From the NCBI RefSeq assembly GCF_002563635.1, contig NZ_PDIZ01000001.1:2914001-2978000 (forward strand): a stretch of 64,000 bases of DNA, written 5' to 3'. Below, piece after piece: positions 1 to 64,000 of this stretch (positions are counted from its first letter, which is position 1; every line of letters begins with the position of its first letter). The notes under the pieces are model-generated. The model searched no databases and was not told the origin of the DNA. It saw only the letters and a program-made list of their open reading frames with translations. Origin of the DNA: Bacillus sp. es.036. GTDB lineage: Bacteria > Bacillota > Bacilli > Bacillales > Guptibacillaceae. The translations under genes and the position numbers were made by a program.

Positions 1-664
1 TTTCGTCCCCAAAAAATTCAATGCGAATGCAGTGCTCATCACGCGATGCTGGGAAAATTTCTACAACGTCTCCTCGAACGCGAAATGTCCCGCGTGTAAA
101 ATTAATATCATTGCGTGCATATTGAATATCGACCATATCCCGCAGTAACTGATCGCGATCTTTCTCCATTCCTTTTCGAAGGGATAGCACTAAGCTCTTG
201 TATTCTTCTGGATTACCGAGACCATAAATACAAGAAACACTCGCTACGATAATAACATCATTTCGCTCAAATAAACTGGATGTTGCTGAGTGGCGAAGCT
301 TATCAATTTCATCATTAATACTTGCATCTTTTTCAATAAATGTATCGGATTGAGGTATGTAAGCTTCCGGCTGATAGTAATCATAATAGCTGACGAAGTA
401 TTCCACTGCATTATGTGGGAAGTACTCTTTAAATTCGCTATATAACTGTCCCGCCAGCGTTTTATTGTGCGCAATAATAAGGGTAGGTTTATTCACCTCT
501 TGAATCACGTTTGACATCGTAAACGTTTTACCAGTTCCGGTTGCACCAAGCAACGTTTGATGACGTTCATTTTGTTGAACACCTTTCACGAGCTTCTTGA
601 TTGCTTCTGGCTGGTCACCTTGAGGCTCATAATCCGATACCAACTCAAACTTTTTCTCCACCAT
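1..664 (-). CDS. uvrB: UvrABC excinuclease subunit B, N-terminal part (cut by window edge)
   Basis: UvrB is the damage-verifying, DNA-loading helicase-like subunit of nucleotide excision repair. About 221 N-terminal residues are visible, beginning [18 protein letters not shown]. The Walker A motif GATGTGKT lies near residue 40 and the beta-hairpin region with [10 protein letters not shown] follows. The ATG at 664-662 is preceded by GGAGG at good spacing. The gene continues beyond base 1. A LexA-like palindrome lies 70 bases upstream, consistent with SOS control. The family call is near certain from the motif order and from the csbA neighbour. Confidence 0.97.
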
Positions 665-733
665 CTTCGCCTCCGTTCCTATCTTTCCTGTGATTTATTA
701 TAACACAGATGTTAGGCAAAACTTCAATTAAAG

Positions 734-747
734 CGAACTGACATTCG
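734..747. promoter_or_regulatory. LexA (DinR) box-like palindrome upstream of uvrB
   Basis: CGAACTGACATTCG matches the Bacillus SOS operator CGAAC-N4-GTTCG at nine of ten defined positions. On the minus strand a TGT-TATAAT extended -10 element (complement of 697-702) lies between it and the uvrB start, so the box would sit just upstream of the -35 region. uvrB is a classical LexA target. Occupancy is inferred. Confidence 0.7.
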
Positions 748-862
748 CGTTTTTTCACTAACTTTCTCTTGAGATGAAACTCCTGTATGCTGTTAAAGGT
801 GGACAGAGTGATTCAGCTTCTGTCTACTGTTTAACTAGCTTTACTAAAAAGGGGTTTTATCA

Positions 863-1735
863 TTGTTATTGCTGCTTTTATGGGCTTTACCAACAGGCTT
901 AGCCATTGGAGCGATCTCGGGATTTTTCGGGGTGGGCGGTGGATTTCTTCTTACGCCTATCCTTCTACTTCTTGGGTATTCGCCTTCAACCGCCATCACA
1001 ATCAGTTTACTTTACAGTATGAGTACATCGATTTCTGGAGCTTTAACCTATATACAAAGTAAGAAATTCATATTAAAAACTACACTATTTCTATCAATTA
1101 GTGGCATGATTGGAACTCAGCTCGCTAAGCCACTTGTCCTCTATCTCACTAAAGAAGGACTAGATGATGCGGCTATCTCCCTATTATATATCCTTCTTTT
1201 AGGGTATTTTTCAATATCCATGCTGTTCGAAGCTAACAAAAACGCTGAAAATAGAAGTACTACTACCTTTTCCCCTCTTGGACCAATTCTAATCGGCTTA
1301 CTAGGCGGATTTGTTTCTTCAATTCTTGGCGTTGGAGGTGGCTTCGTGATGGTACCGTTATTAATAAGTGTATTAGGTATACCAGCCCAACTAGCCGTTG
1401 GTACATCGCTTACGTCAATCTTCTTCATTGTATCGACAGGTTTTTTCTCTTACATACAAACGGTCTCGATCCCGATTACGCTTGCTACTATTCTTGTGAT
1501 TGGGGCATTAATTGGGGCGCGATTTGGCGCAAGCGTAACAGCTTCTTTTCCTGAAAAAATGATGAAGAAATTACTTGGCGTACTTTATTTTTTTACAATG
1601 ATTAGTATTGTATTAAAGCTACTTCACCAAACAATTCCTGGCCTCCTCATTCTTATCGGATACATTATGACGTTAATGGGTCTATTTCTTTACCAGTATT
1701 GGACGAAAAAGAAGCGCCTATTCTTTTTTGAATAG
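863..1735 (+). CDS. TauE/SafE family membrane permease (sulfite/anion exporter-like)
   Basis: A 290-residue polytopic membrane protein with the two-fold repeat typical of the TauE/SafE (DUF81) family. The glycine-rich motif GAISGFFGVGGGFLLTPILL near the N-terminus is echoed as GGFVSSILGVGGGFVMVPLL about 145 residues later. Members export sulfite, sulfoacetate or other small anions; the substrate here cannot be read. The start is a TTG with AAGGGG just upstream. It is an isolated plus-strand gene between uvrB and csbA, which are adjacent in B. subtilis, so it is an insertion relative to that order. Confidence 0.88.
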   Translation: MLLLLLWALPTGLAIGAISGFFGVGGGFLLTPILLLLGYSPSTAITISLLYSMSTSISGALTYIQSKKFILKTTLFLSISGMIGTQLAKPLVLYLTKEGLDDAAISLLYILLLGYFSISMLFEANKNAENRSTTTFSPLGPILIGLLGGFVSSILGVGGGFVMVPLLISVLGIPAQLAVGTSLTSIFFIVSTGFFSYIQTVSIPITLATILVIGALIGARFGASVTASFPEKMMKKLLGVLYFFTMISIVLKLLHQTIPGLLILIGYIMTLMGLFLYQYWTKKKRLFFFE

Positions 1736-1739
1736 ACGC
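1714..1739. terminator. Shared hairpin between convergent TauE-like gene and csbA
   Basis: GCGCCTATTC pairs with GAATAGACGC across a six-base T-rich loop, formed by the 3-prime ends of both converging genes. A run of T follows on the plus strand (CATTTTTTTC). It could terminate both transcripts. Confidence 0.6.
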
Positions 1740-1969
1740 TACTTCATTTTTTTCTTATTCTTTTTTTGGGTTTGCATCGAAAAATAAAAACCTACGAGCG
1801 AAGACAGTACGGTTAATAAAATAAGGTGAATGGGATGGTCAATACCACCGAATACAGCCCACATAAATAAAATGGTTAATCCAAAGCTAACGTATGTGTT
1901 ATATGTTACTCGTGTAAACACGACCATAATTATCGATGGAACTAATAAAGCAATTAATATTCCTTGCAT
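1739..1969 (-). CDS. csbA: CsbA family small membrane protein
   Basis: A 76-residue hydrophobic protein with about three membrane spans and a lysine-rich C-terminus (KKNKKKMK). It matches B. subtilis CsbA in length and in the VVFTRVTYN segment. csbA neighbours uvrB in B. subtilis, and the same pairing here is interrupted only by the TauE-like gene. CsbA belongs to the sigma-B general stress regulon in B. subtilis, but I found no GTTT-N14-GGGTAT promoter here. Its function is unknown. The ATG has AGGGGA ten bases upstream. Confidence 0.85.
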   Translation of the reverse strand: MQGILIALLVPSIIMVVFTRVTYNTYVSFGLTILFMWAVFGGIDHPIHLILLTVLSSLVGFYFSMQTQKKNKKKMK

Positions 1970-1999
1970 ATGGATGAGTTCCCCTCTCTCTAAACACTT

Positions 2000-2030
2000 C
2001 TCTCCCCATCTTACAACAAGATAGGGAGAG
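2000..2030. repeat. Inverted repeat upstream of csbA
   Basis: CTCTCCCCATCTT pairs with AAGATAGGGAGAG (one mismatch or bulge) around a short loop. It lies between the acyl-CoA thioesterase stop and csbA, has no clear U-run on either strand, and could be a weak terminator or an mRNA-stabilising hairpin. Confidence 0.5.
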
Positions 2031-2093
2031 AAAGCTATGATGAGTAAGGAATTCTCTCTTTTAACTCGATGAGGCTGATTCGCGTTTTAGTCT

Positions 2094-2648
2094 TTACACC
2101 CCAGTAAATTGAGTAGCATCCCACGGTTTTGGCGTTCCGAATTCACGCGCTAATTTTCGACTTTCGCCCTTTCTTCCTCTACGAAGTTCTTTACGTTCAG
2201 CAGCTGTTTCATTCAAGAATTTTTCTTCTTCCGTTTCAGGATAAACACCAGGTACTTCAACCGGGTTCCCTTCTTCATCAAGAGCAACAAATGTTAGAAG
2301 CGCTGTTGCACAAACATGACGTTCACCGGTGAACATTTTCTCCGCAATAGCTTTCACAAAAACTTCCATTGATGTTTTATGTGTCCACGTTACCATTGAT
2401 TCAAGACATACGATGTCTCCCTGGTGAATTGGGTGAAGAAAATCAACCGAATCGGTTGAAGCTGTCACACAAGGTCTTCTTGAATGACGAGTTGCTGAAA
2501 TAAGAGCAACATCATCAATAAACGCCATTAATTGACCTCCAAATAACGTTCCGTGAATATTCGTATGAGTTGGGTTAACGACTGTCGCTTTCGCCGTCCT
2601 AGACTCATTCGTTGACTTCATGTGGCTATTTTCTAATTCATTGTTCAT
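2094..2648 (-). CDS. Acyl-CoA thioesterase, hotdog fold (YkhA/YciA type)
   Basis: A 184-residue cytosolic thioesterase that would hydrolyse acyl-CoA to free acid and CoA. The hotdog signature is clear: NPTHTNIHGTLFGGQLMAFIDD near residue 25 (the N-x-x-G-T-x-F-G-G motif with catalytic Asp), then VDFLHPIHQGD. The C-terminal tail is long and charged (RKELRRGRKGESRKLAREFG), as in Bacillus YkhA relatives. I chose the ATG at 2648 because AAGGTG lies six bases before it; an upstream in-frame GTG overlaps that ribosome site. No operon partner is evident. Confidence 0.9.
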   Translation of the reverse strand: MNNELENSHMKSTNESRTAKATVVNPTHTNIHGTLFGGQLMAFIDDVALISATRHSRRPCVTASTDSVDFLHPIHQGDIVCLESMVTWTHKTSMEVFVKAIAEKMFTGERHVCATALLTFVALDEEGNPVEVPGVYPETEEEKFLNETAAERKELRRGRKGESRKLAREFGTPKPWDATQFTGV

Positions 2649-2721
2649 TCTAATCACCTTTTCTTTCTTTATAAAGCCGCTCTTTTTTTGAAAAAGATAA
2701 TTGGAAAAGACCGCTTTATGA

Positions 2722-3066
2722 CTAAATGACTTTGGTATTATATTTAAAGCATTTTTCGCTAATACGACTAATTGGGTATTCTGTAGATTCAGCTAACATC
2801 ATGAGAATGTTAAAAAGTGATGACTTTGAAATCGTAATCCCATAATGCTTTTCGAGTAAATCCGAGAGGTAAAGAGGTCCCATACCGACTTGAGACCGTT
2901 CCAAGATTTTCACGACTTCCTTTGTTGGGGCTTCTGTTACTACCGAAGTGCTGCCGTTCATTTGACTCATAATCGTTTCACGCTCTATTTCAAACTTTTG
3001 AAGCAACTTCATTTCTCTCGCATTGAGATCCATCAATTGTTGCTGTAGCTGAGTTTCTCCAGTCAT
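2722..3066 (-). CDS. Rok-like nucleoid-associated winged-helix protein
   Basis: A 114-residue protein. Its N-terminus, QLMDLNAREMKLLQKFEIER, aligns by eye with the oligomerisation helix of B. subtilis Rok (QLNEAEVKVIREYQIER), sharing L-N-x-x-E and I-E-R at the same spacing. A variable linker follows, then a C-terminal segment (about residues 50-114) that fits a winged helix, as in Rok and plasmid sRok. Rok binds AT-rich foreign DNA and represses comK and surface-product genes. The start is the ATG at 3066 with AAAGGAG nine bases upstream; the longer upstream reading frame has no ribosome site. It sits where swrA lies next to minJ in B. subtilis. The assignment rests on the N-terminal motif. 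Confidence 0.65.
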   Translation of the reverse strand: MTGETQLQQQLMDLNAREMKLLQKFEIERETIMSQMNGSTSVVTEAPTKEVVKILERSQVGMGPLYLSDLLEKHYGITISKSSLFNILMMLAESTEYPISRISEKCFKYNTKVI

Positions 3067-3277
3067 TGTGACATGCTCCTTTACGTTAAGAATGATCAAA
3101 TTGTAGCAAGTGATTTCTGAACAAACAAGACTGTCGAAATCGGTGTAAACGCAACCATGCAGGTGTTCAGTCGATTCTGACTCTTCCATATATTTCTTGA
3201 ATAGACCCTATAACAAAATGGCATAGTTAATCAGACTTTTTTTCAAAAAGGAGGTTTAGCTTACGTTTTGCAGAAAA

Positions 3278-3309
3278 AAAAAGAAGAAGGCAGATGCCTT
3301 CTTCTTTTT
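3278..3309 (-). terminator. Rho-independent terminator after minJ
   Basis: A perfect 15-base-pair stem: AAAAAGAAGAAGGCA, two-base loop, TGCCTTCTTCTTTTT. It lies immediately downstream of the minJ stop and its outer arms give the U-run. Confidence 0.9.
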
Positions 3310-3318
3310 CAATCAATG

Positions 3319-4509
3319 TTATTGAGCTTCTTCCTGATCCTCAAAGCGATTTTCTTTTACGAACAATAAACCAAGTTCATGATGCGTATTGTTATAAAGT
3401 GCTTTTTGTTCGAACCTTATCTCTCCATTAATGTCGAGAACCTCTAATTTACAAAAAGCGGCATTCCGTTGAAGTGCTGTATAAAAGTCGACGCCTTTCC
3501 CTAATGAAAGACCATTTACTTTTGAAATCACTTCACCAACCTGTAAACTCATTTGATCGGCTGGAGACCCAGGAAGGATTCCTAAAATGACTAATCCTTC
3601 ATTTCGCTCATTAAAATAGGCGGGCTTGTTTTTACCACGATGAAGAAGTAATATGCCAGCTCGTCCTACCATGACTAAGCCAATCGCAGTTAAAGCGACC
3701 CACTCGTTGTCCAGAAAATAACTGATCATACCAAGGATCACCGTTCCAGCGCCAAGAAGAGCAACTTGTCTACCGTTAGTTTTCATTTCAGGAAGCGGTA
3801 GCGCATGGTGAATAAGTTTTCGAAAACCAATTGGGAACGGAAGGAGAAGAAAGGCATAGGTCTCGTTACCGAAATCCAGAAGCGGCCACCAAGAAAGAGA
3901 TTCAACATTACCTACCGGAAGAAAAAGAAACAATGGTAAAAGCCATAATCTCTGCATTTCATGTGATCCTACAATCTTACCACGCTTACTTTCAACAAGT
4001 CTTGGAGATGTCTGCTTCCCGGCGTTCGTAGCAATTAAGTACCCTTCGATAAAGACTAGAAGCCCAACTAAAAGGGCGAGCGCTACAAGAGAAACAGACC
4101 CAATCCCTTCTTGCATCCTATTCAGGGTGCTGTTACCAAGATCACGTGGCGTATAAAACAACGCCGCAAAAACCGGAAGAATCATAACAAAAGCTGGAGA
4201 CAAAAACCGAATTTGTCCTGTTATTAAAAGTAACAATGCAGCGATGCTCATGGCGATCGTCGTACTGAAAGGAACTGTTAGACCTAAGAAAAGATTAAGG
4301 ATGAAAAATGCAGCTCCAATGATTAAACAAGGTACAACAGCAAACACGACGTCATCCAGCACATCGTGCACTCTCGTATGAAAATCTCTGCGGTCACGTT
4401 TCACTCGTGACCTCCCAAGAAAAAATGCTCCGATGATTGTGATATACGTGAGGGGATGTAGAAAAAAGCTTATTATCCCTTTAAGTATAGATAGGCCAAA
4501 AGTGTCCAT
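3319..4509 (-). CDS. minJ: Division-site topological determinant MinJ
   Basis: A 396-residue polytopic membrane protein with a C-terminal PDZ domain (about residues 305-380, GLVILGILPGSPADQMSLQVG). The N-terminus FFLHPLTYI and the RRDFHTRVHDVLDDV segment match MinJ (YvjD). MinJ bridges DivIVA and MinD at poles and septa and is needed for correct division-site choice. In B. subtilis it is also next to ctpB. The length (396) is nearly identical to B. subtilis MinJ. The ATG has GGAGG upstream. A terminator after ctpB separates the two genes, so minJ probably has its own promoter at 4510-4600. Confidence 0.92.
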   Translation of the reverse strand: MDTFGLSILKGIISFFLHPLTYITIIGAFFLGRSRVKRDRRDFHTRVHDVLDDVVFAVVPCLIIGAAFFILNLFLGLTVPFSTTIAMSIAALLLLITGQIRFLSPAFVMILPVFAALFYTPRDLGNSTLNRMQEGIGSVSLVALALLVGLLVFIEGYLIATNAGKQTSPRLVESKRGKIVGSHEMQRLWLLPLFLFLPVGNVESLSWWPLLDFGNETYAFLLLPFPIGFRKLIHHALPLPEMKTNGRQVALLGAGTVILGMISYFLDNEWVALTAIGLVMVGRAGILLLHRGKNKPAYFNERNEGLVILGILPGSPADQMSLQVGEVISKVNGLSLGKGVDFYTALQRNAAFCKLEVLDINGEIRFEQKALYNNTHHELGLLFVKENRFEDQEEAQ

Positions 4510-4602
4510 TTAGTAATCCTCCATGCGTAAGTTCCTATTTATCTAGAAGTCATAAATCAATATGCAGAGCAAAGCGACTGCAAACCGAGAAATTCGAAAA
4601 AA

Positions 4603-4626
4603 ATTCCGCAGGTTTTCCTGCGGAAT
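4603..4626 (-). terminator. Terminator after ctpB
   Basis: ATTCCGCAGG-TTTT-CCTGCGGAAT is a perfect 10-base-pair stem, followed on the minus strand by TTTTTTTCG. Confidence 0.9.
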
Positions 4627-4661
4627 AGCTTCGACATCAACCGTTCAATTCCTTCTTACGA

Positions 4662-6107
4662 TTATTTCGTAAGAAGCTCAACTGCTGTTTCGAGCTGCAC
4701 ATCGTTATCAGGATTGCGAATGGAATCAATAATATTCTCCTGAAGTTTTTGAGCCGTCTTTTCGTCTATTTTACCCGATACATTTATATCGTTCGAACGT
4801 TGAAAAGCTTTTACAGCTGTAACTGTTTTATCACTGAAGTATCCATCTGTTCGACCTGGTTCAAACCCAAGTCCTTTTAACATCACTTGAGCAGATTCCA
4901 CTTGTTCATTGTTCTGATCAAACGATAGTGTTTTTTCAGAAGATAATGGATTAACATAGAAGTAATCAGGCTGTTTCGCCTCAACTGTAGGCTCAATTCC
5001 TTCTTTATGAATCCAATTACCATCAGGCGTTAACCATTTAAACATCGTTAATTTAATGTTGCTACCATCTCCAAGGTCGACCGTCGATTGAACCGTTCCT
5101 TTACCAAATGAAGACTCACCGACCAAATCATAGCCACCCGCTTCTTTCAGCGCACCAGCAAGTATTTCAGCAGCTGAAGCACTACCACGATCAATAAGTC
5201 CTACGATTGGATAGTCTTTTTTCTCTTCAAGAGAAGAAACAGATCCCTGCTTCTCACCCTCTCGATCTTCTATTTGAACATATGGTTTATCATTCGGAAT
5301 AAGCTCCTCAGCCATATCCGAAACGACATTCAAAAGACCACCCGGATTATTTCGAACATCCAGGACAAGACCGTCGATTCCCTGATCTTCGAGCTTTTCT
5401 AATTCTTTAGAGAAACTTTTAGCAGTATCTTCTGAAAAGGACGTTACTTGTAACACACCGATTGTCTTACCATTTTCTTTGATGGTGTCCGCATGGACTG
5501 TTTCGATTGGAATTTCGTCACGAGTCACTTCCACCGTCATCACTTCTGAAGCCCCAGGACGTAGAACACCAAGTGTAACGACCGTTCCTTTTTCACCACG
5601 TATTTTTAAAACAGCATCATATAAATCCAGTCCTTCAGTGCTTTCGCCATCAATTGTCATAATTTTATCGTTTGGACGAAGACCTGCTTTTTCTGCTGGA
5701 GAGTCCTTATAAGGGGATACAATGGTGACTCTTCCATCCGTCATATTCACTTCTGCTCCAATTCCTTCAAAAGAGGAACCAAGCGATTGACTAAATTGCT
5801 CAGCTGTCTTTGGATCCATATAAACAGAATAAGGATCTTCTAGCGTATCCACCATTCCTTTAATGGCCCCATCTAACAGATCTTTCTGATCAATATCGCT
5901 CACATAGCGATCTTTAATCAACTCATAAGCTTTATTAATTTTCTTTAGCTCTTCTGACTCTATTTCATTTCCTGATCCAAGCGTTAAAGATTTGGCGCTT
6001 CCTTCAGGCTCGTCCTGAAATAGCGTAAAGGCTGCATATGTACCACCTGAACCGATAACCAGGGCGATCAAGACAAGTAAAGCCACAACTTTCCCCTGTA
6101 TATTCAT
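4662..6107 (-). CDS. ctpB: C-terminal processing protease CtpB (S41)
   Basis: A 481-residue membrane-anchored serine protease that in B. subtilis cleaves SpoIVFA to trigger sigma-K activation during sporulation. Seen in order: an N-terminal membrane anchor (GKVVALLVLIALVIG), a PDZ domain (about 100-190), the S41 protease core with DRGSASAAE and SSFGKGTVQ, and a C-terminal peptidoglycan-binding type 1 domain (VMLKGLGFEPGRTDGYF). The spacing Ser-25-Lys-4-Gln fits the CtpB Ser/Lys/Gln triad (Ser311, Lys336, Gln340 from the ATG). I use the ATG at 6107, which has AGAGGTG ahead; a GTG three codons upstream has no good ribosome site. It is flanked by terminators on both sides. Confidence 0.94.
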   Translation of the reverse strand: MNIQGKVVALLVLIALVIGSGGTYAAFTLFQDEPEGSAKSLTLGSGNEIESEELKKINKAYELIKDRYVSDIDQKDLLDGAIKGMVDTLEDPYSVYMDPKTAEQFSQSLGSSFEGIGAEVNMTDGRVTIVSPYKDSPAEKAGLRPNDKIMTIDGESTEGLDLYDAVLKIRGEKGTVVTLGVLRPGASEVMTVEVTRDEIPIETVHADTIKENGKTIGVLQVTSFSEDTAKSFSKELEKLEDQGIDGLVLDVRNNPGGLLNVVSDMAEELIPNDKPYVQIEDREGEKQGSVSSLEEKKDYPIVGLIDRGSASAAEILAGALKEAGGYDLVGESSFGKGTVQSTVDLGDGSNIKLTMFKWLTPDGNWIHKEGIEPTVEAKQPDYFYVNPLSSEKTLSFDQNNEQVESAQVMLKGLGFEPGRTDGYFSDKTVTAVKAFQRSNDINVSGKIDEKTAQKLQENIIDSIRNPDNDVQLETAVELLTK

Positions 6108-6133
6108 TGTACTCACCTCTTCTGATTTGAAGG

Positions 6134-6168
6134 AAAAGGCACCCCATCATAACGATGCGATGCCTTTT
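6134..6168 (-). terminator. Terminator after the ftsE-ftsX-M23 operon
   Basis: AAAAGGCA pairs with TGCCTTTT, with an inner ATC/GAT pairing, between the M23 hydrolase stop and the ctpB start. It closes the ftsEX operon. Confidence 0.75.
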
Positions 6169-6262
6169 CATCTTATTGTACTATATGATTCAGTTGTTTT
6201 CATTATGTTTCCATCTCAGAATGTGAGGGGGAAAGAAAAATGGATAAAACAAGATAATCAGT

Positions 6263-7636
6263 TTAGCGAATGTAGTTCATTGGGTCAACGGCATTTGACT
6301 TACTAGAATTCCATGAACCTTTGTGAATTTCAAAGTGTAAATGTTGTCCAGTAGAATGTCCGGAGTTACCCATTGTACCAAGATATGTTCCCTGACTTAC
6401 AGATTGACCAGTCGATACGGCACGATTTTGCATATGAGCGTAAACAGTCGTGTACATTTGTCCGTTAATGCTATGTGTAATGAACACTACATTACCGTAT
6501 GAATCTGAGTGATAAGATCTCAAGACAGTTCCATCTGCCGCAGCTGAGACTGGATTTTGACCACCTTGTGCAATATCAATTCCTGCATGATAAGTGCCCC
6601 AACGTTGTCCTAGTCCAGATGTAATTGGACCTGCAGCAGGCTTAATGAATGATGCGTTACTTGATGGTGCTGGTGCCGGTTCTGGTGCTGGTGTTGGCGC
6701 CGGTGCAGAGTTAGAACTGCTTGAGTTACTTGAACTGCTGGAATTACTTGAGCTTGAAGCAGCTTCTTTTTTAGCTTTTGCAGCGGCCGCTGCTTCTGCT
6801 TCAGCCTTTTCTTTTGCCGCTTTAGCAGCTGCTTTACGTTCTTCTTCAGCTTTACGAGCTGCTTCTTCAGCACGTTTGATTTCTTGTTTCACAGCTGTTT
6901 CTTGGGCAGAAAGAATTTCAGCCGTTTCATTTAAGTCCATCATGTGGTTATGAAGTTCGCCTTCTTCTTCTTCAAGCGACTTCATAAGCTTATCTTTTTG
7001 TGCTTTTTTAGAATCAAGCTCTGCTTTAAGATCCTCAAGCTCTGCTTTATTTTCTTCAAGAGAAGCTAACTTATCTTCCACTTGAGCTTTCTTTTCTTCA
7101 ACGGCTTCCTTGTCTGCTTTATGCTCTTCAAGAATTTTCTTATCTTGATCTGCAATCGTATTTAGAGCAAGAACGCGCTCTACTAAATCACTGAAATCTG
7201 TTGCTCCAAGAAGCACTTCCATATAGTCAACCGTTCCGCCACCGTTTTGTTGCATGGAACGAACGCGGTCTTTCAGAAGTTTATCACGTTCAGCAATACG
7301 TTCTTCCAATGCTTTAATTTCCTCTTTTAATTGATCAATTTCAGTATTTGTATCTTTAATCTCTTGCTCTTTCGCTGAGATTTTCTCGTCAGTTTCAGCG
7401 ACTTCTTTGTTAAGCTTCTCAATTTCCGCTTGAACGTCTTCTTGCTCTGCTTTTACATCAGCAAGTTCAGATTCCTTTTTCTGCAACTCTTTTTCATTTG
7501 ACGACTGCTTTTCTTTAACATTATTAAGTTGATCATCGAGATTTTCCGCACTAGCTGTTTGTGGAAGTGCAGCAGTTGATAGTCCACTTAATCCTAGCGT
7601 TATTGTTAGAGCTGTTGCCATTATTTTATGCTTCAA
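6263..7636 (-). CDS. Coiled-coil M23 peptidoglycan hydrolase, probable FtsEX partner
   Basis: A 457-residue exported protein. After a signal peptide ending near QTASA, a long coiled coil (about residues 30-285, rich in Glu and Lys) resembles the N-terminus of CwlO/EnvC. A Ser/Asn then Pro/Ala-rich linker leads to a C-terminal LytM/M23 metallopeptidase with both zinc motifs: HAGIDI (HxxxD) and HLHFEI (HxH). The enzyme should cut peptide cross-links in peptidoglycan. It lies 54 bases after ftsX in the same operon, so ATP-driven FtsEX activation is likely. The start is TTG at 7636, eight bases after GGGGGAGG; the in-frame TTG six codons upstream lacks a site. Confidence 0.92.
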   Translation of the reverse strand: MKHKIMATALTITLGLSGLSTAALPQTASAENLDDQLNNVKEKQSSNEKELQKKESELADVKAEQEDVQAEIEKLNKEVAETDEKISAKEQEIKDTNTEIDQLKEEIKALEERIAERDKLLKDRVRSMQQNGGGTVDYMEVLLGATDFSDLVERVLALNTIADQDKKILEEHKADKEAVEEKKAQVEDKLASLEENKAELEDLKAELDSKKAQKDKLMKSLEEEEGELHNHMMDLNETAEILSAQETAVKQEIKRAEEAARKAEEERKAAAKAAKEKAEAEAAAAAKAKKEAASSSSNSSSSSNSSSSNSAPAPTPAPEPAPAPSSNASFIKPAAGPITSGLGQRWGTYHAGIDIAQGGQNPVSAAADGTVLRSYHSDSYGNVVFITHSINGQMYTTVYAHMQNRAVSTGQSVSQGTYLGTMGNSGHSTGQHLHFEIHKGSWNSSKSNAVDPMNYIR

Positions 7637-7689
7637 TCTTTGTTCCTCCCCCAAAATAGATCAATCTATTTATCTGTTACTCTTTTCAT

Positions 7690-8583
7690 TTAAACTTTTA
7701 AGAATTTACGCATTGACGTAAGACTTCCCCACACGCCGATTATGACACCTAGGACAATTAACAACCCAGATAGCTGATATACAAACGGTGTTACCGGTAG
7801 TAAATCGATAAATAAAGTCGGAAAACGATTCGCTATTAACTCAATTAAATAGTAATACCCATAGATTAAAATGCCTATTGGGATAATTGAACCGAAGATC
7901 CCGATTAAAATACCTTCTACCAGAAACGGCCAGCGTATGAACCAATTGGTAGCCCCTACTAGTTTCATAATTTCAATTTCATGACTTCTGGCAACAATTG
8001 TTAGTTTAATTGTGTTAGAAATGAGGAACATGGCTGTAAATAGTAATCCAACGACAAGCGCTAGTCCAACATTTCGTGCAATTTCAAGTACTTTAAATAG
8101 TCGAGTAACCGTGTCTTCAGCAAATTCAACGTCTTGTACATTATCTAGCTGTTGAATTTGTTCTGCCACATCATTGACGTCTTGAGGATCTGTGGTTTTG
8201 ACTAAGAATGCATCGCTTAGAGGATTTTCATCTTTTAGCGATTCAAATACTTCCCCATTATCTCCGAGGTTGTCAATTAAATTATCCAATCCTTCTTCTT
8301 TGGATTGAAAGGTTACCGATTCAACTCCCGAAATGTTTTCGATCCTCGTCTTTAGTTCATCCTGCTGGTCTTGCTTCGCAGTTAAATCAATGAACGCACT
8401 GATTTCGACATCGCTTTCGAGTTGATCTCCAAATGCATTTAAATTTAGAAGCAGCGCGAGACATACCCCAACGAGAAGGAGCGTAACGGTCACTGCAGAA
8501 ATAGAAGCGAAAGTCATCCAGCCATTTCGTCCAAGGTTCTTAAAACCTTCTTTTCCGTGTCGACCAAACGTTTTAATTTTCAT
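7690..8583 (-). CDS. ftsX: Cell-division ABC-type permease FtsX
   Basis: A 297-residue membrane protein with four spans: one near residue 25, an extracellular domain of about 140 residues (DVEISAFIDL onwards), then three C-terminal spans. With FtsE it transmits ATP hydrolysis to an extracellular peptidoglycan hydrolase, here most likely the M23 protein next in the operon. The ATG at 8583 follows AGAGGTG and gives the family N-terminus MKIKTFGRHGKEGFKNLGRN. It overlaps ftsE by 11 bases, implying translational coupling. Confidence 0.95.
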   Translation of the reverse strand: MKIKTFGRHGKEGFKNLGRNGWMTFASISAVTVTLLLVGVCLALLLNLNAFGDQLESDVEISAFIDLTAKQDQQDELKTRIENISGVESVTFQSKEEGLDNLIDNLGDNGEVFESLKDENPLSDAFLVKTTDPQDVNDVAEQIQQLDNVQDVEFAEDTVTRLFKVLEIARNVGLALVVGLLFTAMFLISNTIKLTIVARSHEIEIMKLVGATNWFIRWPFLVEGILIGIFGSIIPIGILIYGYYYLIELIANRFPTLFIDLLPVTPFVYQLSGLLIVLGVIIGVWGSLTSMRKFLKV

Positions 8584-9259
8584 ACCCGTATTCACCTCTT
8601 GCTTCATCACGGGTTACTAAACCACCATCAATTGCAATAACACGTTTTCTGAATGTATTCACAATATCTTTATTATGGGTTGCCATAATAACAGTTGTAC
8701 CGCGATTGTTGATTTGATCAAGTATATCCATAATGCCCCATGCTGTTTCTGGATCCAGATTCCCCGTTGGTTCATCTGTAAGCAGAATGTGAGGGTTATT
8801 GACGATCGCTCTTGCTATTGAAACCCTCTGCTGTTCTCCTCCAGAAAGTTCGTCCGGAAGGAATCTTGCTTTGTTTTTCAAATTAACGAGACTCAACGTT
8901 TCCATGACTCTCTTGCGCGTATTTGCTTTGCTTTCTTCGATGACTTCAAGAGCAAAAGCGACGTTCTCATAAACCGTTAGCCTTGGTAAAAGCTTGAAAT
9001 CCTGAAAAACAACGCCGATTTCGCGGCGTAGCTTAGGCACATGCTTATTCTTTAATTTGCCAACGTCTTTTCCATTAATAACGATTGTTCCACTTGTAGC
9101 CTTTTCTTCCCGGTACATCATTCTCATAAAGGTTGATTTACCAGCACCACTTGGCCCAACTATGTAAACAAACTCGCCTTTATCAATCTTAATATCAATT
9201 CCGTTAATCGCTTTAATGCCATTGTTATACGTTTTCCAAACATCTTTCATTTCGATCAA
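8573..9259 (-). CDS. ftsE: Cell-division ATP-binding protein FtsE
   Basis: A 228-residue ABC ATPase: Walker A GPSGAGKST near residue 35, Q-loop FQDFKLL, signature LSGGEQQR, Walker B ILLTDEP. It begins MIEMKDVWKTYNNGIKAING, as in other Bacillus FtsE, using a TTG start at 9259 with AGGAAGTGG upstream. It is the first gene of the ftsE-ftsX-M23 operon. The 300-base region upstream holds the promoter, but I could not assign -35 and -10 elements with confidence. Confidence 0.95.
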   Translation of the reverse strand: MIEMKDVWKTYNNGIKAINGIDIKIDKGEFVYIVGPSGAGKSTFMRMMYREEKATSGTIVINGKDVGKLKNKHVPKLRREIGVVFQDFKLLPRLTVYENVAFALEVIEESKANTRKRVMETLSLVNLKNKARFLPDELSGGEQQRVSIARAIVNNPHILLTDEPTGNLDPETAWGIMDILDQINNRGTTVIMATHNKDIVNTFRKRVIAIDGGLVTRDEARGEYGYEN

Positions 9260-9558
9260 ATTGTACCACTTCCTACTTGCTTAAATTCTCGATGCAAATT
9301 CTTAGGAGTAAGGTTCTTATTGATAGTTCGTTTTTTGAATTAGTTCCTTTACATCTGAAGATATTATAACAAACAAATTCGCTATTTTAAGACAAATTTT
9401 TATTACATTTTTGTTTCAAGAACGCTCAATATGACATCTTCTGCAATAATGCATTAATAATCAATAGAATCTCACACAATTTTGCTCCGTATTTCGGGTG
9501 ATTATAGATGGATGGTTGTATGTAAAAAAAAGGTTATTATTTGGCATTATAGCGTATT
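9260..9558. other. Intergenic region upstream of ftsE
   Basis: About 300 bases between the ftsE start and the cccB terminator. AT-rich; must hold the ftsE promoter. No open frame with a ribosome site, no WalR box and no structured leader was found. Confidence 0.5.
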
Positions 9559-9586
9559 AAAAAAGCACTCTATTCGAGTGCTTTTT
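9559..9586 (-). terminator. Terminator after cccB
   Basis: AAAAAGCACTC-TATTC-GAGTGCTTTTT is a perfect stem directly downstream of the cytochrome gene. Confidence 0.9.
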
Positions 9587-9590
9587 ACCA

Positions 9591-9971
9591 TTATTTCATA
9601 TCCGCTAGCCAAGAAGCTAAATTTTCTTCTTGTTCTGTATCTCCTCTTAGAATGTTTCCTGGCATTTGGCCTTTCCCATTCTGTATCACGGCTAGGATTT
9701 CATCTTTTGATAACCGAGAGCCTATGTCTGAAAGCTTTGGCCCTACTTTCCCTTGAAGGTTTTCACCATGACAACTCAAGCAATTCGTTTGATAGGTAGC
9801 TTCTGCAGCTGTTGCATCATATTCCCCTGACGACTCTTCTGCATTTTCATTTTCTGAGGTGTTGTTTGAAGAACTGTCATTACTGCTTTCATTTTCACTG
9901 TTTCCTCCACCACACGCTGCAAGGCTAAAAAGTAAGACAACTGCAAATAAAATCCCGATCCATTTCTTCAT
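9591..9971 (-). CDS. cccB: Cytochrome c-551 lipoprotein
   Basis: A 126-residue lipid-anchored c-type cytochrome for membrane-associated electron transfer. The lipobox SLAAC follows a short hydrophobic signal; next come an Asn/Ser/Glu-rich linker (residues about 28-60), the heme-attachment motif CLSCH, and a later Met in GKGQMPGN as the probable axial ligand. Size and architecture match B. subtilis CccB, which has the same neighbours. The ATG at 9971 follows an AAGGGTGGA ribosome site. It lies 41 bases after yvjA and may be cotranscribed with it. Confidence 0.92.
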   Translation of the reverse strand: MKKWIGILFAVVLLFSLAACGGGNSENESSNDSSSNNTSENENAEESSGEYDATAAEATYQTNCLSCHGENLQGKVGPKLSDIGSRLSKDEILAVIQNGKGQMPGNILRGDTEQEENLASWLADMK

Positions 9972-10012
9972 AATTCCACCCTTTTCCATTCGTTTTCTAC
10001 ACTATTACCGGG

Positions 10013-10897
10013 TTATTCTCTTTTAAAACCTTCTCCTAACACTTCCGTTGCATTCGAAACAATCACAAACGCTGAAGGATCAACACCTTTTACTAGCTCT
10101 TTTAGTTTTGTAACTTCATTTTGCGCTACAACCACCATAAGAATTGGTCGTTTATCGTTTGTGTAACCACCCTGACCAGATATTCTCGTTACTCCTCGAT
10201 CAATGACAGTAATGATTCCTTCTCGCAACTCTTCTTCTTTATCTGAAATAATGAGGGCCATTTTTGAGTAACCAAGGCCCAGCTGAACAACATCAATCGT
10301 TTTACCTGTTAAGTACATCGCAATCAGGGCATAAAGAGCTTCTTCAAGGCTAAAGACAAATGCTGATGCTACAACGATCAGTCCATCAATCATAAAGACA
10401 CACGTACCAAGTGAAACTCCCGTATACTTATTCACGATCTGAGCGGCAAGATCTGTCCCACCTGTTGAAGCTTTTCCTCTAAACACAATTCCTAAACCAA
10501 CACCAACACCTAAACCACCGAACAGAGCACCTAATAAGGGATCGGTTGTCGCTGGTTCAACATTTTCAGTTAACTTCACGATAAAAGGAAGAAAGAGTGT
10601 TCCCACCAATGTTTTTGGACCATATTTTTTACCAAGAAAAATCAAGCCGCTAATAAACAAAGGGATGTTAAATGCCCACTGGACATAAGCTGGTTTCCAA
10701 TCAAAAACTCCTTTTGTAATTGTACTGATTCCACTCACTCCACCAGAAGCAATACTGTTAGGAAGAAGGAAAAGATTAAAGGCGATCGCTACGATCGCGG
10801 ATCCAACCATAACGCTTACATATTCCAGTATCTTATGATAAGGTGAAACTTTTCTCGCTGTAAACTTCGCTAACGTTGCTATCATAACTCTACTCAC
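10013..10897 (-). CDS. yvjA: YitT family membrane protein with DUF2179 domain
   Basis: A 294-residue protein with about six membrane spans (YitT/DUF161 part, residues 20-205, including GGVSGISTI and GTDLAAQIV) and a C-terminal cytosolic DUF2179 domain (about 215-290, VIDRGVTRISGQGGYT). The same position between prfB and cccB is occupied by yvjA in B. subtilis. The transported substrate, if any, is unknown. Start choice is weak: a GTG at 10897 and an ATG four codons later both lack a strong ribosome site. Confidence 0.88.
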   Translation of the reverse strand: MSRVMIATLAKFTARKVSPYHKILEYVSVMVGSAIVAIAFNLFLLPNSIASGGVSGISTITKGVFDWKPAYVQWAFNIPLFISGLIFLGKKYGPKTLVGTLFLPFIVKLTENVEPATTDPLLGALFGGLGVGVGLGIVFRGKASTGGTDLAAQIVNKYTGVSLGTCVFMIDGLIVVASAFVFSLEEALYALIAMYLTGKTIDVVQLGLGYSKMALIISDKEEELREGIITVIDRGVTRISGQGGYTNDKRPILMVVVAQNEVTKLKELVKGVDPSAFVIVSNATEVLGEGFKRE

Positions 10898-11085
10898 TCA
10901 CTTACTTCTATGATTTTCGTCACTGCTTATCCATAAGCCAAAGCCTTTCGTAGTATATCACCGGGTTTATAGGGTGTAAACCGCATTGTAGCAGCGCGTT
11001 ATCAGGTTGAAGTGCTCTTCTATTCTCTCTTACTTTGCCCCATTTCCTTCAAATCATCATTGCAAGTACTCCCTGTTAAAATAGG

Positions 11086-11118
11086 AAAAAGCCCTTCTTT
11101 CGGCAGAAGGGCTTTTCC
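11086..11118 (-). terminator. Terminator after prfB
   Basis: GGAAAAAGCCCTTCT-TTCGGC-AGAAGGGCTTTTCC forms a long stem ending at the prfB stop. Confidence 0.9.
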
Positions 11119-12229
11119 TTAATTTTGATCATTTAAACGAGATCGCAAGAACGCATCAATAAACGGATCAAGATCCCCATCCATGACAGATTGAGTGTTT
11201 CCGACTTCCATATTTGTACGATGGTCTTTCACCATACTATAGGGGTGGAAAACATATGAACGAATTTGACTACCCCAACCAATTTCTTTTTGCTCGCCTC
11301 GAATTTCGTCAAGCTCCGCTTCTTGTTCTTCAATTTTTAATTGATATAGCTTTGCTTTCAACATTTTCATCGCTTGTTCGCGGTTTTTTATTTGTGAGCG
11401 TTCTCCCTGACAACTCACAACAACATTTGTTGGAAGATGCGTAATTCGAACCGCGGAGTCTGTCGTATTAATGTGCTGTCCACCAGCTCCACTTGCACGA
11501 TACGTATCGACTTTTAAATCTTCTGTACGAATATCAATTTCAATTTCATCGTTAAACTCAGGCATCACTTCACATGAAACAAATGACGTGTGACGTCGAC
11601 CACTTGAGTCAAACGGTGAAATACGAACAAGGCGATGAACGCCTTTTTCAGCTTTTAAATAGCCGTAAGCATTATGGCCTTTAAAGTTTAGCGTGACGCT
11701 TTTCACACCCGCTTCATCGCCCGGAAGATAATCAAGTGTCTCCACTTTAAACCCTTTTTTCTCACCATAACGTGTGTACATCCGAAGGAGCATTGATGCC
11801 CAGTCCTGAGATTCTGTTCCACCAGCGCCCGGGTGAAGTTCAAGAATAGCATTATTTTTATCATGCTCTTCACTCAAGAGAAGCGTTAATTCAAATTGAT
11901 TCACGGCTTTTTTTAGATCTTTAATTTCTACTTCAAGATCTTCAAAAAGCTCCTGATCGTTCTCTTCCTTCACTAATTCATAAGAAACTTCAAGGTTCTC
12001 ATAATTTTCTTGAAGAGAATCGAATTCATTCACTGCTTCTTTTAACGTATTGGATTCGTTGATCACTTTTTGAGCAGCATTCTGGTCATTCCAGAAGTCT
12101 GGATCTGTCATCTGAATATCTAGTTCATCAATGCGGGCTCTCTTATTTTCGAGGTCAAAGAGACCCCCTAAAATCATTTAGTCGTGTTTCGATTGTATTT
12201 AGTTCGCTTCTAATTTCATGCATTTCCAT
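11119..12229 (-). CDS. prfB: Peptide chain release factor 2, with programmed +1 frameshift
   Basis: RF2 ends translation at UAA and UGA. The main frame holds the SPF specificity motif (VRISPFDSS) and the catalytic GGQ loop (SGAGGQHIN). A short first frame begins ATG at 12229 (AGGTG six bases upstream) and runs 24 codons to an in-frame TGA at 12157-12155. The slippage site AGG-GGG-TCT-CTT-TGA-C is intact: an internal AGGGGG Shine-Dalgarno, CTT slippery codon and poorly terminating TGA-C. A +1 shift joins the frames to give about 369 residues. Low RF2 favours the shift, so the gene autoregulates. It follows secA as in B. subtilis. Confidence 0.96.
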
Positions 12230-12268
12230 CGTTTGCACCTCAAGTTTTTCGTTATTTTACATAGAATA

Positions 12269-12296
12269 GGCAGGTGTTCAGCTTTGAACACCTGCC
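12269..12296 (-). terminator. Hairpin between secA and prfB
   Basis: GGCAGGTGTTCA-GCTT-TGAACACCTGCC is a 12-base-pair perfect stem just after the secA stop. The U-run on the minus strand is poor, so it may only attenuate read-through into prfB. Confidence 0.6.
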
Positions 12297-12301
12297 CGGC
12301 A

Positions 12302-14815
12302 TTATTCTGCTTTGCCGTGACAATTCTTATATTTCTTGCCACTTCCACAAGGGCAAGGGTCGTTTCGGCCAATGTCCTGTTTTTTCTTCACAGGTTTTGG
12401 CTTCGAACTTGCTTCTTCTTTTGGATTTACGGCTTTTCCTTCTGCTACTTTTTCTCGCTTCAAATTGCTTTCAATTTGAGCTCTCATGATATAGGTCGAT
12501 ACTTCTTCTTCGATCTCAGTAACCATATCTTCGAACATTTCGTATCCTTCGAATTGGTATTCACGAAGGGGATCGTTCTGTCCGTAAGCTCTTAGGTGGA
12601 TACCCTGGCGCAATTGATCCATCGCATCAATGTGATCCATCCATTTGCGATCCACACTGCGAAGAAGAATCACTTTTTCGAATTCACGCATGCGTTCAGG
12701 TTCAAACTCCGCTTCTTTCTCATCGTAGTTTACTTTCATTTTCTCAACGAGAAGTTCTACGATTTCTTCCTTATCAAGGCCTTTAATATCTTTCACCGTC
12801 ACTTGACCTTCCTGAAGGAAAATTCCTTTCGCATGATCAAGAATAGCCTGGTGATCCCACTCTTCTTGAATGTCTTCATCACCCGTGTGAGCATCTACAA
12901 TTCGCGAAATGACAGAAGTTAGCATTGTTTCAACAATCTCACGTAAATTATCTGATTCAAGTACTTCAGCACGCTGAGCATAAATAATCTCACGCTGCTG
13001 TCTCATGACATCATCGTATTGAAGAAGCTGTTTACGTGCATCATAGTTGTTTCCTTCAACGCGTTTTTGAGCTGATTCGACAGCTCTCGATACGAGCTTC
13101 GATTCAATCGGCTGGTCCTCTTCCATTCCGAGGCGGTTCATCATGTTCATCATATTATCTGAACCGAATCTTCTCATCAGTTCATCTTCCATTGAAATGT
13201 AGAACCGAGATTCACCAGGGTCACCTTGACGACCTGAACGTCCACGCAGCTGGTTATCAATTCTACGACTTTCATGACGTTCTGTACCTAGAATGAAAAG
13301 ACCACCAAGATCTAATACGCCAGCACCAAGCTTGATGTCTGTTCCTCGCCCCGCCATGTTCGTTGCAATCGTAACAGAACCTTTTTGGCCTGCAGACTCA
13401 ATAATCTCCGCTTCTCGCGCATGGTTCTTTGCGTTTAAGATGTTATGTGGAATCCCACGTTTCTTTAAAAATTGTGAGATTAACTCTGATGTTTCAACTG
13501 CAACTGTACCAACTAGAATAGGTTGTCCCTTTTTATGGCGCTCCTCAATTTCTCTAGCAAGGGCCTGGAACTTACCATTCGTTGATTTGTATACAAGATC
13601 TGGATAATCCATTCGAGCAATTGGTTTATTTGTCGGTATTGCAATAACATTCATATTGTAAATGTTACGGAATTCTTCTTCCTCCGTTTTGGCTGTACCA
13701 GTCATACCAGAAAGCTTCTCATACATTCTAAAGTAGTTTTGGAATGTAATTGTTGCAAGCGTCATACTTTCACGCTGAATGACTAAACCTTCTTTTGCTT
13801 CAATCGCCTGATGAAGCCCATCACTATAGCGGCGGCCCGCCATCAAACGTCCAGTAAAGGAATCAACGATCACCACTTCTTCATCCTGAACGACATAATC
13901 CATATCAAGCTGCATAATAAAGTTCGCTTTCATCGCCTGGTTAATGTGATGATTCAATTGAACATGTTTGTAATCATAGAGGTTTTCAATTGAGAAGAAT
14001 TTCTCTGCTTTTGTAATCCCATCTTCGGTTAATTGGACATTCTTTGTTTTAATATCGACATTATAGTCATCTTCTTCTTTTAACGTTCTAACAAATTGAT
14101 TAGCCTGAATGTATAGCGTTGTGGATTTCTCCGCACTACCAGAAATAATCAGCGGTGTTCTCGCTTCATCTATTAAGACAGAGTCAACTTCATCGATAAT
14201 GGAATAATGAAGAGGGCGCTGTACCATCTCTTCTTTGTATAGGACCATGTTGTCTCGTAAATAGTCAAATCCAAATTCATTATTTGTTCCATACGTAATA
14301 TCCGCAGCATACGCTTCTGCTTTCTCTTCTTTTGAAAGACCGCTAATGTTTAATCCTACTGTTAAACCAAGGAAATGGTAAAGTTCACCCATCTCTTCAG
14401 CGTCACGCTTCGCAAGGTATTCGTTGACCGTAATAACGTGAACGCCTTTACCAGTTAACGCGTTAAGGTAGACAGGCATTGTCGCACTTAGCGTTTTACC
14501 TTCACCTGTTTTCATTTCAGCAATGTTTCCTTCATGAAGGGCGGCTGCCCCCATGATTTGTACAGGGAACGGGCGCATACCTAGAACGCGATCTGATGCT
14601 TCGCGTACAGTGGCATACACTTCTGGTAACATTTTATCGAGCTTTTCACCTTTTTCAATTCGTTCTTTATATTCTTCCGTTTTGTTACGAAGCTGATCGT
14701 CTGATAACTGCTTAATTTGATCTGAAAATGCTTCCACTTGATCTGCAATCTTTTGCAGGCGGGTTAACTGACGCTCATTGCCGTTTGGTATAATCTTGCG
14801 TAATAAACCTTTCAT
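12302..14815 (-). CDS. secA: Preprotein translocase ATPase SecA
   Basis: An 837-residue motor that pushes secretory proteins through SecYEG. Visible landmarks: MKTGEGKTL (Walker A) near residue 100, [21 protein letters not shown] (DEAD-type Walker B) near 205, the helicase segments [10 protein letters not shown] and [14 protein letters not shown] near 490-530, and the C-terminal zinc-binding SEC-C motif [13 protein letters not shown]. Length matches Firmicute SecA (841 in B. subtilis). The ATG has GAGGAG upstream. It would serve the many exported wall proteins in this window. Confidence 0.98.
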
Positions 14816-14871
14816 AGAAACGCTCCTCTTTTGTTGTCAGTAGAGTGCTATCATATAACTATACTTAGAAT

Positions 14872-14899
14872 TTTATATACTATGTAGCTATTTTAACAA
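14872..14899 (-). promoter_or_regulatory. Candidate sigma-A promoter of secA
   Basis: On the minus strand TTGTTA and TATAAA are separated by 16 bases, about 55 bases before the secA start. The match is moderate. Confidence 0.45.
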
Positions 14900-14994
14900 T
14901 TAGTTGCGGGAGGCACAAGAAAGTAAAAAAGCTCACGGTCTGAAATACTATATTAATGAAGGAAAAAACAAATTTAATTTTCTTACATAAGTAA

Positions 14995-15019
14995 AGGGCA
15001 GAGGTTATCCCCCTGCCCT
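14995..15019 (-). terminator. Possible terminator after hpf
   Basis: AGGGCAG-AGG-TTATC-CCC-CTGCCCT forms a stem 17 bases after the hpf stop. The following U-tract is weak. Confidence 0.55.
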
Positions 15020-15035
15020 GGTTTATATTTATTCG

Positions 15036-15602
15036 TTAGTCTTGTTCGATTAGGCCGTATTTTCCATCTTTACGGCGATAGACAACACCAGTGCTTCCAG
15101 TCACTGCGTTTGAGAAGACGAAGAAGCTATGACCGAGCATGTCCATTTGAAGAATGGCTTCTTCAACGTCCATTGGTTTAAATGTAAAGCGCTTCGTTTT
15201 GACAACTTGCAGATCGTCATCCTCATCCATGTCAGCTTCAGCGACACTAGTCATTGTTGGGTTAAGTTCATCGCGGAACATATATTTTACGCTACCTTCC
15301 TGACGGAATTTGCGATTAACTTTCGTTTTATGTTTGCGAATTTGACGCTCAAGTTTCTCAACAACCAAATCAATTGCTGCATACATATCCTGATGCTCTT
15401 CTTCTGCGCGAAGTAGAAGGTTTGGCATCGGAATCGTAACTTCGATCATTTGCTGATCGTTGTAAACCTTCATATTTACATGAACATCAGAATTAGGTGG
15501 AGTATCGAAATACCTTTCAAGTTTACTTACCTTCTTCTCAGTGTATTCTCTCATTGCAGGTGTAACTTTAATGTTTTCACCACGGATGTTGAAATTCATC
15601 AT
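15036..15602 (-). CDS. hpf: Long-form ribosome hibernation promoting factor
   Basis: A 188-residue protein that joins two 70S ribosomes into inactive 100S dimers in stationary phase. It begins MMNFNIRGENIKVTPAMREY (S30AE domain, about residues 1-105) and ends with the dimerisation domain KRFTFKPMDVEEAILQMDML...VVYRRKDGKYGLIEQD, colinear with B. subtilis YvyD/HPF (189 residues). GGAGG lies eight bases before the ATG. A sigma-B-type promoter is visible upstream. In B. subtilis flagellar genes follow; here a cold-shock gene and comFC do. Confidence 0.96.
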   Translation of the reverse strand: MMNFNIRGENIKVTPAMREYTEKKVSKLERYFDTPPNSDVHVNMKVYNDQQMIEVTIPMPNLLLRAEEEHQDMYAAIDLVVEKLERQIRKHKTKVNRKFRQEGSVKYMFRDELNPTMTSVAEADMDEDDDLQVVKTKRFTFKPMDVEEAILQMDMLGHSFFVFSNAVTGSTGVVYRRKDGKYGLIEQD

Positions 15603-15642
15603 GTGGCACTCCTCCTTCCATGCTATACCTCTATTATTCGTT

Positions 15643-15669
15643 ATACCCTTATCATTCCCCTCTATAAAC
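15643..15669 (-). promoter_or_regulatory. Sigma-B-type promoter of hpf
   Basis: On the minus strand GTTTAT, 15 bases, GGGTAT, against the Bacillus general-stress consensus GTTTAA-N12-15-GGGTAT. It ends about 40 bases before the hpf start. hpf (yvyD) is a known sigma-B target in B. subtilis, so position and function agree. Confidence 0.75.
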
Positions 15670-15795
15670 TTTAAAAAAACTCATTTATTTTTACGTTTTT
15701 TTCACAAAACATCCTAAAATACGACAATTTTTAACAACAATACTCTATAGTTCCTTTTTTATCTCACATTCAGATACAGAAAACGGAAAAAATAA

Positions 15796-15825
15796 AAAGC
15801 CCTTATCCAATTGGATAGGGGCTTT
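15796..15825 (-). terminator. Terminator after the cold-shock gene
   Basis: AAAGC-CC-TTATCCAA pairs with TTGGATA-GGG-GCTTT, then TTTTTATTTTTTCC on the minus strand. Confidence 0.9.
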
Positions 15826-15841
15826 AAGCGTTTGTTTAAAT

Positions 15842-16042
15842 TTAAGATACTTTTTCTACATTAGCAGCTTGTGGCCCACGAGCGCCTTCAACAATCTCGA
15901 ATTCAACTGTCTGACCTTCTTCTAGAGACTTGAATCCTTCACCAGTGATTGCTGAGAAATGTACAAAAACGTCGTCGCCATCTTCTCTTTCAATAAACCC
16001 AAAACCTTTTTCATTGTTAAACCATTTTACTTTTCCCTGCAT
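15842..16042 (-). CDS. csp: Cold-shock protein (CspB family)
   Basis: A 66-residue single-domain nucleic-acid chaperone. It has both RNA-binding motifs, KGFGFIE (RNP1) and VFVHF (RNP2), and the family ending [16 protein letters not shown]. The start at 16042 gives [18 protein letters not shown], the canonical N-terminus; GAAGGGA is 12 bases upstream, somewhat far, and a second ATG four codons earlier overlaps it. A near-consensus promoter lies just upstream. The gene sits between hpf and comFC, where B. subtilis carries flagellar genes. Confidence 0.94.
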
Positions 16043-16090
16043 CTTGTTCAACATTCCCTTCAAAAATCTTCATGGCAGTGCCATACATTT

Positions 16091-16119
16091 ACTATACGTG
16101 CGAGCCTAAACCCTGTCAA
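16091..16119 (-). promoter_or_regulatory. Strong sigma-A promoter of the cold-shock gene
   Basis: On the minus strand TTGACA, exactly 17 bases, TATAGT. Predicted transcription start near 16084, leaving a leader of roughly 40 bases. It lies just downstream of comFC. Confidence 0.85.
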
Positions 16120-16182
16120 AGGGGTTTTTTTGTTGATTAAACTCGAATGAAGGCGCTTTCTATAAAAGTTCTCGACACAACC

Positions 16183-16905
16183 TTATCCCCTGCTCAAAGT
16201 AAGAGAATAAACGTTAGATGCCCCCGCATTTTTAAGCGTAAATGCTGCATAATGGATCGTCGTTCCTGTCGTATAAATATCATCCAGTAAAAGAAGCTTT
16301 TTACCCACTACATTTGCCCCTTCTACGATTTGGAACATTTCTTCTTCACGGTTTATCCTCTTTTCTCTCGTTCGTTTACTCTGCTTCTCTTCATTTTTCG
16401 TTCTCATTAATGGAGAGTCTTGGACAAATCTCGTGCCCTCGATCCACACCTCACATTGATTAAATCCTCTTTCATACATCCTCTCCTGACTAGCGGGCAT
16501 TGGGATGACTTGATCTATAAACGAATAAGACCCTTTTAACTCACGAAGAATTAAACTTGAGAATACTCTTCCTACTTCAACATCTCCTCTAAATTTATAT
16601 AGCGCAAGAATCTTTTTCAAAAAATCATTGTACTCGAAGGATGATTTGTTATGAGTAAGGACCTCACCCCATCCCCTTTCTCCCCATCTCACACAGTCAG
16701 AACATTGTTTTCCTTCCACAAACCTAGAATCGATTTGTTGAAGTGAACGCCCACATTTTAAACAAAGTGGCCCTACAATAGGAAGAAGTTGATTTCGACA
16801 CGTTTCACAGCATGGAAGATTGTTTTTCATTCCAAACAAAAGCTGCCATGAAAGTTGATTGCTGGTATCCTCTCCACACAATGGGCACCGATCTAGTGTA
16901 GCCAC
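16183..16905 (-). CDS. comFC: ComFC, phosphoribosyltransferase-like competence protein
   Basis: A 240-residue protein of the ComF family, needed for uptake of single-stranded DNA together with ComFA. An N-terminal four-cysteine zinc site (CPLCGED, CCETCRN, then CLKCGRS and CSDCVRWG) is followed by a type I phosphoribosyltransferase fold with the PRPP loop LLLLDDIYTTGTT near residue 210. The start is a GTG 12 bases after GGAGG; it overlaps comFA by 13 bases. comFB, which lies between comFA and comFC in B. subtilis, is missing. Confidence 0.93.
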   Translation of the reverse strand: MATLDRCPLCGEDTSNQLSWQLLFGMKNNLPCCETCRNQLLPIVGPLCLKCGRSLQQIDSRFVEGKQCSDCVRWGERGWGEVLTHNKSSFEYNDFLKKILALYKFRGDVEVGRVFSSLILRELKGSYSFIDQVIPMPASQERMYERGFNQCEVWIEGTRFVQDSPLMRTKNEEKQSKRTREKRINREEEMFQIVEGANVVGKKLLLLDDIYTTGTTIHYAAFTLKNAGASNVYSLTLSRG

Positions 16906-18380
16906 CCTTTCTCCTCCGCTTCCTGATTCATTTTTCGAATATGCCGAATTGCCGCTATCATCGCATTTGTTTTACCGTAATGAAAAAATGCAACATCTCC
17001 TTCTGGATAAGAAGCGCTTCTTCCGGCTCTTCCGGCAATTTGTACGAGAGCACTTTCCGTAAAAACACCATCCTCCGCTCCTAATACAGCTACCGCAATA
17101 TTCTCAATCGTTATCCCACGTTCAAGTATTGTAGAAGATAGTAAAATCGGAATTTCTCTCCTTCGAAACTGAAGGACCTTTTCAGCACGGTTTGGATCCT
17201 CTGAGTGAACGGCTTCACAAAAAAGTTGCTGTTCGTCAAAAACGCATTTTACTTTTTCAATGGTTTTGATGGAAGGAAAAAACAGCAATACTGGTTTTTG
17301 AGCATCCATTTGTTTTTTAATCCAATCTATCAGAATAGAAGGAATCTGCCCTTTTTCAATTTTCTTTCGCCAATTCCCACTCCATTGTAAAGTAGGAACA
17401 GGTAATGGATAGCCGTGATACCGAGAAGGAATTCGCACCACATTTAGTGTTTCTTGATTTAGAAAGCTTTCAGATGGTGTTGCTGTTAGATAAATGAGTG
17501 ATCCACTTTGTTTTCGTGCTTTGTTTACATGAAAGTGGAGAGATGGATCGACGCTATATGGAAAAGCATCTACTTCATCAATAACCATGACATCAAAACA
17601 GTCCTTAAAGCGAATGAGCTGGTGAGTGGTTGAAATAACAAAAGAAGAATTGGGGTCTGAATGTCCAGCATAGAGCGGAGAAACCGTGAGTCCTGGGAAG
17701 ACTCTTTGCAATCGTGGTGCCAACTCTAAAACAACATCTGTCCTAGGAGTGGCTATGCATACCGATTTATGTTGAGAAAGGGCATATGCCAATCCATGAA
17801 AGAGCACTTCTGTTTTACCACTGCCACAAACGGCCCAAATAAGAACCGAATGATTGTTTTGAATAGCACTAATAACTTCATTAGATGCCTCTTGTTGCCC
17901 TTCCGATAGCTTTCCGAACCACTGTAACGTTATGTTTTCTATTGCTTCATACTGGCGGCTCAGTGCGGAATATAAGGGAGAACAAGAGGTAACTTTCCCC
18001 ATTATGATGCAATTTCGACAATATTGGCAGCTCGCGCTTTGACACCTTGCACAAGAAAATGAGGAAAATGTGTGATTCCCACATCGCATACACATCTCTC
18101 TTCCATGAAGTGTTTGAATGCCAGGCTCTAATTGAAGATAGCCATTAACATAGTGGGCATGAAGTTCTTGGAGGGAAAAGGGGATTTCATCTCGCAACAA
18201 ATGTCTTCCTGAAAGAAAATGAATGATCTTCATATTCGGTTTAAACCGCTGATTGATTGGTAGTTGAGGGAGTGAAGTATAGTGGCTAATCGGAAAAAAT
18301 TCGGGGAGCTTTGAAGACTGATAAAGAAATTCAGGTACGATAATTTTTTTATTGTTGAATAGATCGGAAGCAAATCTCAT
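16893..18380 (-). CDS. comFA: ComFA, DEAD-box DNA translocase for competence
   Basis: A 495-residue helicase-like ATPase thought to pull transforming DNA into the cytosol. Seen: an N-terminal zinc finger with CxxC pairs (CMRCGNHTFSSFSCARC, then CQYCRNC) near residues 115-150, Walker A AVCGSGKTE, DEAD-box variant VIDEVD, YLTATPS (motif III) and the helicase C motif QIAGRAGRSA. The ATG at 18380 has GGAAGC upstream and lies just after the degV stop; longer upstream reading would overlap degV. Cotranscription with degV is likely. I saw no ComK box in the short gap. Confidence 0.94.
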   Translation of the reverse strand: MRFASDLFNNKKIIVPEFLYQSSKLPEFFPISHYTSLPQLPINQRFKPNMKIIHFLSGRHLLRDEIPFSLQELHAHYVNGYLQLEPGIQTLHGREMCMRCGNHTFSSFSCARCQSASCQYCRNCIIMGKVTSCSPLYSALSRQYEAIENITLQWFGKLSEGQQEASNEVISAIQNNHSVLIWAVCGSGKTEVLFHGLAYALSQHKSVCIATPRTDVVLELAPRLQRVFPGLTVSPLYAGHSDPNSSFVISTTHQLIRFKDCFDVMVIDEVDAFPYSVDPSLHFHVNKARKQSGSLIYLTATPSESFLNQETLNVVRIPSRYHGYPLPVPTLQWSGNWRKKIEKGQIPSILIDWIKKQMDAQKPVLLFFPSIKTIEKVKCVFDEQQLFCEAVHSEDPNRAEKVLQFRRREIPILLSSTILERGITIENIAVAVLGAEDGVFTESALVQIAGRAGRSASYPEGDVAFFHYGKTNAMIAAIRHIRKMNQEAEEKGWLH

Positions 18381-18408
18381 TGATTTGCTTCCATATTCAA
18401 TTTCATGA

Positions 18409-19257
18409 TCATACGCGGTACCAGCCCAGGCCAAGCGCACCTTCCCCAAGGTGAGTTGCTATAACAGGTCCAAAGTAACTTAAAATGATGTTTACATTCG
18501 TATATTTTTCTTCTAGTTCAGCTTTTAGATTTTCTGCTTCATCCTTGTTTGTCGAATAAATTAATGTCGCATTTATCAGGTCGCCGCCTTTTGCCGCCTC
18601 ATCAAATAGTGTCATGATTTTATTGAGCGCTTTTTTTCGCGTTCTAATTTTTTCATACGGTACGATTTGTTTATCCTCGAAGGTTAGCACTGGCTTTATT
18701 TGGAGAAGACTCCCGACAACGAGCTGCGCTGCATTTAACCGTCCGCCTCTATGCAAATGACTAAGATCATCGACAAGAAAATAGGCGTTCGTCCCCTGGC
18801 TCTTAATTTTTTTAAGTCTGCTTAAGATCTCTTTACTCCCAAATCCATCTTGAGCCATACGGGCCGCTTCCAAAACATAAAATCCTTGCATCATGCAGCT
18901 AATTTCAGAATCAAAAACGTATACGTCTGCCCCTTCAATCATATTGCCAGCTGAATTGGCGGACTGGTACGTTCCGCTAATTCCACTCGATAACGTAATT
19001 GTGATTATTTCATCGTGTGTACGCGCCAATGTTTCATACGTTTCAACAAAACTTCCGATCGAAGGCTGTGAAGTTTTAGGTAGAATATTTTCTTTCTTCA
19101 CCTTTTCAAAAAAATCATCTGCTTGAATTTCTTTTTCTTCTAAATAAGATTCGTTATCAAATATCACGCTAAGTGGAACCATTGTTATTTCGTACTCGGT
19201 TAACATCGATTCAGGTATATAAGCGGTACTATCCGTTACAATAGCAACTGTTTTCAT
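18409..19257 (-). CDS. degV: DegV family fatty-acid-binding protein
   Basis: A 282-residue protein of the DegV/FakB family: TVAIVTDSTAYIP at the N-terminus and TSQPSIGSF near residue 75 are the family's lipid-head-group-binding motifs, and the C-terminal GPVIATHLGEGALGLGW is also typical. FakB proteins present fatty acids to the kinase FakA. In B. subtilis the orthologue yviA also lies between comFA and degU. The start at 19257 has GAGGCG upstream. Confidence 0.93.
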   Translation of the reverse strand: MKTVAIVTDSTAYIPESMLTEYEITMVPLSVIFDNESYLEEKEIQADDFFEKVKKENILPKTSQPSIGSFVETYETLARTHDEIITITLSSGISGTYQSANSAGNMIEGADVYVFDSEISCMMQGFYVLEAARMAQDGFGSKEILSRLKKIKSQGTNAYFLVDDLSHLHRGGRLNAAQLVVGSLLQIKPVLTFEDKQIVPYEKIRTRKKALNKIMTLFDEAAKGGDLINATLIYSTNKDEAENLKAELEEKYTNVNIILSYFGPVIATHLGEGALGLGWYRV

Positions 19258-19453
19258 ATGAACGCCTCTTTTCAATCTATTAAATACATCAACTAATTTT
19301 CATTAAACCCATTCAAGTTAATGATAGAGCATTTCCCCCTTATTGCCAACAAGAGCTTATAGTATTTTTCACATATTTTGTCAACCATTATCCCCCATAT
19401 TTTTTAATATAAATGTCGTAAAATGAATGTTTTAGTAAATTAGGCAGGGTTTC

Positions 19454-19470
19454 TGTTACATGATTGTAAT
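19454..19470 (+). promoter_or_regulatory. WalR (YycF) box upstream of the NlpC/P60 hydrolase
   Basis: TGTTAC-ATGAT-TGTAAT fits the WalR consensus TGTWAH-N5-TGTWAH at every position. It lies 97 bases before the hydrolase start, with TATATT at 19473-19478 as a possible -10, so the box would cover the -35 region as in WalR-activated autolysin genes. The rest of the 309-base gap between degV and this gene shows no further feature. Confidence 0.75.
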
Positions 19471-19566
19471 CTTATATTCATCGTCCTGTTATCTCAATCA
19501 TGTAAACTAGCAATCGTGATAGAGAAAATAAAAGGTTTAAACTTATAAATCAGGGGGAATTACAAT

Positions 19567-20487
19567 ATGTTTAAGAAAGTCGTGATCACTACTACACTCG
19601 CAGGTACTCTTTTGCTAGCACCAAACGTAAGTGAAGCAGCTTTAGGCGACCGTACCCTATACAATGGCATGAGCAACTCTGACGTAACTGAACTTCAAAA
19701 CGTTCTTGACGATAAAGGTTATTTTGACTACCATACAGCAACTGGATATTTTGGCAACATTACTGAAGATGGCGTTCGTGACTTCCAGCGCAGTGCAGGA
19801 ATTGGCGTTGATGGCGTTGTTGGACCTCAAACAGTAAGCGCATTAAAAGGAGCAGCAGTTTCTAAATCAAGTAGTTCTTCTAATACATACAGCGGAACAC
19901 TTCGTTATGGTGACCGCGGATCAAGTGTAACAAGCCTACAAAACCAACTTAAATCTAAAGGTTATTACAGCTATTCTGTAGACGGCATTTATGGTTCCAT
20001 TACAAAACAAGCTGTTCGTAATTTCCAAAGTGCTAACGGTCTTAGCGTAGATGGAATTGCTGGATCAAACACATTTGCAGCTCTTAATGGTGCTTCTGTT
20101 AGCTCATCTTCACAAGTAAAGAGTGCATCAACATCTAACTCTTCTGTTGTGTCAATCGCGAAGCAATACATGGGTGTTCCTTATGTTTGGGCAGGAACGT
20201 CTCCATCAGGATTCGACTGCAGCGGCTTCTTACAATACGTGTATAATAAAGCTGGAACTTCGATTCCACGTACTGTAGCTAGCATTTGGAACGGAACAGA
20301 TAAAGTTTCTTCTCCTTCTGTTGGGGATCTTGTGTTCTTTGAAACATACAAATCTGGCCCATCTCACGCTGGGATTTACATCGGTAACGGTCAGTTCATT
20401 CACTCTTCTTCTTCTTACGGAGTAACAATTAGTAGCATGGATAACTCTTACTGGGCACCACGTTACCTTGGAGCAAAACGCGTATAA
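19567..20487 (+). CDS. Secreted NlpC/P60 endopeptidase with two peptidoglycan-binding domains
   Basis: A 306-residue exported wall hydrolase. Order: signal peptide ending about residue 24 (NVSEA-A), two PG_binding_1 domains (about 30-95 and 112-175, each ending with VDG...G...T..AL), a Ser-rich linker, and an NlpC/P60 domain (about 195-306). The catalytic Cys is in FDCSGF and the His in PSHAGIYIG. Such enzymes cut the D-Glu to diaminopimelate bond. GGGGG precedes the ATG. A perfect WalR box upstream suggests growth-linked control. It is inserted between degV and degU, which are neighbours in B. subtilis. Confidence 0.93.
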   Translation: MFKKVVITTTLAGTLLLAPNVSEAALGDRTLYNGMSNSDVTELQNVLDDKGYFDYHTATGYFGNITEDGVRDFQRSAGIGVDGVVGPQTVSALKGAAVSKSSSSSNTYSGTLRYGDRGSSVTSLQNQLKSKGYYSYSVDGIYGSITKQAVRNFQSANGLSVDGIAGSNTFAALNGASVSSSSQVKSASTSNSSVVSIAKQYMGVPYVWAGTSPSGFDCSGFLQYVYNKAGTSIPRTVASIWNGTDKVSSPSVGDLVFFETYKSGPSHAGIYIGNGQFIHSSSSYGVTISSMDNSYWAPRYLGAKRV

Positions 20488-20496
20488 TGCATACAA

Positions 20497-20526
20497 AAAG
20501 AACCTCAAAGTGAGGTTCTTTTTTTG
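20497..20526 (+). terminator. Terminator after the NlpC/P60 gene
   Basis: AAAGAACCTCA-AAG-TGAGGTTCTTT followed by more T. Confidence 0.92.
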
Positions 20527-20545
20527 TCTTCTTTTTCATTTATAA

Positions 20546-20572
20546 AAAAAGGCGCGCTTCAGCGCACCTTTA
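20546..20572 (-). terminator. Terminator overlapping the degU 3-prime end
   Basis: AAAGGCGCGCT-TC-AGCGCACCTTT with TTTTTTTATAAA following on the minus strand; the right arm lies inside the last codons of degU. Confidence 0.8.
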
Positions 20573-21263
20573 CCCAGCCTTTTTTGATTGCCTCTACGAC
20601 AGCTTGCGTTCGGTCATTTACGTTCATTTTCTGCAAAATATTCGATACGTGGTTTTTTACTGTTTTTTCACTAATGTAAAGATCTTCACCGATCGAGCGA
20701 TTGCTTTTTCCATCTGTAAGTAACTGGAGCACTTCACATTCTCGTCGTGTCAAAATGTGTAGCGGTTTGCGGTACTCCACTTCCTTATAACCAATTTGTG
20801 TAGATGGTCTTTTTCCTTCCGTAGCGAGTCGACGGTATTCATTCACAAGATTATGCGTCACTTTTGGATGAATGTAAGCTCCTCCAGAAGCGACAACTTT
20901 AACGGCTTCAACTAACGAATTTGCATCCATCTCTTTTAATAAATAACCCGCAGCACCGGTCTTTACCGCATGGGTTACGTAAGTTTCGTCATCATGGATC
21001 GATAAAATAATTACCTTAGTCTCAGGCACTTGTTCGATCAGCTGTCTCGTAGCTTCAACGCCGTTTACATGTGGCATATTAATATCCATTAAAACAACAT
21101 CAGGCTTATTTTCTTCAACAAGACGAAGCGCTTCGTCTCCATCATCACCTTCAGCAATCACTTCGAAATCATCTTCCATATCCAAAATACGCTTAACACC
21201 TTCGCGGAACAAGCGATGGTCATCTATAATAACAATTTTAGTTTTGGTCTTTGCTGCATACAT
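20559..21263 (-). CDS. degU: Two-component response regulator DegU
   Basis: A 234-residue NarL/LuxR-type regulator. The receiver domain has the acidic pair IIDDH, phosphoacceptor Asp60 (VVLMDINMP) and LKEMDA with the conserved Lys. The C-terminal LuxR helix-turn-helix is [20 protein letters not shown]...[14 protein letters not shown]. DegU controls exoproteases, competence and motility in B. subtilis, which suits the secreted proteases in this window. It starts three bases after the degS stop (GGAGGG upstream), so degS-degU is one operon. Confidence 0.97.
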
Positions 21264-21266
21264 CTC

Positions 21267-22418
21267 TTACACGCCCTCCTGTTCATGTATCGGGATTCTT
21301 ATCAGTATATATGTACCCTTGTTTGGCGTTGATTGAACCTGAATCGTCCCATTTAATAATCCAACACGTTCTTTCATTCCGATTAATCCAAATGATTGAT
21401 CTTTACGTATGTTCACATCAAAACCGATTCCATTATCTTGAATGGTTACCACAATCTTATCACCATCAAGTTTCAGGTCAACACTTATTTCAGTTGCTTC
21501 AGCATGCTTAAGGGCATTTTGAACAGCTTCTTGAACAAGTCGAAAAATAGCCGCTTCAAGGCGAACGTGAAGCCTCTGGATCCCCTCATCATAATCAAAG
21601 TAAATGGTTGCCTCTGATCGATCATTAACTTTATTTAAATACTTTAACAATGTTGGCACTAAACCAAGGTCATCGAGCGCCATTGGACGAAGGTCATAAA
21701 TAAGACGCCTAACTTCTTTTAAGGCATCCTCAATCAAAGATTTCATATCTTTGATCTCTTTGAACGCTTCATCCTTCCCCTTTTTCTCATAAATCCGTTC
21801 AATTAACTGTGATCGTAATAGGACATTTGCAAGTACCTGGGCAGGTCCATCATGAATTTCTCGTGATAGGCGCTTTCTTTCTTCTTCCTGTGCTTCAATA
21901 ATTTTAAGTCCATATTCTTGTTTTCGCCTAGCGTCCTCGATCACCTCACCGTACTGCCTCAGTTCTCCTCCGAGATAACTAAGAACGGTTGAAATTTGGC
22001 TCATAAATGATTCCGCTTTATCCGAGGTGTTTTGAAGAGAAGAAATACGTTGTTCGAGATCCGAAATTTGATCTTTTAGTCGCGTTTCCTTTTCCATGCT
22101 AACCGAAAGCTTTATTTGAGCTTCTGAGGCCTTTTCATAGGCATTACGAATCTCCGGCTCTTTATAGTCCTGAAAGTTCTTACTGATCTTTACAAGCTCT
22201 GCACGGGCCACACGATCCATTTGTAATCTTTCTTGCCTTAGACGATGAACGGTTTCCAGTTCTTCTTTTAATAATTGAAGTTGATTATTAACCTTTTGAC
22301 ACTCGTCATGAGAAAGCTCTCCAATTTCGAACAGTTTTGATTTACTACTATTAATACTCTCCATTGTCCTGTCAAGAATGACATCTAATGAATTTGGATC
22401 AAGCCTTTGAAAATCCAT
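21267..22418 (-). CDS. degS: Cytosolic sensor histidine kinase DegS
   Basis: A 383-residue kinase without membrane spans. The sensor part is a coiled coil (about residues 20-170); the H-box is RLSREIHDGPAQVLANVLL with His189, the same number as in B. subtilis DegS. The ATPase part has EAVQNALKHAEA (N-box), DNGIGFD and FGLIGMKERV (G-boxes). The ATG at 22418 is seven bases after GGAGGGG; the in-frame ATG eight codons upstream lies before that site and is rejected. Confidence 0.97.
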   Translation of the reverse strand: MDFQRLDPNSLDVILDRTMESINSSKSKLFEIGELSHDECQKVNNQLQLLKEELETVHRLRQERLQMDRVARAELVKISKNFQDYKEPEIRNAYEKASEAQIKLSVSMEKETRLKDQISDLEQRISSLQNTSDKAESFMSQISTVLSYLGGELRQYGEVIEDARRKQEYGLKIIEAQEEERKRLSREIHDGPAQVLANVLLRSQLIERIYEKKGKDEAFKEIKDMKSLIEDALKEVRRLIYDLRPMALDDLGLVPTLLKYLNKVNDRSEATIYFDYDEGIQRLHVRLEAAIFRLVQEAVQNALKHAEATEISVDLKLDGDKIVVTIQDNGIGFDVNIRKDQSFGLIGMKERVGLLNGTIQVQSTPNKGTYILIRIPIHEQEGV

Positions 22419-22690
22419 GCTCTTACCCCTCCATTCCTTCAAGGGACGGACGTTAAGTAAAGATAGTCCAAAAGTACTTCTTTTACAAAATTCGTATGTG
22501 ACCGTCTGTTTATGACTTGAGGATATATATTTGATGGATTAATTTAAGAAACCTATAATAAGAAGGACGTATACCGTACTTCTCATTTTTCACTCTTAAA
22601 TAACAATGTTTCCCTATGTACTATTCGATGATAAGATACAAATCCCTTTCATTCACAGGAATGTGCAAGGAATATCTGGAGGTTACTTCT

Positions 22691-23323
22691 ATGCTTAATT
22701 CATATTATACCGTTAAAGTTGAGGGAGAAAACGAAATTGTGATACAAAAATCACGATTTATCGCTCACGTCAAACGAACACCAACAGAAGAAGAAGCTCA
22801 AGCATTTATTCAATCCATCAAAAAAAGACACGCTAGTGCCACACACAATTGCTCTGCCTACTTAATTGGTGAGCAGGATTTGATTCAGAAAGCGAACGAC
22901 GATGGTGAACCATCCGGCACGGCTGGTGTGCCAATGCTTGAAGTGCTAAAAAAACGCAAACTAAAAGACACGACTGTAGTCGTTACCCGTTACTTTGGTG
23001 GCATTAAACTTGGTGCAGGCGGTTTAATTCGTGCGTATGGCCAATCCGTCTCAGAAGGGCTAAACGCAACGGGAATCGTCGAGCGAAAGTTGATGACGAA
23101 AATAACGACTCAAATTGATTATACTTTATTAGGTAAAGTCGAAAACGAAATCCGTTCATCGAATTATTTATTAGATGAGATTGCGTATTTGGAGAATGTG
23201 CAAGTTCGAACCCTTGTTGAAAGTGGAATGGAAGAAAGCTTTACTGAATGGATGACCGATATTTCAAATGGACAAGCAACGATAACAACGGGGGAACAGT
23301 TATATAAAGAGTATGATGTATAA
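22691..23323 (+). CDS. yvyE: YigZ/IMPACT family protein YvyE
   Basis: A 210-residue protein of the UPF0029/IMPACT family, with the signatures HNCSAYLIG, DDGEPSGTAGVPML and VVTRYFGGIKLGAGGLIRAY. The biochemical role is not settled; relatives are thought to bind ribosomes or nucleotides. I chose the ATG at 22691 (GGAGG nine bases upstream) over the ATG at 22616, which has no site. It diverges from degS, as in B. subtilis, and precedes tagO. Confidence 0.93.
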   Translation: MLNSYYTVKVEGENEIVIQKSRFIAHVKRTPTEEEAQAFIQSIKKRHASATHNCSAYLIGEQDLIQKANDDGEPSGTAGVPMLEVLKKRKLKDTTVVVTRYFGGIKLGAGGLIRAYGQSVSEGLNATGIVERKLMTKITTQIDYTLLGKVENEIRSSNYLLDEIAYLENVQVRTLVESGMEESFTEWMTDISNGQATITTGEQLYKEYDV

Positions 23324-23524
23324 AATGATTACTTGTTTAAACAAAAGGGTATTGGTAAATAAATATTCTCCCATCAATCAACATGAAAAATCCTCATTCG
23401 GGGAAGATAATTTTAGCAGGGAAAATTTCTAAAAACCTTAATGAGAAACCTCTTGCAATACACACCTGTTTTGATATGATATGAAAGGAATGAATTACTA
23501 TTCCTCAGTTAGAGGGGGATTTTC

Positions 23525-24604
23525 TTGTATTCGTTAACAGAGTATATGATCGCGTTTTTAATCTCTATAAGTGTCGCTATCATTGCCACACCGATCGTTA
23601 AATTCTTATCACTTAAATTTAAAATAGCTGATAAACCAAATCAACGCAAAGTGCACAAAGGACTTATGCCATCTGCCGGTGGACTTGCTATCTTTGCTGG
23701 AACAGTTGCAGGTTTTTTATATCTTAGTCCCTACTCCCCTTATATGACCGAAATTATCGTTGCTGGAACACTCATTATTGTTTTAGGCGTCTTCGATGAT
23801 CGGTTTGCAGTCTCGCCTAAAGTGAAGTTAATTGGTCAAATTATTGCTGCAATAATCGTTGCGTCATCCGGACTACAAGTAGAGTTCATTTCACTACCAT
23901 TTGTTGGTCGAATTGAATTTGGATTTCTTAGCTTCTATATCACAGTTTTGTGGATCGTGGGCGTTACCAATTCAATTAACTTAATTGATGGGCTTGATGG
24001 CCTTGCTGCAGGTGTTTCTACAATTGCCTTAGGTTCAATCTTAACAATGGCAATTCTAGACCAACAACTTGTTGTCATAGCTTTGGCAGTGATTTTAATC
24101 GGTAGTACACTAGGTTTTCTTTTCTTCAATTTTCATCCAGCGAGCATTTTTATGGGAGATACAGGTGCTCTCTTTCTTGGATTCGCTATTTCAGTAATGT
24201 CAATGCTAGGGCTGTTTAAAAGTGTGACAGTGTTTAGTTTGATTATTCCCGTTATTATTCTAGCAGTCCCCATTTTTGATACATTCTTTGCAATTGTTAG
24301 GCGCGTCTTAAGAAAACAAAAAATATCAACACCTGACAAGTTTCATATCCACCACTGCTTACTAGCCATTGGATTTTCACATCAATCAACCGTTATCATT
24401 ATTTACCTTCTCAGCTTTTTCTTCGGTATTACGGCTATATTATTCTCAGCATCTACTTTGTGGGGTTCCCTTTTCTTACTAATTTTAGTCTTACTTGTCA
24501 TTCAGTTCACAGCAGAACTTATTGGACTAATCGGAAATCAACGAAAACCCCTTATTAATACGTTAAAGAAATTATTAGTTTTTACTAGTACCATGAAACG
24601 TTAA
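23525..24604 (+). CDS. tagO: Undecaprenyl-phosphate GlcNAc-1-phosphate transferase TagO
   Basis: A 359-residue membrane enzyme with about ten spans that transfers GlcNAc-1-phosphate to undecaprenyl phosphate, the first step of teichoic, teichuronic and other wall polymers. Motifs: KVHKGLMPSAGGLAIF, VLGVFDDRF, NLIDGLDGLAAG, FHPASIFMGDTGALFLGF and the basic loop DKFHIHH. It starts with TTG, AGGGGG upstream. It follows yvyE as in B. subtilis and would initiate the polymer made by the genes to its right. Confidence 0.94.
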   Translation: MYSLTEYMIAFLISISVAIIATPIVKFLSLKFKIADKPNQRKVHKGLMPSAGGLAIFAGTVAGFLYLSPYSPYMTEIIVAGTLIIVLGVFDDRFAVSPKVKLIGQIIAAIIVASSGLQVEFISLPFVGRIEFGFLSFYITVLWIVGVTNSINLIDGLDGLAAGVSTIALGSILTMAILDQQLVVIALAVILIGSTLGFLFFNFHPASIFMGDTGALFLGFAISVMSMLGLFKSVTVFSLIIPVIILAVPIFDTFFAIVRRVLRKQKISTPDKFHIHHCLLAIGFSHQSTVIIIYLLSFFFGITAILFSASTLWGSLFLLILVLLVIQFTAELIGLIGNQRKPLINTLKKLLVFTSTMKR

Positions 24605-24635
24605 AAAAGCATCCGCTGAGAGCGGATGCTTTTTT
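24603..24635. terminator. Bidirectional terminator between tagO and the LCP gene
   Basis: AAAAAAGCATCCGCT-GAG-AGCGGATGCTTTTTT: a near-perfect stem with A and T runs on both sides, serving tagO (+) and probably the LCP gene (-). Confidence 0.92.
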
Positions 24636-24698
24636 GTTGGCTATATCTCTGTCAAAACATAGAACAATTCCTTCATATGATAACCCGATTTTCAGTAT

Positions 24699-25667
24699 TT
24701 ATTTCGTCGTATTTAATATGGCATTTAATTTCTGGCTTAGCGTAGCTACGCTTTCTTCATCAGGCTTAAAGTAATACACATCATTAATCCGTTCATCCGT
24801 TCCATCAATTGATAGACTTTCTATATCAGAAGAACTTACATCGGAGTATGCTTTTTGAAGAGCAAATAACTCAGTTGGCTTTAGGTTAGTCTCAATGTTA
24901 TTGCCAACGTGTTGCGCAATATCATCTAACTTCATCAGTCCTGATGCAGTCGAAACTTCATTCATGGCTGCTTTAATAACTTGCTTTTGTCGTTCACTTC
25001 GACCAAAATCACCACGAGGATCATCCTTACGCATTCGTGCATAAGCTAGGGCTTCTGTTCCATCTAGGTTCATTGGACCTTCTGTGAAAGTTGCTCTTCC
25101 CCCCGATACGTCTGTATGGGCAACAAAATCGAATGGAACATCCACCGTAATTCCACCAATTTCATTGATGACATCTTTAAATCCTTCAAAGTTTACTTTT
25201 ACATAATAGTCAATTGGTATGTTTAAAAAGTTCTCAACTGTATTAATCGTCATTTCTGTACCACCATAAGCATGCGCATGAGTAATTTTATCCTCAATGC
25301 CTTTTCCGACAATTTCAACACGTGAGTCTCTTGGAATGCTAAGTAAATTAACTTTCTTCGTATCTGGATCAACTGTCGCTATCATTAGCGTATCTGTTCG
25401 ACCATTTTCTCCACCAGTTGAGTAATCTTCTATTCCCATTATTAAAATGGAGATAGGGTCTTTTGTAACAGCTACTTCAGCGTCACGAAGCTCAGATTTT
25501 TCTCCTCTGGAAAGTCCTTGATAAGACCCCGAGGCTGCATCATAAGCATTGTACGCAAGGTAAGCACCATACCCGATCAGGATAAGGACAATTAACAGGA
25601 CAAAAGTTAAAAGTCTGCGAAATATACTTTTCTTTCGCCGTCTTCTAATTCTTGATTGTTTTTTCAT
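24699..25667 (-). CDS. LytR-CpsA-Psr (LCP) family wall-polymer ligase
   Basis: A 322-residue type II membrane protein: basic cytoplasmic N-terminus (RIRRRRKKSIFRR), one span (residues about 17-40), then the LCP domain with ILIMGIED, GRTDTLMIATVD, LLSIPRDSRVEI, INAHAYGG-like ITHAHAYGGTEMTINTV and ALAYARMRKDDPRGDFGRSERQ. LCP proteins move lipid-linked polymers onto peptidoglycan. It is the last gene after two glycosyltransferases. It could be a TagU or TagV orthologue; sequence alone does not decide. Confidence 0.92.
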   Translation of the reverse strand: MKKQSRIRRRRKKSIFRRLLTFVLLIVLILIGYGAYLAYNAYDAASGSYQGLSRGEKSELRDAEVAVTKDPISILIMGIEDYSTGGENGRTDTLMIATVDPDTKKVNLLSIPRDSRVEIVGKGIEDKITHAHAYGGTEMTINTVENFLNIPIDYYVKVNFEGFKDVINEIGGITVDVPFDFVAHTDVSGGRATFTEGPMNLDGTEALAYARMRKDDPRGDFGRSERQKQVIKAAMNEVSTASGLMKLDDIAQHVGNNIETNLKPTELFALQKAYSDVSSSDIESLSIDGTDERINDVYYFKPDEESVATLSQKLNAILNTTK

Positions 25668-25711
25668 TCTATTTCCCCGCTTCTTTCAAGCTTCTTTATT
25701 TACACCGCTAC

Positions 25712-26827
25712 TTATTTTAGTACGTTGCGGTAAAATTCGAGCAGTTTTTTTTCTTCACAAGTCCAGTTGTATTTCGTTTCAAATGCTTTTCTTGCATTAC
25801 GACCAAGTTCTTTTGTTTGAATCGGATTGCATAAGAGTTGGCTCATCTTCGTTCGTATATCCTCAGGATCTTCTGGATTAACAACAAGACCTCCTTGACT
25901 ATCCTCAATCACGTTAGCGTAGTGCGGAAAATTTGAAGAGATAATGGCATTGTTAGCAGCCATATACTCAAATAATTTGTTAGGAAGTGCAACTAGATGG
26001 TTTGGATATGGTAAATAGGGAAGAATGCCAACAGATGACCGCTCCACATATGCTGATATTTGTTCGTAGGGTACCCTACTGATAAAAGTTACATTCTCTT
26101 TTAGTTTAAGCTGGTCAATAAGCTGGTAGACTTCTTCTCTAAATTGATCAGATTCAAAACTACCAAGGAAGAGCAACTTTGCTTGAGGTGCACTTTTTAC
26201 TGCCAAACCAAATCCTTTAATAAGCTGTAAAACACCTCTTATCTTTGTTATACCGCCTAAATAAATAATTTGATTCTCATCTTTTTCATTCGATGGTTCT
26301 GGGAACATTTCCTTTAAAGGATAATTTTCAATTTTGCAACCATTATAGTTACGATAGCGTCGCCCAATTTCCTCGGTTGTATAAATGACGCCACTAATTT
26401 TGATAAGGGCTAGTTTTTCAATAGCTATATAAGCAAGCTTCATAGGAAATTTGACTACAGAAGGAATATAATCTCTTCCCATTATTGTATTTGGATAATG
26501 TTCATGCACATCATAGATAACGGGCTTTTTAAGCAACAACTCAATCATAACCCCTACTATCATCAGTTCTGGATCATGAAAGTGATAAAGATCAGCATTT
26601 TCTTTTTTAGCAAGCTTATATAAATGGAAAATCGATTGAAGACGCTTCTTTATTCCGTTTGGCCGGTTAAATGTAATGAGCGGGATTTCATTTGACTCAA
26701 CCACATCGGGCTTAGGTGCAATTAGCACAACATCATATCCCGCTTTTTTTAAACTTTTACATTGCTTATGGTAAATACGCCCGTCGTAGGGTGAATGAAT
26801 GGACGTGATAACACACACTTTTGTCAT
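25712..26827 (-). CDS. GT4-type glycosyltransferase
   Basis: A 371-residue GT-B glycosyltransferase. N-terminal half: MTKVCVITSIHSPYDGRIYHKQC and a donor-independent Rossmann fold; C-terminal half: IIYLGGITKIRGVLQLIKGF, LPYLPYPNHLVALPNKLFEYMAAN (the family E-x7-E-like segment). Donor and acceptor are unknown. The ATG at 26827 overlaps the upstream gene by four bases; AAAGG precedes it. Part of the operon 28050-24699. Confidence 0.88.
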   Translation of the reverse strand: MTKVCVITSIHSPYDGRIYHKQCKSLKKAGYDVVLIAPKPDVVESNEIPLITFNRPNGIKKRLQSIFHLYKLAKKENADLYHFHDPELMIVGVMIELLLKKPVIYDVHEHYPNTIMGRDYIPSVVKFPMKLAYIAIEKLALIKISGVIYTTEEIGRRYRNYNGCKIENYPLKEMFPEPSNEKDENQIIYLGGITKIRGVLQLIKGFGLAVKSAPQAKLLFLGSFESDQFREEVYQLIDQLKLKENVTFISRVPYEQISAYVERSSVGILPYLPYPNHLVALPNKLFEYMAANNAIISSNFPHYANVIEDSQGGLVVNPEDPEDIRTKMSQLLCNPIQTKELGRNARKAFETKYNWTCEEKKLLEFYRNVLK

Positions 26828-28050
26828 TGGGACCAACCTTTTACATTATCCTGAGTAGATTCCAGTAAACGCGCTAAATTCTTCGATAATTCCTGTCGAT
26901 TATATTTTAATAACATTTTGCTTCGAACATCTTTTTCTAAATGCTCCATAATTTCAGGAGTAGAAGCAGCCTCTAATACAACGTTCGCTAAAGATTCCGC
27001 ATTCTCTGGTTCAAAAAAGAGACCTGCATTTAAGCTTTTAACAATTTCTTTTGATTCTCCCCCGATTCCGAGAAGTATCGGTTTGTTCATTGCAAGGCAA
27101 TCAAATAATTTTGATGGAATTGTAATATCAAAAAGAGGATGATTTTTCAAAATAACAAGACAAAGGTCAGCGGCAGCATAGAAGCCATTCAACTCCTGCT
27201 TCGCTCGACTATCCAGAATTAAAACATTGTGTAAATCCTTCTCTTTTTGATACCTTAGAAGCCTTTCTTTTTCAGCACCTTCACCTATAAGCACAAAAGT
27301 AATCGTAGGAACATCTTTTAAACGATAAGCTGCTTCTAACACCGTTTGAAGTCCCTGAGCTATCCCCATATTACCAGCATACAGAATTAGAAATTGATCT
27401 TCTAGATAATGTTCTTTACGGACCCTCACACCTTCTTCAGGGACAAGCATTCCCATTTCAGTTGGATTAACACCATTTGTGATAACATCAATTTTATTTT
27501 CAGGTATCCCTTTTTCTATGAGATAGTCTTTATATCCATGTGTCACCACAATGATATGGTCCGCCTTTTTATAAAGGAACCACTCTAATTTCCGAGCCAT
27601 CGTTAATAGCTTTTTATTATTAATTTGATTTAAAACTTCAGCAAAATCCACCCATAAATCTCGCACTTCAATAACAAACTTGGCACGTTTCAGTTTACTC
27701 AATACGTAACCTGATAAGCCTACGAAAAGCTGTGGTGTTGTTGCAAAAACTACGTCAGGTTTTTTCGCAAATATTCCCGCAATAATAGAAGTTGTCATAA
27801 ACGAGAAATAATTTAACATTCTTCTTACCGTACTCTTTTTTGTGTCCTGTACAACAAAAGAACGTATCACATTCAAACCAAGGTGCGCACTGGAATGAAA
27901 TAACTTTTTGGAAGAAACATGATTAGGAAAAGCCGTAACAACCGTAACTTCACAGCCTTCTTCTACCAAATTCATTGACATATCATAGGCACGTGCCTGC
28001 GCAGCACCTATCTCGGGCGGGAAATGTTGAGATAGATATAAAATCTTCAT
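26824..28050 (-). CDS. GT4-type glycosyltransferase (WbuB/WcaI-like)
   Basis: A 408-residue GT-B enzyme: MKILYLSQHFPPEIGAAQAR is the usual start of WbuB-type transferases for amino sugars; C-terminal YAGNMGIAQGLQTVLEAA and ITIPSKLFDCLAMNKPILLG carry the nucleotide-sugar binding site. First gene of the three-gene operon ending with the LCP protein. A small perfect palindrome (TTCATTA...TAATGAA, 28098-28118) lies in its leader. Confidence 0.88.
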   Translation of the reverse strand: MKILYLSQHFPPEIGAAQARAYDMSMNLVEEGCEVTVVTAFPNHVSSKKLFHSSAHLGLNVIRSFVVQDTKKSTVRRMLNYFSFMTTSIIAGIFAKKPDVVFATTPQLFVGLSGYVLSKLKRAKFVIEVRDLWVDFAEVLNQINNKKLLTMARKLEWFLYKKADHIIVVTHGYKDYLIEKGIPENKIDVITNGVNPTEMGMLVPEEGVRVRKEHYLEDQFLILYAGNMGIAQGLQTVLEAAYRLKDVPTITFVLIGEGAEKERLLRYQKEKDLHNVLILDSRAKQELNGFYAAADLCLVILKNHPLFDITIPSKLFDCLAMNKPILLGIGGESKEIVKSLNAGLFFEPENAESLANVVLEAASTPEIMEHLEKDVRSKMLLKYNRQELSKNLARLLESTQDNVKGWSQ

Positions 28051-28225
28051 AATGAATCCTTTCCCTCTTAACCAGAATACGACATAAAAACACTTCTTTC
28101 ATTATACTTCGTAATGAATCGAAAGAAAAGTTGATTAAGAAAAGCATTGGAAGTGTAAACGAAATTTTACAATTAGTTAATAAACTTATTTTATTTAGTG
28201 ATAACATTCCCTTTTGCACATGCAA

Positions 28226-28251
28226 AAAGTCCGGTAAACTCACCAGACTTT
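28226..28251 (-). terminator. Terminator overlapping the 3-prime end of the 28240-29304 gene
   Basis: AAAGTC-CGGT-AAACTC-ACC-A-GACTTT with a TTTTTGC tail on the minus strand. One mismatch in the stem. Confidence 0.65.
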
Positions 28252-29304
28252 CTGAAACTTGGATAAATTTTGTAGTAGTTCAAAATATTGTTTAACTACA
28301 TGTTGAATGGAATAGTCTCTTTTTACTTTTTTAATACCGCTGTTGATTTGTATTTTTCTCTCCTCTTTATTATCAAGAAGACGATGAACAATCGATTCAC
28401 ATGAGTCTAAATCATGTAACTTGTACGTTAGCCTTTGAAGAGTTCCTTCATAAATTTCAGGGATCGCTCCAACTGTTGGGGCAACCGCTGGACATCCGCA
28501 GGCCATGGCTTCAATGAGGCTCATTCCAAAGGATTCACCTTTTGATGTACTTACGGTACAACCGCCGCTATCGGCCACCAATGAATAAAGATCTGGCATT
28601 TCGTTATATTCCATGCGATCAATCCATTGGATATGAAGATTCCGCTTATTTATCTCTTCAAAAAGATGCCTTGTTGCTTTAATTGAAGCGGTTTCTCCGC
28701 CGATAATCCAAAACACACAGTCATCACGTTGTGTAGAGATTTTTTCAGCAAGGGTTAAAAAACCTTGCCAATTTTTATGATCGTTTAATTTCCCAACCCA
28801 ACAAATAATTTTTTTATTTGTAAGAGGCTCAACTTGTTTAGGTGAGAATAATGATGTATCCAGGCAATTAGGAATAACATACGTTTGTTCTTCAGGAGCC
28901 GAATAGTCTGCAACGATTCGTTCCTTACTATAATTCGAAGGAACAATATATCCACGAAAATGACGCTGCTCATCTTCTACCAAATAGTTCAGCTTATAGG
29001 AAATGCCATGAACCTCTTGAATGATAGGAACCTCACAGTGTACGTCTATTAGGTAATCTGTCATTTCCTTTGTATCAATAGCAATAATTAAATCAAACTG
29101 ATGCTTTTTCACATAATCATGAACACTAGCAGGGTCATCTGTCACTTTGATTTGATCGAAGTCTCCAAAGGCGGTCCTACCTCCATGATCAGAAAGAAAG
29201 ATAAAGTGAGGATCACTGACAGATCTGAGAAATTCGAGTCTATTTGCCAACTGAGTGGTTACGCCACCTAATAACAAGTAGCGATAAATATATAGGATTT
29301 TCAT
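28240..29304 (-). CDS. GT4-type glycosyltransferase
   Basis: A 354-residue GT-B protein: MKILYIYRYLLLGGVTTQLA (N-terminal acceptor domain with GGVT), then KKIICWVGKLNDHKNWQGFL and SKGESFGMSLIEAMACGCPAVAP, the classical E-x7-E sugar-nucleotide motif. The ATG at 29304 overlaps the stop of the previous gene in an ATGA arrangement and has GGGAGGGGAG upstream, so translation of the pair is coupled. Substrate unknown. Confidence 0.88.
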   Translation of the reverse strand: MKILYIYRYLLLGGVTTQLANRLEFLRSVSDPHFIFLSDHGGRTAFGDFDQIKVTDDPASVHDYVKKHQFDLIIAIDTKEMTDYLIDVHCEVPIIQEVHGISYKLNYLVEDEQRHFRGYIVPSNYSKERIVADYSAPEEQTYVIPNCLDTSLFSPKQVEPLTNKKIICWVGKLNDHKNWQGFLTLAEKISTQRDDCVFWIIGGETASIKATRHLFEEINKRNLHIQWIDRMEYNEMPDLYSLVADSGGCTVSTSKGESFGMSLIEAMACGCPAVAPTVGAIPEIYEGTLQRLTYKLHDLDSCESIVHRLLDNKEERKIQINSGIKKVKRDYSIQHVVKQYFELLQNLSKFQKVW

Positions 29305-30992
29305 TGTATTTCTCTCCCCTCCCACACGCCAATCGCTTCCTCTAAAAATCCACTTAATGTCTCCTCTTCATCAAGTGACCATACTTTCTGATCTTGTATA
29401 GAAGCACTCCAATCATTAGTAACTAATAGTGGAATACCTATGGTTTTCATCATCTTAATGGATACGATTGGCTCACTTTGTCGAAATGGCAGAAAGCCAA
29501 ATGTCCATTTTCCCACTCTTTTCCTTAACTCATCTTCATTTGTATACTCTTTTATCATAAGTCTTTTTGTGTTGATTGGAATAGCATCTGGAAGATTATA
29601 ACCGATAAGTTCCACCGCCACCTTTTGGTTAGCTACCAACATTTCCTTAATGGCACGATAATCTACTCGTTCCAGGTTTCCAACGTAGCCTATAACAATT
29701 CGCTTTTCTTCATCAGCTATAGGCATTTCCTTTAATTCCCTTTCCTTCTTTTCAAATGGAAGATAGCTGTTCATTCTAGTAATAAAGCTATCAGGGTTAA
29801 GACTGCCAACTAAAAAGCTATGAATCTCTTGGTCTGCTATTTCATTTGGAAAATAATAGACACTCCACTTTTTCCACTGTAATCGGCCAAGCCTTTTAGC
29901 TAGCTGATGATCTTGAACGGTTACAAACATTTCAGGAGAGTCGAATAAGTGAAGATGTTCATAAAATTCTGTACGACTAATTTGGAATAAGTTTGAACCT
30001 GCCCAATAAATAGGAGCAAATCTCTGAAACTCGTCTCCATTTACATAAACAACATTTTTCCCCTTATTATGAGAGAGCACATCTACTAGCTGATGTGAAA
30101 AAACAAGGCTATTTTTTCGATATAAATGATTTTCTCCAAATATAATCGTTATGTTTCCAACTGTTAGAAAGCGACTAAGCTGGTCATGCAGGTCACATTT
30201 TTTCGTATGTATCACGGTTTCATTAGATTTTTGAGATAGTTCCTTTTTTTCTTCAGATGAAAGTTCCAATTGAGCAATAAGAGCTTCATGTTTCTTTCTT
30301 ATAAAAGGAATGCTGTTCACTAATTTATTCTTTTCTTGAAGTCGTGCTAGTTCTTCTGTTTTTTTCTCTTCAAGCTTTTCCTGTATCGCCTTAACGTAAT
30401 CTTTGTTTATTCTGTCAATTATTTCTTGCATCTCATTTAATAAAATTTCTACTGCGTTTTCTGAATGATCAGGTGCTTTTGTTATATTTCTTAGTACGAC
30501 ATTAACATAGTGTTCATCGACACGGTGATCAATATTTTCATTGCTTGAGAAAATAGCTCCCCACTCATCTTTTAATTGGATCGCCTGTCTAAGTTTTTCC
30601 GTTACGATGATTTTTCCATTCGGCTTAATAAGTCTTTGCACTTCATCATTATAGGCAGGCAGAATTTCAGCTAAAGCATCTTCAATAATAAGCACATCGA
30701 AGTAATTTGTTGGAAATGGAATTTCTTCTGAAAGATCTCCTGTCCAAAATGAGCTTGTACTATTTACCATTGACGGATGATCGAGAATAGAAAAATTATC
30801 ACTAGAAACAATAAGGTTTACCATATCTAATTGAGTATCTTCATTAACAATGGAAAGAATCCCGGGTGTTTGGCTTATATGAAGAATGTGTTTTCCTGAT
30901 GCTCTAGAGCCACACCATCTTAATCTCGACCGTTGAGGTTCAGGAATGGATAAAGTTTCACTTTGTAAATGCACTAACTGATTTTTTAACAT
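29301..30992 (-). CDS. Composite protein: methyltransferase-like domain, coiled coil, GT-B-like domain
   Basis: A 563-residue protein with no close relative I can name. Residues about 25-170 look like a Rossmann methyltransferase fold (KHILHISQTPGIL; GDLSEEIPFPTNYFDVLIIEDALAEI; VQRLIKPNGKIIVTE), but the usual D-x-G-x-G-x-G cofactor loop is absent. A charged coiled coil follows (about 185-275, EKLEEKKTEELARLQEKNK). The C-terminal part (about 285-560) resembles a glycosyltransferase: IVIGYVGNLERVDYRAI and FGFLPFRQSEPIVSIKMMKT. GGAGAG precedes the ATG. First of a two-gene unit with the GT at 28240. The polymer-building role is inferred from context. Confidence 0.6.
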   Translation of the reverse strand: MLKNQLVHLQSETLSIPEPQRSRLRWCGSRASGKHILHISQTPGILSIVNEDTQLDMVNLIVSSDNFSILDHPSMVNSTSSFWTGDLSEEIPFPTNYFDVLIIEDALAEILPAYNDEVQRLIKPNGKIIVTEKLRQAIQLKDEWGAIFSSNENIDHRVDEHYVNVVLRNITKAPDHSENAVEILLNEMQEIIDRINKDYVKAIQEKLEEKKTEELARLQEKNKLVNSIPFIRKKHEALIAQLELSSEEKKELSQKSNETVIHTKKCDLHDQLSRFLTVGNITIIFGENHLYRKNSLVFSHQLVDVLSHNKGKNVVYVNGDEFQRFAPIYWAGSNLFQISRTEFYEHLHLFDSPEMFVTVQDHQLAKRLGRLQWKKWSVYYFPNEIADQEIHSFLVGSLNPDSFITRMNSYLPFEKKERELKEMPIADEEKRIVIGYVGNLERVDYRAIKEMLVANQKVAVELIGYNLPDAIPINTKRLMIKEYTNEDELRKRVGKWTFGFLPFRQSEPIVSIKMMKTIGIPLLVTNDWSASIQDQKVWSLDEEETLSGFLEEAIGVWEGREIQ

Positions 30993-31144
30993 GCCACTCT
31001 CCTGATTCTACTGCACAGGCAGCTAATGAATTGGATACCATTTATTTGCATTATAGCTGATTCCACACATTCAAAAAAGGATTGTGGGCCATTTCCTGAT
31101 AGAATTACGGATTTATAATAAGTTAGAGATGATCCTTTGTAAAA

Positions 31145-31172
31145 AAAGCTGCCGGACAATCCGACAGCTTTT
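31145..31172 (-). terminator. Terminator after the tagG-to-31184 operon
   Basis: AAAGCTG-C-CGGA-CAA-TCCG-A-CAGCTTT, 12 bases after the gene stop, with A-rich flank giving U-run on the minus strand. It ends a seven-gene run beginning at 39495. Confidence 0.85.
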
Positions 31173-31183
31173 CATTCGTACGT

Positions 31184-31882
31184 TTAACCCCAAAAATTAC
31201 TAAGAATTTGGTTCTTTTCGTTTTCATCTTCAATTAATCCATCGATATAACGGTTTTCAAAAGATGTAGACATGTTATTCGAGTGAATGACTTGAACGTA
31301 GTTTCTTGGCTCTAATAATTCATGGTTAAGGCTGTGGACGGATAGATGACCTTTAACCGGGTGACGCTTACCATCAAGATACTCTGCCACATTATAAATG
31401 AGCGTATAAAAAGGTGGTGATTTGATTTTAGCTGTTGCCACCTTATCTGAATACTCATCATAAAAGTAGCCGTACTGATTAATAAGCGCTTCAGTACCTT
31501 CTGCAGGTTGATGGTTTTTTAGAAATTCAAAGTAGCCTTTATGGTACATATCGTCAGAATCAATTCGTGCAAAGTATACTTCATCGTAATCCTGAATTTC
31601 ACGCTCTAACGTTTTATTATAAGCATTCTTAGGCACAAATTTAATGTTTTCCGAAAGTGGATCGTGCTGGTTCAGCGCATTCATTACGTGCTCTTCAGAA
31701 CGCTGATCATATTGAAGAATCGTTGTGAAATCTTGATTTGTTTGTGCTTTAAGGCTTCTACATGTGTATTTCATGAAAATCCCCATACGATGATCGATCC
31801 ATTCCTTCGTTAAACGATTATCATTCACATCAGTTAACGCCCAATTATTAAATGCGATTGGTACCAAGATTTTTCGTTTCAT
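31184..31882 (-). CDS. Putative glycosyltransferase, rhamnosyltransferase-like (DxDD type)
   Basis: A 232-residue protein with a GT-A-like layout: KILVPIAFNNW at the N-terminus, RSLKAQTNQDFTTILQYD, and the metal-binding motif VYFARIDSDDMYHKGYFEF near residue 105. It resembles proteins annotated as putative rhamnosyl transferases, but the sugar is not determined. The ATG at 31882 follows GGGAGAG by eight bases. Last gene of the large operon. Confidence 0.6.
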   Translation of the reverse strand: MKRKILVPIAFNNWALTDVNDNRLTKEWIDHRMGIFMKYTCRSLKAQTNQDFTTILQYDQRSEEHVMNALNQHDPLSENIKFVPKNAYNKTLEREIQDYDEVYFARIDSDDMYHKGYFEFLKNHQPAEGTEALINQYGYFYDEYSDKVATAKIKSPPFYTLIYNVAEYLDGKRHPVKGHLSVHSLNHELLEPRNYVQVIHSNNMSTSFENRYIDGLIEDENEKNQILSNFWG

Positions 31883-31907
31883 CTTCATCACTCTCCCATT
31901 TTAATTT

Positions 31908-34031
31908 CTACTGATTCACTGTTGCGTTTTGTACAATCATTTCCGCCATTTGTTGTGCCCCATTTTCTTTCATTAATGAAAGAGCACTTCTTCTCATGTT
32001 TTGATTGTTTTCTTCATCAAGCGCTTCTTTAATGGCTTTTTCAAAATCAGCTGCACCAGGATCTCTTAAAACGATCGCAGCTCCAGCGTTTCCAGCAATC
32101 ATAGCTCTTGCCACTTGATCATCCGTTTTTGTATTTTCATTCGGAATTAAGATTGATGGCACTCCGAAATACATGACTTCGTGGAAAGTGTTGTAACCAG
32201 TAGCTGTTACGATCAAATCAAATGCGTTGAAATAAATGGAATTTGGATAGTCTCTCAATGTAAGAACACGATCCATTTTTAAATCCATTCGATTCCCAAT
32301 AATGGATTCTCCAATGACGACGAAGACATCGTCTCTTTTTAACAACTCATTCAATAGGATGGAAATCGTTGAGTGAATATCATTGATTTTCCCAGCGCCA
32401 AGCTGAACGTATACCATTTTCATACCTTCTGGAATGTTCCACTGGCGACGGACACTTTCACGGTCTTTCAGTTCTTGTCGGTCTAGATATAAAACTGGTT
32501 CACAGAATGTTTTTATTCCTTCTTTTCTCATACTGTTTTCCCCACCAGCTTCACCCGGCACATACACTTCATCGAATTCTGCTTCTTTGGTTTCCACCAA
32601 CTCAGCCTTACCTTCCTTATGCTGACCACGCTTTACCCAAATCTTTCTTAATCCGTCTTTTTTTCGCATCGAAGCAACCAGACCGGCATATGGAAAGGCG
32701 CCATCAAACACAATTGTTTCAGGTTGGTGAATGCCAATGACCGTTTCAAGATGATCACGTAACATTGCATTCCACTGTTTGGCACTCATTTCTTTTGGAA
32801 ACAGCATCTTAGATGGTAAGTGGTAGCCAAGAAAACCTTCCTGCAAAATCAAATGCATTGCTGAGCTGGTCGTATGGAAAATAATTTTTTTCGAGGGATC
32901 AATCCGCTTCACTCGTCTCGCAATCGCAAGTAGTCTTGTTAAATGGCCAAGGCCCGCACCGTTAGTTGGCACAAAAAGAATAGCATTCCCATCATTAATT
33001 GGTTCAATTTCAAACGAGCCAGACCCATTTTTGATCCGTCCAATTTTCCCACTTTTAGCATCTCGGTAAATGCGAAGTAACCTTTTTGGTAACCGAATGG
33101 CTCGTCCAAATGACTTCGTTGATCCCATTACCGCATCACCAATCAAATACCGGGTAGATGCATTTGAATCCATATGGTTTACGATGTGTTGAGCGCGATT
33201 ATATTTTCTTGTCACTTGAGACAGTTGCTTTTCCTTCTTATTTGAATCACGTTTTAGATTTTTAAGTTGTTCGTTCAAATCTCTAATTTGGAACTGTTGC
33301 TGAATCATTTGCTCCATGTTTTGATTCGCTACTGCTGTGGCAATCGCGTCATCTGTATCTTCACTACTTGGCTTACTTTCCACCAGAACTGCGGTCAACT
33401 TCTGATGAGCTTTTTCAAGCTTTAATATAGCTGCTAACAGCCCACTTGTCACTTCTTGTTTAATTCGGTCTTCAGGAAGTGCGGTCCGAGGTTCACCGAT
33501 GAAGAATAAATAGCCGTCTTCAAATCCCATTGAAGTGGCAATAAAGAATTGATTTAAACTTAGAACAACTTCCGAAATATCTTCTGTAATTTCTTCGTTA
33601 ATCGGAAATTTCACCGCCAGGCTGCCATTCAATTCTTCTGACAAAATACGATGAAGTGCCAAAAGAAAGCCTTCCTCGTAAAACCTTCGTGTAAAATTCC
33701 CTTCAAGAAGAACCATTTCAGAATGGTACGCTTCCAGTTCTGCTGCACGATAGTAATTCACTTTTTGAAGGTTTATATTCTCTTGAAGCTCCTGAGGTAA
33801 GGAGCTAACCATTTTTCTTTTCTTTTGTAAATCCTCATCAAAACGAACAAGTTCTGTCACACGTTGATCTACTCTTGCTAGTTCTAATGAAGCTTGTGTT
33901 TCCCCATCACCAGAAAGAATAAGAAGGGAATTTGCTTTTCTTCCGTTTGCAATCAGTCTGTTATTTAAGCAACCCTCATTGATCAGTACCTCAATATTTT
34001 CTGTATAAAATGGGCTAACATCAAATTTCAT
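31908..34031 (-). CDS. Composite protein: methyltransferase-like domain, coiled coil, MurG-like glycosyltransferase
   Basis: A 707-residue protein. Residues about 1-220 look like a degenerate methyltransferase fold (NSLLILSGDGETQASLELA; MVLLEGNFTRRFYEEGFLLALHRIL) without a clear cofactor-binding loop. A coiled coil spans about 235-285 (QFQIRDLNEQLKNLKRDSNK). The C-terminal half is a GT28/MurG-type GT-B domain: FVPTNGAGLGHLTRLLAIAR near 345, YVQLGAGKIND, and LIVTATGYNTFHEVMYFGVP with the usual asparagine-histidine-glutamate cluster. Same domain order as the protein at 29301-30992. AAAGGAG precedes the ATG. Confidence 0.7.
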   Translation of the reverse strand: MKFDVSPFYTENIEVLINEGCLNNRLIANGRKANSLLILSGDGETQASLELARVDQRVTELVRFDEDLQKKRKMVSSLPQELQENINLQKVNYYRAAELEAYHSEMVLLEGNFTRRFYEEGFLLALHRILSEELNGSLAVKFPINEEITEDISEVVLSLNQFFIATSMGFEDGYLFFIGEPRTALPEDRIKQEVTSGLLAAILKLEKAHQKLTAVLVESKPSSEDTDDAIATAVANQNMEQMIQQQFQIRDLNEQLKNLKRDSNKKEKQLSQVTRKYNRAQHIVNHMDSNASTRYLIGDAVMGSTKSFGRAIRLPKRLLRIYRDAKSGKIGRIKNGSGSFEIEPINDGNAILFVPTNGAGLGHLTRLLAIARRVKRIDPSKKIIFHTTSSAMHLILQEGFLGYHLPSKMLFPKEMSAKQWNAMLRDHLETVIGIHQPETIVFDGAFPYAGLVASMRKKDGLRKIWVKRGQHKEGKAELVETKEAEFDEVYVPGEAGGENSMRKEGIKTFCEPVLYLDRQELKDRESVRRQWNIPEGMKMVYVQLGAGKINDIHSTISILLNELLKRDDVFVVIGESIIGNRMDLKMDRVLTLRDYPNSIYFNAFDLIVTATGYNTFHEVMYFGVPSILIPNENTKTDDQVARAMIAGNAGAAIVLRDPGAADFEKAIKEALDEENNQNMRRSALSLMKENGAQQMAEMIVQNATVNQ

Positions 34032-34054
34032 GTAGAATTCTCCTTTTACATCAA

Positions 34055-35425
34055 TTACTTAGGGTTTACACTTGAATTTTCTTCAACATTCGTAGGTAAA
34101 TCAAAGTTTTGCTGGCCACCAAGTAGCGTCACTTTACCTTTCGAATCTTTGTAGTTCTTCGTTACATTCCGCGTGTCATAAATTAGTTTCGAGCGATCAA
34201 TGACATAATCATAATCCACTGTGGTATGATCAGTTGCAATCACAACAAGATCAGCGTCATCAAGATTCTGGTCATTTAACTCAACGGAATAAACAACTTC
34301 TTCACCATTCTTAAAGCTTGAAACAAACGGATCATGGTAATACACATGTGCTCCCTTATCTTCAAGAAGGCGATAAATTTCAAGTGCTGGAGATTCGCGA
34401 AGATCATCGATGTTCTTCTTATAAGCCATACCTAAAATAAAGATTTTAGATCCTTTAATGGATTTCTCATTATCATTTAAAATATCTGCAGCCTGATTCA
34501 GCGCATAGCGCGGCATGTTTCCATTCACGTCACTCGCAAGCTCAATAAATCGGTTATAGAAGTTAAACATTTTCGCTTTCCAAGAGAGATATGCTGGATC
34601 AAGTGGGATGCAGTGACCGCCAATTCCTGGTCCCGGATAGAAAGGCATATACCCGAATGGCTTTGTAGCAGCAGCATCAATCACTTCCCATGCATTGATT
34701 CCCATACGATCGCACATCATCGTTAGTTCGTTTACGAGGCCAATGTTAACGCTCCGGAACGTGTTCTCAAGAAGCTTCACCATTTCAGCAACGCTTGTTG
34801 AACTAACTGGAACAATATTTTCTAGGAATGAACTATAAAGAGATACGCCTAGCTCAAGACACGGTTTCGTTGCACCGCCAAGTACTTTAGGTGTATTTTT
34901 TGTATTAAATTGCTGGTTACCTGGGTCAACACGCTCTGGTGAGAAACAAAGGAAGAAGTCTTCTCCTGCACGGAAAGAAGTCTTTTCTTCAATGACAGCT
35001 TTAATTAATTCATCTGTTGTACCTGGATAAGTTGTACTTTCCAGAACAACAAGCGTACCTTCTGTCATATAATCAACTAACTTTTCAACGACAGCATTGA
35101 TATAAGAAACGTCCGGTTCTTTTGTTTTGGCAAGTGGTGTCGGAACACAAATACTAACAGCATCTAATTTAGAGATAACTGAAAAGTCATCTCCTGGGAA
35201 AAAGTTCTTTCCGATAATGGATTCTACCTGTTCATCGGAAATATCCATCACATAACTCTTCCCGTTATTTAGAATGTCCATTTTTTCTTTAGATACATCG
35301 ATTCCATATACTTCAAAACCCTTTTGTGCCATTTCAACCGCAAGGGGAAGTCCTACATAGCCAAGTCCAATAACTCCTACACGTGCATTACCTGTTTCAA
35401 ACTTTGTTAACAATGCTTCCTTCAT
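34055..35425 (-). CDS. Nucleotide-sugar 6-dehydrogenase, WbpA-like
   Basis: A 456-residue NAD-dependent enzyme of the UDP-glucose/UDP-ManNAc dehydrogenase family: VGVIGLGYVGLPLAVEMAQ (NAD fold), CVPTPLAKTKEPD, ESTTYPGTT, and the catalytic cysteine in PGPGIGGHCIPLDP. By eye it resembles WbpA-type UDP-GlcNAc 6-dehydrogenases more than WecC. The ATG at 35425 is preceded by AAAGGA at eight bases; the ATG at 35434 abuts that site. It lies 12 bases after the next dehydrogenase gene. Confidence 0.85.
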   Translation of the reverse strand: MKEALLTKFETGNARVGVIGLGYVGLPLAVEMAQKGFEVYGIDVSKEKMDILNNGKSYVMDISDEQVESIIGKNFFPGDDFSVISKLDAVSICVPTPLAKTKEPDVSYINAVVEKLVDYMTEGTLVVLESTTYPGTTDELIKAVIEEKTSFRAGEDFFLCFSPERVDPGNQQFNTKNTPKVLGGATKPCLELGVSLYSSFLENIVPVSSTSVAEMVKLLENTFRSVNIGLVNELTMMCDRMGINAWEVIDAAATKPFGYMPFYPGPGIGGHCIPLDPAYLSWKAKMFNFYNRFIELASDVNGNMPRYALNQAADILNDNEKSIKGSKIFILGMAYKKNIDDLRESPALEIYRLLEDKGAHVYYHDPFVSSFKNGEEVVYSVELNDQNLDDADLVVIATDHTTVDYDYVIDRSKLIYDTRNVTKNYKDSKGKVTLLGGQQNFDLPTNVEENSSVNPK

Positions 35426-35437
35426 CTCATTCATCCT

Positions 35438-36721
35438 TTATAAATGTAATAAATTCGTGTTGATTTGGGATTTCCCCACTTTTTCATATTGAAAGCCAGC
35501 TTCTTCTGCCTGTTGTTTACTTATTATATTCTTCGTATCATAAAGCAACGTATGGCGCATTAACGCTGCTAATGTTTCAAGTTTCAAATCTTTATATTCA
35601 TTATGATCTGTTAAAATCACCAGACAATCTGAATGTCGTACCGTATCTTCAATCGTATCTAATTGATTCGCAATCCTCTTATCCACGACATAAGGATCAT
35701 GAACCGCACATTCAATCCCCATATCTTCGAGTTCTTGCAATATGGTAAGGGAAGGACTTTCACGTGCATCACCAATATTTCCTTTGTAGGCAAGTCCAAG
35801 CAGAGAAACTTTCGGGTTCGAAAGCCCTTCTGTTCGTTCCTTAATTTGATTCGCAATCTTTTTGGGAACTCCATCATTAATGGCTCTTGCTGTTTGAATG
35901 AGCTTTGCATCCCCTGGACTTGCTTCTACTAGAAACCATGGATCAACAGCTATGCAATGCCCACCAACTCCAGGTCCTGGGGAATGTACATTCACCCTTG
36001 GATGGCAGTTCGCTAATTCAACAGCTTTCCAAATATCGCACCCTACCTGTTCTGCAATACGTGCCAATTCGTTAGCTAACGCAATATTTACATCACGGTA
36101 CGTATTCTCCATTAATTTTACCATTTCTGCAGTCGTGGCATCAGTCTGGTGAATCATTCCTTTTACAAAGATTTTGTAAATTCCCTCTGTTCTGATACTA
36201 GAGGCCGCATTCACTCCACCAACAATACGATTATTATTCACAAGTTCATCAAGCAGCTTACCAGGTAAAACACGTTCAGGAGAATAGGCAACATACAGGT
36301 CTTTCCCCACCTTAAGGCCTGATGATTCTAGAATAGGTGAAAGCACCTTCAACGTTGTGCCGGGAGGACTTGTCGATTCAAGAATAACGATATTTCCTTC
36401 CTTTAATAAAGGCTGAATCATTTCAGCAGCAGAGCGTACATAATTTAAGTTTGCTGTTTTATCTGGATTGACAGGAGTAGGCACCGCGATAATGAATCCA
36501 TCTGCCGCGATCGGCTCTGTGCCGAACGTTAAGCGGCCAGAGTCGACTGCTTCAACAAGCATATCCCCTAAGCCTGGTTCTTCAATATGCAGTGTTTTAT
36601 TCTTTAACGTCTCAATCACTTGCTCATTAATATCCACACCATGCACTTGAACGCCGTGCCTTGCAAACATAACAGCTGTCGGTAACCCGATGTATCCAAG
36701 GCCCATTACGACAAGTTTCAT
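35438..36721 (-). CDS. UDP-N-acetyl-D-mannosamine dehydrogenase-like (WecC type)
   Basis: A 427-residue dehydrogenase: MKLVVMGLGYIGLPTAVMFA, VPTPVNPDKTANLNYV, ESTSPPGTT and the catalytic cysteine in HSPGPGVGGHCIAVDPWF, all WecC hallmarks. It would oxidise UDP-ManNAc, made by MnaA (42742-43884), to UDP-ManNAcA. The ATG at 36721 has GAGGAG eight bases upstream. Two different dehydrogenases side by side suggest two uronic acids in one polymer. Confidence 0.88.
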   Translation of the reverse strand: MKLVVMGLGYIGLPTAVMFARHGVQVHGVDINEQVIETLKNKTLHIEEPGLGDMLVEAVDSGRLTFGTEPIAADGFIIAVPTPVNPDKTANLNYVRSAAEMIQPLLKEGNIVILESTSPPGTTLKVLSPILESSGLKVGKDLYVAYSPERVLPGKLLDELVNNNRIVGGVNAASSIRTEGIYKIFVKGMIHQTDATTAEMVKLMENTYRDVNIALANELARIAEQVGCDIWKAVELANCHPRVNVHSPGPGVGGHCIAVDPWFLVEASPGDAKLIQTARAINDGVPKKIANQIKERTEGLSNPKVSLLGLAYKGNIGDARESPSLTILQELEDMGIECAVHDPYVVDKRIANQLDTIEDTVRHSDCLVILTDHNEYKDLKLETLAALMRHTLLYDTKNIISKQQAEEAGFQYEKVGKSQINTNLLHL

Positions 36722-36784
36722 AATCACAACTCCTCACTCACAGTAACTTCAGAAATAAATGTGGTAACCACATTTCCTTGTTGT

Positions 36785-37993
36785 TTAAGAAAATAATTCA
36801 TTGTACAAGTGAATTAACTTTTTTGATTCATTTGGCCAATTTAGTACTTTGCTTGCCTCTTCACATTTTTGAACATAATAATTACTTCTTTGCTGGATAG
36901 CTTCAATTCCTTTTACAATCGCCTTTTCATTCTCATCCACTGCTACCCCAAAATCATACTCTTCTAATAGATAAGCTTTCCCTGGATGATTAGAAGATAC
37001 TACCGGAAGTCCCATCAACATATACTCAAAAATTTTATTCGGCGTTGAATAATAATTATTTTCACTCACATTCTCATACATCACTAGCCCAATATCAGCT
37101 TCCTTGGTTAGGGATAATATTTCTGAAGGAGGTACCTTCGGATGAAAATGAACCCTGGAAGTAAGCTTTTCTCCTTCAACTAATTGCATAAGAGCTTCTT
37201 TTATATCACCATCTCCAAGCAAAACAAGATGATAGTGATCAGGCAATTGATTCATCGATTTAACACATAGCTCAATACCCCTGTTTTTTGAGAATCCCCC
37301 TTGATACAAAAGAATGATTCGATCAGTTGGTATTCCATAAAGATGATGAAAATAATGAGCACTTTTCCGCTCTTGCTCAAGACCAAGAAGAGGTATATTC
37401 TGCAAATAAATCGAAGGTGGCAATTTCCCATACCGCTTACTAAATTTATCGATTAAATAAGGATTTACAGTTATAAATCGATCAACATGCCTCATTAACT
37501 TTGCCTCTAATGCATAACCAAAACGACGATCAACGGCATTTCGACCAGTCATTTCATTAAAAAGTTCATGCGAGTCATAAATCAACTTACTCTGAAAATG
37601 TTCCTTTAAGCGTTTTCCAGTATCAAGCGTGTTTAAATCGTGACAGTGTACGGCATGAATGGTTTCAGATCCCATCGTTATCTTTACTTTTTTATAAAAT
37701 TCGTAGCTCGCATATTGATCCTTCGCAAGTTTAATGATTGGATGCCGAACCATTTTCGCTAGTACTGTTGGTTTTCGCGATGAGCCACTAGCGATCCCTT
37801 TCTTTGCTTGCTTTGTTGAAATGGAGAGCTTATAAATCTTGATCAAGTTATGCAAAAAGGGAGGATCAGTATCAAATTCATTCAGGCAACAAATCGTCAC
37901 CTGATAACCAGCCTCTGCAAGAGCAATCGCTTCTCGTTGTACTCTAGCATCGTAATCAATGTCTTTAAAAAGAACCATTAGAATATGCTTCAT
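36785..37993 (-). CDS. GT4-type glycosyltransferase
   Basis: A 402-residue GT-B enzyme: MKHILMVLFKDIDYDARVQREA at the start, RIILLYQGGFSKNRGIELCV, and NYYSTPNKIFEYMLMGLPVVSSNHPG in the donor-binding half. It overlaps the tagH stop by four bases (ATGA), so it is coupled to the exporter genes. Donor unknown. Confidence 0.87.
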   Translation of the reverse strand: MKHILMVLFKDIDYDARVQREAIALAEAGYQVTICCLNEFDTDPPFLHNLIKIYKLSISTKQAKKGIASGSSRKPTVLAKMVRHPIIKLAKDQYASYEFYKKVKITMGSETIHAVHCHDLNTLDTGKRLKEHFQSKLIYDSHELFNEMTGRNAVDRRFGYALEAKLMRHVDRFITVNPYLIDKFSKRYGKLPPSIYLQNIPLLGLEQERKSAHYFHHLYGIPTDRIILLYQGGFSKNRGIELCVKSMNQLPDHYHLVLLGDGDIKEALMQLVEGEKLTSRVHFHPKVPPSEILSLTKEADIGLVMYENVSENNYYSTPNKIFEYMLMGLPVVSSNHPGKAYLLEEYDFGVAVDENEKAIVKGIEAIQQRSNYYVQKCEEASKVLNWPNESKKLIHLYNELFS

Positions 37994-38715
37994 TTTTTCT
38001 TCGCCTTCATAAACTCATCGTACTGTTCAACGATTTCTTTCGTATCGCCAACCGCTTTTTGTTCACCGCGATGAATCCAGACAACACGATCACAGATCTG
38101 TTTCACAAGGCCTGAAGAGTGTGTAACCAGAATCACTGTACGATCTTGCTGGATCTTTTCAAGGATCGCATCTTTACATTTCTTTTGAAACGCTGAGTCT
38201 CCAACACCTAATACCTCATCAATTAATAGAATTTCTGGATCAAGCATGATCGCAGTTGAAAAAGCTAGCCTTGCTTTCATTCCAGATGAATACGTTCTAA
38301 CAGGCTTATAAATAAAATCATCCAGCTCAGAAAATTCAATAATCGCTTCAAGGTTTTCATCAATTTTCTTCTTACGGTTCCCAAGTAGAAGGGCATTCAA
38401 ATAAATATTTTCAATACCAGAAAGTTCAGGCTGAAACCCGGCTCCAAGAGAAAGTAACATCGGACGCTTTCCTTCGACCTGGTAAGACCCCTGATCTGGT
38501 TCAATTAAACCGCTCATAAGCTTCAAAAGAGTACTTTTTCCTGATCCATTCCGGCCAATAATTCCGAGAACTTCACCTTTTTTAACAGTAAAATCCAGGC
38601 CTTTCAATGCCCAGAACTGCTTTTTATCCTTACTAAGCAATTGCTTCAATGGATTATCAGAATGCTCAGGATACGAGACCCAAATATCTTTTAGTTCAAT
38701 GATGTCCTTTTTCAA
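37990..38715 (-). CDS. tagH: Wall-polymer ABC exporter ATPase, TagH-like
   Basis: A 241-residue ATPase of the TagH/Wzt type: Walker A IIGRNGSGKSTLL, signature YSSGMKARLAFS, Walker B ILLIDEVLGVGD. It lacks the long C-terminal extension of B. subtilis TagH (527 residues) and resembles the short O-antigen/polysialate-type ATPases. It starts with TTG directly after the tagG stop; AAGGTG of the tagG 3-prime end is the ribosome site. It pairs with TagG to flip a lipid-linked polymer. Confidence 0.88.
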   Translation of the reverse strand: MKKDIIELKDIWVSYPEHSDNPLKQLLSKDKKQFWALKGLDFTVKKGEVLGIIGRNGSGKSTLLKLMSGLIEPDQGSYQVEGKRPMLLSLGAGFQPELSGIENIYLNALLLGNRKKKIDENLEAIIEFSELDDFIYKPVRTYSSGMKARLAFSTAIMLDPEILLIDEVLGVGDSAFQKKCKDAILEKIQQDRTVILVTHSSGLVKQICDRVVWIHRGEQKAVGDTKEIVEQYDEFMKAKKK

Positions 38716-39495
38716 TTAAATCACCTTAGCATATTGTTTGTCGTATTTGTTCAAAATGCGTAGTCCAATGAACAACAGGACTAGTGAGAGCGCTAAAATA
38801 ATGAAGAGGTTATCCCATAGTGGCTGTCCTTGATAAAGAAAGATGTTACGGTACGAAACGAGAAAGTTAGTGAAAGGATTAAGATAAAGAAGATCTCTAA
38901 TGTTTGCAGGTACCGACTCCATTCGAAAAAGTACTGGCGACAGATAAAGCAATGTCCGTGAAATGTATTGCATCATGTTTTTAATATCTTTTAAATACAC
39001 ACCAATATGAGCCATGATGATCATGATTGGGAGCAATAGAAGAAGGTTAAGTATGATTAAGATAAAGAAATTCAATGCATTTACGGTTAAGTCAACACCA
39101 CTAAAGTAGAGAAATAAAACCATAATGACTGAACTTACAAGAAACTTAAATGTATTCACACCAAGTCTCACAAGAATAAAAGTAAGCTTTGGCACATAAA
39201 CCTGTTGAAGAATACGAGCTTTTGATGAAATAGCCGTAGTGGCATCAACCATACAAGCAGTTGCCCATTTTAACGGGATCAGGCCTGTAAAAAGATAAAC
39301 AGCATAGTCGTCTCCGCCACGATCTAAAACGATTCCTACTAGAAAATAATAAATCGCCATATACAAAATCGGATCGACAATCCACCATAATGTTCCAAGG
39401 TACGTTCTAGCAGTATTCGATTTCAGTTCGGATACGGTTAGGTGGTAAAGCAAATCTTTGTTATTTCGCCAATCGTTGAGTAATTTTTTAAACAT
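38716..39495 (-). CDS. tagG: Wall-polymer ABC exporter permease, TagG-like
   Basis: A 259-residue membrane protein with six spans, ABC-2 type: the amphipathic N-terminus MFKKLLNDWRNNKDLLYHLTVSELKS and TYLGTLWWIVDPILYM are characteristic of TagG/Wzm. AGGAG lies 11 bases before the ATG at 39495; an upstream GTG contains that site and is rejected. First gene of a seven-gene operon (39495 down to 31184) joining export, glycosyl transfer and sugar-nucleotide supply. Confidence 0.88.
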   Translation of the reverse strand: MFKKLLNDWRNNKDLLYHLTVSELKSNTARTYLGTLWWIVDPILYMAIYYFLVGIVLDRGGDDYAVYLFTGLIPLKWATACMVDATTAISSKARILQQVYVPKLTFILVRLGVNTFKFLVSSVIMVLFLYFSGVDLTVNALNFFILIILNLLLLLPIMIIMAHIGVYLKDIKNMMQYISRTLLYLSPVLFRMESVPANIRDLLYLNPFTNFLVSYRNIFLYQGQPLWDNLFIILALSLVLLFIGLRILNKYDKQYAKVI

Positions 39496-39780
39496 TCGCT
39501 TGTTAACTCCTAATCTCACTGCATTTATATTTTCAACGTCATATTATATTTTATATAATTCCGCTTCTGTCGTCTACCAGTATCAGAAGCCTGTCATTTT
39601 GGGTACTAACCCTTGATAAGTCGCCTTTTCTCTACATTTTTTCGCTAATCTCCCCCTTTATTCAACCGTAATTTACAAAATCTTAACGTTTCTCATGAAT
39701 TTAGAAACGATTAACTTATTCTTTCATAATTCAACCTGAATTGCCATCTTTTGTCGAATAACATTTTTTGAGATATCCAA
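39496..39780. other. Leader/promoter region of the tagG operon with two inverted repeats
   Basis: No open frame. Two inverted repeats stand out: GCTTCTG/CAGAAGC (39563-39590, 14-base loop) and TTAACGTTTCT/AGAAACG-A-TTAA (39683-39714, 9-base loop). A TATAAT on the minus strand at about 39541-39550 could be a -10. No regulator can be named. Confidence 0.4.
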
Positions 39781-39816
39781 CACGAAAAAAGCAACCAGGA
39801 TGGCTGCTTTTTCGTG
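39781..39816 (-). terminator. Terminator after the lipoprotein gene
   Basis: CACGAAAAA-AGCAACC pairs with GGCTGCT-TTTTCGTG (one mismatch); on the minus strand the inner stem is followed by TTTTTTCG. Confidence 0.8.
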
Positions 39817-39818
39817 TT

Positions 39819-40427
39819 TTATAGAATTTTAACTAATTCTGCTACTTCTTTTTCTGAGTTCTCTGTTGTTTCATATACTTGCTTGATCATACCTACTCCC
39901 TTTGCATAAAAGATTGTCATGATCATTTGGTCTTCCTTCTTTGTCACCTTTATAACGTCATGAAAACTTCCATAAGGAACCTCTACAGTATCCAACTTAG
40001 TCATCTCTAGCCCTTCTTGTTTCTGGGAGAGATCCAAAAGTGCTTCCACTTCTTCTACAGATTTATATCCTTTAAGTATACTTTCTTTACTACTTGATTG
40101 ACTTTCTTCTACAACGGCAGCTCGGTCTTCTGTCCATTTGACAATCTGGGTCGTTTGCATATCTCCAAGTGTAATAATTCTTTGAAGATATTCAGCATTC
40201 TGATCAACAATATATTCGGTAAACAACTGCTTTCCTTGAGATGTAAATGTCTTTGTGACACCAGTTTCAGGTCTGTAGTTAATCAAATCCACTTCATTAA
40301 TTGTGCTTATTTCGTTAGTACCTGCTTTCGCTTCGGTTACTTCACTAGAGCTATTCTCTGTTGAACCTGTACCACACCCAGTCGCTACAAGTAACATTAA
40401 AAGTAAACTTATTGTGGTTTTTTTCAT
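39819..40427 (-). CDS. Lipoprotein of unknown function
   Basis: A 202-residue predicted lipoprotein: signal MKKTTISLLLMLLVATGC with lipobox VATGC, then an acidic Ser/Glu-rich stretch and a globular part of about 150 residues rich in beta-type patterns (LFTEYIVDQNAEYLQRIITL; MIMTIFYAKGVGMIKQVYET). I do not recognise a family. GGAGG precedes the ATG. It follows the amidase gene by 31 bases and is probably cotranscribed, in a place comparable to LytA beside LytB and LytC in B. subtilis, although it is not evidently LytA. Confidence 0.7.
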   Translation of the reverse strand: MKKTTISLLLMLLVATGCGTGSTENSSSEVTEAKAGTNEISTINEVDLINYRPETGVTKTFTSQGKQLFTEYIVDQNAEYLQRIITLGDMQTTQIVKWTEDRAAVVEESQSSSKESILKGYKSVEEVEALLDLSQKQEGLEMTKLDTVEVPYGSFHDVIKVTKKEDQMIMTIFYAKGVGMIKQVYETTENSEKEVAELVKIL

Positions 40428-40458
40428 ATTTGCCTCCAAGTTAATGGTTAATATGTGT

Positions 40459-42540
40459 CTAATATAATCTGTTAGCTACCTGACTTTTCGGTTTGTCCTG
40501 AACTTTTCCACCAACTGTGAACAAGGTGGTTACACGGTTTTCCATACCATATTCAAAAAGAACGTCCTGCACGGATGAGTTCAATTCATCATGTACGAGA
40601 ATTAGTGGTGCACCAGTTTGAACGGCTAATGAGGAAGAAACAAGAGCATCAGGAAAATTCTGACCAATGGAAAGAAGCACAGTATCTGATACCATTTCGT
40701 CGCTGTATTCATTTAAAATAGCAGCAAGCGTTTCATATCGTGTCTCCCCAGCCAAACGCTTCACATTAGAACCATTGGAACTTTTCAGCTGCTCTTCTAG
40801 ATTTGAAGAAATAACCGCTTCTCCGCCAAGTATCGCTGTCTCTTTCCCTTTTACATACGAAAGAGCTTCCGCTGATAATTCTTTCTTATCCGTTAGGAGT
40901 ATCGCCCTATCGGATGCTGAAGCGATTGGCGAGCTTGCTAGCGCATCAGCATAACTTAAGCCGTTCGCTACAAACACTCCCTCAACATGATCAAGCCTTT
41001 CGTTAATCATTAAGTTTGTTTCATATCGATTGGCTCCACCCAGTCTTTCTGCTACTACCCCTAATCCCTTGACTTGCTTTTCAACCGTTGTAGAAATGGC
41101 ACTCTTTCCACCAATCAATAAGACTTTGTCAGCACCTAATCGCTTGATTTCTTGCTCAGCAAAAGGATCAAGTGACGAGCCTCTAGTTAAAAGAATAGGC
41201 GCATTTCCTAGTTGAGCAGCAAGAGGACCTACAGATAGAGCATCTGCATAACCTAATCCATTTGTAAGTACAACTGTTTTTTCATTTTTATTATCTTTAA
41301 AACCTTGAGGATAAATTTCTTTTGAAATCTTAACGGCTGTTTCAAATCGATCGCTTCCAGCAAGAGCTTTCACGTTAAGCGTCTTTGTCACTTGTTCTCC
41401 AGAAATATTTGTCCAAAGCGTATCAGCAGACGTTCGATTGACAACTTTTACATCCTTCATAGCTTTAGCCGCTGAAATCGCCTGGTTTTTTTCGAAGTAA
41501 CTCCCTTTACTTGAGCCATCTTTACTCCGAATTTGATAAGGACGCGTTAAATAATTCGACCACTCAATTGTGCCTTTCTTCTTATCAATGACTTTTGTAT
41601 TTTTACGATCTTTTGCATAATTGATCGCATCCGAAAGCTCTGTAAAAGAAACAGCTTTACTATTTCCTTTAATATAAACATCATAGTTTACTTTAGTAGA
41701 GTCATAGATCGTTTCCTGCTTATCTTTATCAAATACCGTCACGTTGTTAAGGTTTTTTGCGAATGTAATCGCGTCATCTCGTGAAGTGAATTGCTTAATT
41801 TCTTTCCCACTACTATCCTTCACTTCAAACACTTTAAAGAAGTTAGTAGCAGCTTGCGCAAGCGCTTCTGCGGCATCGTTTTGGAAACGACTTGTTTTAA
41901 TTAAGCTTTCTTCTGAGGGATTAGACATATAACCAAGCTCCACGAGTACAGACGGCATCTGTGCATTTCGAATGACAAAGAAAGCCTGATCATTTTGAAT
42001 TCCCTTATCGAGCAATCCAGTTTTATTCAGCACCTGCGGATGAACGATGCTAGCAAGTCGGCGGCTTTCTGATTCGAAATTAACCTGCATTGGATCTGGC
42101 GGATATTCTTCATCCCACGCCGCGGCTTTACTATAATAATACGTTTCATATCCTTTAACGAGCGTGCTAAAAGGGTACGCATTATGATGAATGGAAACAA
42201 AAAGTGAATTGTCATTATTTCCCTTCACGTATCCATTCGCAACTTTCATTCTTTCAATAAGATCCTCTTTTGAGTCATTCGCAAAATCACGATCCGTTTG
42301 TCTTGTCATAAAAACTTTAATATCCGTTTCTTCTAACTTTTCCTTTAGCTTTAAACCGATTTCAAGCGTTCCAACTTTTTCATAAAAGCCGGTTTCTGCT
42401 CCAGAATAACCAGAGGTTCCAGTAAATTTCCCTCCGTGCCCTGGATCAATCACTATGTATTTTTCTGCTGAAGCAAAAGACGGACTGTGTATCATAACGA
42501 CCATGAAAATAAAAAAACTAACAAGTAAACTCTTTTTCAT
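40459..42540 (-). CDS. N-acetylmuramoyl-L-alanine amidase with three CWB2 repeats (LytC-like)
   Basis: A 693-residue exported autolysin. Signal peptide about 1-25; Amidase_3 domain about 27-235 with zinc ligands in IDPGHGG, FVSIHHNA and catalytic Glu in VLVELGYMSN; a middle region with repeated SPOR-like units (YDVYIKGNSKAVSFTELSDA); three CWB2 repeats at the C-terminus starting LAGSDRFETA, RLGGANRYET and RLAGETRYET. CWB2 repeats hold proteins to wall polymers. B. subtilis LytC has the same parts but with CWB2 at the N-terminal side. AAGGAG precedes the ATG. Confidence 0.92.
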   Translation of the reverse strand: MKKSLLVSFFIFMVVMIHSPSFASAEKYIVIDPGHGGKFTGTSGYSGAETGFYEKVGTLEIGLKLKEKLEETDIKVFMTRQTDRDFANDSKEDLIERMKVANGYVKGNNDNSLFVSIHHNAYPFSTLVKGYETYYYSKAAAWDEEYPPDPMQVNFESESRRLASIVHPQVLNKTGLLDKGIQNDQAFFVIRNAQMPSVLVELGYMSNPSEESLIKTSRFQNDAAEALAQAATNFFKVFEVKDSSGKEIKQFTSRDDAITFAKNLNNVTVFDKDKQETIYDSTKVNYDVYIKGNSKAVSFTELSDAINYAKDRKNTKVIDKKKGTIEWSNYLTRPYQIRSKDGSSKGSYFEKNQAISAAKAMKDVKVVNRTSADTLWTNISGEQVTKTLNVKALAGSDRFETAVKISKEIYPQGFKDNKNEKTVVLTNGLGYADALSVGPLAAQLGNAPILLTRGSSLDPFAEQEIKRLGADKVLLIGGKSAISTTVEKQVKGLGVVAERLGGANRYETNLMINERLDHVEGVFVANGLSYADALASSPIASASDRAILLTDKKELSAEALSYVKGKETAILGGEAVISSNLEEQLKSSNGSNVKRLAGETRYETLAAILNEYSDEMVSDTVLLSIGQNFPDALVSSSLAVQTGAPLILVHDELNSSVQDVLFEYGMENRVTTLFTVGGKVQDKPKSQVANRLY

Positions 42541-42700
42541 ACCCCACTCTCCTTTCTTGGCAATCTATTACATTTTATTATAGGTGAGTGAGAACTTCTA
42601 CGTTCATTAGCTAATTCTTCTAAGATAAGAAAATAAGACTATTCATTCAGCTTCCTTTTCCCTTTTTCCTCCATTTTTAATAATGAGTCGATAACGCAAA

Positions 42701-42732
42701 AAAAACCTTTCCACTTTTGCAGAAAGGTTTTT
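42701..42732 (-). terminator. Terminator after mnaA
   Basis: AAAAACCTTTC and GAAAGGTTTTT form a perfect 11-base-pair stem, followed on the minus strand by TTTTTTT. Confidence 0.92.
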
Positions 42733-42741
42733 GAACGGTTG

Positions 42742-43884
42742 TTATTCAATAAACGGATCTGGTTTAATAGTTGAAGCACCAAAGTAATATAAGATCGCTT
42801 TAACAATTCGGTTTGATGCTTCTCCATCTCCATAAGGATTAGCAGCTTGGGACATTTTATGATACTCCTCCTTATTTGTGAGAAGAGTTGATGCAGTAGA
42901 ATAGATTGCTTCTTCATCTGTCCCTACAAGCTTAAGTGTTCCAGCTGAAACGCCTTCAGGTCTCTCAGTATTCTCTCTTAAAACAAGAACAGGTGACCCA
43001 AGTGAAGGTGCTTCTTCTTGAACACCACCAGAATCGGTTAAAATCAATGTTGCTTTTGAAGCAAAATTATGAAAATCAATGACATCAAGAGGTTCAATTA
43101 AATGAACACGAGAATGCGTTCCAAGTACTTTATCAGCCAGATCTCTTATTAGTGGATTTAAATGAACAGGAAAAACCACATGAACATCCTCATGTTCGTT
43201 AACAATCCGCTTAACAGCTTGGAATATACGTGTCATTGGTTCACCATGATTTTCTCGTCGGTGAGATGTGAGTAAAATCATTCGTTTCCCCTTAATTTTC
43301 GATAATAGAGAATGATCGTAGTCTTCTTGGACCGTATTTTTCAATGCATCAATCGCTGTATTTCCAGTTATATAAATACGATCTGCCTTTTTTCCTTCAT
43401 TTAATAAATTTTCCGAGGCTTGAATGGTAGGTGCAAAGTGCAGATCAGCAAGATTTCCAGTTAGCATTCGGTTCATTTCTTCAGGGAAAGGAGACCATTT
43501 ATCATATGATCGTAGCCCCGCTTCTACATGTCCTACTGAAATTTGATTATAAAATGCTGCAAGACTTGCAGCAAAGGTTGTTGTCGTATCCCCATGGACT
43601 AGCACAAGATCAGGCTTTTCTTCCTTCATAATTGTATCAAGACCATTCAGCACTCTTGTAGTAATGTCAGCAAGTGACTGTTTGCTTTTCATAATATTTA
43701 AATCATAATCTGGCTCGATCTCAAAAATAGATAATACTTGATCAAGCATTTCTCGATGCTGGGCTGTTACAGCAACAAGCGGCGTAATGTGTTGCGGAAA
43801 TTTCTTTAACTCATTCACAAGCGGCGCCATTTTTATTGCTTCAGGTCTTGTCCCAAAAACACTCATTACTTTAACAGGTGCCAT
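42742..43884 (-). CDS. mnaA: UDP-N-acetylglucosamine 2-epimerase
   Basis: A 380-residue non-hydrolysing epimerase interconverting UDP-GlcNAc and UDP-ManNAc: KVMSVFGTRPEAIKMAPLV, VHGDTTTTFAASLAAFY, VGHVEAGLRSYDKWSPFPEE, LTSHRRENHGEPM and TDSGGVQEEAPSLG are all signature blocks. UDP-ManNAc is used for teichoic-acid linkage units and, through the WecC-like enzyme, for UDP-ManNAcA. AAGGAG precedes the ATG at 43884. The B. subtilis orthologue also lies close to lytC and tag genes. Confidence 0.95.
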   Translation of the reverse strand: MAPVKVMSVFGTRPEAIKMAPLVNELKKFPQHITPLVAVTAQHREMLDQVLSIFEIEPDYDLNIMKSKQSLADITTRVLNGLDTIMKEEKPDLVLVHGDTTTTFAASLAAFYNQISVGHVEAGLRSYDKWSPFPEEMNRMLTGNLADLHFAPTIQASENLLNEGKKADRIYITGNTAIDALKNTVQEDYDHSLLSKIKGKRMILLTSHRRENHGEPMTRIFQAVKRIVNEHEDVHVVFPVHLNPLIRDLADKVLGTHSRVHLIEPLDVIDFHNFASKATLILTDSGGVQEEAPSLGSPVLVLRENTERPEGVSAGTLKLVGTDEEAIYSTASTLLTNKEEYHKMSQAANPYGDGEASNRIVKAILYYFGASTIKPDPFIE

Positions 43885-43988
43885 GTTGACTCTCCTTTTG
43901 TTCAAATGGTGAAACACATTCCATTACATCTTATTAAAACACCCAATAAAAAGCAAAAAGCTTCCCTACATAACAGAAAGGCTACTAT

Positions 43989-44780
43989 TTAGTTACCGCT
44001 TAAATAATCGACGATGAAATCGCCCCATACTGCAAATCCTTGTTCATTCGGTCTAGAATCTACTAAAAAGTCGCTCATTTTTTCACTATCAACGGCTGGC
44101 CATTCTTTCCAATGATCCAAATATATGAGGTCATTTGCTTCCGCATATTTTTCAAGAGCACTGATTTGAAGTGCGTAATAGCCCGGATCAGCAATCGGAT
44201 TTGACGGCATCATCATGATACTAACACTCGGGATCGCTTCTTTTAATTCCGACATGAAGATAGAAAGATTTTGGTGCCCCTCATCAATAACCACAACACC
44301 ATTATCATTTAACGTAAACGCTTCTAATAGAACAATATCGGGTTTTTCTTCAATGACGTTTTCATACAATTCGTCCTCAACGATTGACTTGGTTGTGGCG
44401 TCTTTAAAAGTAAATTGTTTAACTTTAAAAGCCCCATTCCAATAGGATTCTTCTAACCCCTTTTCAATATTTTGCTTGAGTCCTTTTGTACTTGTACCGA
44501 TTGATTCCGAGCCGACAATGGCAACAGAAATCGGTTCTTCGAAAGACATCATCTTCTCTTGAAGGTGCTCTGGGAAATTGGTAACTAGCTTTTTAAGTTT
44601 CTTATTACTTACCGGTATTTCCTTAATTCCTTCACTTTGCTTTGTGGACCCTGATGCAGAATCAACTTCTGCACTTACAGTCTCACCTGTTTGTTCAAGC
44701 TTATCATCCCAATGAATCTTCCCAGCAACAACCACTGCAAGGCATCCAATAAAAGCAATCAAAAAGAGTACTTTTTTCAT
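43989..44780 (-). CDS. Membrane-anchored SGNH/GDSL hydrolase-like protein
   Basis: A 263-residue exported protein with an N-terminal anchor (KKVLFLIAFIGCLAVVVAG) and an SGNH-like fold: nucleophile block SVAIVGSESIG, block III LLEAFTLNDNG, and the C-terminal block SRPNEQGFAVWGDFI where the usual catalytic His of D-x-x-H is replaced by Arg. If real, the enzyme may be inactive or use another base. SGNH proteins often O-acetylate or deacetylate wall polysaccharides, which would suit the location. GGGGGG precedes the ATG at 44780. Confidence 0.65.
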   Translation of the reverse strand: MKKVLFLIAFIGCLAVVVAGKIHWDDKLEQTGETVSAEVDSASGSTKQSEGIKEIPVSNKKLKKLVTNFPEHLQEKMMSFEEPISVAIVGSESIGTSTKGLKQNIEKGLEESYWNGAFKVKQFTFKDATTKSIVEDELYENVIEEKPDIVLLEAFTLNDNGVVVIDEGHQNLSIFMSELKEAIPSVSIMMMPSNPIADPGYYALQISALEKYAEANDLIYLDHWKEWPAVDSEKMSDFLVDSRPNEQGFAVWGDFIVDYLSGN

Positions 44781-44862
44781 AACTTCCCCCCTGGAAATCT
44801 GTCGAATAATGGTATTTAATAATATTATTGTAATAAAGGGAAAATGATTGCAAGTAAAAATT

Positions 44863-44894
44863 AAAAAGCCGCTCACTTTACGGAGCGGCTTTTT
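44863..44894 (-). terminator. Terminator after the large S8 protease gene
   Basis: AAAAAGCCGCTC-ACTTTACG-GAGCGGCTTTTT, a perfect 12-base-pair stem. Confidence 0.93.
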
Positions 44895-44900
44895 GGCATC

Positions 44901-47900
44901 TTACTTATTTAACCATTTGTTAAGCTGATCTTTCACATCTTTGTTTACAGCACTGTCACCACCAAGAACTTTCGCTCCTGATACATCTGTTGTTGTAAAG
45001 TACTTAACAAGATAAGATTCAATCTCTTTCGGGATTTCATCGCTCTTCACAAGGAACATGCTACCTTTATCTTTCACAACAAGTGGTGCAGCTGCAAGGG
45101 CATCCGGGAAGTTCATTCCGTTAGCTACAAACAGTTGATCAGTATTTGTACCAAGCTCTTTATGAATTTCTACAAGGGTACCGAATCGGTTTGCTCCAGC
45201 AAGGCGTTTGGTTGTAAGCGATAATTCATCAGCCATATCGACAACCTCATCAGAAATGACCGCATCTCCACCAAGAACGTAAACCTGCTTTCCAGTCATT
45301 AGTTTCTTCGCATCTTTTGTAAGTGTTTTGCCGTCAGTTAATACAATTGGCATATCATTTGCACCAGCAATAGAGGCAGCACTTAATGCATCAGCAAAGT
45401 TTTTACCAGTTGCAAGGAAAACAGCTTCACTAGTTGAGCCTTTTTCAGCAAGCTTGTTAATAATTTGAACGTTTGTATCATAACGAGTGTCTCCGCTTAG
45501 GCGCTCAATATCAGCTGTACTGACGCCAATGTTTGCAAGTTGTGTATTGACTTTCTTTGAGATGGCATTTTCACCACCAAGAATCATGACATTCTTAGCT
45601 TTAAGGCGAGAAATCTCGTTAAGAACCTCATCAGAAAGCATACCGTCTTTATTAGCAAGTAGGATCGGTGCATCATAAGCACTTGCTAAAGGTCCAGCAG
45701 ATAGTGCATCTGGGAAGTTAAAACCAGTTGCGATAAATACCGTATCAGCAGTAGTTCCTTCTGGATACATTTGCTTGGATACTTCAATAGCTGTTTCAAA
45801 ACGATTGTCTCCAGCTACCACTTCTACCATATCTCCATCTGTCTCAACAGGCACGATTGAAAGCACTTCGCCTGTTGCTTTATCTTTCAAGAAAATTCCA
45901 GCTGTATACTTACCACTATTTTCTGGTGTCGTAATTTTCACATCCGTAGTTGCTTTCTTACCTACACCTAAATCAAAGCTAGACTTACCAGTAACTTCAA
46001 TCTTACCAGCACCTTCTTCTCCAGCTGCGAGCACTTTCGCTTCTGTAACGGAAAGATCGAAATCTGTAGTCTTTTCAACTGTTGAATAACCATCGACCCG
46101 AATTGTATATTCACCATCTGGAAGGTTCTTTACAGTGAATGATTCTTCAGAGTCACCATCTGCATCAATGGCAATATAATCTCCAATAATTTTTCCATCT
46201 TTTGAGCGATAGAGGTATAGGTCAAGATCATCGCCAGCATCGCTTGTATTACCAATGGCTACATCAAGAGAGATGTTATTCTTGAGGTTGATTGTTTTAT
46301 CATATACATTTCCACCTGTTACAGTTTCACGAGATTTTTCCGTTTCAGGCTTACTAAACGCGCCACCCACTACTTCTACTGAACGTTTCGTAGATAAGTA
46401 GTTTTCAAATGTGACAGATTTGGATACTTCGCTTCCCGGCATAGCACTACCAAGTGCAATTCTTCCTGGGCTAGATACAACATCCTGAACGAATGCTTCT
46501 AGTTTAAATTTGTTCATAGCAACGCCGTCTTTTGGAGCCGCAGTACCATAGACCGCTACTTCCCAAACACCAGATTTAGGACTTTTTGCAACATAGTCTT
46601 CTACGCCAATACCATCATAACCAGCATAGCCCTGGAATGCGTTAACTTGATCACCATCAGGATTCATAACAAGCATCCTGACGCGCCCCTGGAATTCATC
46701 GTTTTCTTTAAGAGCTTCTAATGCAAAGCGAACTTCCTGCGCGCCTTCTTCTACATTAAAGAAATAGCTCTTTGTTTTCGAAGACTGAACTTCATCTTCA
46801 TGCGTTAAGCGGAAACGATCTTCAGATGTAAATTCTTCTCCAAGAACGATCGTCTGAAATGAGCGAGCTTCCGCATAAGCCGTATCTGGATCATCAATTA
46901 ATAGAGTACCTGCGTTAACGCCAATATCCATCTTGCTCTTATCATATTTAACAGTCATTTCCTTAAATTCACCCGGTGCAAGTTTGATGCTCTTTACAGA
47001 AGGAGTAAACCAATCAGAATTCGAAGAAATGTTAAGGTTCTTCGTTTCATCCGTTGGGTTTTCAACCATAACCGTTACTTCTTCAGGAACTTCTTTGTTG
47101 CGAACATAAAGTCCTGGTCCACCAGAAACTTTCTCACCGTGGTACACCGTTACATTGACTTCTTTTACTTCATTGATGTAGTGCTTACGAATATATTCAT
47201 AAGCTGCGGGTACATCAATTAAGCCAGCTCCTTCTTGAACACGAGTGTATCCGTCCACATGAACAGCTGTTTGGATAAGGGCTTCACGAGCAAGCTCATA
47301 GTCAAACGGGATGCGATCTTTAAGTGCAGCTTGCTTTAATGTTGCGACAGCTCCAGCTACATATGGAGAAGACATGCTTGTACCTTGAAGAACTTCGTAA
47401 TTACCCAAATGCTCAGGGAAAGAAGCATAAGCAGATCCCGGTGCTACGAAGTCTGGTTTTTGTTGCCCATCTTCTGTTGGACCATTTGCAGAGAAGTACC
47501 AGAGACCTTCACCTTGAACTGGAGAACCATCTGCATTTTTGCCATACGGATAATATCCATATTCTGTAGCCCACATTTTACTGTTAATGTATGCTCCAAT
47601 TGAAAGAGCTTTCACTCCATCACCGGGAGCACCTACGGAATCCACGCCTGGTCCATCATTACCAGCAGAAGTGACATAAATCGTATCGAATAGCTCGCCC
47701 ATGTCTTCAATGATTTTCGCATAAGCGCCTGATCCGTCATTAAGGTCTGGTGAGGAACCTAGACTCATGTTGACAACATCTGTTCCAAATCCACCTAATT
47801 CTTCAGGTACTGCTGCAAGATACATTGCATTCGCGATACTCCACCCATATGTTCTACCAGCAGAGTCAAATACTTTTAAACCATATAAATCTGCACCTGG

Positions 47901-49049
47901 TGCCACTCCTTCAGCAGATACAGCTCCAGTATCATTTTCTCTTTCAGGTCCATTTGCAGCTGTAATACCAGATACGTGTGTACCATGACCGTCCCCATCA
48001 AAGAAAACTGTCGCAACTGGGAATGGATACAATGTTGTATTCGGGAATTGATGCCCTTGATAAGTAGGACTAGGACTTGCAATTCTAAAGTTAGCACCAG
48101 CAACTTCGTCCTCCTGGTTAAGATCCATGTTATCAACGTCGCCTTCACCATATGCTTTTTCGTCGGTGAAATCTTTGTCCTGATCAATATCAATATAGAC
48201 TTGATCATCTACAAGAAGAACATCAAATTGAGCGTCGCCTTTACCATCACCATTTAAATCACGGTAGACAGGCTTACCTTTAGCATCTACATCATAAGAA
48301 GCTGGAAGCAACGAACCGAAATAATATGTATCGTCTTCCGCATCAATACCTTCTGTTTTATATGTCCCTTCTTCTACAGTAATTGAGTCGCCTTCAGCCA
48401 CTTCTTGCTGGAACCAAACGTCCCCTTCTCCAACTGTATCAACGACGCCTTTAATTTTAGAAGAAACAACTTCGCCTTCTTTATTATATTGAGTGAAGGC
48501 TTCGTGACCAGGATCGACACCTGTGTCTATAATACCTACTTTGATTCCTGTTCCATCGTATTTATCGTGAAACTCATCAACACCAGTTGCCGAATGAGTT
48601 TCTTCGGTTGCAGGTTTAACCACATCTTCAGGGTTTTTGACTTTTGGTTTAAGATCAGTGTCTTCACTTGGTCCTTCATCAAGAACGATTTCATTATTCG
48701 CTCCTAGCATGCCAACAGAATCTAGGCGATAGACTTGAAGAACTTTACTTGTTGGTACCTCAGCAAGATACAAGTAGTTGTTTGTATTTTTCTTTACTTT
48801 CACGCCAAGTTTTTCAAGTTCTTTTGTAAGGTCAGGTCCACCGTGTTTTTTTGCAACAATAATTAATTCTTGTTTTGATTGTTCACTTGCAGCAAGTGAG
48901 GCAATCTCTTGCGTAACAGGAAGCTTAAATTTCTTCGTTTCTGATAAAGCTGCCTCAGCTTTTTCTGGATTATACGTCATACCCGCGAATGAAGAAGCAA
49001 CAAGAGAAGCGCCTGCAACAATAGTCAGGACTTTTTTCTTAAACGTCAT
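44901..49049 (-). CDS. Large secreted subtilisin-family protease with three CWB2 repeats
   Basis: A 1382-residue exported protease. Signal peptide about 1-33, I9-like propeptide to about 130, S8 domain about 160-620 with catalytic Asp175 (VGIIDTGVD), His355 (GDGHGTHVSG), oxyanion Asn464 (SAGND) and Ser558 (GTSMSSPYVAG). About 180 residues separate Asp and His, instead of about 35 in subtilisin, with an Asp-rich insert (DLNGDGKGD, IDIDQDKDF) that looks calcium-binding. Beta-sandwich and PPC-type domains follow, then three CWB2 repeats (VAGDNRFETA, RLSGDTRYDT, RLAGANRFGT). GGGGG precedes the ATG. Surface-attached Vpr-like protease is the best description. Confidence 0.92.
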   Translation of the reverse strand: MTFKKKVLTIVAGASLVASSFAGMTYNPEKAEAALSETKKFKLPVTQEIASLAASEQSKQELIIVAKKHGGPDLTKELEKLGVKVKKNTNNYLYLAEVPTSKVLQVYRLDSVGMLGANNEIVLDEGPSEDTDLKPKVKNPEDVVKPATEETHSATGVDEFHDKYDGTGIKVGIIDTGVDPGHEAFTQYNKEGEVVSSKIKGVVDTVGEGDVWFQQEVAEGDSITVEEGTYKTEGIDAEDDTYYFGSLLPASYDVDAKGKPVYRDLNGDGKGDAQFDVLLVDDQVYIDIDQDKDFTDEKAYGEGDVDNMDLNQEDEVAGANFRIASPSPTYQGHQFPNTTLYPFPVATVFFDGDGHGTHVSGITAANGPERENDTGAVSAEGVAPGADLYGLKVFDSAGRTYGWSIANAMYLAAVPEELGGFGTDVVNMSLGSSPDLNDGSGAYAKIIEDMGELFDTIYVTSAGNDGPGVDSVGAPGDGVKALSIGAYINSKMWATEYGYYPYGKNADGSPVQGEGLWYFSANGPTEDGQQKPDFVAPGSAYASFPEHLGNYEVLQGTSMSSPYVAGAVATLKQAALKDRIPFDYELAREALIQTAVHVDGYTRVQEGAGLIDVPAAYEYIRKHYINEVKEVNVTVYHGEKVSGGPGLYVRNKEVPEEVTVMVENPTDETKNLNISSNSDWFTPSVKSIKLAPGEFKEMTVKYDKSKMDIGVNAGTLLIDDPDTAYAEARSFQTIVLGEEFTSEDRFRLTHEDEVQSSKTKSYFFNVEEGAQEVRFALEALKENDEFQGRVRMLVMNPDGDQVNAFQGYAGYDGIGVEDYVAKSPKSGVWEVAVYGTAAPKDGVAMNKFKLEAFVQDVVSSPGRIALGSAMPGSEVSKSVTFENYLSTKRSVEVVGGAFSKPETEKSRETVTGGNVYDKTINLKNNISLDVAIGNTSDAGDDLDLYLYRSKDGKIIGDYIAIDADGDSEESFTVKNLPDGEYTIRVDGYSTVEKTTDFDLSVTEAKVLAAGEEGAGKIEVTGKSSFDLGVGKKATTDVKITTPENSGKYTAGIFLKDKATGEVLSIVPVETDGDMVEVVAGDNRFETAIEVSKQMYPEGTTADTVFIATGFNFPDALSAGPLASAYDAPILLANKDGMLSDEVLNEISRLKAKNVMILGGENAISKKVNTQLANIGVSTADIERLSGDTRYDTNVQIINKLAEKGSTSEAVFLATGKNFADALSAASIAGANDMPIVLTDGKTLTKDAKKLMTGKQVYVLGGDAVISDEVVDMADELSLTTKRLAGANRFGTLVEIHKELGTNTDQLFVANGMNFPDALAAAPLVVKDKGSMFLVKSDEIPKEIESYLVKYFTTTDVSGAKVLGGDSAVNKDVKDQLNKWLNK

Positions 49050-49300
49050 TTAGTAAAATCCCCCTTAATAGTTTGTGAAATCCCTACAATCGATCCCCCT
49101 TTACTCGAAATAATTATAATAATTCACTATTTTCAGTTTAATTATAAAGAGATTAAGAGTCAATCTTTAACTGTTAAAATTGTGAAATTTTTTGATAATT
49201 TGTAGATATTTTAGGACTTTTGTCCATAAAAGCGAAATAATGCCGTAATGATAAAATGCAATGGTTGAATAAAATGTGATTAGTAAAAAAACAATATAAA

Positions 49301-49329
49301 AAAACGCAGCGTCAACGACGCTACGTTTT
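49301..49329 (-). terminator. Terminator after the 696-codon S8 protease frame
   Basis: AAAACG-C-AGCGTC-AAC-GACGCT-A-CGTTTT with one mismatch, A/T-rich flanks. Confidence 0.85.
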
Positions 49330-51401
49330 TAATCATCAAGAAGTTGATCGATATGCCATGCTTTTGTCTCACTAATCGCAGCTGGCCCACCTAAAATACG
49401 GTAGTTACTCACTCCTTGATTATTTAAATATAAGATAGACTTATTTAATGCTTCATTTTCTCTATTAGGATGAACGAGAATGATAGATTGACCTGATCTT
49501 GATGCAGCTGCTCCACCTGTGAGAGCATCTGGAAACTTAAGCCCTGTGGCAAAATAAATCCCATCACTTTCGTCTATCCCAAACCTTAACAAGACTTTAA
49601 AGTTTGTATCAAATCGATCTTCTCCACCGATTCGCTCTGAGTCCAAGGATGGAATTTCAGAGACCACACTTTTACCGATAACTGTTTCGCCGCCGATCAC
49701 ATATGCTTTTTTGGGACCTAGCTCGTTTAAATAGGTTTTCGTATCATCAGGTAAAGAATCACTTTTCGTAAAAAGAACAGGTGATTCAAACCTTGACGCA
49801 AAAGAGGAAATAGACAAAGCATCCGGGAAATTTTCTCCTGAAACGATAAAGGTTTCCGTTGTATTTTCATTTTCAATGATCTTTGCAATTTCAGTAGCCG
49901 TTTCATAACGATTATCTCCAGCGATTCTCGTTGTTTCTATGCCTTCTGATTTCAACTGATCTACAACACCTTCAGGAAGGGCATCTTCCCCACCAATTAA
50001 TAGAACATGATTGGCAGAAAGGCGATTTAATTCATCTAGCAAGCTCTGCGACAAACCACTTTTTTTCGATAATAATATAGGACTTCCTAGTTTAGAAGCA
50101 AGAGGCGAGGCTGCTAAACTATCTGGAAATTCATCAGACCGAGCGAGCACAACGAATTTACCAGTTATACTCTTCCCATTAATTGAAATAGTTTGCTGAT
50201 CTACTGTATTCCAACTTTTTTTGGAAATATCAATGGCAGTTTCGATTGATGTCTCACCATATATACGATTGTACTCTGTCACGCCATTAAATGCAGCTTC
50301 CACATCTAAGATACCACTGCCAAAATCATCAGACCCATTAATGGGTGCTGCTGTTTCTTCTAATAATTTAAACACTTGTTTGTTTGTTAAGTATGATGCG
50401 TAGTCTTTTAGTAAAACTCCTGAGGAAGCTACAATTGGCGACGACATACTTGTACCTTTGTCAAAAGTATATTCTCCATTCAACGTAGTACTATAGATGT
50501 CCGTTCCAGGAGCAGCTAGATCAACAAGAGGGCCATAATTTGAAAAAGGTGCCTTTTCTTTTGTACCTGTCTGAACAGAAGCGACTGCTATTACTTCCGG
50601 ATAGGCTGCTGGAAAAACAACTGCCGAATCGTTGTCGTTACCCGCAGCACCAACCATCAGGATGTCTTTCGCTGCCGCTTCCTCAATTACTGTTCTTAAA
50701 GCAAATGAATTATTATAATTACCAAGACTTAAATTAATTACATCTGCATTATGATCAATCGCATAGCGTATCCCTTCTACAACTGTTGATAGATTTCCAG
50801 TACCGTTCTCCGTCACTTTTATCGGCATAATCGAAACCCCACGTGCCGGAGAAGCAATCCCGATTTGGTTGTTTGTTACTGCTCCAATAAGCCCAGCAAC
50901 TTTTGTGCCATGCCCATCTAAATCTTGAACCGATTGACTTCCATTTACAAGGTTAACCCCAGAAATGAGATTGGCTTTTAGGTCTGGATGAGTAAGATCA
51001 ACCCCCGAATCTATTACTGCAACCTTTGAAGAACTTTTTTGATTACTGAGAAGCTCCCATGCATTCAGTAAATTGATTTGATCCATCCACGGGTTTTGAT
51101 ATGAAAGCAATGCATCGTCTGGGAGACCCTCTCCCATTAAATACACTGGTTGATCTTTTTCTACATACTTCACTTCACGGTTAGACTTCAAACGATCAAT
51201 CGTTTCGTCGACTTCCTGTTTTGGAACTTCAATCACTTCCACTTTTGTGGAATATTCGGATTGCCTTGAGGGACTTTTCGCTTCACCATATGTAACAAGG
51301 ATACGCTCTGTTTCTTGATCAGATTGAGCTTCAGAGACTATGGGACCCAAAGAAAATAACAGAATAAAGAACATGAAAAGAATAATAGTTTTACTTTTCA
51401 G
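49329..51401 (-). CDS. Secreted subtilisin-family protease with CWB2 repeats, probable CTG start
   Basis: A 690-residue exported S8 protease (numbering from 51401). Signal peptide KSKTIILFMFFILLFSLG, a propeptide, then Asp131 (VAVIDSGVD), His164 (LDGHGTKVAG), Asn255 (AAGND) and Ser318 (GTSMSSPIVA), and three CWB2 repeats of which the first is degenerate (YGETSIETA) and the others are RIAGDNRYETA and RIGGEDRFDT. The only upstream ATG (51419) has no ribosome site; instead GGAAGAGGTG lies six bases before a CTG at 51401, giving a compact signal peptide. It lies next to the RRNPP regulator, so peptide-controlled expression is possible. Confidence 0.88.
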   Translation of the reverse strand: MKSKTIILFMFFILLFSLGPIVSEAQSDQETERILVTYGEAKSPSRQSEYSTKVEVIEVPKQEVDETIDRLKSNREVKYVEKDQPVYLMGEGLPDDALLSYQNPWMDQINLLNAWELLSNQKSSSKVAVIDSGVDLTHPDLKANLISGVNLVNGSQSVQDLDGHGTKVAGLIGAVTNNQIGIASPARGVSIMPIKVTENGTGNLSTVVEGIRYAIDHNADVINLSLGNYNNSFALRTVIEEAAAKDILMVGAAGNDNDSAVVFPAAYPEVIAVASVQTGTKEKAPFSNYGPLVDLAAPGTDIYSTTLNGEYTFDKGTSMSSPIVASSGVLLKDYASYLTNKQVFKLLEETAAPINGSDDFGSGILDVEAAFNGVTEYNRIYGETSIETAIDISKKSWNTVDQQTISINGKSITGKFVVLARSDEFPDSLAASPLASKLGSPILLSKKSGLSQSLLDELNRLSANHVLLIGGEDALPEGVVDQLKSEGIETTRIAGDNRYETATEIAKIIENENTTETFIVSGENFPDALSISSFASRFESPVLFTKSDSLPDDTKTYLNELGPKKAYVIGGETVIGKSVVSEIPSLDSERIGGEDRFDTNFKVLLRFGIDESDGIYFATGLKFPDALTGGAAASRSGQSIILVHPNRENEALNKSILYLNNQGVSNYRILGGPAAISETKAWHIDQLLDD

Positions 51402-51567
51402 TTGTGACACCTCTTCCATGATTGATTGTTATACGCTTTACTTTCACAAGTTTATAACGAATCTTTCGACAAATCACTAGAATAGTATCACATTAATAGT
51501 TTGAAAAAAATGGTTTTAAGTGGGGAGGAAGTCTCATTTTTTTAGAGGTTGCTTGGAAAAAGAGGGG

Positions 51568-51717
51568 TTACACGCGTTCATGGAGAAGGTTCTGGTGCTG
51601 TTGTTGAAGCGTTTGAAGTTTTTCCTCTAGGTTATGCTGCTCTTTTCTCATACTGCCTATGATTTGAATTAAACTCGTAATCATCGTTTCTACACGTTCA
51701 ATTCGATCTTCTTGCAA
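51568..51717 (-). CDS. Small coiled-coil protein, 49 residues
   Basis: A short gene with a TTG start six bases after GGAGGTG, running MQEDRIERVETMITSLIQII to ...LLHERV. Hydrophobic residues recur in heptad positions (I, V, M, L, I, L) with Gln/Glu/Lys between, so one long amphipathic helix or coiled coil is expected. No signal peptide. It is divergent from the RRNPP regulator and precedes the S8 protease by 166 bases on the same strand. The perfect ribosome site and length support it; function unknown. Confidence 0.7.
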   Translation of the reverse strand: MQEDRIERVETMITSLIQIIGSMRKEQHNLEEKLQTLQQQHQNLLHERV

Positions 51718-51749
51718 TTTCGACACCTCCTTTTCATTTTCATCATTTT

Positions 51750-51762
51750 ACCATATAATGGT
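51750..51762. promoter_or_regulatory. Palindrome around a TATAAT hexamer
   Basis: ACCAT-ATA-ATGGT. On the plus strand it contains TATAAT (51754-51759), with TTTTCA 17 bases upstream as a weak -35. It could be a promoter of the regulator gene (long leader) with an overlapping operator. Confidence 0.4.
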
Positions 51763-51796
51763 CAGTAGAGTTCTAAAATTCTTTCGACATTTTTAT

Positions 51797-51858
51797 GTTG
51801 GGAAAGTAATCTCAAAAACTGGCGATTAAACGCTATAAATTCGTCCATATTTCCCAAC
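51797..51858. repeat. Inverted repeat GTTGGGAAA...TTTCCCAAC upstream of the RRNPP regulator
   Basis: Two perfect nine-base arms at 51797-51805 and 51850-51858, 53 bases centre to centre (about five helical turns). They flank the PlcR-box-like palindrome on its left and right. Could be paired operator half-sites. Confidence 0.45.
51834..51849. promoter_or_regulatory. PlcR-box-like palindrome upstream of the RRNPP regulator
   Basis: TATAAATTCGTCCATA fits the PlcR box TATGNANNNNTNCATA at all defined positions except the fourth (A for G). It lies 84 bases before the regulator ATG. plcR genes are autoregulated through such a box, so self-control by the regulator next door is a reasonable inference. 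Confidence 0.5.
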
Positions 51859-51867
51859 CTCAAAACT

Positions 51868-51885
51868 ATTCTCTTTTCTGAGAAT
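51868..51885. repeat. Short palindrome ATTCTC-N6-GAGAAT
   Basis: Perfect six-base arms around TTTTCT, 48 bases before the regulator start. May be an operator or a small leader hairpin. Confidence 0.4.
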
Positions 51886-51932
51886 TTTTAGTAAACTGTA
51901 ATCAAATAGTTCTAGGAGAAAGGAAGCAAAGA

Positions 51933-53195
51933 ATGATTGGAGCAAAAATCCGATACTTCAGGCAGATGAAAGGCATCACACAGGAACAACTCGCTTCCGG
52001 AATCTGTTCTATTCCGTATTTAAGTAAGATTGAACACGGTCTTGCCCAGCCAAGTGAAGAACTTGTTGGACATCTTTGTAAAGAGTTAGGCGTCTCCCTA
52101 GATCAGGTTGATGATGAGGATAAAATGAATAAACTTCACAATGATCTAGATTCCTGGTACAAAGAAATGCGTCTAAGAAACTTTGATGAAGTTGTTAGTT
52201 ACAAAAAGCTGATAGACGAAGAAATTGATGGCGTGGAAGATCCTGATATGCTCACGAAATATCTTCTTTTATCGTTTAGGTATCATATTTTATTTAGAGA
52301 AACTGATAAAGCAAATGATATTCTTGAGAGATTGTATCATGTACAAGAAAGACTATCTGAGCAACTTGAATTCTATTATTTTTACTTTCTAGGATTATAC
52401 TACTACCAAAATAGTAAATTTAAAGAAGCTGGTGAACAGTACAAAAAAGCTCATTTTCTTCTTACTTCGATGAAATCAAATTCTGCAGAATGGGCGGAAT
52501 TTTATTATCAACAAGCGCTTGTACACAATCGTCTTAGTCAAATTACTATATCTAATAATCTTGCAATAAAATGCCTTGAAATGTTTAATAAAGAATACAA
52601 TTTCAAAAGAGCATCAGACACTGAAATTCTTTTAGGAGTAAACAATAGAGTTATCTTAAATTATGGAGAAGCCGAACATCACTTTCAAAACGCTCAAAAA
52701 TATGCGGAATCTTTTAATGATAAACGACTTAAGAGTATTATTTATCATGACCTTGGTTATGTATACTCCTGCCAAAACGAATCGGATTTGGCTTTAAAAT
52801 ACTATCAATTAGCTTTACAAAATAGTGAAGTTCACGAAATTGAAGATCGAGCTAAGACATTATATTTAATTGCTTCAGAGTATATTAAAAGTGGTAACTT
52901 TGATCTCGCTCGTAAATCAATTGATGATGGTATGGAGCTAGTTACAAAAACAGAGTACCTAGAATATATCCACCATTTTAAAATCTTGATTTTAAAACTT
53001 AGTAGCAAGCAGAGTGAAAATCAAGAGGTAATCCTTAAAGATGCAGTTGAATACTTTGAGGAAAAAACACGTTGGTACTATGTTTCAGAGTACGGTGAAA
53101 TGCTGGCAGACCATTATTTTAATAATGGCCAATATAAAAATTCAAGTTTTTATTTTAGGTTAGCGAACGATGCCAGGAAAAAAATCATGAATTAG
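51933..53195 (+). CDS. RRNPP-family peptide-responsive regulator (NprR/PlcR-like)
   Basis: A 420-residue cytosolic regulator. Residues 1-60 are an XRE helix-turn-helix (IGAKIRYFRQMKGITQEQLA...YLSKIEHG); residues about 70-415 are a run of TPR-like helical repeats (FYYFYFLGLYYYQNSKFKEAGEQYKKA; IIYHDLGYVYSCQNESDLALKYYQLAL). Length and layout match NprR (about 420) better than PlcR (about 285). Such proteins bind a re-imported peptide in the TPR groove and then change DNA binding. A secreted-peptide gene follows after 14 bases. AGGAGAAAGGAAG lies before the ATG. The flanking secreted proteases are plausible targets. Confidence 0.9.
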   Translation: MIGAKIRYFRQMKGITQEQLASGICSIPYLSKIEHGLAQPSEELVGHLCKELGVSLDQVDDEDKMNKLHNDLDSWYKEMRLRNFDEVVSYKKLIDEEIDGVEDPDMLTKYLLLSFRYHILFRETDKANDILERLYHVQERLSEQLEFYYFYFLGLYYYQNSKFKEAGEQYKKAHFLLTSMKSNSAEWAEFYYQQALVHNRLSQITISNNLAIKCLEMFNKEYNFKRASDTEILLGVNNRVILNYGEAEHHFQNAQKYAESFNDKRLKSIIYHDLGYVYSCQNESDLALKYYQLALQNSEVHEIEDRAKTLYLIASEYIKSGNFDLARKSIDDGMELVTKTEYLEYIHHFKILILKLSSKQSENQEVILKDAVEYFEEKTRWYYVSEYGEMLADHYFNNGQYKNSSFYFRLANDARKKIMN

Positions 53196-53209
53196 AAAGG
53201 GAGAAAAAC

Positions 53210-53347
53210 ATGAAAAAGTTAATTGTAAATGCACTACTTATTACTAGCTTAGTAGGAGTTGTTACTCTAGGTAACCACGACAGAGTACCTGATTCTCACG
53301 ACAGAGTGCCTGACTCAAGCCCATCAAAAACTGAAATTCATATCTAA
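53210..53347 (+). CDS. Secreted signalling peptide precursor with tandem heptapeptide
   Basis: A 45-residue gene. MKKLIVNALLITSLVGVVTL is a Sec-type signal; the exported rest begins GN and carries HDRVPDS twice in direct succession (residues 23-29 and 30-36), then SPSKTEIHI. AAAGGGAG precedes the ATG, which lies 14 bases after the regulator stop, and a strong terminator follows directly. Position, size and architecture are those of NprX/PapR/Phr precursors. The mature signal is probably within HDRVPDS; the exact ends cannot be read. Its Arg two residues into DRVPDS recalls Phr peptides such as DRVGA. Confidence 0.85.
   Translation: MKKLIVNALLITSLVGVVTLGNHDRVPDSHDRVPDSSPSKTEIHI
53276..53317 (+). 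repeat. Tandem 21-base repeat encoding HDRVPDS twice
   Basis: Two adjacent 21-base units (53276-53296, 53297-53317) differ at three bases, all third codon positions (GTA/GTG, GAT/GAC, TCT/TCA), so the peptide is unchanged. This pattern indicates an old duplication kept by selection on the peptide. Confidence 0.95.
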
Positions 53348-53353
53348 TACTCT

Positions 53354-53380
53354 AAACCCGGCTCATTTTAGCCGGGTTTT
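53354..53380 (+). terminator. Terminator after the signalling peptide gene
   Basis: AAACCCGGCT-CATTTT-AGCCGGGTTT followed by TTT; seven bases after the peptide stop. Confidence 0.93.
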
Positions 53381-53448
53381 TTATTTGCCCCACCTCCACT
53401 CACAACGCTATACTTATCATAGTTTAACTAGAATAGGAGTGTGCTAAG

Positions 53449-54225
53449 ATGGCTTTTTATATGTTTGATGTTGACGGCGTTTTAACAGATGAAAACGCTA
53501 GACCTGATAAAGATGTTGTAAAAATGATTGAACAATTAGCAAAAGATGAGCACATCCTATCTTTTGTGACCGGTCGTTCGAGAGGATGGCTTTCTGATCA
53601 TCTTTTTCCACTCTTTGATGATGACATTGACTGGTCTTCCCTTTATTGCGTATCTGAACACGGTGCCATAAAAGGACGTGGAACAGATATTTCTTCATGG
53701 GATCTAGATGAAGAATATGTGATCTCTGATGAAGTAAAAGACAAGTTATACAAAGTGAGTCAAAAAGAGAAGTATGAAGATCTGATTCAATGGGACCAAA
53801 CGAAAGAATCCATGGGTACGGTTGAGGCCGTTCACGGTGATCCTGGAGATAAGGAGCATTTAAAGAAAACACGCGAATCGCTTCAGGAATACGCAGATGA
53901 CGTACAATCGATTTCTTCTGAATCGGGTAATAAAACAGCTGTATCTACTTATGGAGTTGATGTGATTCATCCCGATTTATCCAAGAAAATTGGAGCTACG
54001 TGGATCCTTGATGAAATTCAATCAGCTGAGGAAGTATTTGTTTTTGGAGATAGTAGTGGTGATATAGTGATGGCTGTTACCGCAAGAGAACATGAATTAG
54101 AGAACATTACGTTTTATTGGGTTGGCGAAGGTGAGACGCCAGAAGAAGAAAATATCACCTCTATTTCAAGTGAAGCTTCCTATTCAGAGGGAACGAAAGA
54201 AATACTAGAAAAGCACATTGGCTAA
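53449..54225 (+). CDS. HAD-superfamily phosphatase (Cof/IIB type)
   Basis: A 258-residue hydrolase: motif I YMFDVDGVLTDEN with nucleophile Asp, FVTGRSRGWL as motif II region, Lys in DLSKKIGATWIL and the acidic motif IV VFVFGDSSGDIVMA. The cap domain sits between motifs II and III, so subclass II, acting on a small phosphorylated metabolite that cannot be named. AGGAG precedes the ATG. It may be a stand-alone gene, since terminators stand on both sides. Confidence 0.85.
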   Translation: MAFYMFDVDGVLTDENARPDKDVVKMIEQLAKDEHILSFVTGRSRGWLSDHLFPLFDDDIDWSSLYCVSEHGAIKGRGTDISSWDLDEEYVISDEVKDKLYKVSQKEKYEDLIQWDQTKESMGTVEAVHGDPGDKEHLKKTRESLQEYADDVQSISSESGNKTAVSTYGVDVIHPDLSKKIGATWILDEIQSAEEVFVFGDSSGDIVMAVTAREHELENITFYWVGEGETPEEENITSISSEASYSEGTKEILEKHIG

Positions 54226-54238
54226 TCCAATGTGCTTT
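54210..54238. terminator. Shared terminator of the HAD gene and the Gfo/Idh/MocA gene
   Basis: AAAGCACATTGG-CTAAT-CCAATGTGCTTT, perfect 12-base-pair stem between converging genes. Confidence 0.92.
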
Positions 54239-54247
54239 CTTTCTGTA

Positions 54248-55240
54248 TTAAACTAGTTCTACTGGGCGATTTTGTTTAATCGACTCATAGCAAGCTTCAA
54301 TCGCTTTTAAGTTATTCACTGTCGCCTCACCGGAATAAGACGGCGTTTGATTGTTTTGAACACAGTGTGCGAAATGTTCGATCATGAGCGTATACTGCTC
54401 ACCTTCAGCCGTTTCTTCTCTCACCTTACCTTCGCTATTCTTAATTTGAATCGTACCACTCGCTCCTTGAGCGTCAGGACGGTAAGCGTACGGTAGACGA
54501 ATGCTTCCTTTTGTACCAAGAATCTCATAAGAATTGCTCATCTGGCGTTCGAAACTACAATCAAACGAAGCGGTAACGCCGTTTGCAAATGTTAAGATGC
54601 CTGAAGCGGAAAGGTCAACGCCTCCACCTTCCGGAATAGCTGCTTCAGCGTAGACCTTAAGAGGTTCGTTGCCAAGGATGAAGCGAGACGAATGAATGCA
54701 ATAACATCCCACGTCCCAAATGCTTCCCCCACCTAGTTCACTGCTGAGGCGAATGTTATTTGGTTTGTCTCCAAGGTAGAATGAAAAATTCGCACGCATA
54801 TGCTTTACATCACCAATTTCACCGGACGCGATTACATCCCTTACAACTTCGTGCTGAGGGTGGAATTGATACATAAAGGCTTCCATAAATATAACGCCAT
54901 TTTCTTCACAAGCTTCCACCATCTCCATTGCGTCACGAGCCGTAATCGCCGCTGGTTTTTCACAGAGAACATGTTTCCCTTTCTTGGCAGCTGCAATGGT
55001 CCACTTTTTGTGAAGCGTGTTTGGGAGTGGAATATAAACCGCATCAATTGTTTCATCTTCCAACATCGCTTCATAGCTATCATGATAATGTGGAATGCTC
55101 ATTTCTTCTGCAAATTCTTTCGCTTTTCCACTGCCACTCGCTACACTAATAACTTCAGCACCTGTAGCATTCTGGATCGCAGGTATAACGGCTTTTCTTG
55201 CAATATTCGCAGACCCCATTATTCCAAATCTCAGTCCCAT
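54248..55240 (-). CDS. Gfo/Idh/MocA family oxidoreductase
   Basis: A 330-residue NAD(P)-dependent dehydrogenase: RFGIMGSANIARKAVIPAI (Rossmann fold), VYIPLPNTLHKKW, the catalytic-Lys motif HVLCEKPAA and GGGSIWDVGCYCIH. Substrates of this family are sugars, inositols or related polyols; none can be assigned. The ATG at 55240 is preceded by AAGGGA; the GTG three codons earlier sits on that site. Confidence 0.9.
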   Translation of the reverse strand: MGLRFGIMGSANIARKAVIPAIQNATGAEVISVASGSGKAKEFAEEMSIPHYHDSYEAMLEDETIDAVYIPLPNTLHKKWTIAAAKKGKHVLCEKPAAITARDAMEMVEACEENGVIFMEAFMYQFHPQHEVVRDVIASGEIGDVKHMRANFSFYLGDKPNNIRLSSELGGGSIWDVGCYCIHSSRFILGNEPLKVYAEAAIPEGGGVDLSASGILTFANGVTASFDCSFERQMSNSYEILGTKGSIRLPYAYRPDAQGASGTIQIKNSEGKVREETAEGEQYTLMIEHFAHCVQNNQTPSYSGEATVNNLKAIEACYESIKQNRPVELV

Positions 55241-55407
55241 TTCATGCACTTCCCTTCTATGTATTCATTACTTATTTTACCATTCTATCGAGTTAACTTC
55301 CCTGATGATGTTTCCTTATTTACCTTTCATCTACCCCCAACGTACCATGCTATAAACCGAAACATTAAGTAATCCCTTTAATCCCCCCTTTTGATTATAA
55401 GGAAAAC

Positions 55408-55439
55408 AAGAGCCGCCCTCGTAGACGAGGGCGGCTCTT
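55408..55439 (-). terminator. Terminator after the 95-codon gene
   Basis: AAGAGCCGCCCTCGT and ACGAGGGCGGCTCTT form a perfect 15-base-pair stem with a two-base loop. Confidence 0.93.
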
Positions 55440-55443
55440 TTCA

Positions 55444-55731
55444 TCAATCAACAAATCTTCGAATCACTTCAATGAGCTCTGGACGAATACTTTTCTCCAA
55501 ATCCTTAATTTGTGATTGATTACGATATTTTTTCTCAATAATATCGCGCTGTTTACTATTTTCAAGCATCCAATGCAACCATTTACTGTCAGCCGTTTCA
55601 GTGAATGTTTCATCGTTTTCATATTTCCCATGTAAGTCTTTTAATAATTGCCCCATGTTTTTTTCAGGATGCTCATTCCAATAAGTTCTTAACGCATCAC
55701 AAAGAATTTCAATTTCCTTTTCTCCATGCAT
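55444..55731 (-). CDS. Hypothetical 95-residue acidic helical protein
   Basis: A small cytosolic protein, predicted helical, with MHGEKEIEILCDALRTYWNEH at the start and a charged C-terminal helix (IKDLEKSIRPELIEVIRRFVD). No family recognised. AAAGGATG lies ahead of the ATG and a very strong terminator follows, so it is probably expressed. Upstream 55732-55832 would hold its promoter. Confidence 0.65.
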   Translation of the reverse strand: MHGEKEIEILCDALRTYWNEHPEKNMGQLLKDLHGKYENDETFTETADSKWLHWMLENSKQRDIIEKKYRNQSQIKDLEKSIRPELIEVIRRFVD

Positions 55732-55832
55732 CCAATCACATCCTTTTTAAGGTTCATTTCTTTTTTATATTCATACGCGATCGCTACATTTCAACCATTA
55801 GATAGGTAAACTAAAGTCATTTTATTTATCAT

Positions 55833-55875
55833 AACACAAAACCACCTCCCATTTAATGAGAGGTGGTTTTGTGTT
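55833..55875 (-). terminator. Terminator after the LytB-like gene
   Basis: AACACAAAACCACCTC and GAGGTGGTTTTGTGTT, a perfect 16-base-pair stem with an 11-base loop, touching the gene's stop codon. Confidence 0.93.
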
Positions 55876-58108
55876 ATTTTGAAAGTTTATTTACCGTTTC
55901 TTCCACTGGTTTACTAATAGCTGCCTCACCACCAAGGAAGTAGTATTCTCTACTCATTGAGGTCTCTACATACCGCTCAGCTTCACTGGAAAGTGAGCTT
56001 TGTTTTGTTAAAATAACCGGAGCACCCATAGCTGCCGCATAAGGGGACCCAGGAAGAGCATCAATAAACACATCTCCATTCGCGAAAAAAACACTTTTGC
56101 TTTCAAAAGCAAAGGTTTCAGCGATTTTCACGCTTGTTTCATAACGATTACTTCCAGCTACGCGCTTAACTGTTGAAGTGCTATTAAGGTTTTCCTCTAC
56201 CATACTTGATACAGCATTTTCTCCTCCAATGATGGTAGCTGCAACTGGTTTTACGGTAGTCATGTAAGTTGAAGTAGCTTCACTTAATTCTTTACTGCTC
56301 GTTAACAAAATAGGAATTTGTTTAGACGCGGCGTATGGCGCGATTGAAAGAGCATCAGGTGAAGTATCATCTCCAGTTGTAACAATCACTTGATTGCTGT
56401 TCCCAACTTCTTCAGCAACAGCAATTGACGTTTCATATCGATTATCCCCACTAATTCTTTCTACATCTGAAAGATAACCTTTTATCGACAGCTGGTTAAC
56501 TACTTTCTCCGAAATTGCTGCTGGTCCGCCAAGAATATATATTTTTTCTGGCTGCAATCGATTGATCTCGTCCTCAACGACTGACGGAAGTTCATCACTC
56601 TTCGTTAAAAGGAGTGGGGCATTGTACTTCTTAGCCAGAACACTACCTGTAAGTGCATCGACAGAAAGATCTCCTCTTCCCAGAACAACCACATCTGAAG
56701 ATTCCTTCCATGCGTTTTGAGAAATTGCCACGCTCGTTTCATAACGGTTGTTTCCAGCAAGTCTGGTAATCAGACCTGATTCACTAGATTTAACTAAATC
56801 AGTACCCGGATAATAGAATGATAGAATTTGATCATAATTGCGCCCCTCTTTAGACTGCTGATAGGCTCCATATTGACTCATGCCAATTCCATGTCCGAAG
56901 CCACTTCCTGAAACAACGTAAGAATCTTTCGTATCGTTTATTTCTTTCACATAAGGGCTTTTCATAATAGTCGTACCAATCATAAATCGAATATTGTAGG
57001 AAGTATCATCCACTTTCATTGTATTTGTTTTGATCTGTCCATTTGAGTTTTTCACAAAACCATCTCTGGTTTTTAAAAAATAGTCAAATTCTATACTACC
57101 TTTTAACACTTGATCAGATTGAAAAGGTGGAACAGTAAAATCAATATCCTTAATATTCGTGATTTTTATTTCATCAGATGACTTAACTTTCCCTTTTGAA
57201 ACAAGCCAAGATTTCATATTTTTGATTTCTGTTACATTTGAACTTAATTCTGACACGTTCGACCACCATGATTCAGGCTTTTTAAGGTCCAATTTCTCTA
57301 TATCAATTTGCTGTTTTCCAAGCGTGTAATCCCAGTAGTCGTAGCTTGTTATCATTCTCTCATCGTAAGGATCGACTTTCGTCTGCAAGTATGGGATCCA
57401 GCTACTACCCCAAGAATTTGTATTTGACATCACCATTCCACCATTCGTGGAAGAATAGAAGGCACCTATGTATTCTCCATCAAACATCAATGCTCTTCCA
57501 GCTGTTTCCTCAACAGCTTCATTCGTCGTTTGATACCAATCATAGCCTTTATAAACTTGACTAGACTGGCTATCCGTCAAGTTATCTTTTCGAGGAAATG
57601 CAAATGTCCTCGCTGCAACTGCTTGTGCTTTTAAAGCTTCCATGCCTCCGTTCGTTCCCCAATAAGCTGGCATTTCACTAGGCACTACGCCTTTTAAATA
57701 CTCTTCCATCGGAAGTGTATTAACGGGACGAATGTATTTCCCATCAACCGTAAATTTCATTTCACCTAGATACCTTTTATCACCGATTGCGACAAAGCTA
57801 TCCATCGCATTTGTGATGGTTGGTACAAGGGTCATTGCACTCCCAAAATTAGTTAACTTTGTGTTTCCTCGGTAGAGCACCACATCGCCTGATTCAGCTT
57901 TGACACTGTACTCCCCCACGTTTGAACTTTCAATTTCAATCTCACTACCTTGAATTTGATAACTTCCTGTTACATTGAACTTTAAAACCGTCGTATCTTT
58001 CACATAGTTTACTAGTTTAACGGTAACTGTTTCTCCCGCTGCCTGCACACCATGCATCGACAAAGAAAATGCTAAAATGCCAACCAAAAGTGACGTCAAA
58101 AGTTTCAA
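55874..58108 (-). CDS. SpoIID/LytB-domain protein with three CWB2 repeats
   Basis: A 744-residue exported protein. Signal peptide about 1-23; SpoIID/LytB domain about 130-445, with LPMEEYLKGVVPSEMPAYW, LKAQAVAARTFAF, GGMVMSNT and the terminal SGFGHGIGMSQYGAY motif; then three CWB2 repeats (RLAGNNRYETS, RISGDNRYETS, RVAGSNRYETS). B. subtilis LytB, which enhances the LytC amidase, has the same two parts; SpoIID cleaves glycan strands. It begins with TTG after AGGGGG. It probably works with the LytC-like amidase at 40459-42540. Confidence 0.92.
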   Translation of the reverse strand: MKLLTSLLVGILAFSLSMHGVQAAGETVTVKLVNYVKDTTVLKFNVTGSYQIQGSEIEIESSNVGEYSVKAESGDVVLYRGNTKLTNFGSAMTLVPTITNAMDSFVAIGDKRYLGEMKFTVDGKYIRPVNTLPMEEYLKGVVPSEMPAYWGTNGGMEALKAQAVAARTFAFPRKDNLTDSQSSQVYKGYDWYQTTNEAVEETAGRALMFDGEYIGAFYSSTNGGMVMSNTNSWGSSWIPYLQTKVDPYDERMITSYDYWDYTLGKQQIDIEKLDLKKPESWWSNVSELSSNVTEIKNMKSWLVSKGKVKSSDEIKITNIKDIDFTVPPFQSDQVLKGSIEFDYFLKTRDGFVKNSNGQIKTNTMKVDDTSYNIRFMIGTTIMKSPYVKEINDTKDSYVVSGSGFGHGIGMSQYGAYQQSKEGRNYDQILSFYYPGTDLVKSSESGLITRLAGNNRYETSVAISQNAWKESSDVVVLGRGDLSVDALTGSVLAKKYNAPLLLTKSDELPSVVEDEINRLQPEKIYILGGPAAISEKVVNQLSIKGYLSDVERISGDNRYETSIAVAEEVGNSNQVIVTTGDDTSPDALSIAPYAASKQIPILLTSSKELSEATSTYMTTVKPVAATIIGGENAVSSMVEENLNSTSTVKRVAGSNRYETSVKIAETFAFESKSVFFANGDVFIDALPGSPYAAAMGAPVILTKQSSLSSEAERYVETSMSREYYFLGGEAAISKPVEETVNKLSK

Positions 58109-58296
58109 ATCTTTTCCCCCTAAGATTTTTTAAGAAAATATTAGTACTATTCTCCCTTTTTAACACTTTAGCATAATTTTTACATTAAAATAGTCACTCT
58201 ATGACGAATCTTACAAAAATAACATAGAATACCTATAATTAGTGTCGAAAATATAGGTAATTCTTACTACAAAACCGTATATTTTTACTCACGAAA

Positions 58297-58322
58297 AAAG
58301 CCCTCACTAGACGAGAGCTTTT
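58297..58322 (-). terminator. Terminator overlapping the VanZ-like gene end
   Basis: AAAGCCCTC-ACTAGAC-GAGAGCTTT with one mismatch; A-run outside gives U-run on the minus strand. Confidence 0.75.
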
Positions 58323-58792
58323 CGTAAACGGCATAAATACCATAATTTCATGAGGAAAATACTATGTAGGCACCCCGTTATATCAACGAATACGTCTGTT
58401 AAAAGCGCAGTACGATTTGGAATAAATGCTTGAATAAATTCATCTGTCACAGCGATAGTCGTAACGACTAGAAGGACAAGGATCAGTCTATAAATGGAGT
58501 CTCTCGCTTTAAATAAGTGAAACAAGCAAATTGCGATAAAACTATAAACAAAAAAATGACCAATTTTTCGTATCACAAAATGGGCAAGGCCACTTTCACC
58601 ATTGTTTAATAAACTCACTGTTAACGGACCATACTGAAGTTCTCTTGTTTGAATAACTTGTGCAATTCCCTTAACAATATATGGCGCAGGCTCTTGTCCG
58701 AGTAATGTAAGCGAGGATATACACGAAAGAACAAATCCGATACCGAACCAGCACTGGATACTGACAATCATAATTGTACGAGAGAAAGTCAT
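58307..58792 (-). CDS. VanZ-like membrane protein
   Basis: A 161-residue protein with about four spans and the VanZ-family residues FVIRKIGHFFVYSFIA (Arg-Lys...His) and TDEFIQAFIPNRTALLTDVFVD (Asp-Glu...Gln...Arg...Asp-Val). VanZ confers low teicoplanin tolerance; the function of distant relatives is unknown. The ATG at 58792 follows GGAGG; the upstream GTG lies before that site. A paralogue is at 62736-63227. Confidence 0.88.
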   Translation of the reverse strand: MTFSRTIMIVSIQCWFGIGFVLSCISSLTLLGQEPAPYIVKGIAQVIQTRELQYGPLTVSLLNNGESGLAHFVIRKIGHFFVYSFIAICLFHLFKARDSIYRLILVLLVVTTIAVTDEFIQAFIPNRTALLTDVFVDITGCLHSIFLMKLWYLCRLRKALV

Positions 58793-58844
58793 ATCCTCCG
58801 CCTCCTTTTCAAGCACGTTACAGTATCGCCTGAATTGAAGTCGC

Positions 58845-59300
58845 TTATACGGCTGCTTCTACCATTTTCTTCAACTCCATGGCTCTTTTCTCTAGTAAAT
58901 TTTTCATATAATTTTTAAGAAAAAGTACGTTAGCGATGTTACCCAAAATACCGAGAGGCGCTTTATATACAAATTGATCAACCATTAACGTTACACCATT
59001 CAGATCTTCAAATCGATGGGTATGAACAAACGATTTAAATGCACCATTTGTCATTTCGTCAATAAACCAGTGGGGTTCATTCATCCCTGTAATTTTAGCT
59101 GTTAACCGTTGCTTCATTCCAAAATGAGTGGCTTCCCATGTAACGGTATCCCCTGCCTGCATCAAGCCTTCAGTTACTCCATCAATCGCTTTTTCGTTTG
59201 TTTGTTCTGTACTTTTCATATGAGCATCGACATTTCTAGCATAATCAAAACACGTTTGAATAGGGGCATCAATAAGCGTTTCTAAATAGATTACAGGCAT
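58845..59300 (-). CDS. SRPBCC/polyketide cyclase-like ligand-binding protein
   Basis: A 151-residue cytosolic protein with the START/SRPBCC (helix-grip) pattern: YLETLIDAPIQTCFDYARNV at the N-terminus, the alternating strand GDTVTWEATHFGMKQRLTAKI and a long C-terminal helix KNYMKNLLEKRAMELKKMV. Ligand unknown. The gene diverges from the small membrane protein at 59502. Confidence 0.85.
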   Translation of the reverse strand: MPVIYLETLIDAPIQTCFDYARNVDAHMKSTEQTNEKAIDGVTEGLMQAGDTVTWEATHFGMKQRLTAKITGMNEPHWFIDEMTNGAFKSFVHTHRFEDLNGVTLMVDQFVYKAPLGILGNIANVLFLKNYMKNLLEKRAMELKKMVEAAV

Positions 59301-59359
59301 CGCGAGCTTCTCCCTCCAACTTTAAACCTAAGTAACAACCTAAATTATTGAAAAAAAGT

Positions 59360-59415
59360 AGGTCATAACGATTATTTCTTATAAATCGACAAATTATCCT
59401 AAAATCGTTAGACCT
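59360..59415. repeat. Long-range inverted repeat upstream of the first small membrane protein
   Basis: AGGTCATAACGAT (59360-59372) and ATCGTTAGACCT (59404-59415) pair with one bulged base, across a 31-base loop. Possible operator or leader stem for the gene at 59502. Confidence 0.4.
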
Positions 59416-59501
59416 TTGAGCCGATAACTTAATTAAACAGTTCTATGACATAGTCTACTTTATTTACCTAATATTTTGTAGAGATAATAGATCGGGCTCA
59501 T

Positions 59502-59633
59502 ATGAATCGGAAATGGAAAGCACCTGAAGAAATTCTCTATCAAAAAAAGCGCAAGGAAAAGATGCTTTTCCTTGCCCTTCCTCTGATAACGATTTTATTA
59601 GGAATAAGCATTGCTGTTCTAACAAAGAGATAA
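59502..59633 (+). CDS. Small single-span membrane protein, 43 residues
   Basis: MNRKWKAPEEILYQKKRKEK is a basic cytoplasmic head, followed by one hydrophobic span (MLFLALPLITILLGISIAVL) and a short TKR tail. It is a paralogue of the protein at 60185-60322 (shared W, PEEI, Y, KRKEKM and LP pattern), which is strong evidence that both are real. The ribosome site is weak (AGATCGGG). Function unknown. Confidence 0.7.
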   Translation: MNRKWKAPEEILYQKKRKEKMLFLALPLITILLGISIAVLTKR

Positions 59634-59639
59634 TATTAA

Positions 59640-59750
59640 TCAGCTTTCCTTTTTTCGTGATCGTTTAGGAGCTTCAGGATTTGGGATACTCTCTTTAGGA
59701 GTTTGATTATTCGTTAACGCAGCGTTCGATTGTGCTTTGCGCTTTTTCAT
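59640..59750 (-). CDS. Small basic protein, 36 residues
   Basis: MKKRKAQSNAALTNNQTPKE...RSRKKES: Lys/Arg-rich at both ends, Asn/Pro-rich in the middle, no hydrophobic segment. GGGAGG lies nine bases before the ATG. Composition recalls small spore or nucleic-acid-binding peptides, but I cannot name a family. Confidence 0.6.
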   Translation of the reverse strand: MKKRKAQSNAALTNNQTPKESIPNPEAPKRSRKKES

Positions 59751-60049
59751 TTAGACCAACCTCCCTTCCACCTCTAGTCTTGTCTATCTTGATTTTTTAA
59801 TGCGTAAATGGGTAAAAAAGCAGATCGTATTTACTGTAAAACGATTATTATTTTAATCCAGACGGTTCCATCCGACATTGGGAAACCTGCTTCACAAAAT
59901 CTTAATAAAGGAAAGCAGTTTATCAGTATTTTCCCAATATACACGATAAACAGAATAGGTTATACTTAGAATTGAAGTCATTTTTCGACAATTTTTACTT
60001 TTTCATGACATCGTTTACTTTATGACTACTTATAAATGTTCGAATCGTA
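59751..60049. other. Intergenic region upstream of the cyclic-di-GMP riboswitch
   Basis: AT-rich, no open frame with a ribosome site. It should hold the promoter of the riboswitch transcript; TATAAA at 60031-60036 is a possible -10, but no convincing -35 at normal spacing was found. Confidence 0.45.
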
Positions 60050-60136
60050 CGAGAATGGCAAAATCATTGAAAAGTGATGACGCAAAGCTATAGGGACTTC
60101 ACGGACTGTTTATCCGACAGTCAGCCAGCTGCCGAA
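60050..60136 (+). ncRNA. Class I cyclic-di-GMP riboswitch (GEMM)
   Basis: The conserved blocks are in order: GGCAAA (60057-60062), a perfect stem-loop ATCATT-GAAA-AGTGAT with the GNRA tetraloop (60063-60078), the hallmark GACGCAAAGC (60079-60088) then TATAGGGACT, a second stem GACTGT/ACAGTC, and AGCCAGCTGCC. This is the GEMM-I aptamer pattern that binds cyclic di-GMP. Downstream, CCTCC in GGCCTCCGC could pair with the GGGGGAG ribosome site (60170-60176), suggesting translational control. The controlled gene starts at 60185. Confidence 0.88.
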
Positions 60137-60184
60137 TACGGCCTCCGCTGCGATTTCAGCAAGAACCCAGGGGGAGATTTAATT

Positions 60185-60322
60185 ATGAAAGAATCATGGC
60201 TAACGCCTGAAGAAATCCAATATCGTAGACAGCGTAAGGAGAAGATGATTTATCTTTTGCTACCTGTGTCTGCTATCGTCATTGGAGCGGCTATTGCTTT
60301 TCTCACGCAAATGACTTACTAA
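60185..60322 (+). CDS. Small single-span membrane protein under cyclic-di-GMP riboswitch, 45 residues
   Basis: MKESWLTPEEIQYRRQRKEK (basic, amphipathic head) then one hydrophobic span MIYLLLPVSAIVIGAAIAFL and TQMTY. It is a paralogue of the protein at 59502-59633. GGGGGAG lies eight bases before the ATG. A longer reading frame from 60074 runs through the riboswitch and is rejected. Single-span peptides of this kind often modulate a larger membrane partner; the partner is unknown. Expression is linked to cyclic di-GMP by the aptamer upstream. Confidence 0.85.
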   Translation: MKESWLTPEEIQYRRQRKEKMIYLLLPVSAIVIGAAIAFLTQMTY

Positions 60323-60327
60323 TCTCG

Positions 60328-60355
60328 AAAGAAGAGAGCGATTGTTCTCTTCTTT
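60328..60355 (+). terminator. Terminator after the riboswitch-controlled gene
   Basis: AAAGAAGAGA and TCTCTTCTTT pair around an eight-base loop, followed by TTATT. Confidence 0.88.
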
Positions 60356-60370
60356 TTATTATGAAAAAAA

Positions 60371-60390
60371 GATAACCCCTTCAGGTTATC
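60371..60390 (-). terminator. Terminator at the end of the membrane protein gene 60386-60802
   Basis: GATAACC-CCTTCA-GGTTATC, then TTTTTTTC on the minus strand; right arm overlaps the stop region. Confidence 0.85.
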
Positions 60391-60802
60391 TACTTCGTGT
60401 GTTCTTATTGGTGTTTGGTTTATGTAACCTTTTTACACCCATGACCAGAAGGCGAATGGCTAAATAGACGAGGAACAAAACGACAAATCCCTGCAATCCT
60501 ACTACTGCATCGGCAAATTCCATATTTCCTCTGCCAGTGATTTTCTGCTGAATCTCAATGGCAAAGACGATCACGAGCAATACCGTTATTGTATAAATGA
60601 ATGAAATGGCTGTGATGCTCCATTTTGAAAGCAATCGAAATAAAAATTGGACAACGACAAATCCTCCCATTCCCATTAAACCGATGACCCAGAAATGGAG
60701 ATCCTTATCAGTGACCGAAAAACCCATCCCGTTCATTATACCAATGACAATGTCATGTAGCTCATTAACAATCGCCACAATCAACTTAATAAATTCTCCC
60801 AT
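60386..60802 (-). CDS. Uncharacterised membrane protein, 138 residues
   Basis: About three membrane spans (HFWVIGLMGMGGFVVVQFLF, ITAISFIYTITVLLVIVFAI, FVVLFLVYLAIRLLVMGV), an N-terminal amphipathic helix (MGEFIKLIVAIVNELHDIVI) and a basic Asn/Lys/Arg tail. No family recognised. AAAGGA precedes the ATG at 60802. Confidence 0.75.
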   Translation of the reverse strand: MGEFIKLIVAIVNELHDIVIGIMNGMGFSVTDKDLHFWVIGLMGMGGFVVVQFLFRLLSKWSITAISFIYTITVLLVIVFAIEIQQKITGRGNMEFADAVVGLQGFVVLFLVYLAIRLLVMGVKRLHKPNTNKNTRSR

Positions 60803-60894
60803 ATCACACAATCCTTTTCGAGCAACTTTAATCTAGTCATATCAAGGACCAGTGATTCGCCTCTGTTTAGTTAAATACCATTTTAAAATAAAAA

Positions 60895-61047
60895 TTATTT
60901 CTTTATTGTTTCTGCACTATAAAGATAATCCTCATTATTTGCAAGGATTTTTGTAAGATCTTTTCCGCAATAAGGACAAATCCACTCTCCTTGATAATTA
61001 CTACTATACGAAGGCTTTTGACATTTGTCACACGTTTTCTCTACCAT
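60895..61047 (-). CDS. Small zinc-ribbon protein, 50 residues
   Basis: Two CxxC knuckles (CDKCQKPSYSS and WICPYCGKDLTK) 18 residues apart form a rubredoxin-like zinc ribbon. The ATG at 61047 has GGAG seven bases upstream; the longer frame from 61116 has no site. Partner unknown. Confidence 0.7.
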   Translation of the reverse strand: MVEKTCDKCQKPSYSSNYQGEWICPYCGKDLTKILANNEDYLYSAETIKK

Positions 61048-61190
61048 CTTATCACTCCATTCATTCGCACTTTGAAAAATGCTAGTTGTTATCCTACTAA
61101 GCATACCAACAAACATATTTTACCAAAGTAAATGATTTTTTCAAGTATTAATATTCTGAACTCGAGACATTTAACTGTGGACATACAAAA

Positions 61191-61232
61191 AAATAATGAG
61201 ATAAGCAGCATAAGCTGTTAACCTCATTATTT
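61191..61232 (-). terminator. Terminator overlapping the tuaD 3-prime end
   Basis: AAATAATGAG and CTCATTATTT pair around an inner AGCAGC/GCTGTT stem; TTTTTTTGTATG follows on the minus strand. Confidence 0.75.
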
Positions 61233-62558
61233 AATAGAAAAAGACATTTTTCGTTGATTCATTGTAGGACGGCCGATTGACACATAGTGAATGGGATATT
61301 TCTCTACTTCATCTAACGAATAACAATTTCGACCATCAACAATAATGGGAGAAGCCATCCACTTCACATAGTTACTTAAGTCGAGTGTCTTGATTTCATT
61401 CCATTCGGTTAAAATCAGCGCCACGTCTGCTTCTTCTAACGCGTCGATTAACGAAGCTTTATAGAGGACATCTTCTGGTAAATGTTTTTTTGCATTCGCC
61501 ATGGCAATCGGATCATAAGCAACGATTTCAGCACCGTGCTTCTTTAAAGCATGCGCAATCGGAATAGACGCTGCTTCCCGCATGTCGTCAGTGTTAGGTT
61601 TAAAAGCGAGACCTAGTAGGGCTACTTTTTTCCCTTGTAGTTCTCCCACTGCCTCAAGTGTTTTTTCAATTAATTTCTTTTGCTGAGTATGGTTCACCTC
61701 AATCACTGACTTAAGCAATTTAAAGTTGTGCTGATTGTTGCCAGCTAATTGCACGAGCGCATTCGTATCTTTTGGAAAACAGGAGCCACCATAGCCAATT
61801 CCCGCTTTAAGAAACTGCTCACCAATTCGACGATCTTTTCCCATGCCAAGCGCAACATCTTCAACGTTTGCCCCCACCTTTTCACAAATTGCAGAGATTT
61901 CATTAATAAAGCTAATCTTTGTAGCAAGAAACGCATTGGACGCATACTTAATCATTTCCGCACTATTGAGATCGGTGTGATAAATTGGAAGTTCAAATGG
62001 TTCGTTGATTCGTTCTAGGACACTAGCTGCTTCCTGATTATCTGCTCCAATGACAATGCGATCCCCATGAAACGTATCGGAAACAGCTGAACCTTCCCGA
62101 AGAAATTCAGGATTAGAGACGATGTCTACTCTTCTTTCGTTCATTGACATCTCGTCAATTAATGCTTTAATACGGGCATTTGTTCCAACAGGGACCGTAC
62201 TTTTTGTGACGACAATAATATCATTTTGGAATGAAGTTGCAATATCGTAGGCAGCCTTTTCAATGTATTGTAAATCAGCTGTTCCATCAGGAAGCTGGGG
62301 AGTTCCTACAGCAATGTAGATCACTTCCACTCCGTCAAAACCCTCCTGATGAGAAGTCGTGAATTGGAGCCGACCCTTTCGCAAATTCCTTCTCATCATA
62401 TTTTCTAAGTAGGGTTCGTAGATTGGTGAATGACCATCTGCCATCATCTCTACTTTCTTATGGTCCATATCAATGCACGTTACACGATGTCCTATTTCAG
62501 CAAGACTAACGCCTGTGACTAAACCGACATAGCCAGCACCAATTACAGCGATTTTCAT
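61227..62558 (-). CDS. tuaD: UDP-glucose 6-dehydrogenase (TuaD/Ugd type)
   Basis: A 443-residue NAD-dependent enzyme making UDP-glucuronate, a precursor of teichuronic acid. MKIAVIGAGYVGLVTGVSLA, AVGTPQLPDGTADL, VTKSTVPVGTNARI and the catalytic cysteine in GIGYGGSCFPKDTNAL separate it from the two WecC/WbpA-type dehydrogenases of the window. AAGGAG lies seven bases before the ATG at 62558. Third nucleotide-sugar dehydrogenase in the window. Confidence 0.93.
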   Translation of the reverse strand: MKIAVIGAGYVGLVTGVSLAEIGHRVTCIDMDHKKVEMMADGHSPIYEPYLENMMRRNLRKGRLQFTTSHQEGFDGVEVIYIAVGTPQLPDGTADLQYIEKAAYDIATSFQNDIIVVTKSTVPVGTNARIKALIDEMSMNERRVDIVSNPEFLREGSAVSDTFHGDRIVIGADNQEAASVLERINEPFELPIYHTDLNSAEMIKYASNAFLATKISFINEISAICEKVGANVEDVALGMGKDRRIGEQFLKAGIGYGGSCFPKDTNALVQLAGNNQHNFKLLKSVIEVNHTQQKKLIEKTLEAVGELQGKKVALLGLAFKPNTDDMREAASIPIAHALKKHGAEIVAYDPIAMANAKKHLPEDVLYKASLIDALEEADVALILTEWNEIKTLDLSNYVKWMASPIIVDGRNCYSLDEVEKYPIHYVSIGRPTMNQRKMSFSIK

Positions 62559-62735
62559 CACAAATCTCCTTTTCATTATGATTTCCTTTTTAGTATAAGT
62601 GCGCATGAATCATTTCAGGCCACATTCACTTGATCAACACAAAAAGTTAACATTTTTTCTATAAACCACTCCCTATTATGCATGATTTTCGGTATGATAG
62701 GGATTAAATTGCTTAAGAAAGAAAGTGGAAAATAG

Positions 62736-63227
62736 ATGAAATTCATAACAAAGAGGAAGTTTTCTTTTTTGGCCATTGCGATGATGGTTATTCTTTTCAT
62801 ATCGTCCCATACCCCTTATCAAAAGCAAGATATGAAACCCTTTTTCAAGGGAATGGTCTCGATTCAAGAGGAGGACTTGCCTCCGATTGCATTCACTTAT
62901 GATGGGGCGCTTGTTACACCGTCAGCGCCTTATGAATACGTCGAGTTTTTTCTTAGAAAAGGTGCTCATGTCGCCTCGTTCGGTCTGCTCGCATTTTTAT
63001 GTATCATGGCATTAAAAGAGCAGAATAAAAAAGCACCGATTTTCCTTGGCTCAATCCTGGCCTTTCTTTATGCGCTGTTTGATGAATTTCATCAAAGTCT
63101 CGTTGAAGGAAGAACGGGTCATTTAATTGATGTTTTTGTGCCAGACTTGCTCGGTATCATGCTTACCCTCATGCTTTTTCTGATTTTCTCACAAAAGAAA
63201 AAACACGTTCAAAAGCCCCGCCAATGA
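62736..63227 (+). CDS. VanZ-like membrane protein (second copy)
   Basis: A 163-residue protein with an N-terminal span, then VanZ-family residues FFLRKGAHVASFGLLAF and FDEFHQSLVEGRTGHLIDVFVPD. It shares the RKxxH and DExxQ...R...DV pattern with the gene at 58307-58792. GAAAG precedes the ATG. Divergent from tuaD. Confidence 0.88.
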   Translation: MKFITKRKFSFLAIAMMVILFISSHTPYQKQDMKPFFKGMVSIQEEDLPPIAFTYDGALVTPSAPYEYVEFFLRKGAHVASFGLLAFLCIMALKEQNKKAPIFLGSILAFLYALFDEFHQSLVEGRTGHLIDVFVPDLLGIMLTLMLFLIFSQKKKHVQKPRQ

Positions 63228-63240
63228 GAGCGGGGCTTTT
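63211..63240. terminator. Shared terminator between VanZ-like and DUF1641 genes
   Basis: AAAAGCCCCG-CCAATGAGAG-CGGGGCTTTT: a perfect 10-base-pair stem between converging genes. Confidence 0.92.
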
Positions 63241-63251
63241 GAAGCAATAGG

Positions 63252-63782
63252 CTAAATATCTTGTCTCATTTCAGATGTGCGTGACTTATCATTAACCTTC
63301 TCTTCGTTCTCCGTATCTTTCCCCATCCCTTTTAAAAAGGTCATCAGAATGGTTAGAGATCGGTTAATTTCAGGATCCTTTAGGGCACGAAGTAGATCAA
63401 AGTACCCTGTTTTCTCCATTCCCTCTGAATGCTCTGCAACATTCTCAATCCCCGCATTCACCTTTAATAATAAGGGCTCCAGATCCTGCACGTTAATTTT
63501 ACCAGCTGCCCCAAAGAGAAGCATAAGATTTTTTAATGCAGTTGTATTCTCAGGAACATTTAATAAATCAACGATAACTTTTAAAACGCGATCTCCTTCA
63601 CCAAACATACCATTTAAGAGAGTGAGTATACCACGTTCCTTCATTCCACCTACAACATTTAATGTTTCAAGAAGGGCATCTTTGTTTTCAATCAACGCAT
63701 CTTCAATTTCCTTAAGATCATTCGCTCGCTTCTCTTCTTCTGAAACTTGGATACGCTTGATTTGCTTAATGGCTTTTGCCAT
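63252..63782 (-). CDS. DUF1641 protein, formate dehydrogenase accessory (YjgD/YrhD type)
   Basis: A 176-residue protein: KAIKQIKRIQVSEEEKRAND at the N-terminus, ALLETLNVVGGMKERGIL and LNGMFGEGDRVLKVIVDLLN follow, all matching B. subtilis YjgD/YrhD. These genes follow the formate dehydrogenase alpha subunit gene and their product is needed with it. Here too the gene overlaps the upstream gene by 17 bases. Exact function is unknown. Confidence 0.9.
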   Translation of the reverse strand: MAKAIKQIKRIQVSEEEKRANDLKEIEDALIENKDALLETLNVVGGMKERGILTLLNGMFGEGDRVLKVIVDLLNVPENTTALKNLMLLFGAAGKINVQDLEPLLLKVNAGIENVAEHSEGMEKTGYFDLLRALKDPEINRSLTILMTFLKGMGKDTENEEKVNDKSRTSEMRQDI

Positions 63783-64000
63783 AATTAATGCCCTCCTTTT
63801 TCACCATTTCTCCAGGGAAGAGATAATCTTTCCTTGCCCATTTTCGCTCAACCATGACACCTTTTTGCGGCTGTGGATTTCCAAAGCGATGATTCACCTT
63901 AGGAAGGGGCGAAGTGCCTTTATCTTTCAAAATTTCCATCTTTGCTTTTACTTCTTTGTATACAGGAGTATCTGTATCTTTATCCGCATAACTACTCGTT
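63766..64000 (-). CDS. Formate dehydrogenase alpha subunit, C-terminal end (cut by window edge)
   Basis: About 77 C-terminal residues are visible, with PKVNHRFGNPQPQKGVMVER and ending GINYGKSH. The tail and the following DUF1641 gene match the Bacillus yjgC-yjgD / yrhE-yrhD pair. Catalytic domains lie beyond base 64000. The stop codon is inside the start of the DUF1641 gene (17-base overlap). Identification relies mainly on context. Confidence 0.7.
   Translation of the reverse strand, partial: TSSYADKDTDTPVYKEVKAKMEILKDKGTSPLPKVNHRFGNPQPQKGVMVERKWARKDYLFPGEMVKKEGINYGKSH

Follow-up and report, generated by a model that had tools for sequence, protein, structure and literature searches.

The window, by which we mean the whole 64,000-nucleotide stretch of DNA analysed here (G000:C1:2914001-2978000, where G000 is the window's own genome of 4.34 Mb), contains a receptor gene followed by a gene for a tandem-repeat pheromone precursor, and genome comparison shows that the two are conserved and inherited together. 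The same comparison shows that the receptor gene is preceded by an inverted bipartite operator of 60 bp, which recurs at a fixed -10 distance before secreted-protease genes. With a probability of roughly 0.86 we read the locus as a one-component quorum-sensing operon of the NprR-NprX type, in which a tandem precursor would be exported, matured outside the cell and re-imported, and a peptide-induced tetramer of the receptor would activate secreted proteases and probably its own operon. The relevant features of the window are the following.

51798..51857 (no strand): operator TTGGGAAA-N44-TTTCCCAA ahead of the receptor gene, from alignment and genome scan
51892..51897 (+): putative -10 TAAACT of the receptor operon, at +35 after the box, 11 bp further than in the targets
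51933..53195 (+): NprR-type receptor of 420 aa with HTH, RapH_N and TPR array, from ORF, Pfam, family profile and AF2
53198..53203 (+): ribosome-binding site AGGGAG of the peptide gene, from sequence
53210..53347 (+): secreted pheromone precursor of 45 aa, from ORF, conservation and pN/pS
53276..53296 (+): first HDRVPDS copy, from sequence
53297..53317 (+): second HDRVPDS copy, from sequence
53354..53379 (+): intrinsic-terminator-like stem-loop with T-run, from a terminator scan with a chance rate of 0.9 such sites per shuffle
59878..59937 (no strand): second operator TTGGGAAA-N44-TTTCCCAA in the window, from genome scan
59961..59966 (+): -10 hexamer TATACT, at +24 after the second operator
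60185..60322 (+): predicted target with its operator at 59878, a 45-aa single-span membrane peptide of no known family

Pfam identifies HTH_3 (2.1e-10), TPR_2 (5.2e-10) and RapH_N (7.6e-7) in the regulator, in agreement with the 420-residue HTH-TPR regulator that the first-pass annotation of this DNA had described; for neither regulator nor peptide did an NCBIfam model score above cut-off. The closest named relatives of the regulator found in a contig search (4 loci) are those of Pseudalkalibacillus hwajinpoensis AmN0-1 (98%) and SaN0-1 (95%), and on this basis the genus is taken to be Pseudalkalibacillus. When a profile of 40 homologues was compared with the PDB, NprR was the best match (4.8e-61) and Rap the next; taken as a single sequence, the receptor scores better with Rap (2.7e-18) than with NprR (2.8e-11). 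The AF2 model, built from five sequences and weak (mean pLDDT 64.6, much of the N-terminal half of low confidence), has 18 helices after the HTH, in residues 62-419, which is the number needed for nine TPRs and moderately supports such an array. Foldseek with this weak model retrieved RapI and RapH, then NprR, at modest TM-scores of 0.45-0.54. PlcR is absent from the 43 PDB matches of the family profile and from the 50 Foldseek matches listed.

The receptor is NprR-type, with HTH, RapH_N and nine-TPR array, and belongs to clan B (QssR, NprR, Rap) of the structural phylogeny in PMC12700828, which, as all papers given here by PMC identifier, is cited from excerpts. Where it had been called NprR/PlcR-like, the NprR half stands on the domains and the profile match, and the PlcR half is contradicted by the RapH_N domain and the 18 TPR-region helices, as the PlcR fold has five TPRs (PMC12700828). 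PlcR-PapR likewise combines an HTH-TPR regulator with a secreted peptide gene, and PlcR controls secreted enzymes. The 16-bp PlcR box, however, shows no excess in the window, where matches occur at the chance level (16 with at most one mismatch, 18.7 expected); a single one-mismatch match, at 51834-51849, falls in the operator spacer. NprR-NprX of the Bacillus cereus group shares with the present pair the HTH, the RapH_N or three-helix region, the nine-TPR array and a Sec-type propeptide gene directly downstream. Its tetramer residues Y223 and F225 align with receptor Y222 and F224 in a profile alignment read by eye, and both are invariant in five close orthologues; the residues are present, and the tetramer is predicted from them. 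The NprR peptide contacts H201, N306 and D309 correspond to R200, D305 and K308 (alignment by eye, within about one residue), changes which would fit another peptide, yet are a difference from NprR. The roles of these NprR residues are taken from PMC4970707.

Rap-Phr systems such as Phr105 and Phr3T have the same TPR architecture and several pheromone copies per precursor (PMC11343458), but Rap proteins lack an HTH and act on response regulators, whereas the present receptor contains HTH_3 at 2.1e-10. It might nonetheless work mainly as Rap does, the peptide-free form inhibiting the phosphorelay at Spo0F and DNA binding being secondary. This would suit the RapH_N domain and the presence of E186 and Y222 as equivalents of the RapH Spo0F contacts E137 and Y175. 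The Spo0F contacts are ambiguous: one of the other two is non-conserved in either alignment register (P104/F115 or D103/S114), yet the profile alignment pairs D103 with NprR D107. As, moreover, the HTH is the best-conserved part of the regulator gene across the genus and operators are numerous, a Rap-like main output is improbable.

The peptide gene begins 14 bases behind the regulator (gap 53196-53209), and the gap contains AAAGGGAG ahead of the ATG. Its product, MKKLIVNALLITSLVGVVTLGN-HDRVPDS-HDRVPDS-SPSKTEIHI, starts with a KK n-region and a hydrophobic core and ends in a hydrophilic tail, the signal peptide being judged by eye and by hydropathy; it has no match in Pfam. The first-pass annotation was accurate as to the 14-base gap, the gene's own ribosome site, the signal peptide, the hydrophilic tail and the terminator. 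It had proposed a single heptapeptide HDRVPDS as the signal; instead, the precursor holds two copies, head to tail. Over four separate pairs of sequences the 113 synonymous sites show 25 changes and the 403 nonsynonymous sites show 11, and the resulting pN/pS of 0.12 indicates that the peptide gene is under purifying selection and rules out a chance small ORF.

A full-length regulator orthologue (58-100% identical) occurs in 14/14 genus genomes, G000 included, and in each of the 14 a secreted small ORF lies 13-18 bp behind it. Conservation of the small frame in close relatives, which had been named as one point on which the pair could fail, is thus complete in the genus. The pheromone core in the genus is [NDQ]H[DE][RK][VFL]P[DEQ]S, from which one G003 and one G011-type start deviate. 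By hand count over the 14 genomes, eight have two core copies, five have one and one has three; the sister genus G014 also has three. Domains, gene order and conservation together support the earlier proposal of an RRNPP receptor-propeptide pair in the NprR-NprX layout.

Beyond the genus, a regulator homologue at E<=1e-20 is found in 240/397 order genomes. For comparison we used 117 regulator loci, consisting of the genus and the best-scoring order matches, taken from the top of the list and not drawn at random; four of the regulators are Rap-like, without HTH, and L023 (no regulator frame) and L022 (<100 bits) stand outside these counts. A credible secreted ORF follows the regulator at 96 loci, and the remaining 21 have none under the score used. 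At least two copies of a core of 5-7 residues (at most one mismatch) are present in 44/96 precursors, with up to nine copies, compared with a mean of 11.75 and a maximum of 17 for shuffled tails. D or E stands within three residues ahead of a proline in 90/96 precursors, a count made without a chance control.

Repeated pheromones have been described before. NprR is known from 21 genera, and 17/17 atypically large NprR propeptides contain repeated pheromones (PMC9765709); some nprX genes show duplications (PMC5199041), and extracellular proteases process tandem or duplicated Phr precursors (PMC11343458). Since such repeats are already published for both NprR and Rap systems, the kind is known, and of the new specificity group that had been suggested we retain the specificity: the HDRVPDS core is absent from characterised systems in the excerpted literature, and differs from the NprX pheromone SKPDIVG, so that there is a fair case for a new pheromone specificity group of the known NprR-type kind. 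PMC10075063 counts 11 known and 21 candidate receptor subfamilies. A count of the name Alkalihalobacillus gives 0 for the main text of both PMC10075063 and PMC9765709, the supplementary tables of which may contain the species. Three papers mention both Pseudalkalibacillus and quorum sensing, and by title and the beginning of the abstract none of them is on this system.

DNA identity along the locus, measured against G000, is a mosaic. In G011, G013 and G004 it amounts to 95-97% in the 100 bp upstream of the gene and 92-93% in the HTH segment (0-99), then 56-61% at 200-299 and 46-51% at 1300-1399, in the pheromone gene, and again 84-90% at 1500-1599, in the next gene (HAD). The drop is shared by G003 (86%, 55%, 52%, 83%). 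G008, close to G000 by polC, has 95-98% at 0-299, 58-89% at 300-1399 and 94-99% from 1500 onwards. The polC tree groups G004 with G010, G003 with G002 (100/100) and G011 with G005 (98/98); the TPR tree joins G003, G004, G011 and G013 on one long branch, the program flagging G003 as a long row. In AU tests a clade of these four genomes (HEKFP pherotype) is rejected by polC (p 2e-61) and HAD (6e-91), and the TPR data reject G004 with G010 (1.6e-7), G005 with G011 (1.5e-6) and G008 with G000/G007/G009 (1e-54). The pherotypes, in groups named after the pheromones had been seen, require four changes on the polC and HAD trees and one on the TPR tree. Vertical descent of the pherotypes is ruled out by these trees and tests, and from the alignments we conclude that sensor domain and pheromone are replaced together, as one block, within a fixed locus whose HTH and flanks stay.

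The agr and comQXPA loci also swap sensor and signal as a block at a fixed locus and keep the output; in the present case the breakpoint lies inside one gene, between HTH and sensor domain. It is very improbable that the small ORF encodes some other secreted peptide, for instance an antimicrobial or immunity peptide, that merely travels with the regulator. The 21/117 regulator loci without a credible secreted ORF could be read that way, yet the position of the ORF, the tandem core repeats well above those of shuffled tails and the co-exchange with the sensor domain all argue for a pheromone.

The window also encodes, at 44901-51419, two large secreted subtilases that contain CWB2 repeats; their genes diverge from that of the receptor. 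G007 and G009 share the G000 cassette and have a protease region of another type upstream. As their subtilase cluster is only 45-56% identical, despite receptors that are 98-99.8% identical, this cluster, too, seems to have been exchanged.

In the alignment of 15 genomes the boxes TTGGGAAA and TTTCCCAA are kept in 15/15, with one mismatch in G008 (TTAGGAAA) and a spacing of N45 in G014, and the spacer between them has diverged. A scan of 14 genus genomes for TTGGGAAA-N28..58-TTTCCCAA gave 78 sites, 4-9 per genome, and the reversed pattern used as control occurred in 0/14. For the 75 sites that were listed (three more were counted only) the spacers are N44 (69), N43 (2), N51 (1) and N29 (3). 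G000 has four N44 operators; its N29 site sits inside a 211-aa reading frame and was rejected. With two mismatches allowed at N44, G000 yields six sites, two of them added, against four for the reversed control; such sites are indistinguishable from chance, and only perfect sites were therefore used. On contig 3 of G000 (635,284 bp) the operators at 107985-108044 and 599145-599204 adjoin the 322-aa protein and the M4 protease. Over 50 distinct N44 sites (orthologues included, both directions) the spacer shows A/T patches at 18-21, a TTAA centre at 29-32 and a mirror patch. The patches are about 11 bp apart, which suggests that the operator spacer DNA is bent.

Among the 117 regulators, 48 have a perfect box pair within 320 bp upstream, with spacers of 44 (23), 45 (20), 43 (4) or 46 (1). 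At least three sites are found in 45/98 order genomes with a regulator match at E<=1e-45 and in 0/299 others, at least two in 58/98 vs 3/299 and at least one in 76/98 vs 28/299, these classes having been set after the regulator score list was seen and the genomes being related. The reversed operator occurs once in each of 26/397 order genomes. Three SKLE regulators, with HTH SKLE instead of SKIE (L095, L107 and L146, from G071, G268 and G327), have TTGAGAAA..TTTCTCAA upstream, a variant changed symmetrically in both boxes, and the other SKLE regulators of the set are without it; SKLE/SKIE is a possible specificity determinant for the boxes. When the variant pair was sought in 15 genomes, there were three in G071 (all N43/N44), the own promoter's pair and one N31 each in G268 and G327, one in G142 (N45) and one each in G003 (N42), G012 (N41) and G096 (N32).

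It is quite unlikely, although the pair would still be real, that TTGGGAAA-N44-TTTCCCAA belongs to a different, unlinked regulator of the proteases and of this operon. Such a regulator would account for the 69/117 homologous regulators lacking a perfect upstream site and for the site in 28/299 genomes that lack a close homologue. The site rate in these 299, however, is 0.10 per genome, similar to the 0.065 of the reversed control, and none of the 299 reaches three sites. Moreover, 48 regulators from several families have the site immediately ahead of their gene, and in three regulators symmetric box variants accompany the HTH change. TTGGGAAA-N44-TTTCCCAA is, judging by its placement and distribution, very likely the receptor's operator.

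According to PMC4147580, a review of 2014, NprR-NprX binds a region spanning the nprA -35 and the recognised sequence was still to be determined; the excerpt of PMC7756075 gives no NprR motif. A published NprR operator was found in none of the open-licence matches listed, and subscription papers, which lie mostly outside these, may contain one. The SSKPDIVG pattern (canonical NprR, nprA promoter) had 0 matches in 398 class genomes, and a search of IMG/VR for the operator module gave one match, inside the coding frame of L233, which was judged to be chance.

Predicted targets, of about seven types, were collected from 20 promoters in G000, G001, G003 and G004. With each promoter oriented by its gene, TANNNT stands at exactly +24 (23 bp gap) after the proximal box in 20/20, against a mean of 0.29 and a maximum of 3 at offsets 61-290 and a maximum of 5 at other offsets up to 60; a consensus -35 was not seen in these promoters, where the box occupies the -35 place. 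The predicted targets include an M4 protease beside the operator in all four genomes (Pfam checked for L200), to be compared with the nprA target of NprR-NprX, whose binding at the -35 region would be a further point in common. They also include S8 proteases in two lengths (Pfam checked for L203 and L204), a 304-322-aa protein without family, the 45-aa membrane peptide at 60185-60322 and one aimR. L209 has permease genes like those of oligopeptide permeases, of which one of two is over the Pfam cut-off and none over that of NCBIfam, with weak scores. The CWB2 subtilases were rejected as targets of the operator at 51798: that strand has no TANNNT at +24, and the sequence on the upstream side of the operator differs in type in G007 and G009.

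The full module (operator with -10 at +24) is found in 65/397 order genomes and 19/135 genera, and the reversed control in 0/397. Thirty module loci were fetched. A subtilase-like gene, recognised by length and N-terminus, follows the module in 23 (19 of 373-383 aa, four longer and cut at the locus end), and 6/6 products checked outside the genus set are Peptidase_S8. Three others precede a 300-aa protein, one of which is 30% identical to the 322-aa protein over 257 aa, one precedes a DJ-1/PfpI gene and three no clear gene. In L251-L254 (G187, G278, G212 and G163) the operator separates an NprR-type regulator from a subtilase gene that diverges from it. TANNNT occurs at +24 in both directions, so that this is likely a bidirectional module.

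The fixed -10 distance and the box in place of the -35 form an activator layout. The sign could also be the opposite, with the peptide-free receptor repressing and the pheromone releasing, or with the receptor repressing its own operon and activating the others. RRNPP members of either sign are described in reviews, as far as their excerpts go, and in the own promoter the distance from the box to the putative -10 exceeds that of the targets by 11 bp. Yet the targets have the layout of activated promoters, and NprR binds DNA only with its peptide (PMC4970707); we regard the opposite sign, in either form, as unlikely.

Under the activating reading, the precursor would be exported by Sec and processed extracellularly. 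An oligopeptide permease would re-import the resulting short peptide, which would include HDRVPDS, and the TPR groove would bind it. It is plausible that the target proteases in turn mature the tandem precursor. Binding of the peptide would lead to a receptor tetramer touching two boxes 52 bp, or about five helical turns, apart on A/T-phased and probably bent DNA. A tetramer binding two DNA sites was proposed for NprR in 2016 (PMC4970707). With the proximal box replacing the -35, the complex would activate the genes of secreted M4 and S8 proteases from sigma-A-type promoters, and probably its own operon as well. A block exchange of sensor domain and pheromone would shift the specificity, with HTH and operators staying as they are.

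Other peptide systems were met in related genomes. G004 contig 2 (L216:1215-2560 / L234:7906-9477) has an arbitrium-type receptor gene, over cut-off with NF038310 lysogeny_AimR (2.4e-101), the promoter of which is the exact module TTGGGAAA-N44-TTTCCCAA with the -10 at +24. This aimR, present in 1/14 genus genomes, is accompanied by an AimP-like ORF ending in DPGGGMG, and its neighbours (topoisomerase III, reverse transcriptase, ArdC-like, helicase) look plasmid- or ICE-like. In G001 (L021/L067, contig 1:1357763-1358995) there is a paralogous HTH-TPR regulator, 32% identical, with an overlapping downstream 81-aa ORF that contains DELYPDP three times; the operator is absent upstream. From its layout we take this to be a second tandem-pheromone system.

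A wider reading, to which we lean with less assurance than to the operon itself, is that a large NprR-type branch has TTGGGAAA-N43..46-TTTCCCAA plus a -10 at +24 as its operator-promoter module, where a pheromone-closed tetramer would bridge two boxes separated by about five turns of bent DNA. Across genera, the protease regulon would be kept as sensor and signal swap, and mobile elements would tap in, as may be the case for aimR in one genome.

With this pair the NprR-type systems gain a pheromone specificity group. The operator is of greater value: for NprR-NprX the bound sequence was not precisely determined in 2014 (PMC4147580), whereas here a 60-bp operator is proposed, the rigid bipartite form and fixed -10 of which make the tetramer or two-site model (PMC4970707) directly testable. 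Block exchange may be a way to change the signal and keep what is controlled, and with the operator it would become possible to read many receptors' regulons from genome sequences.
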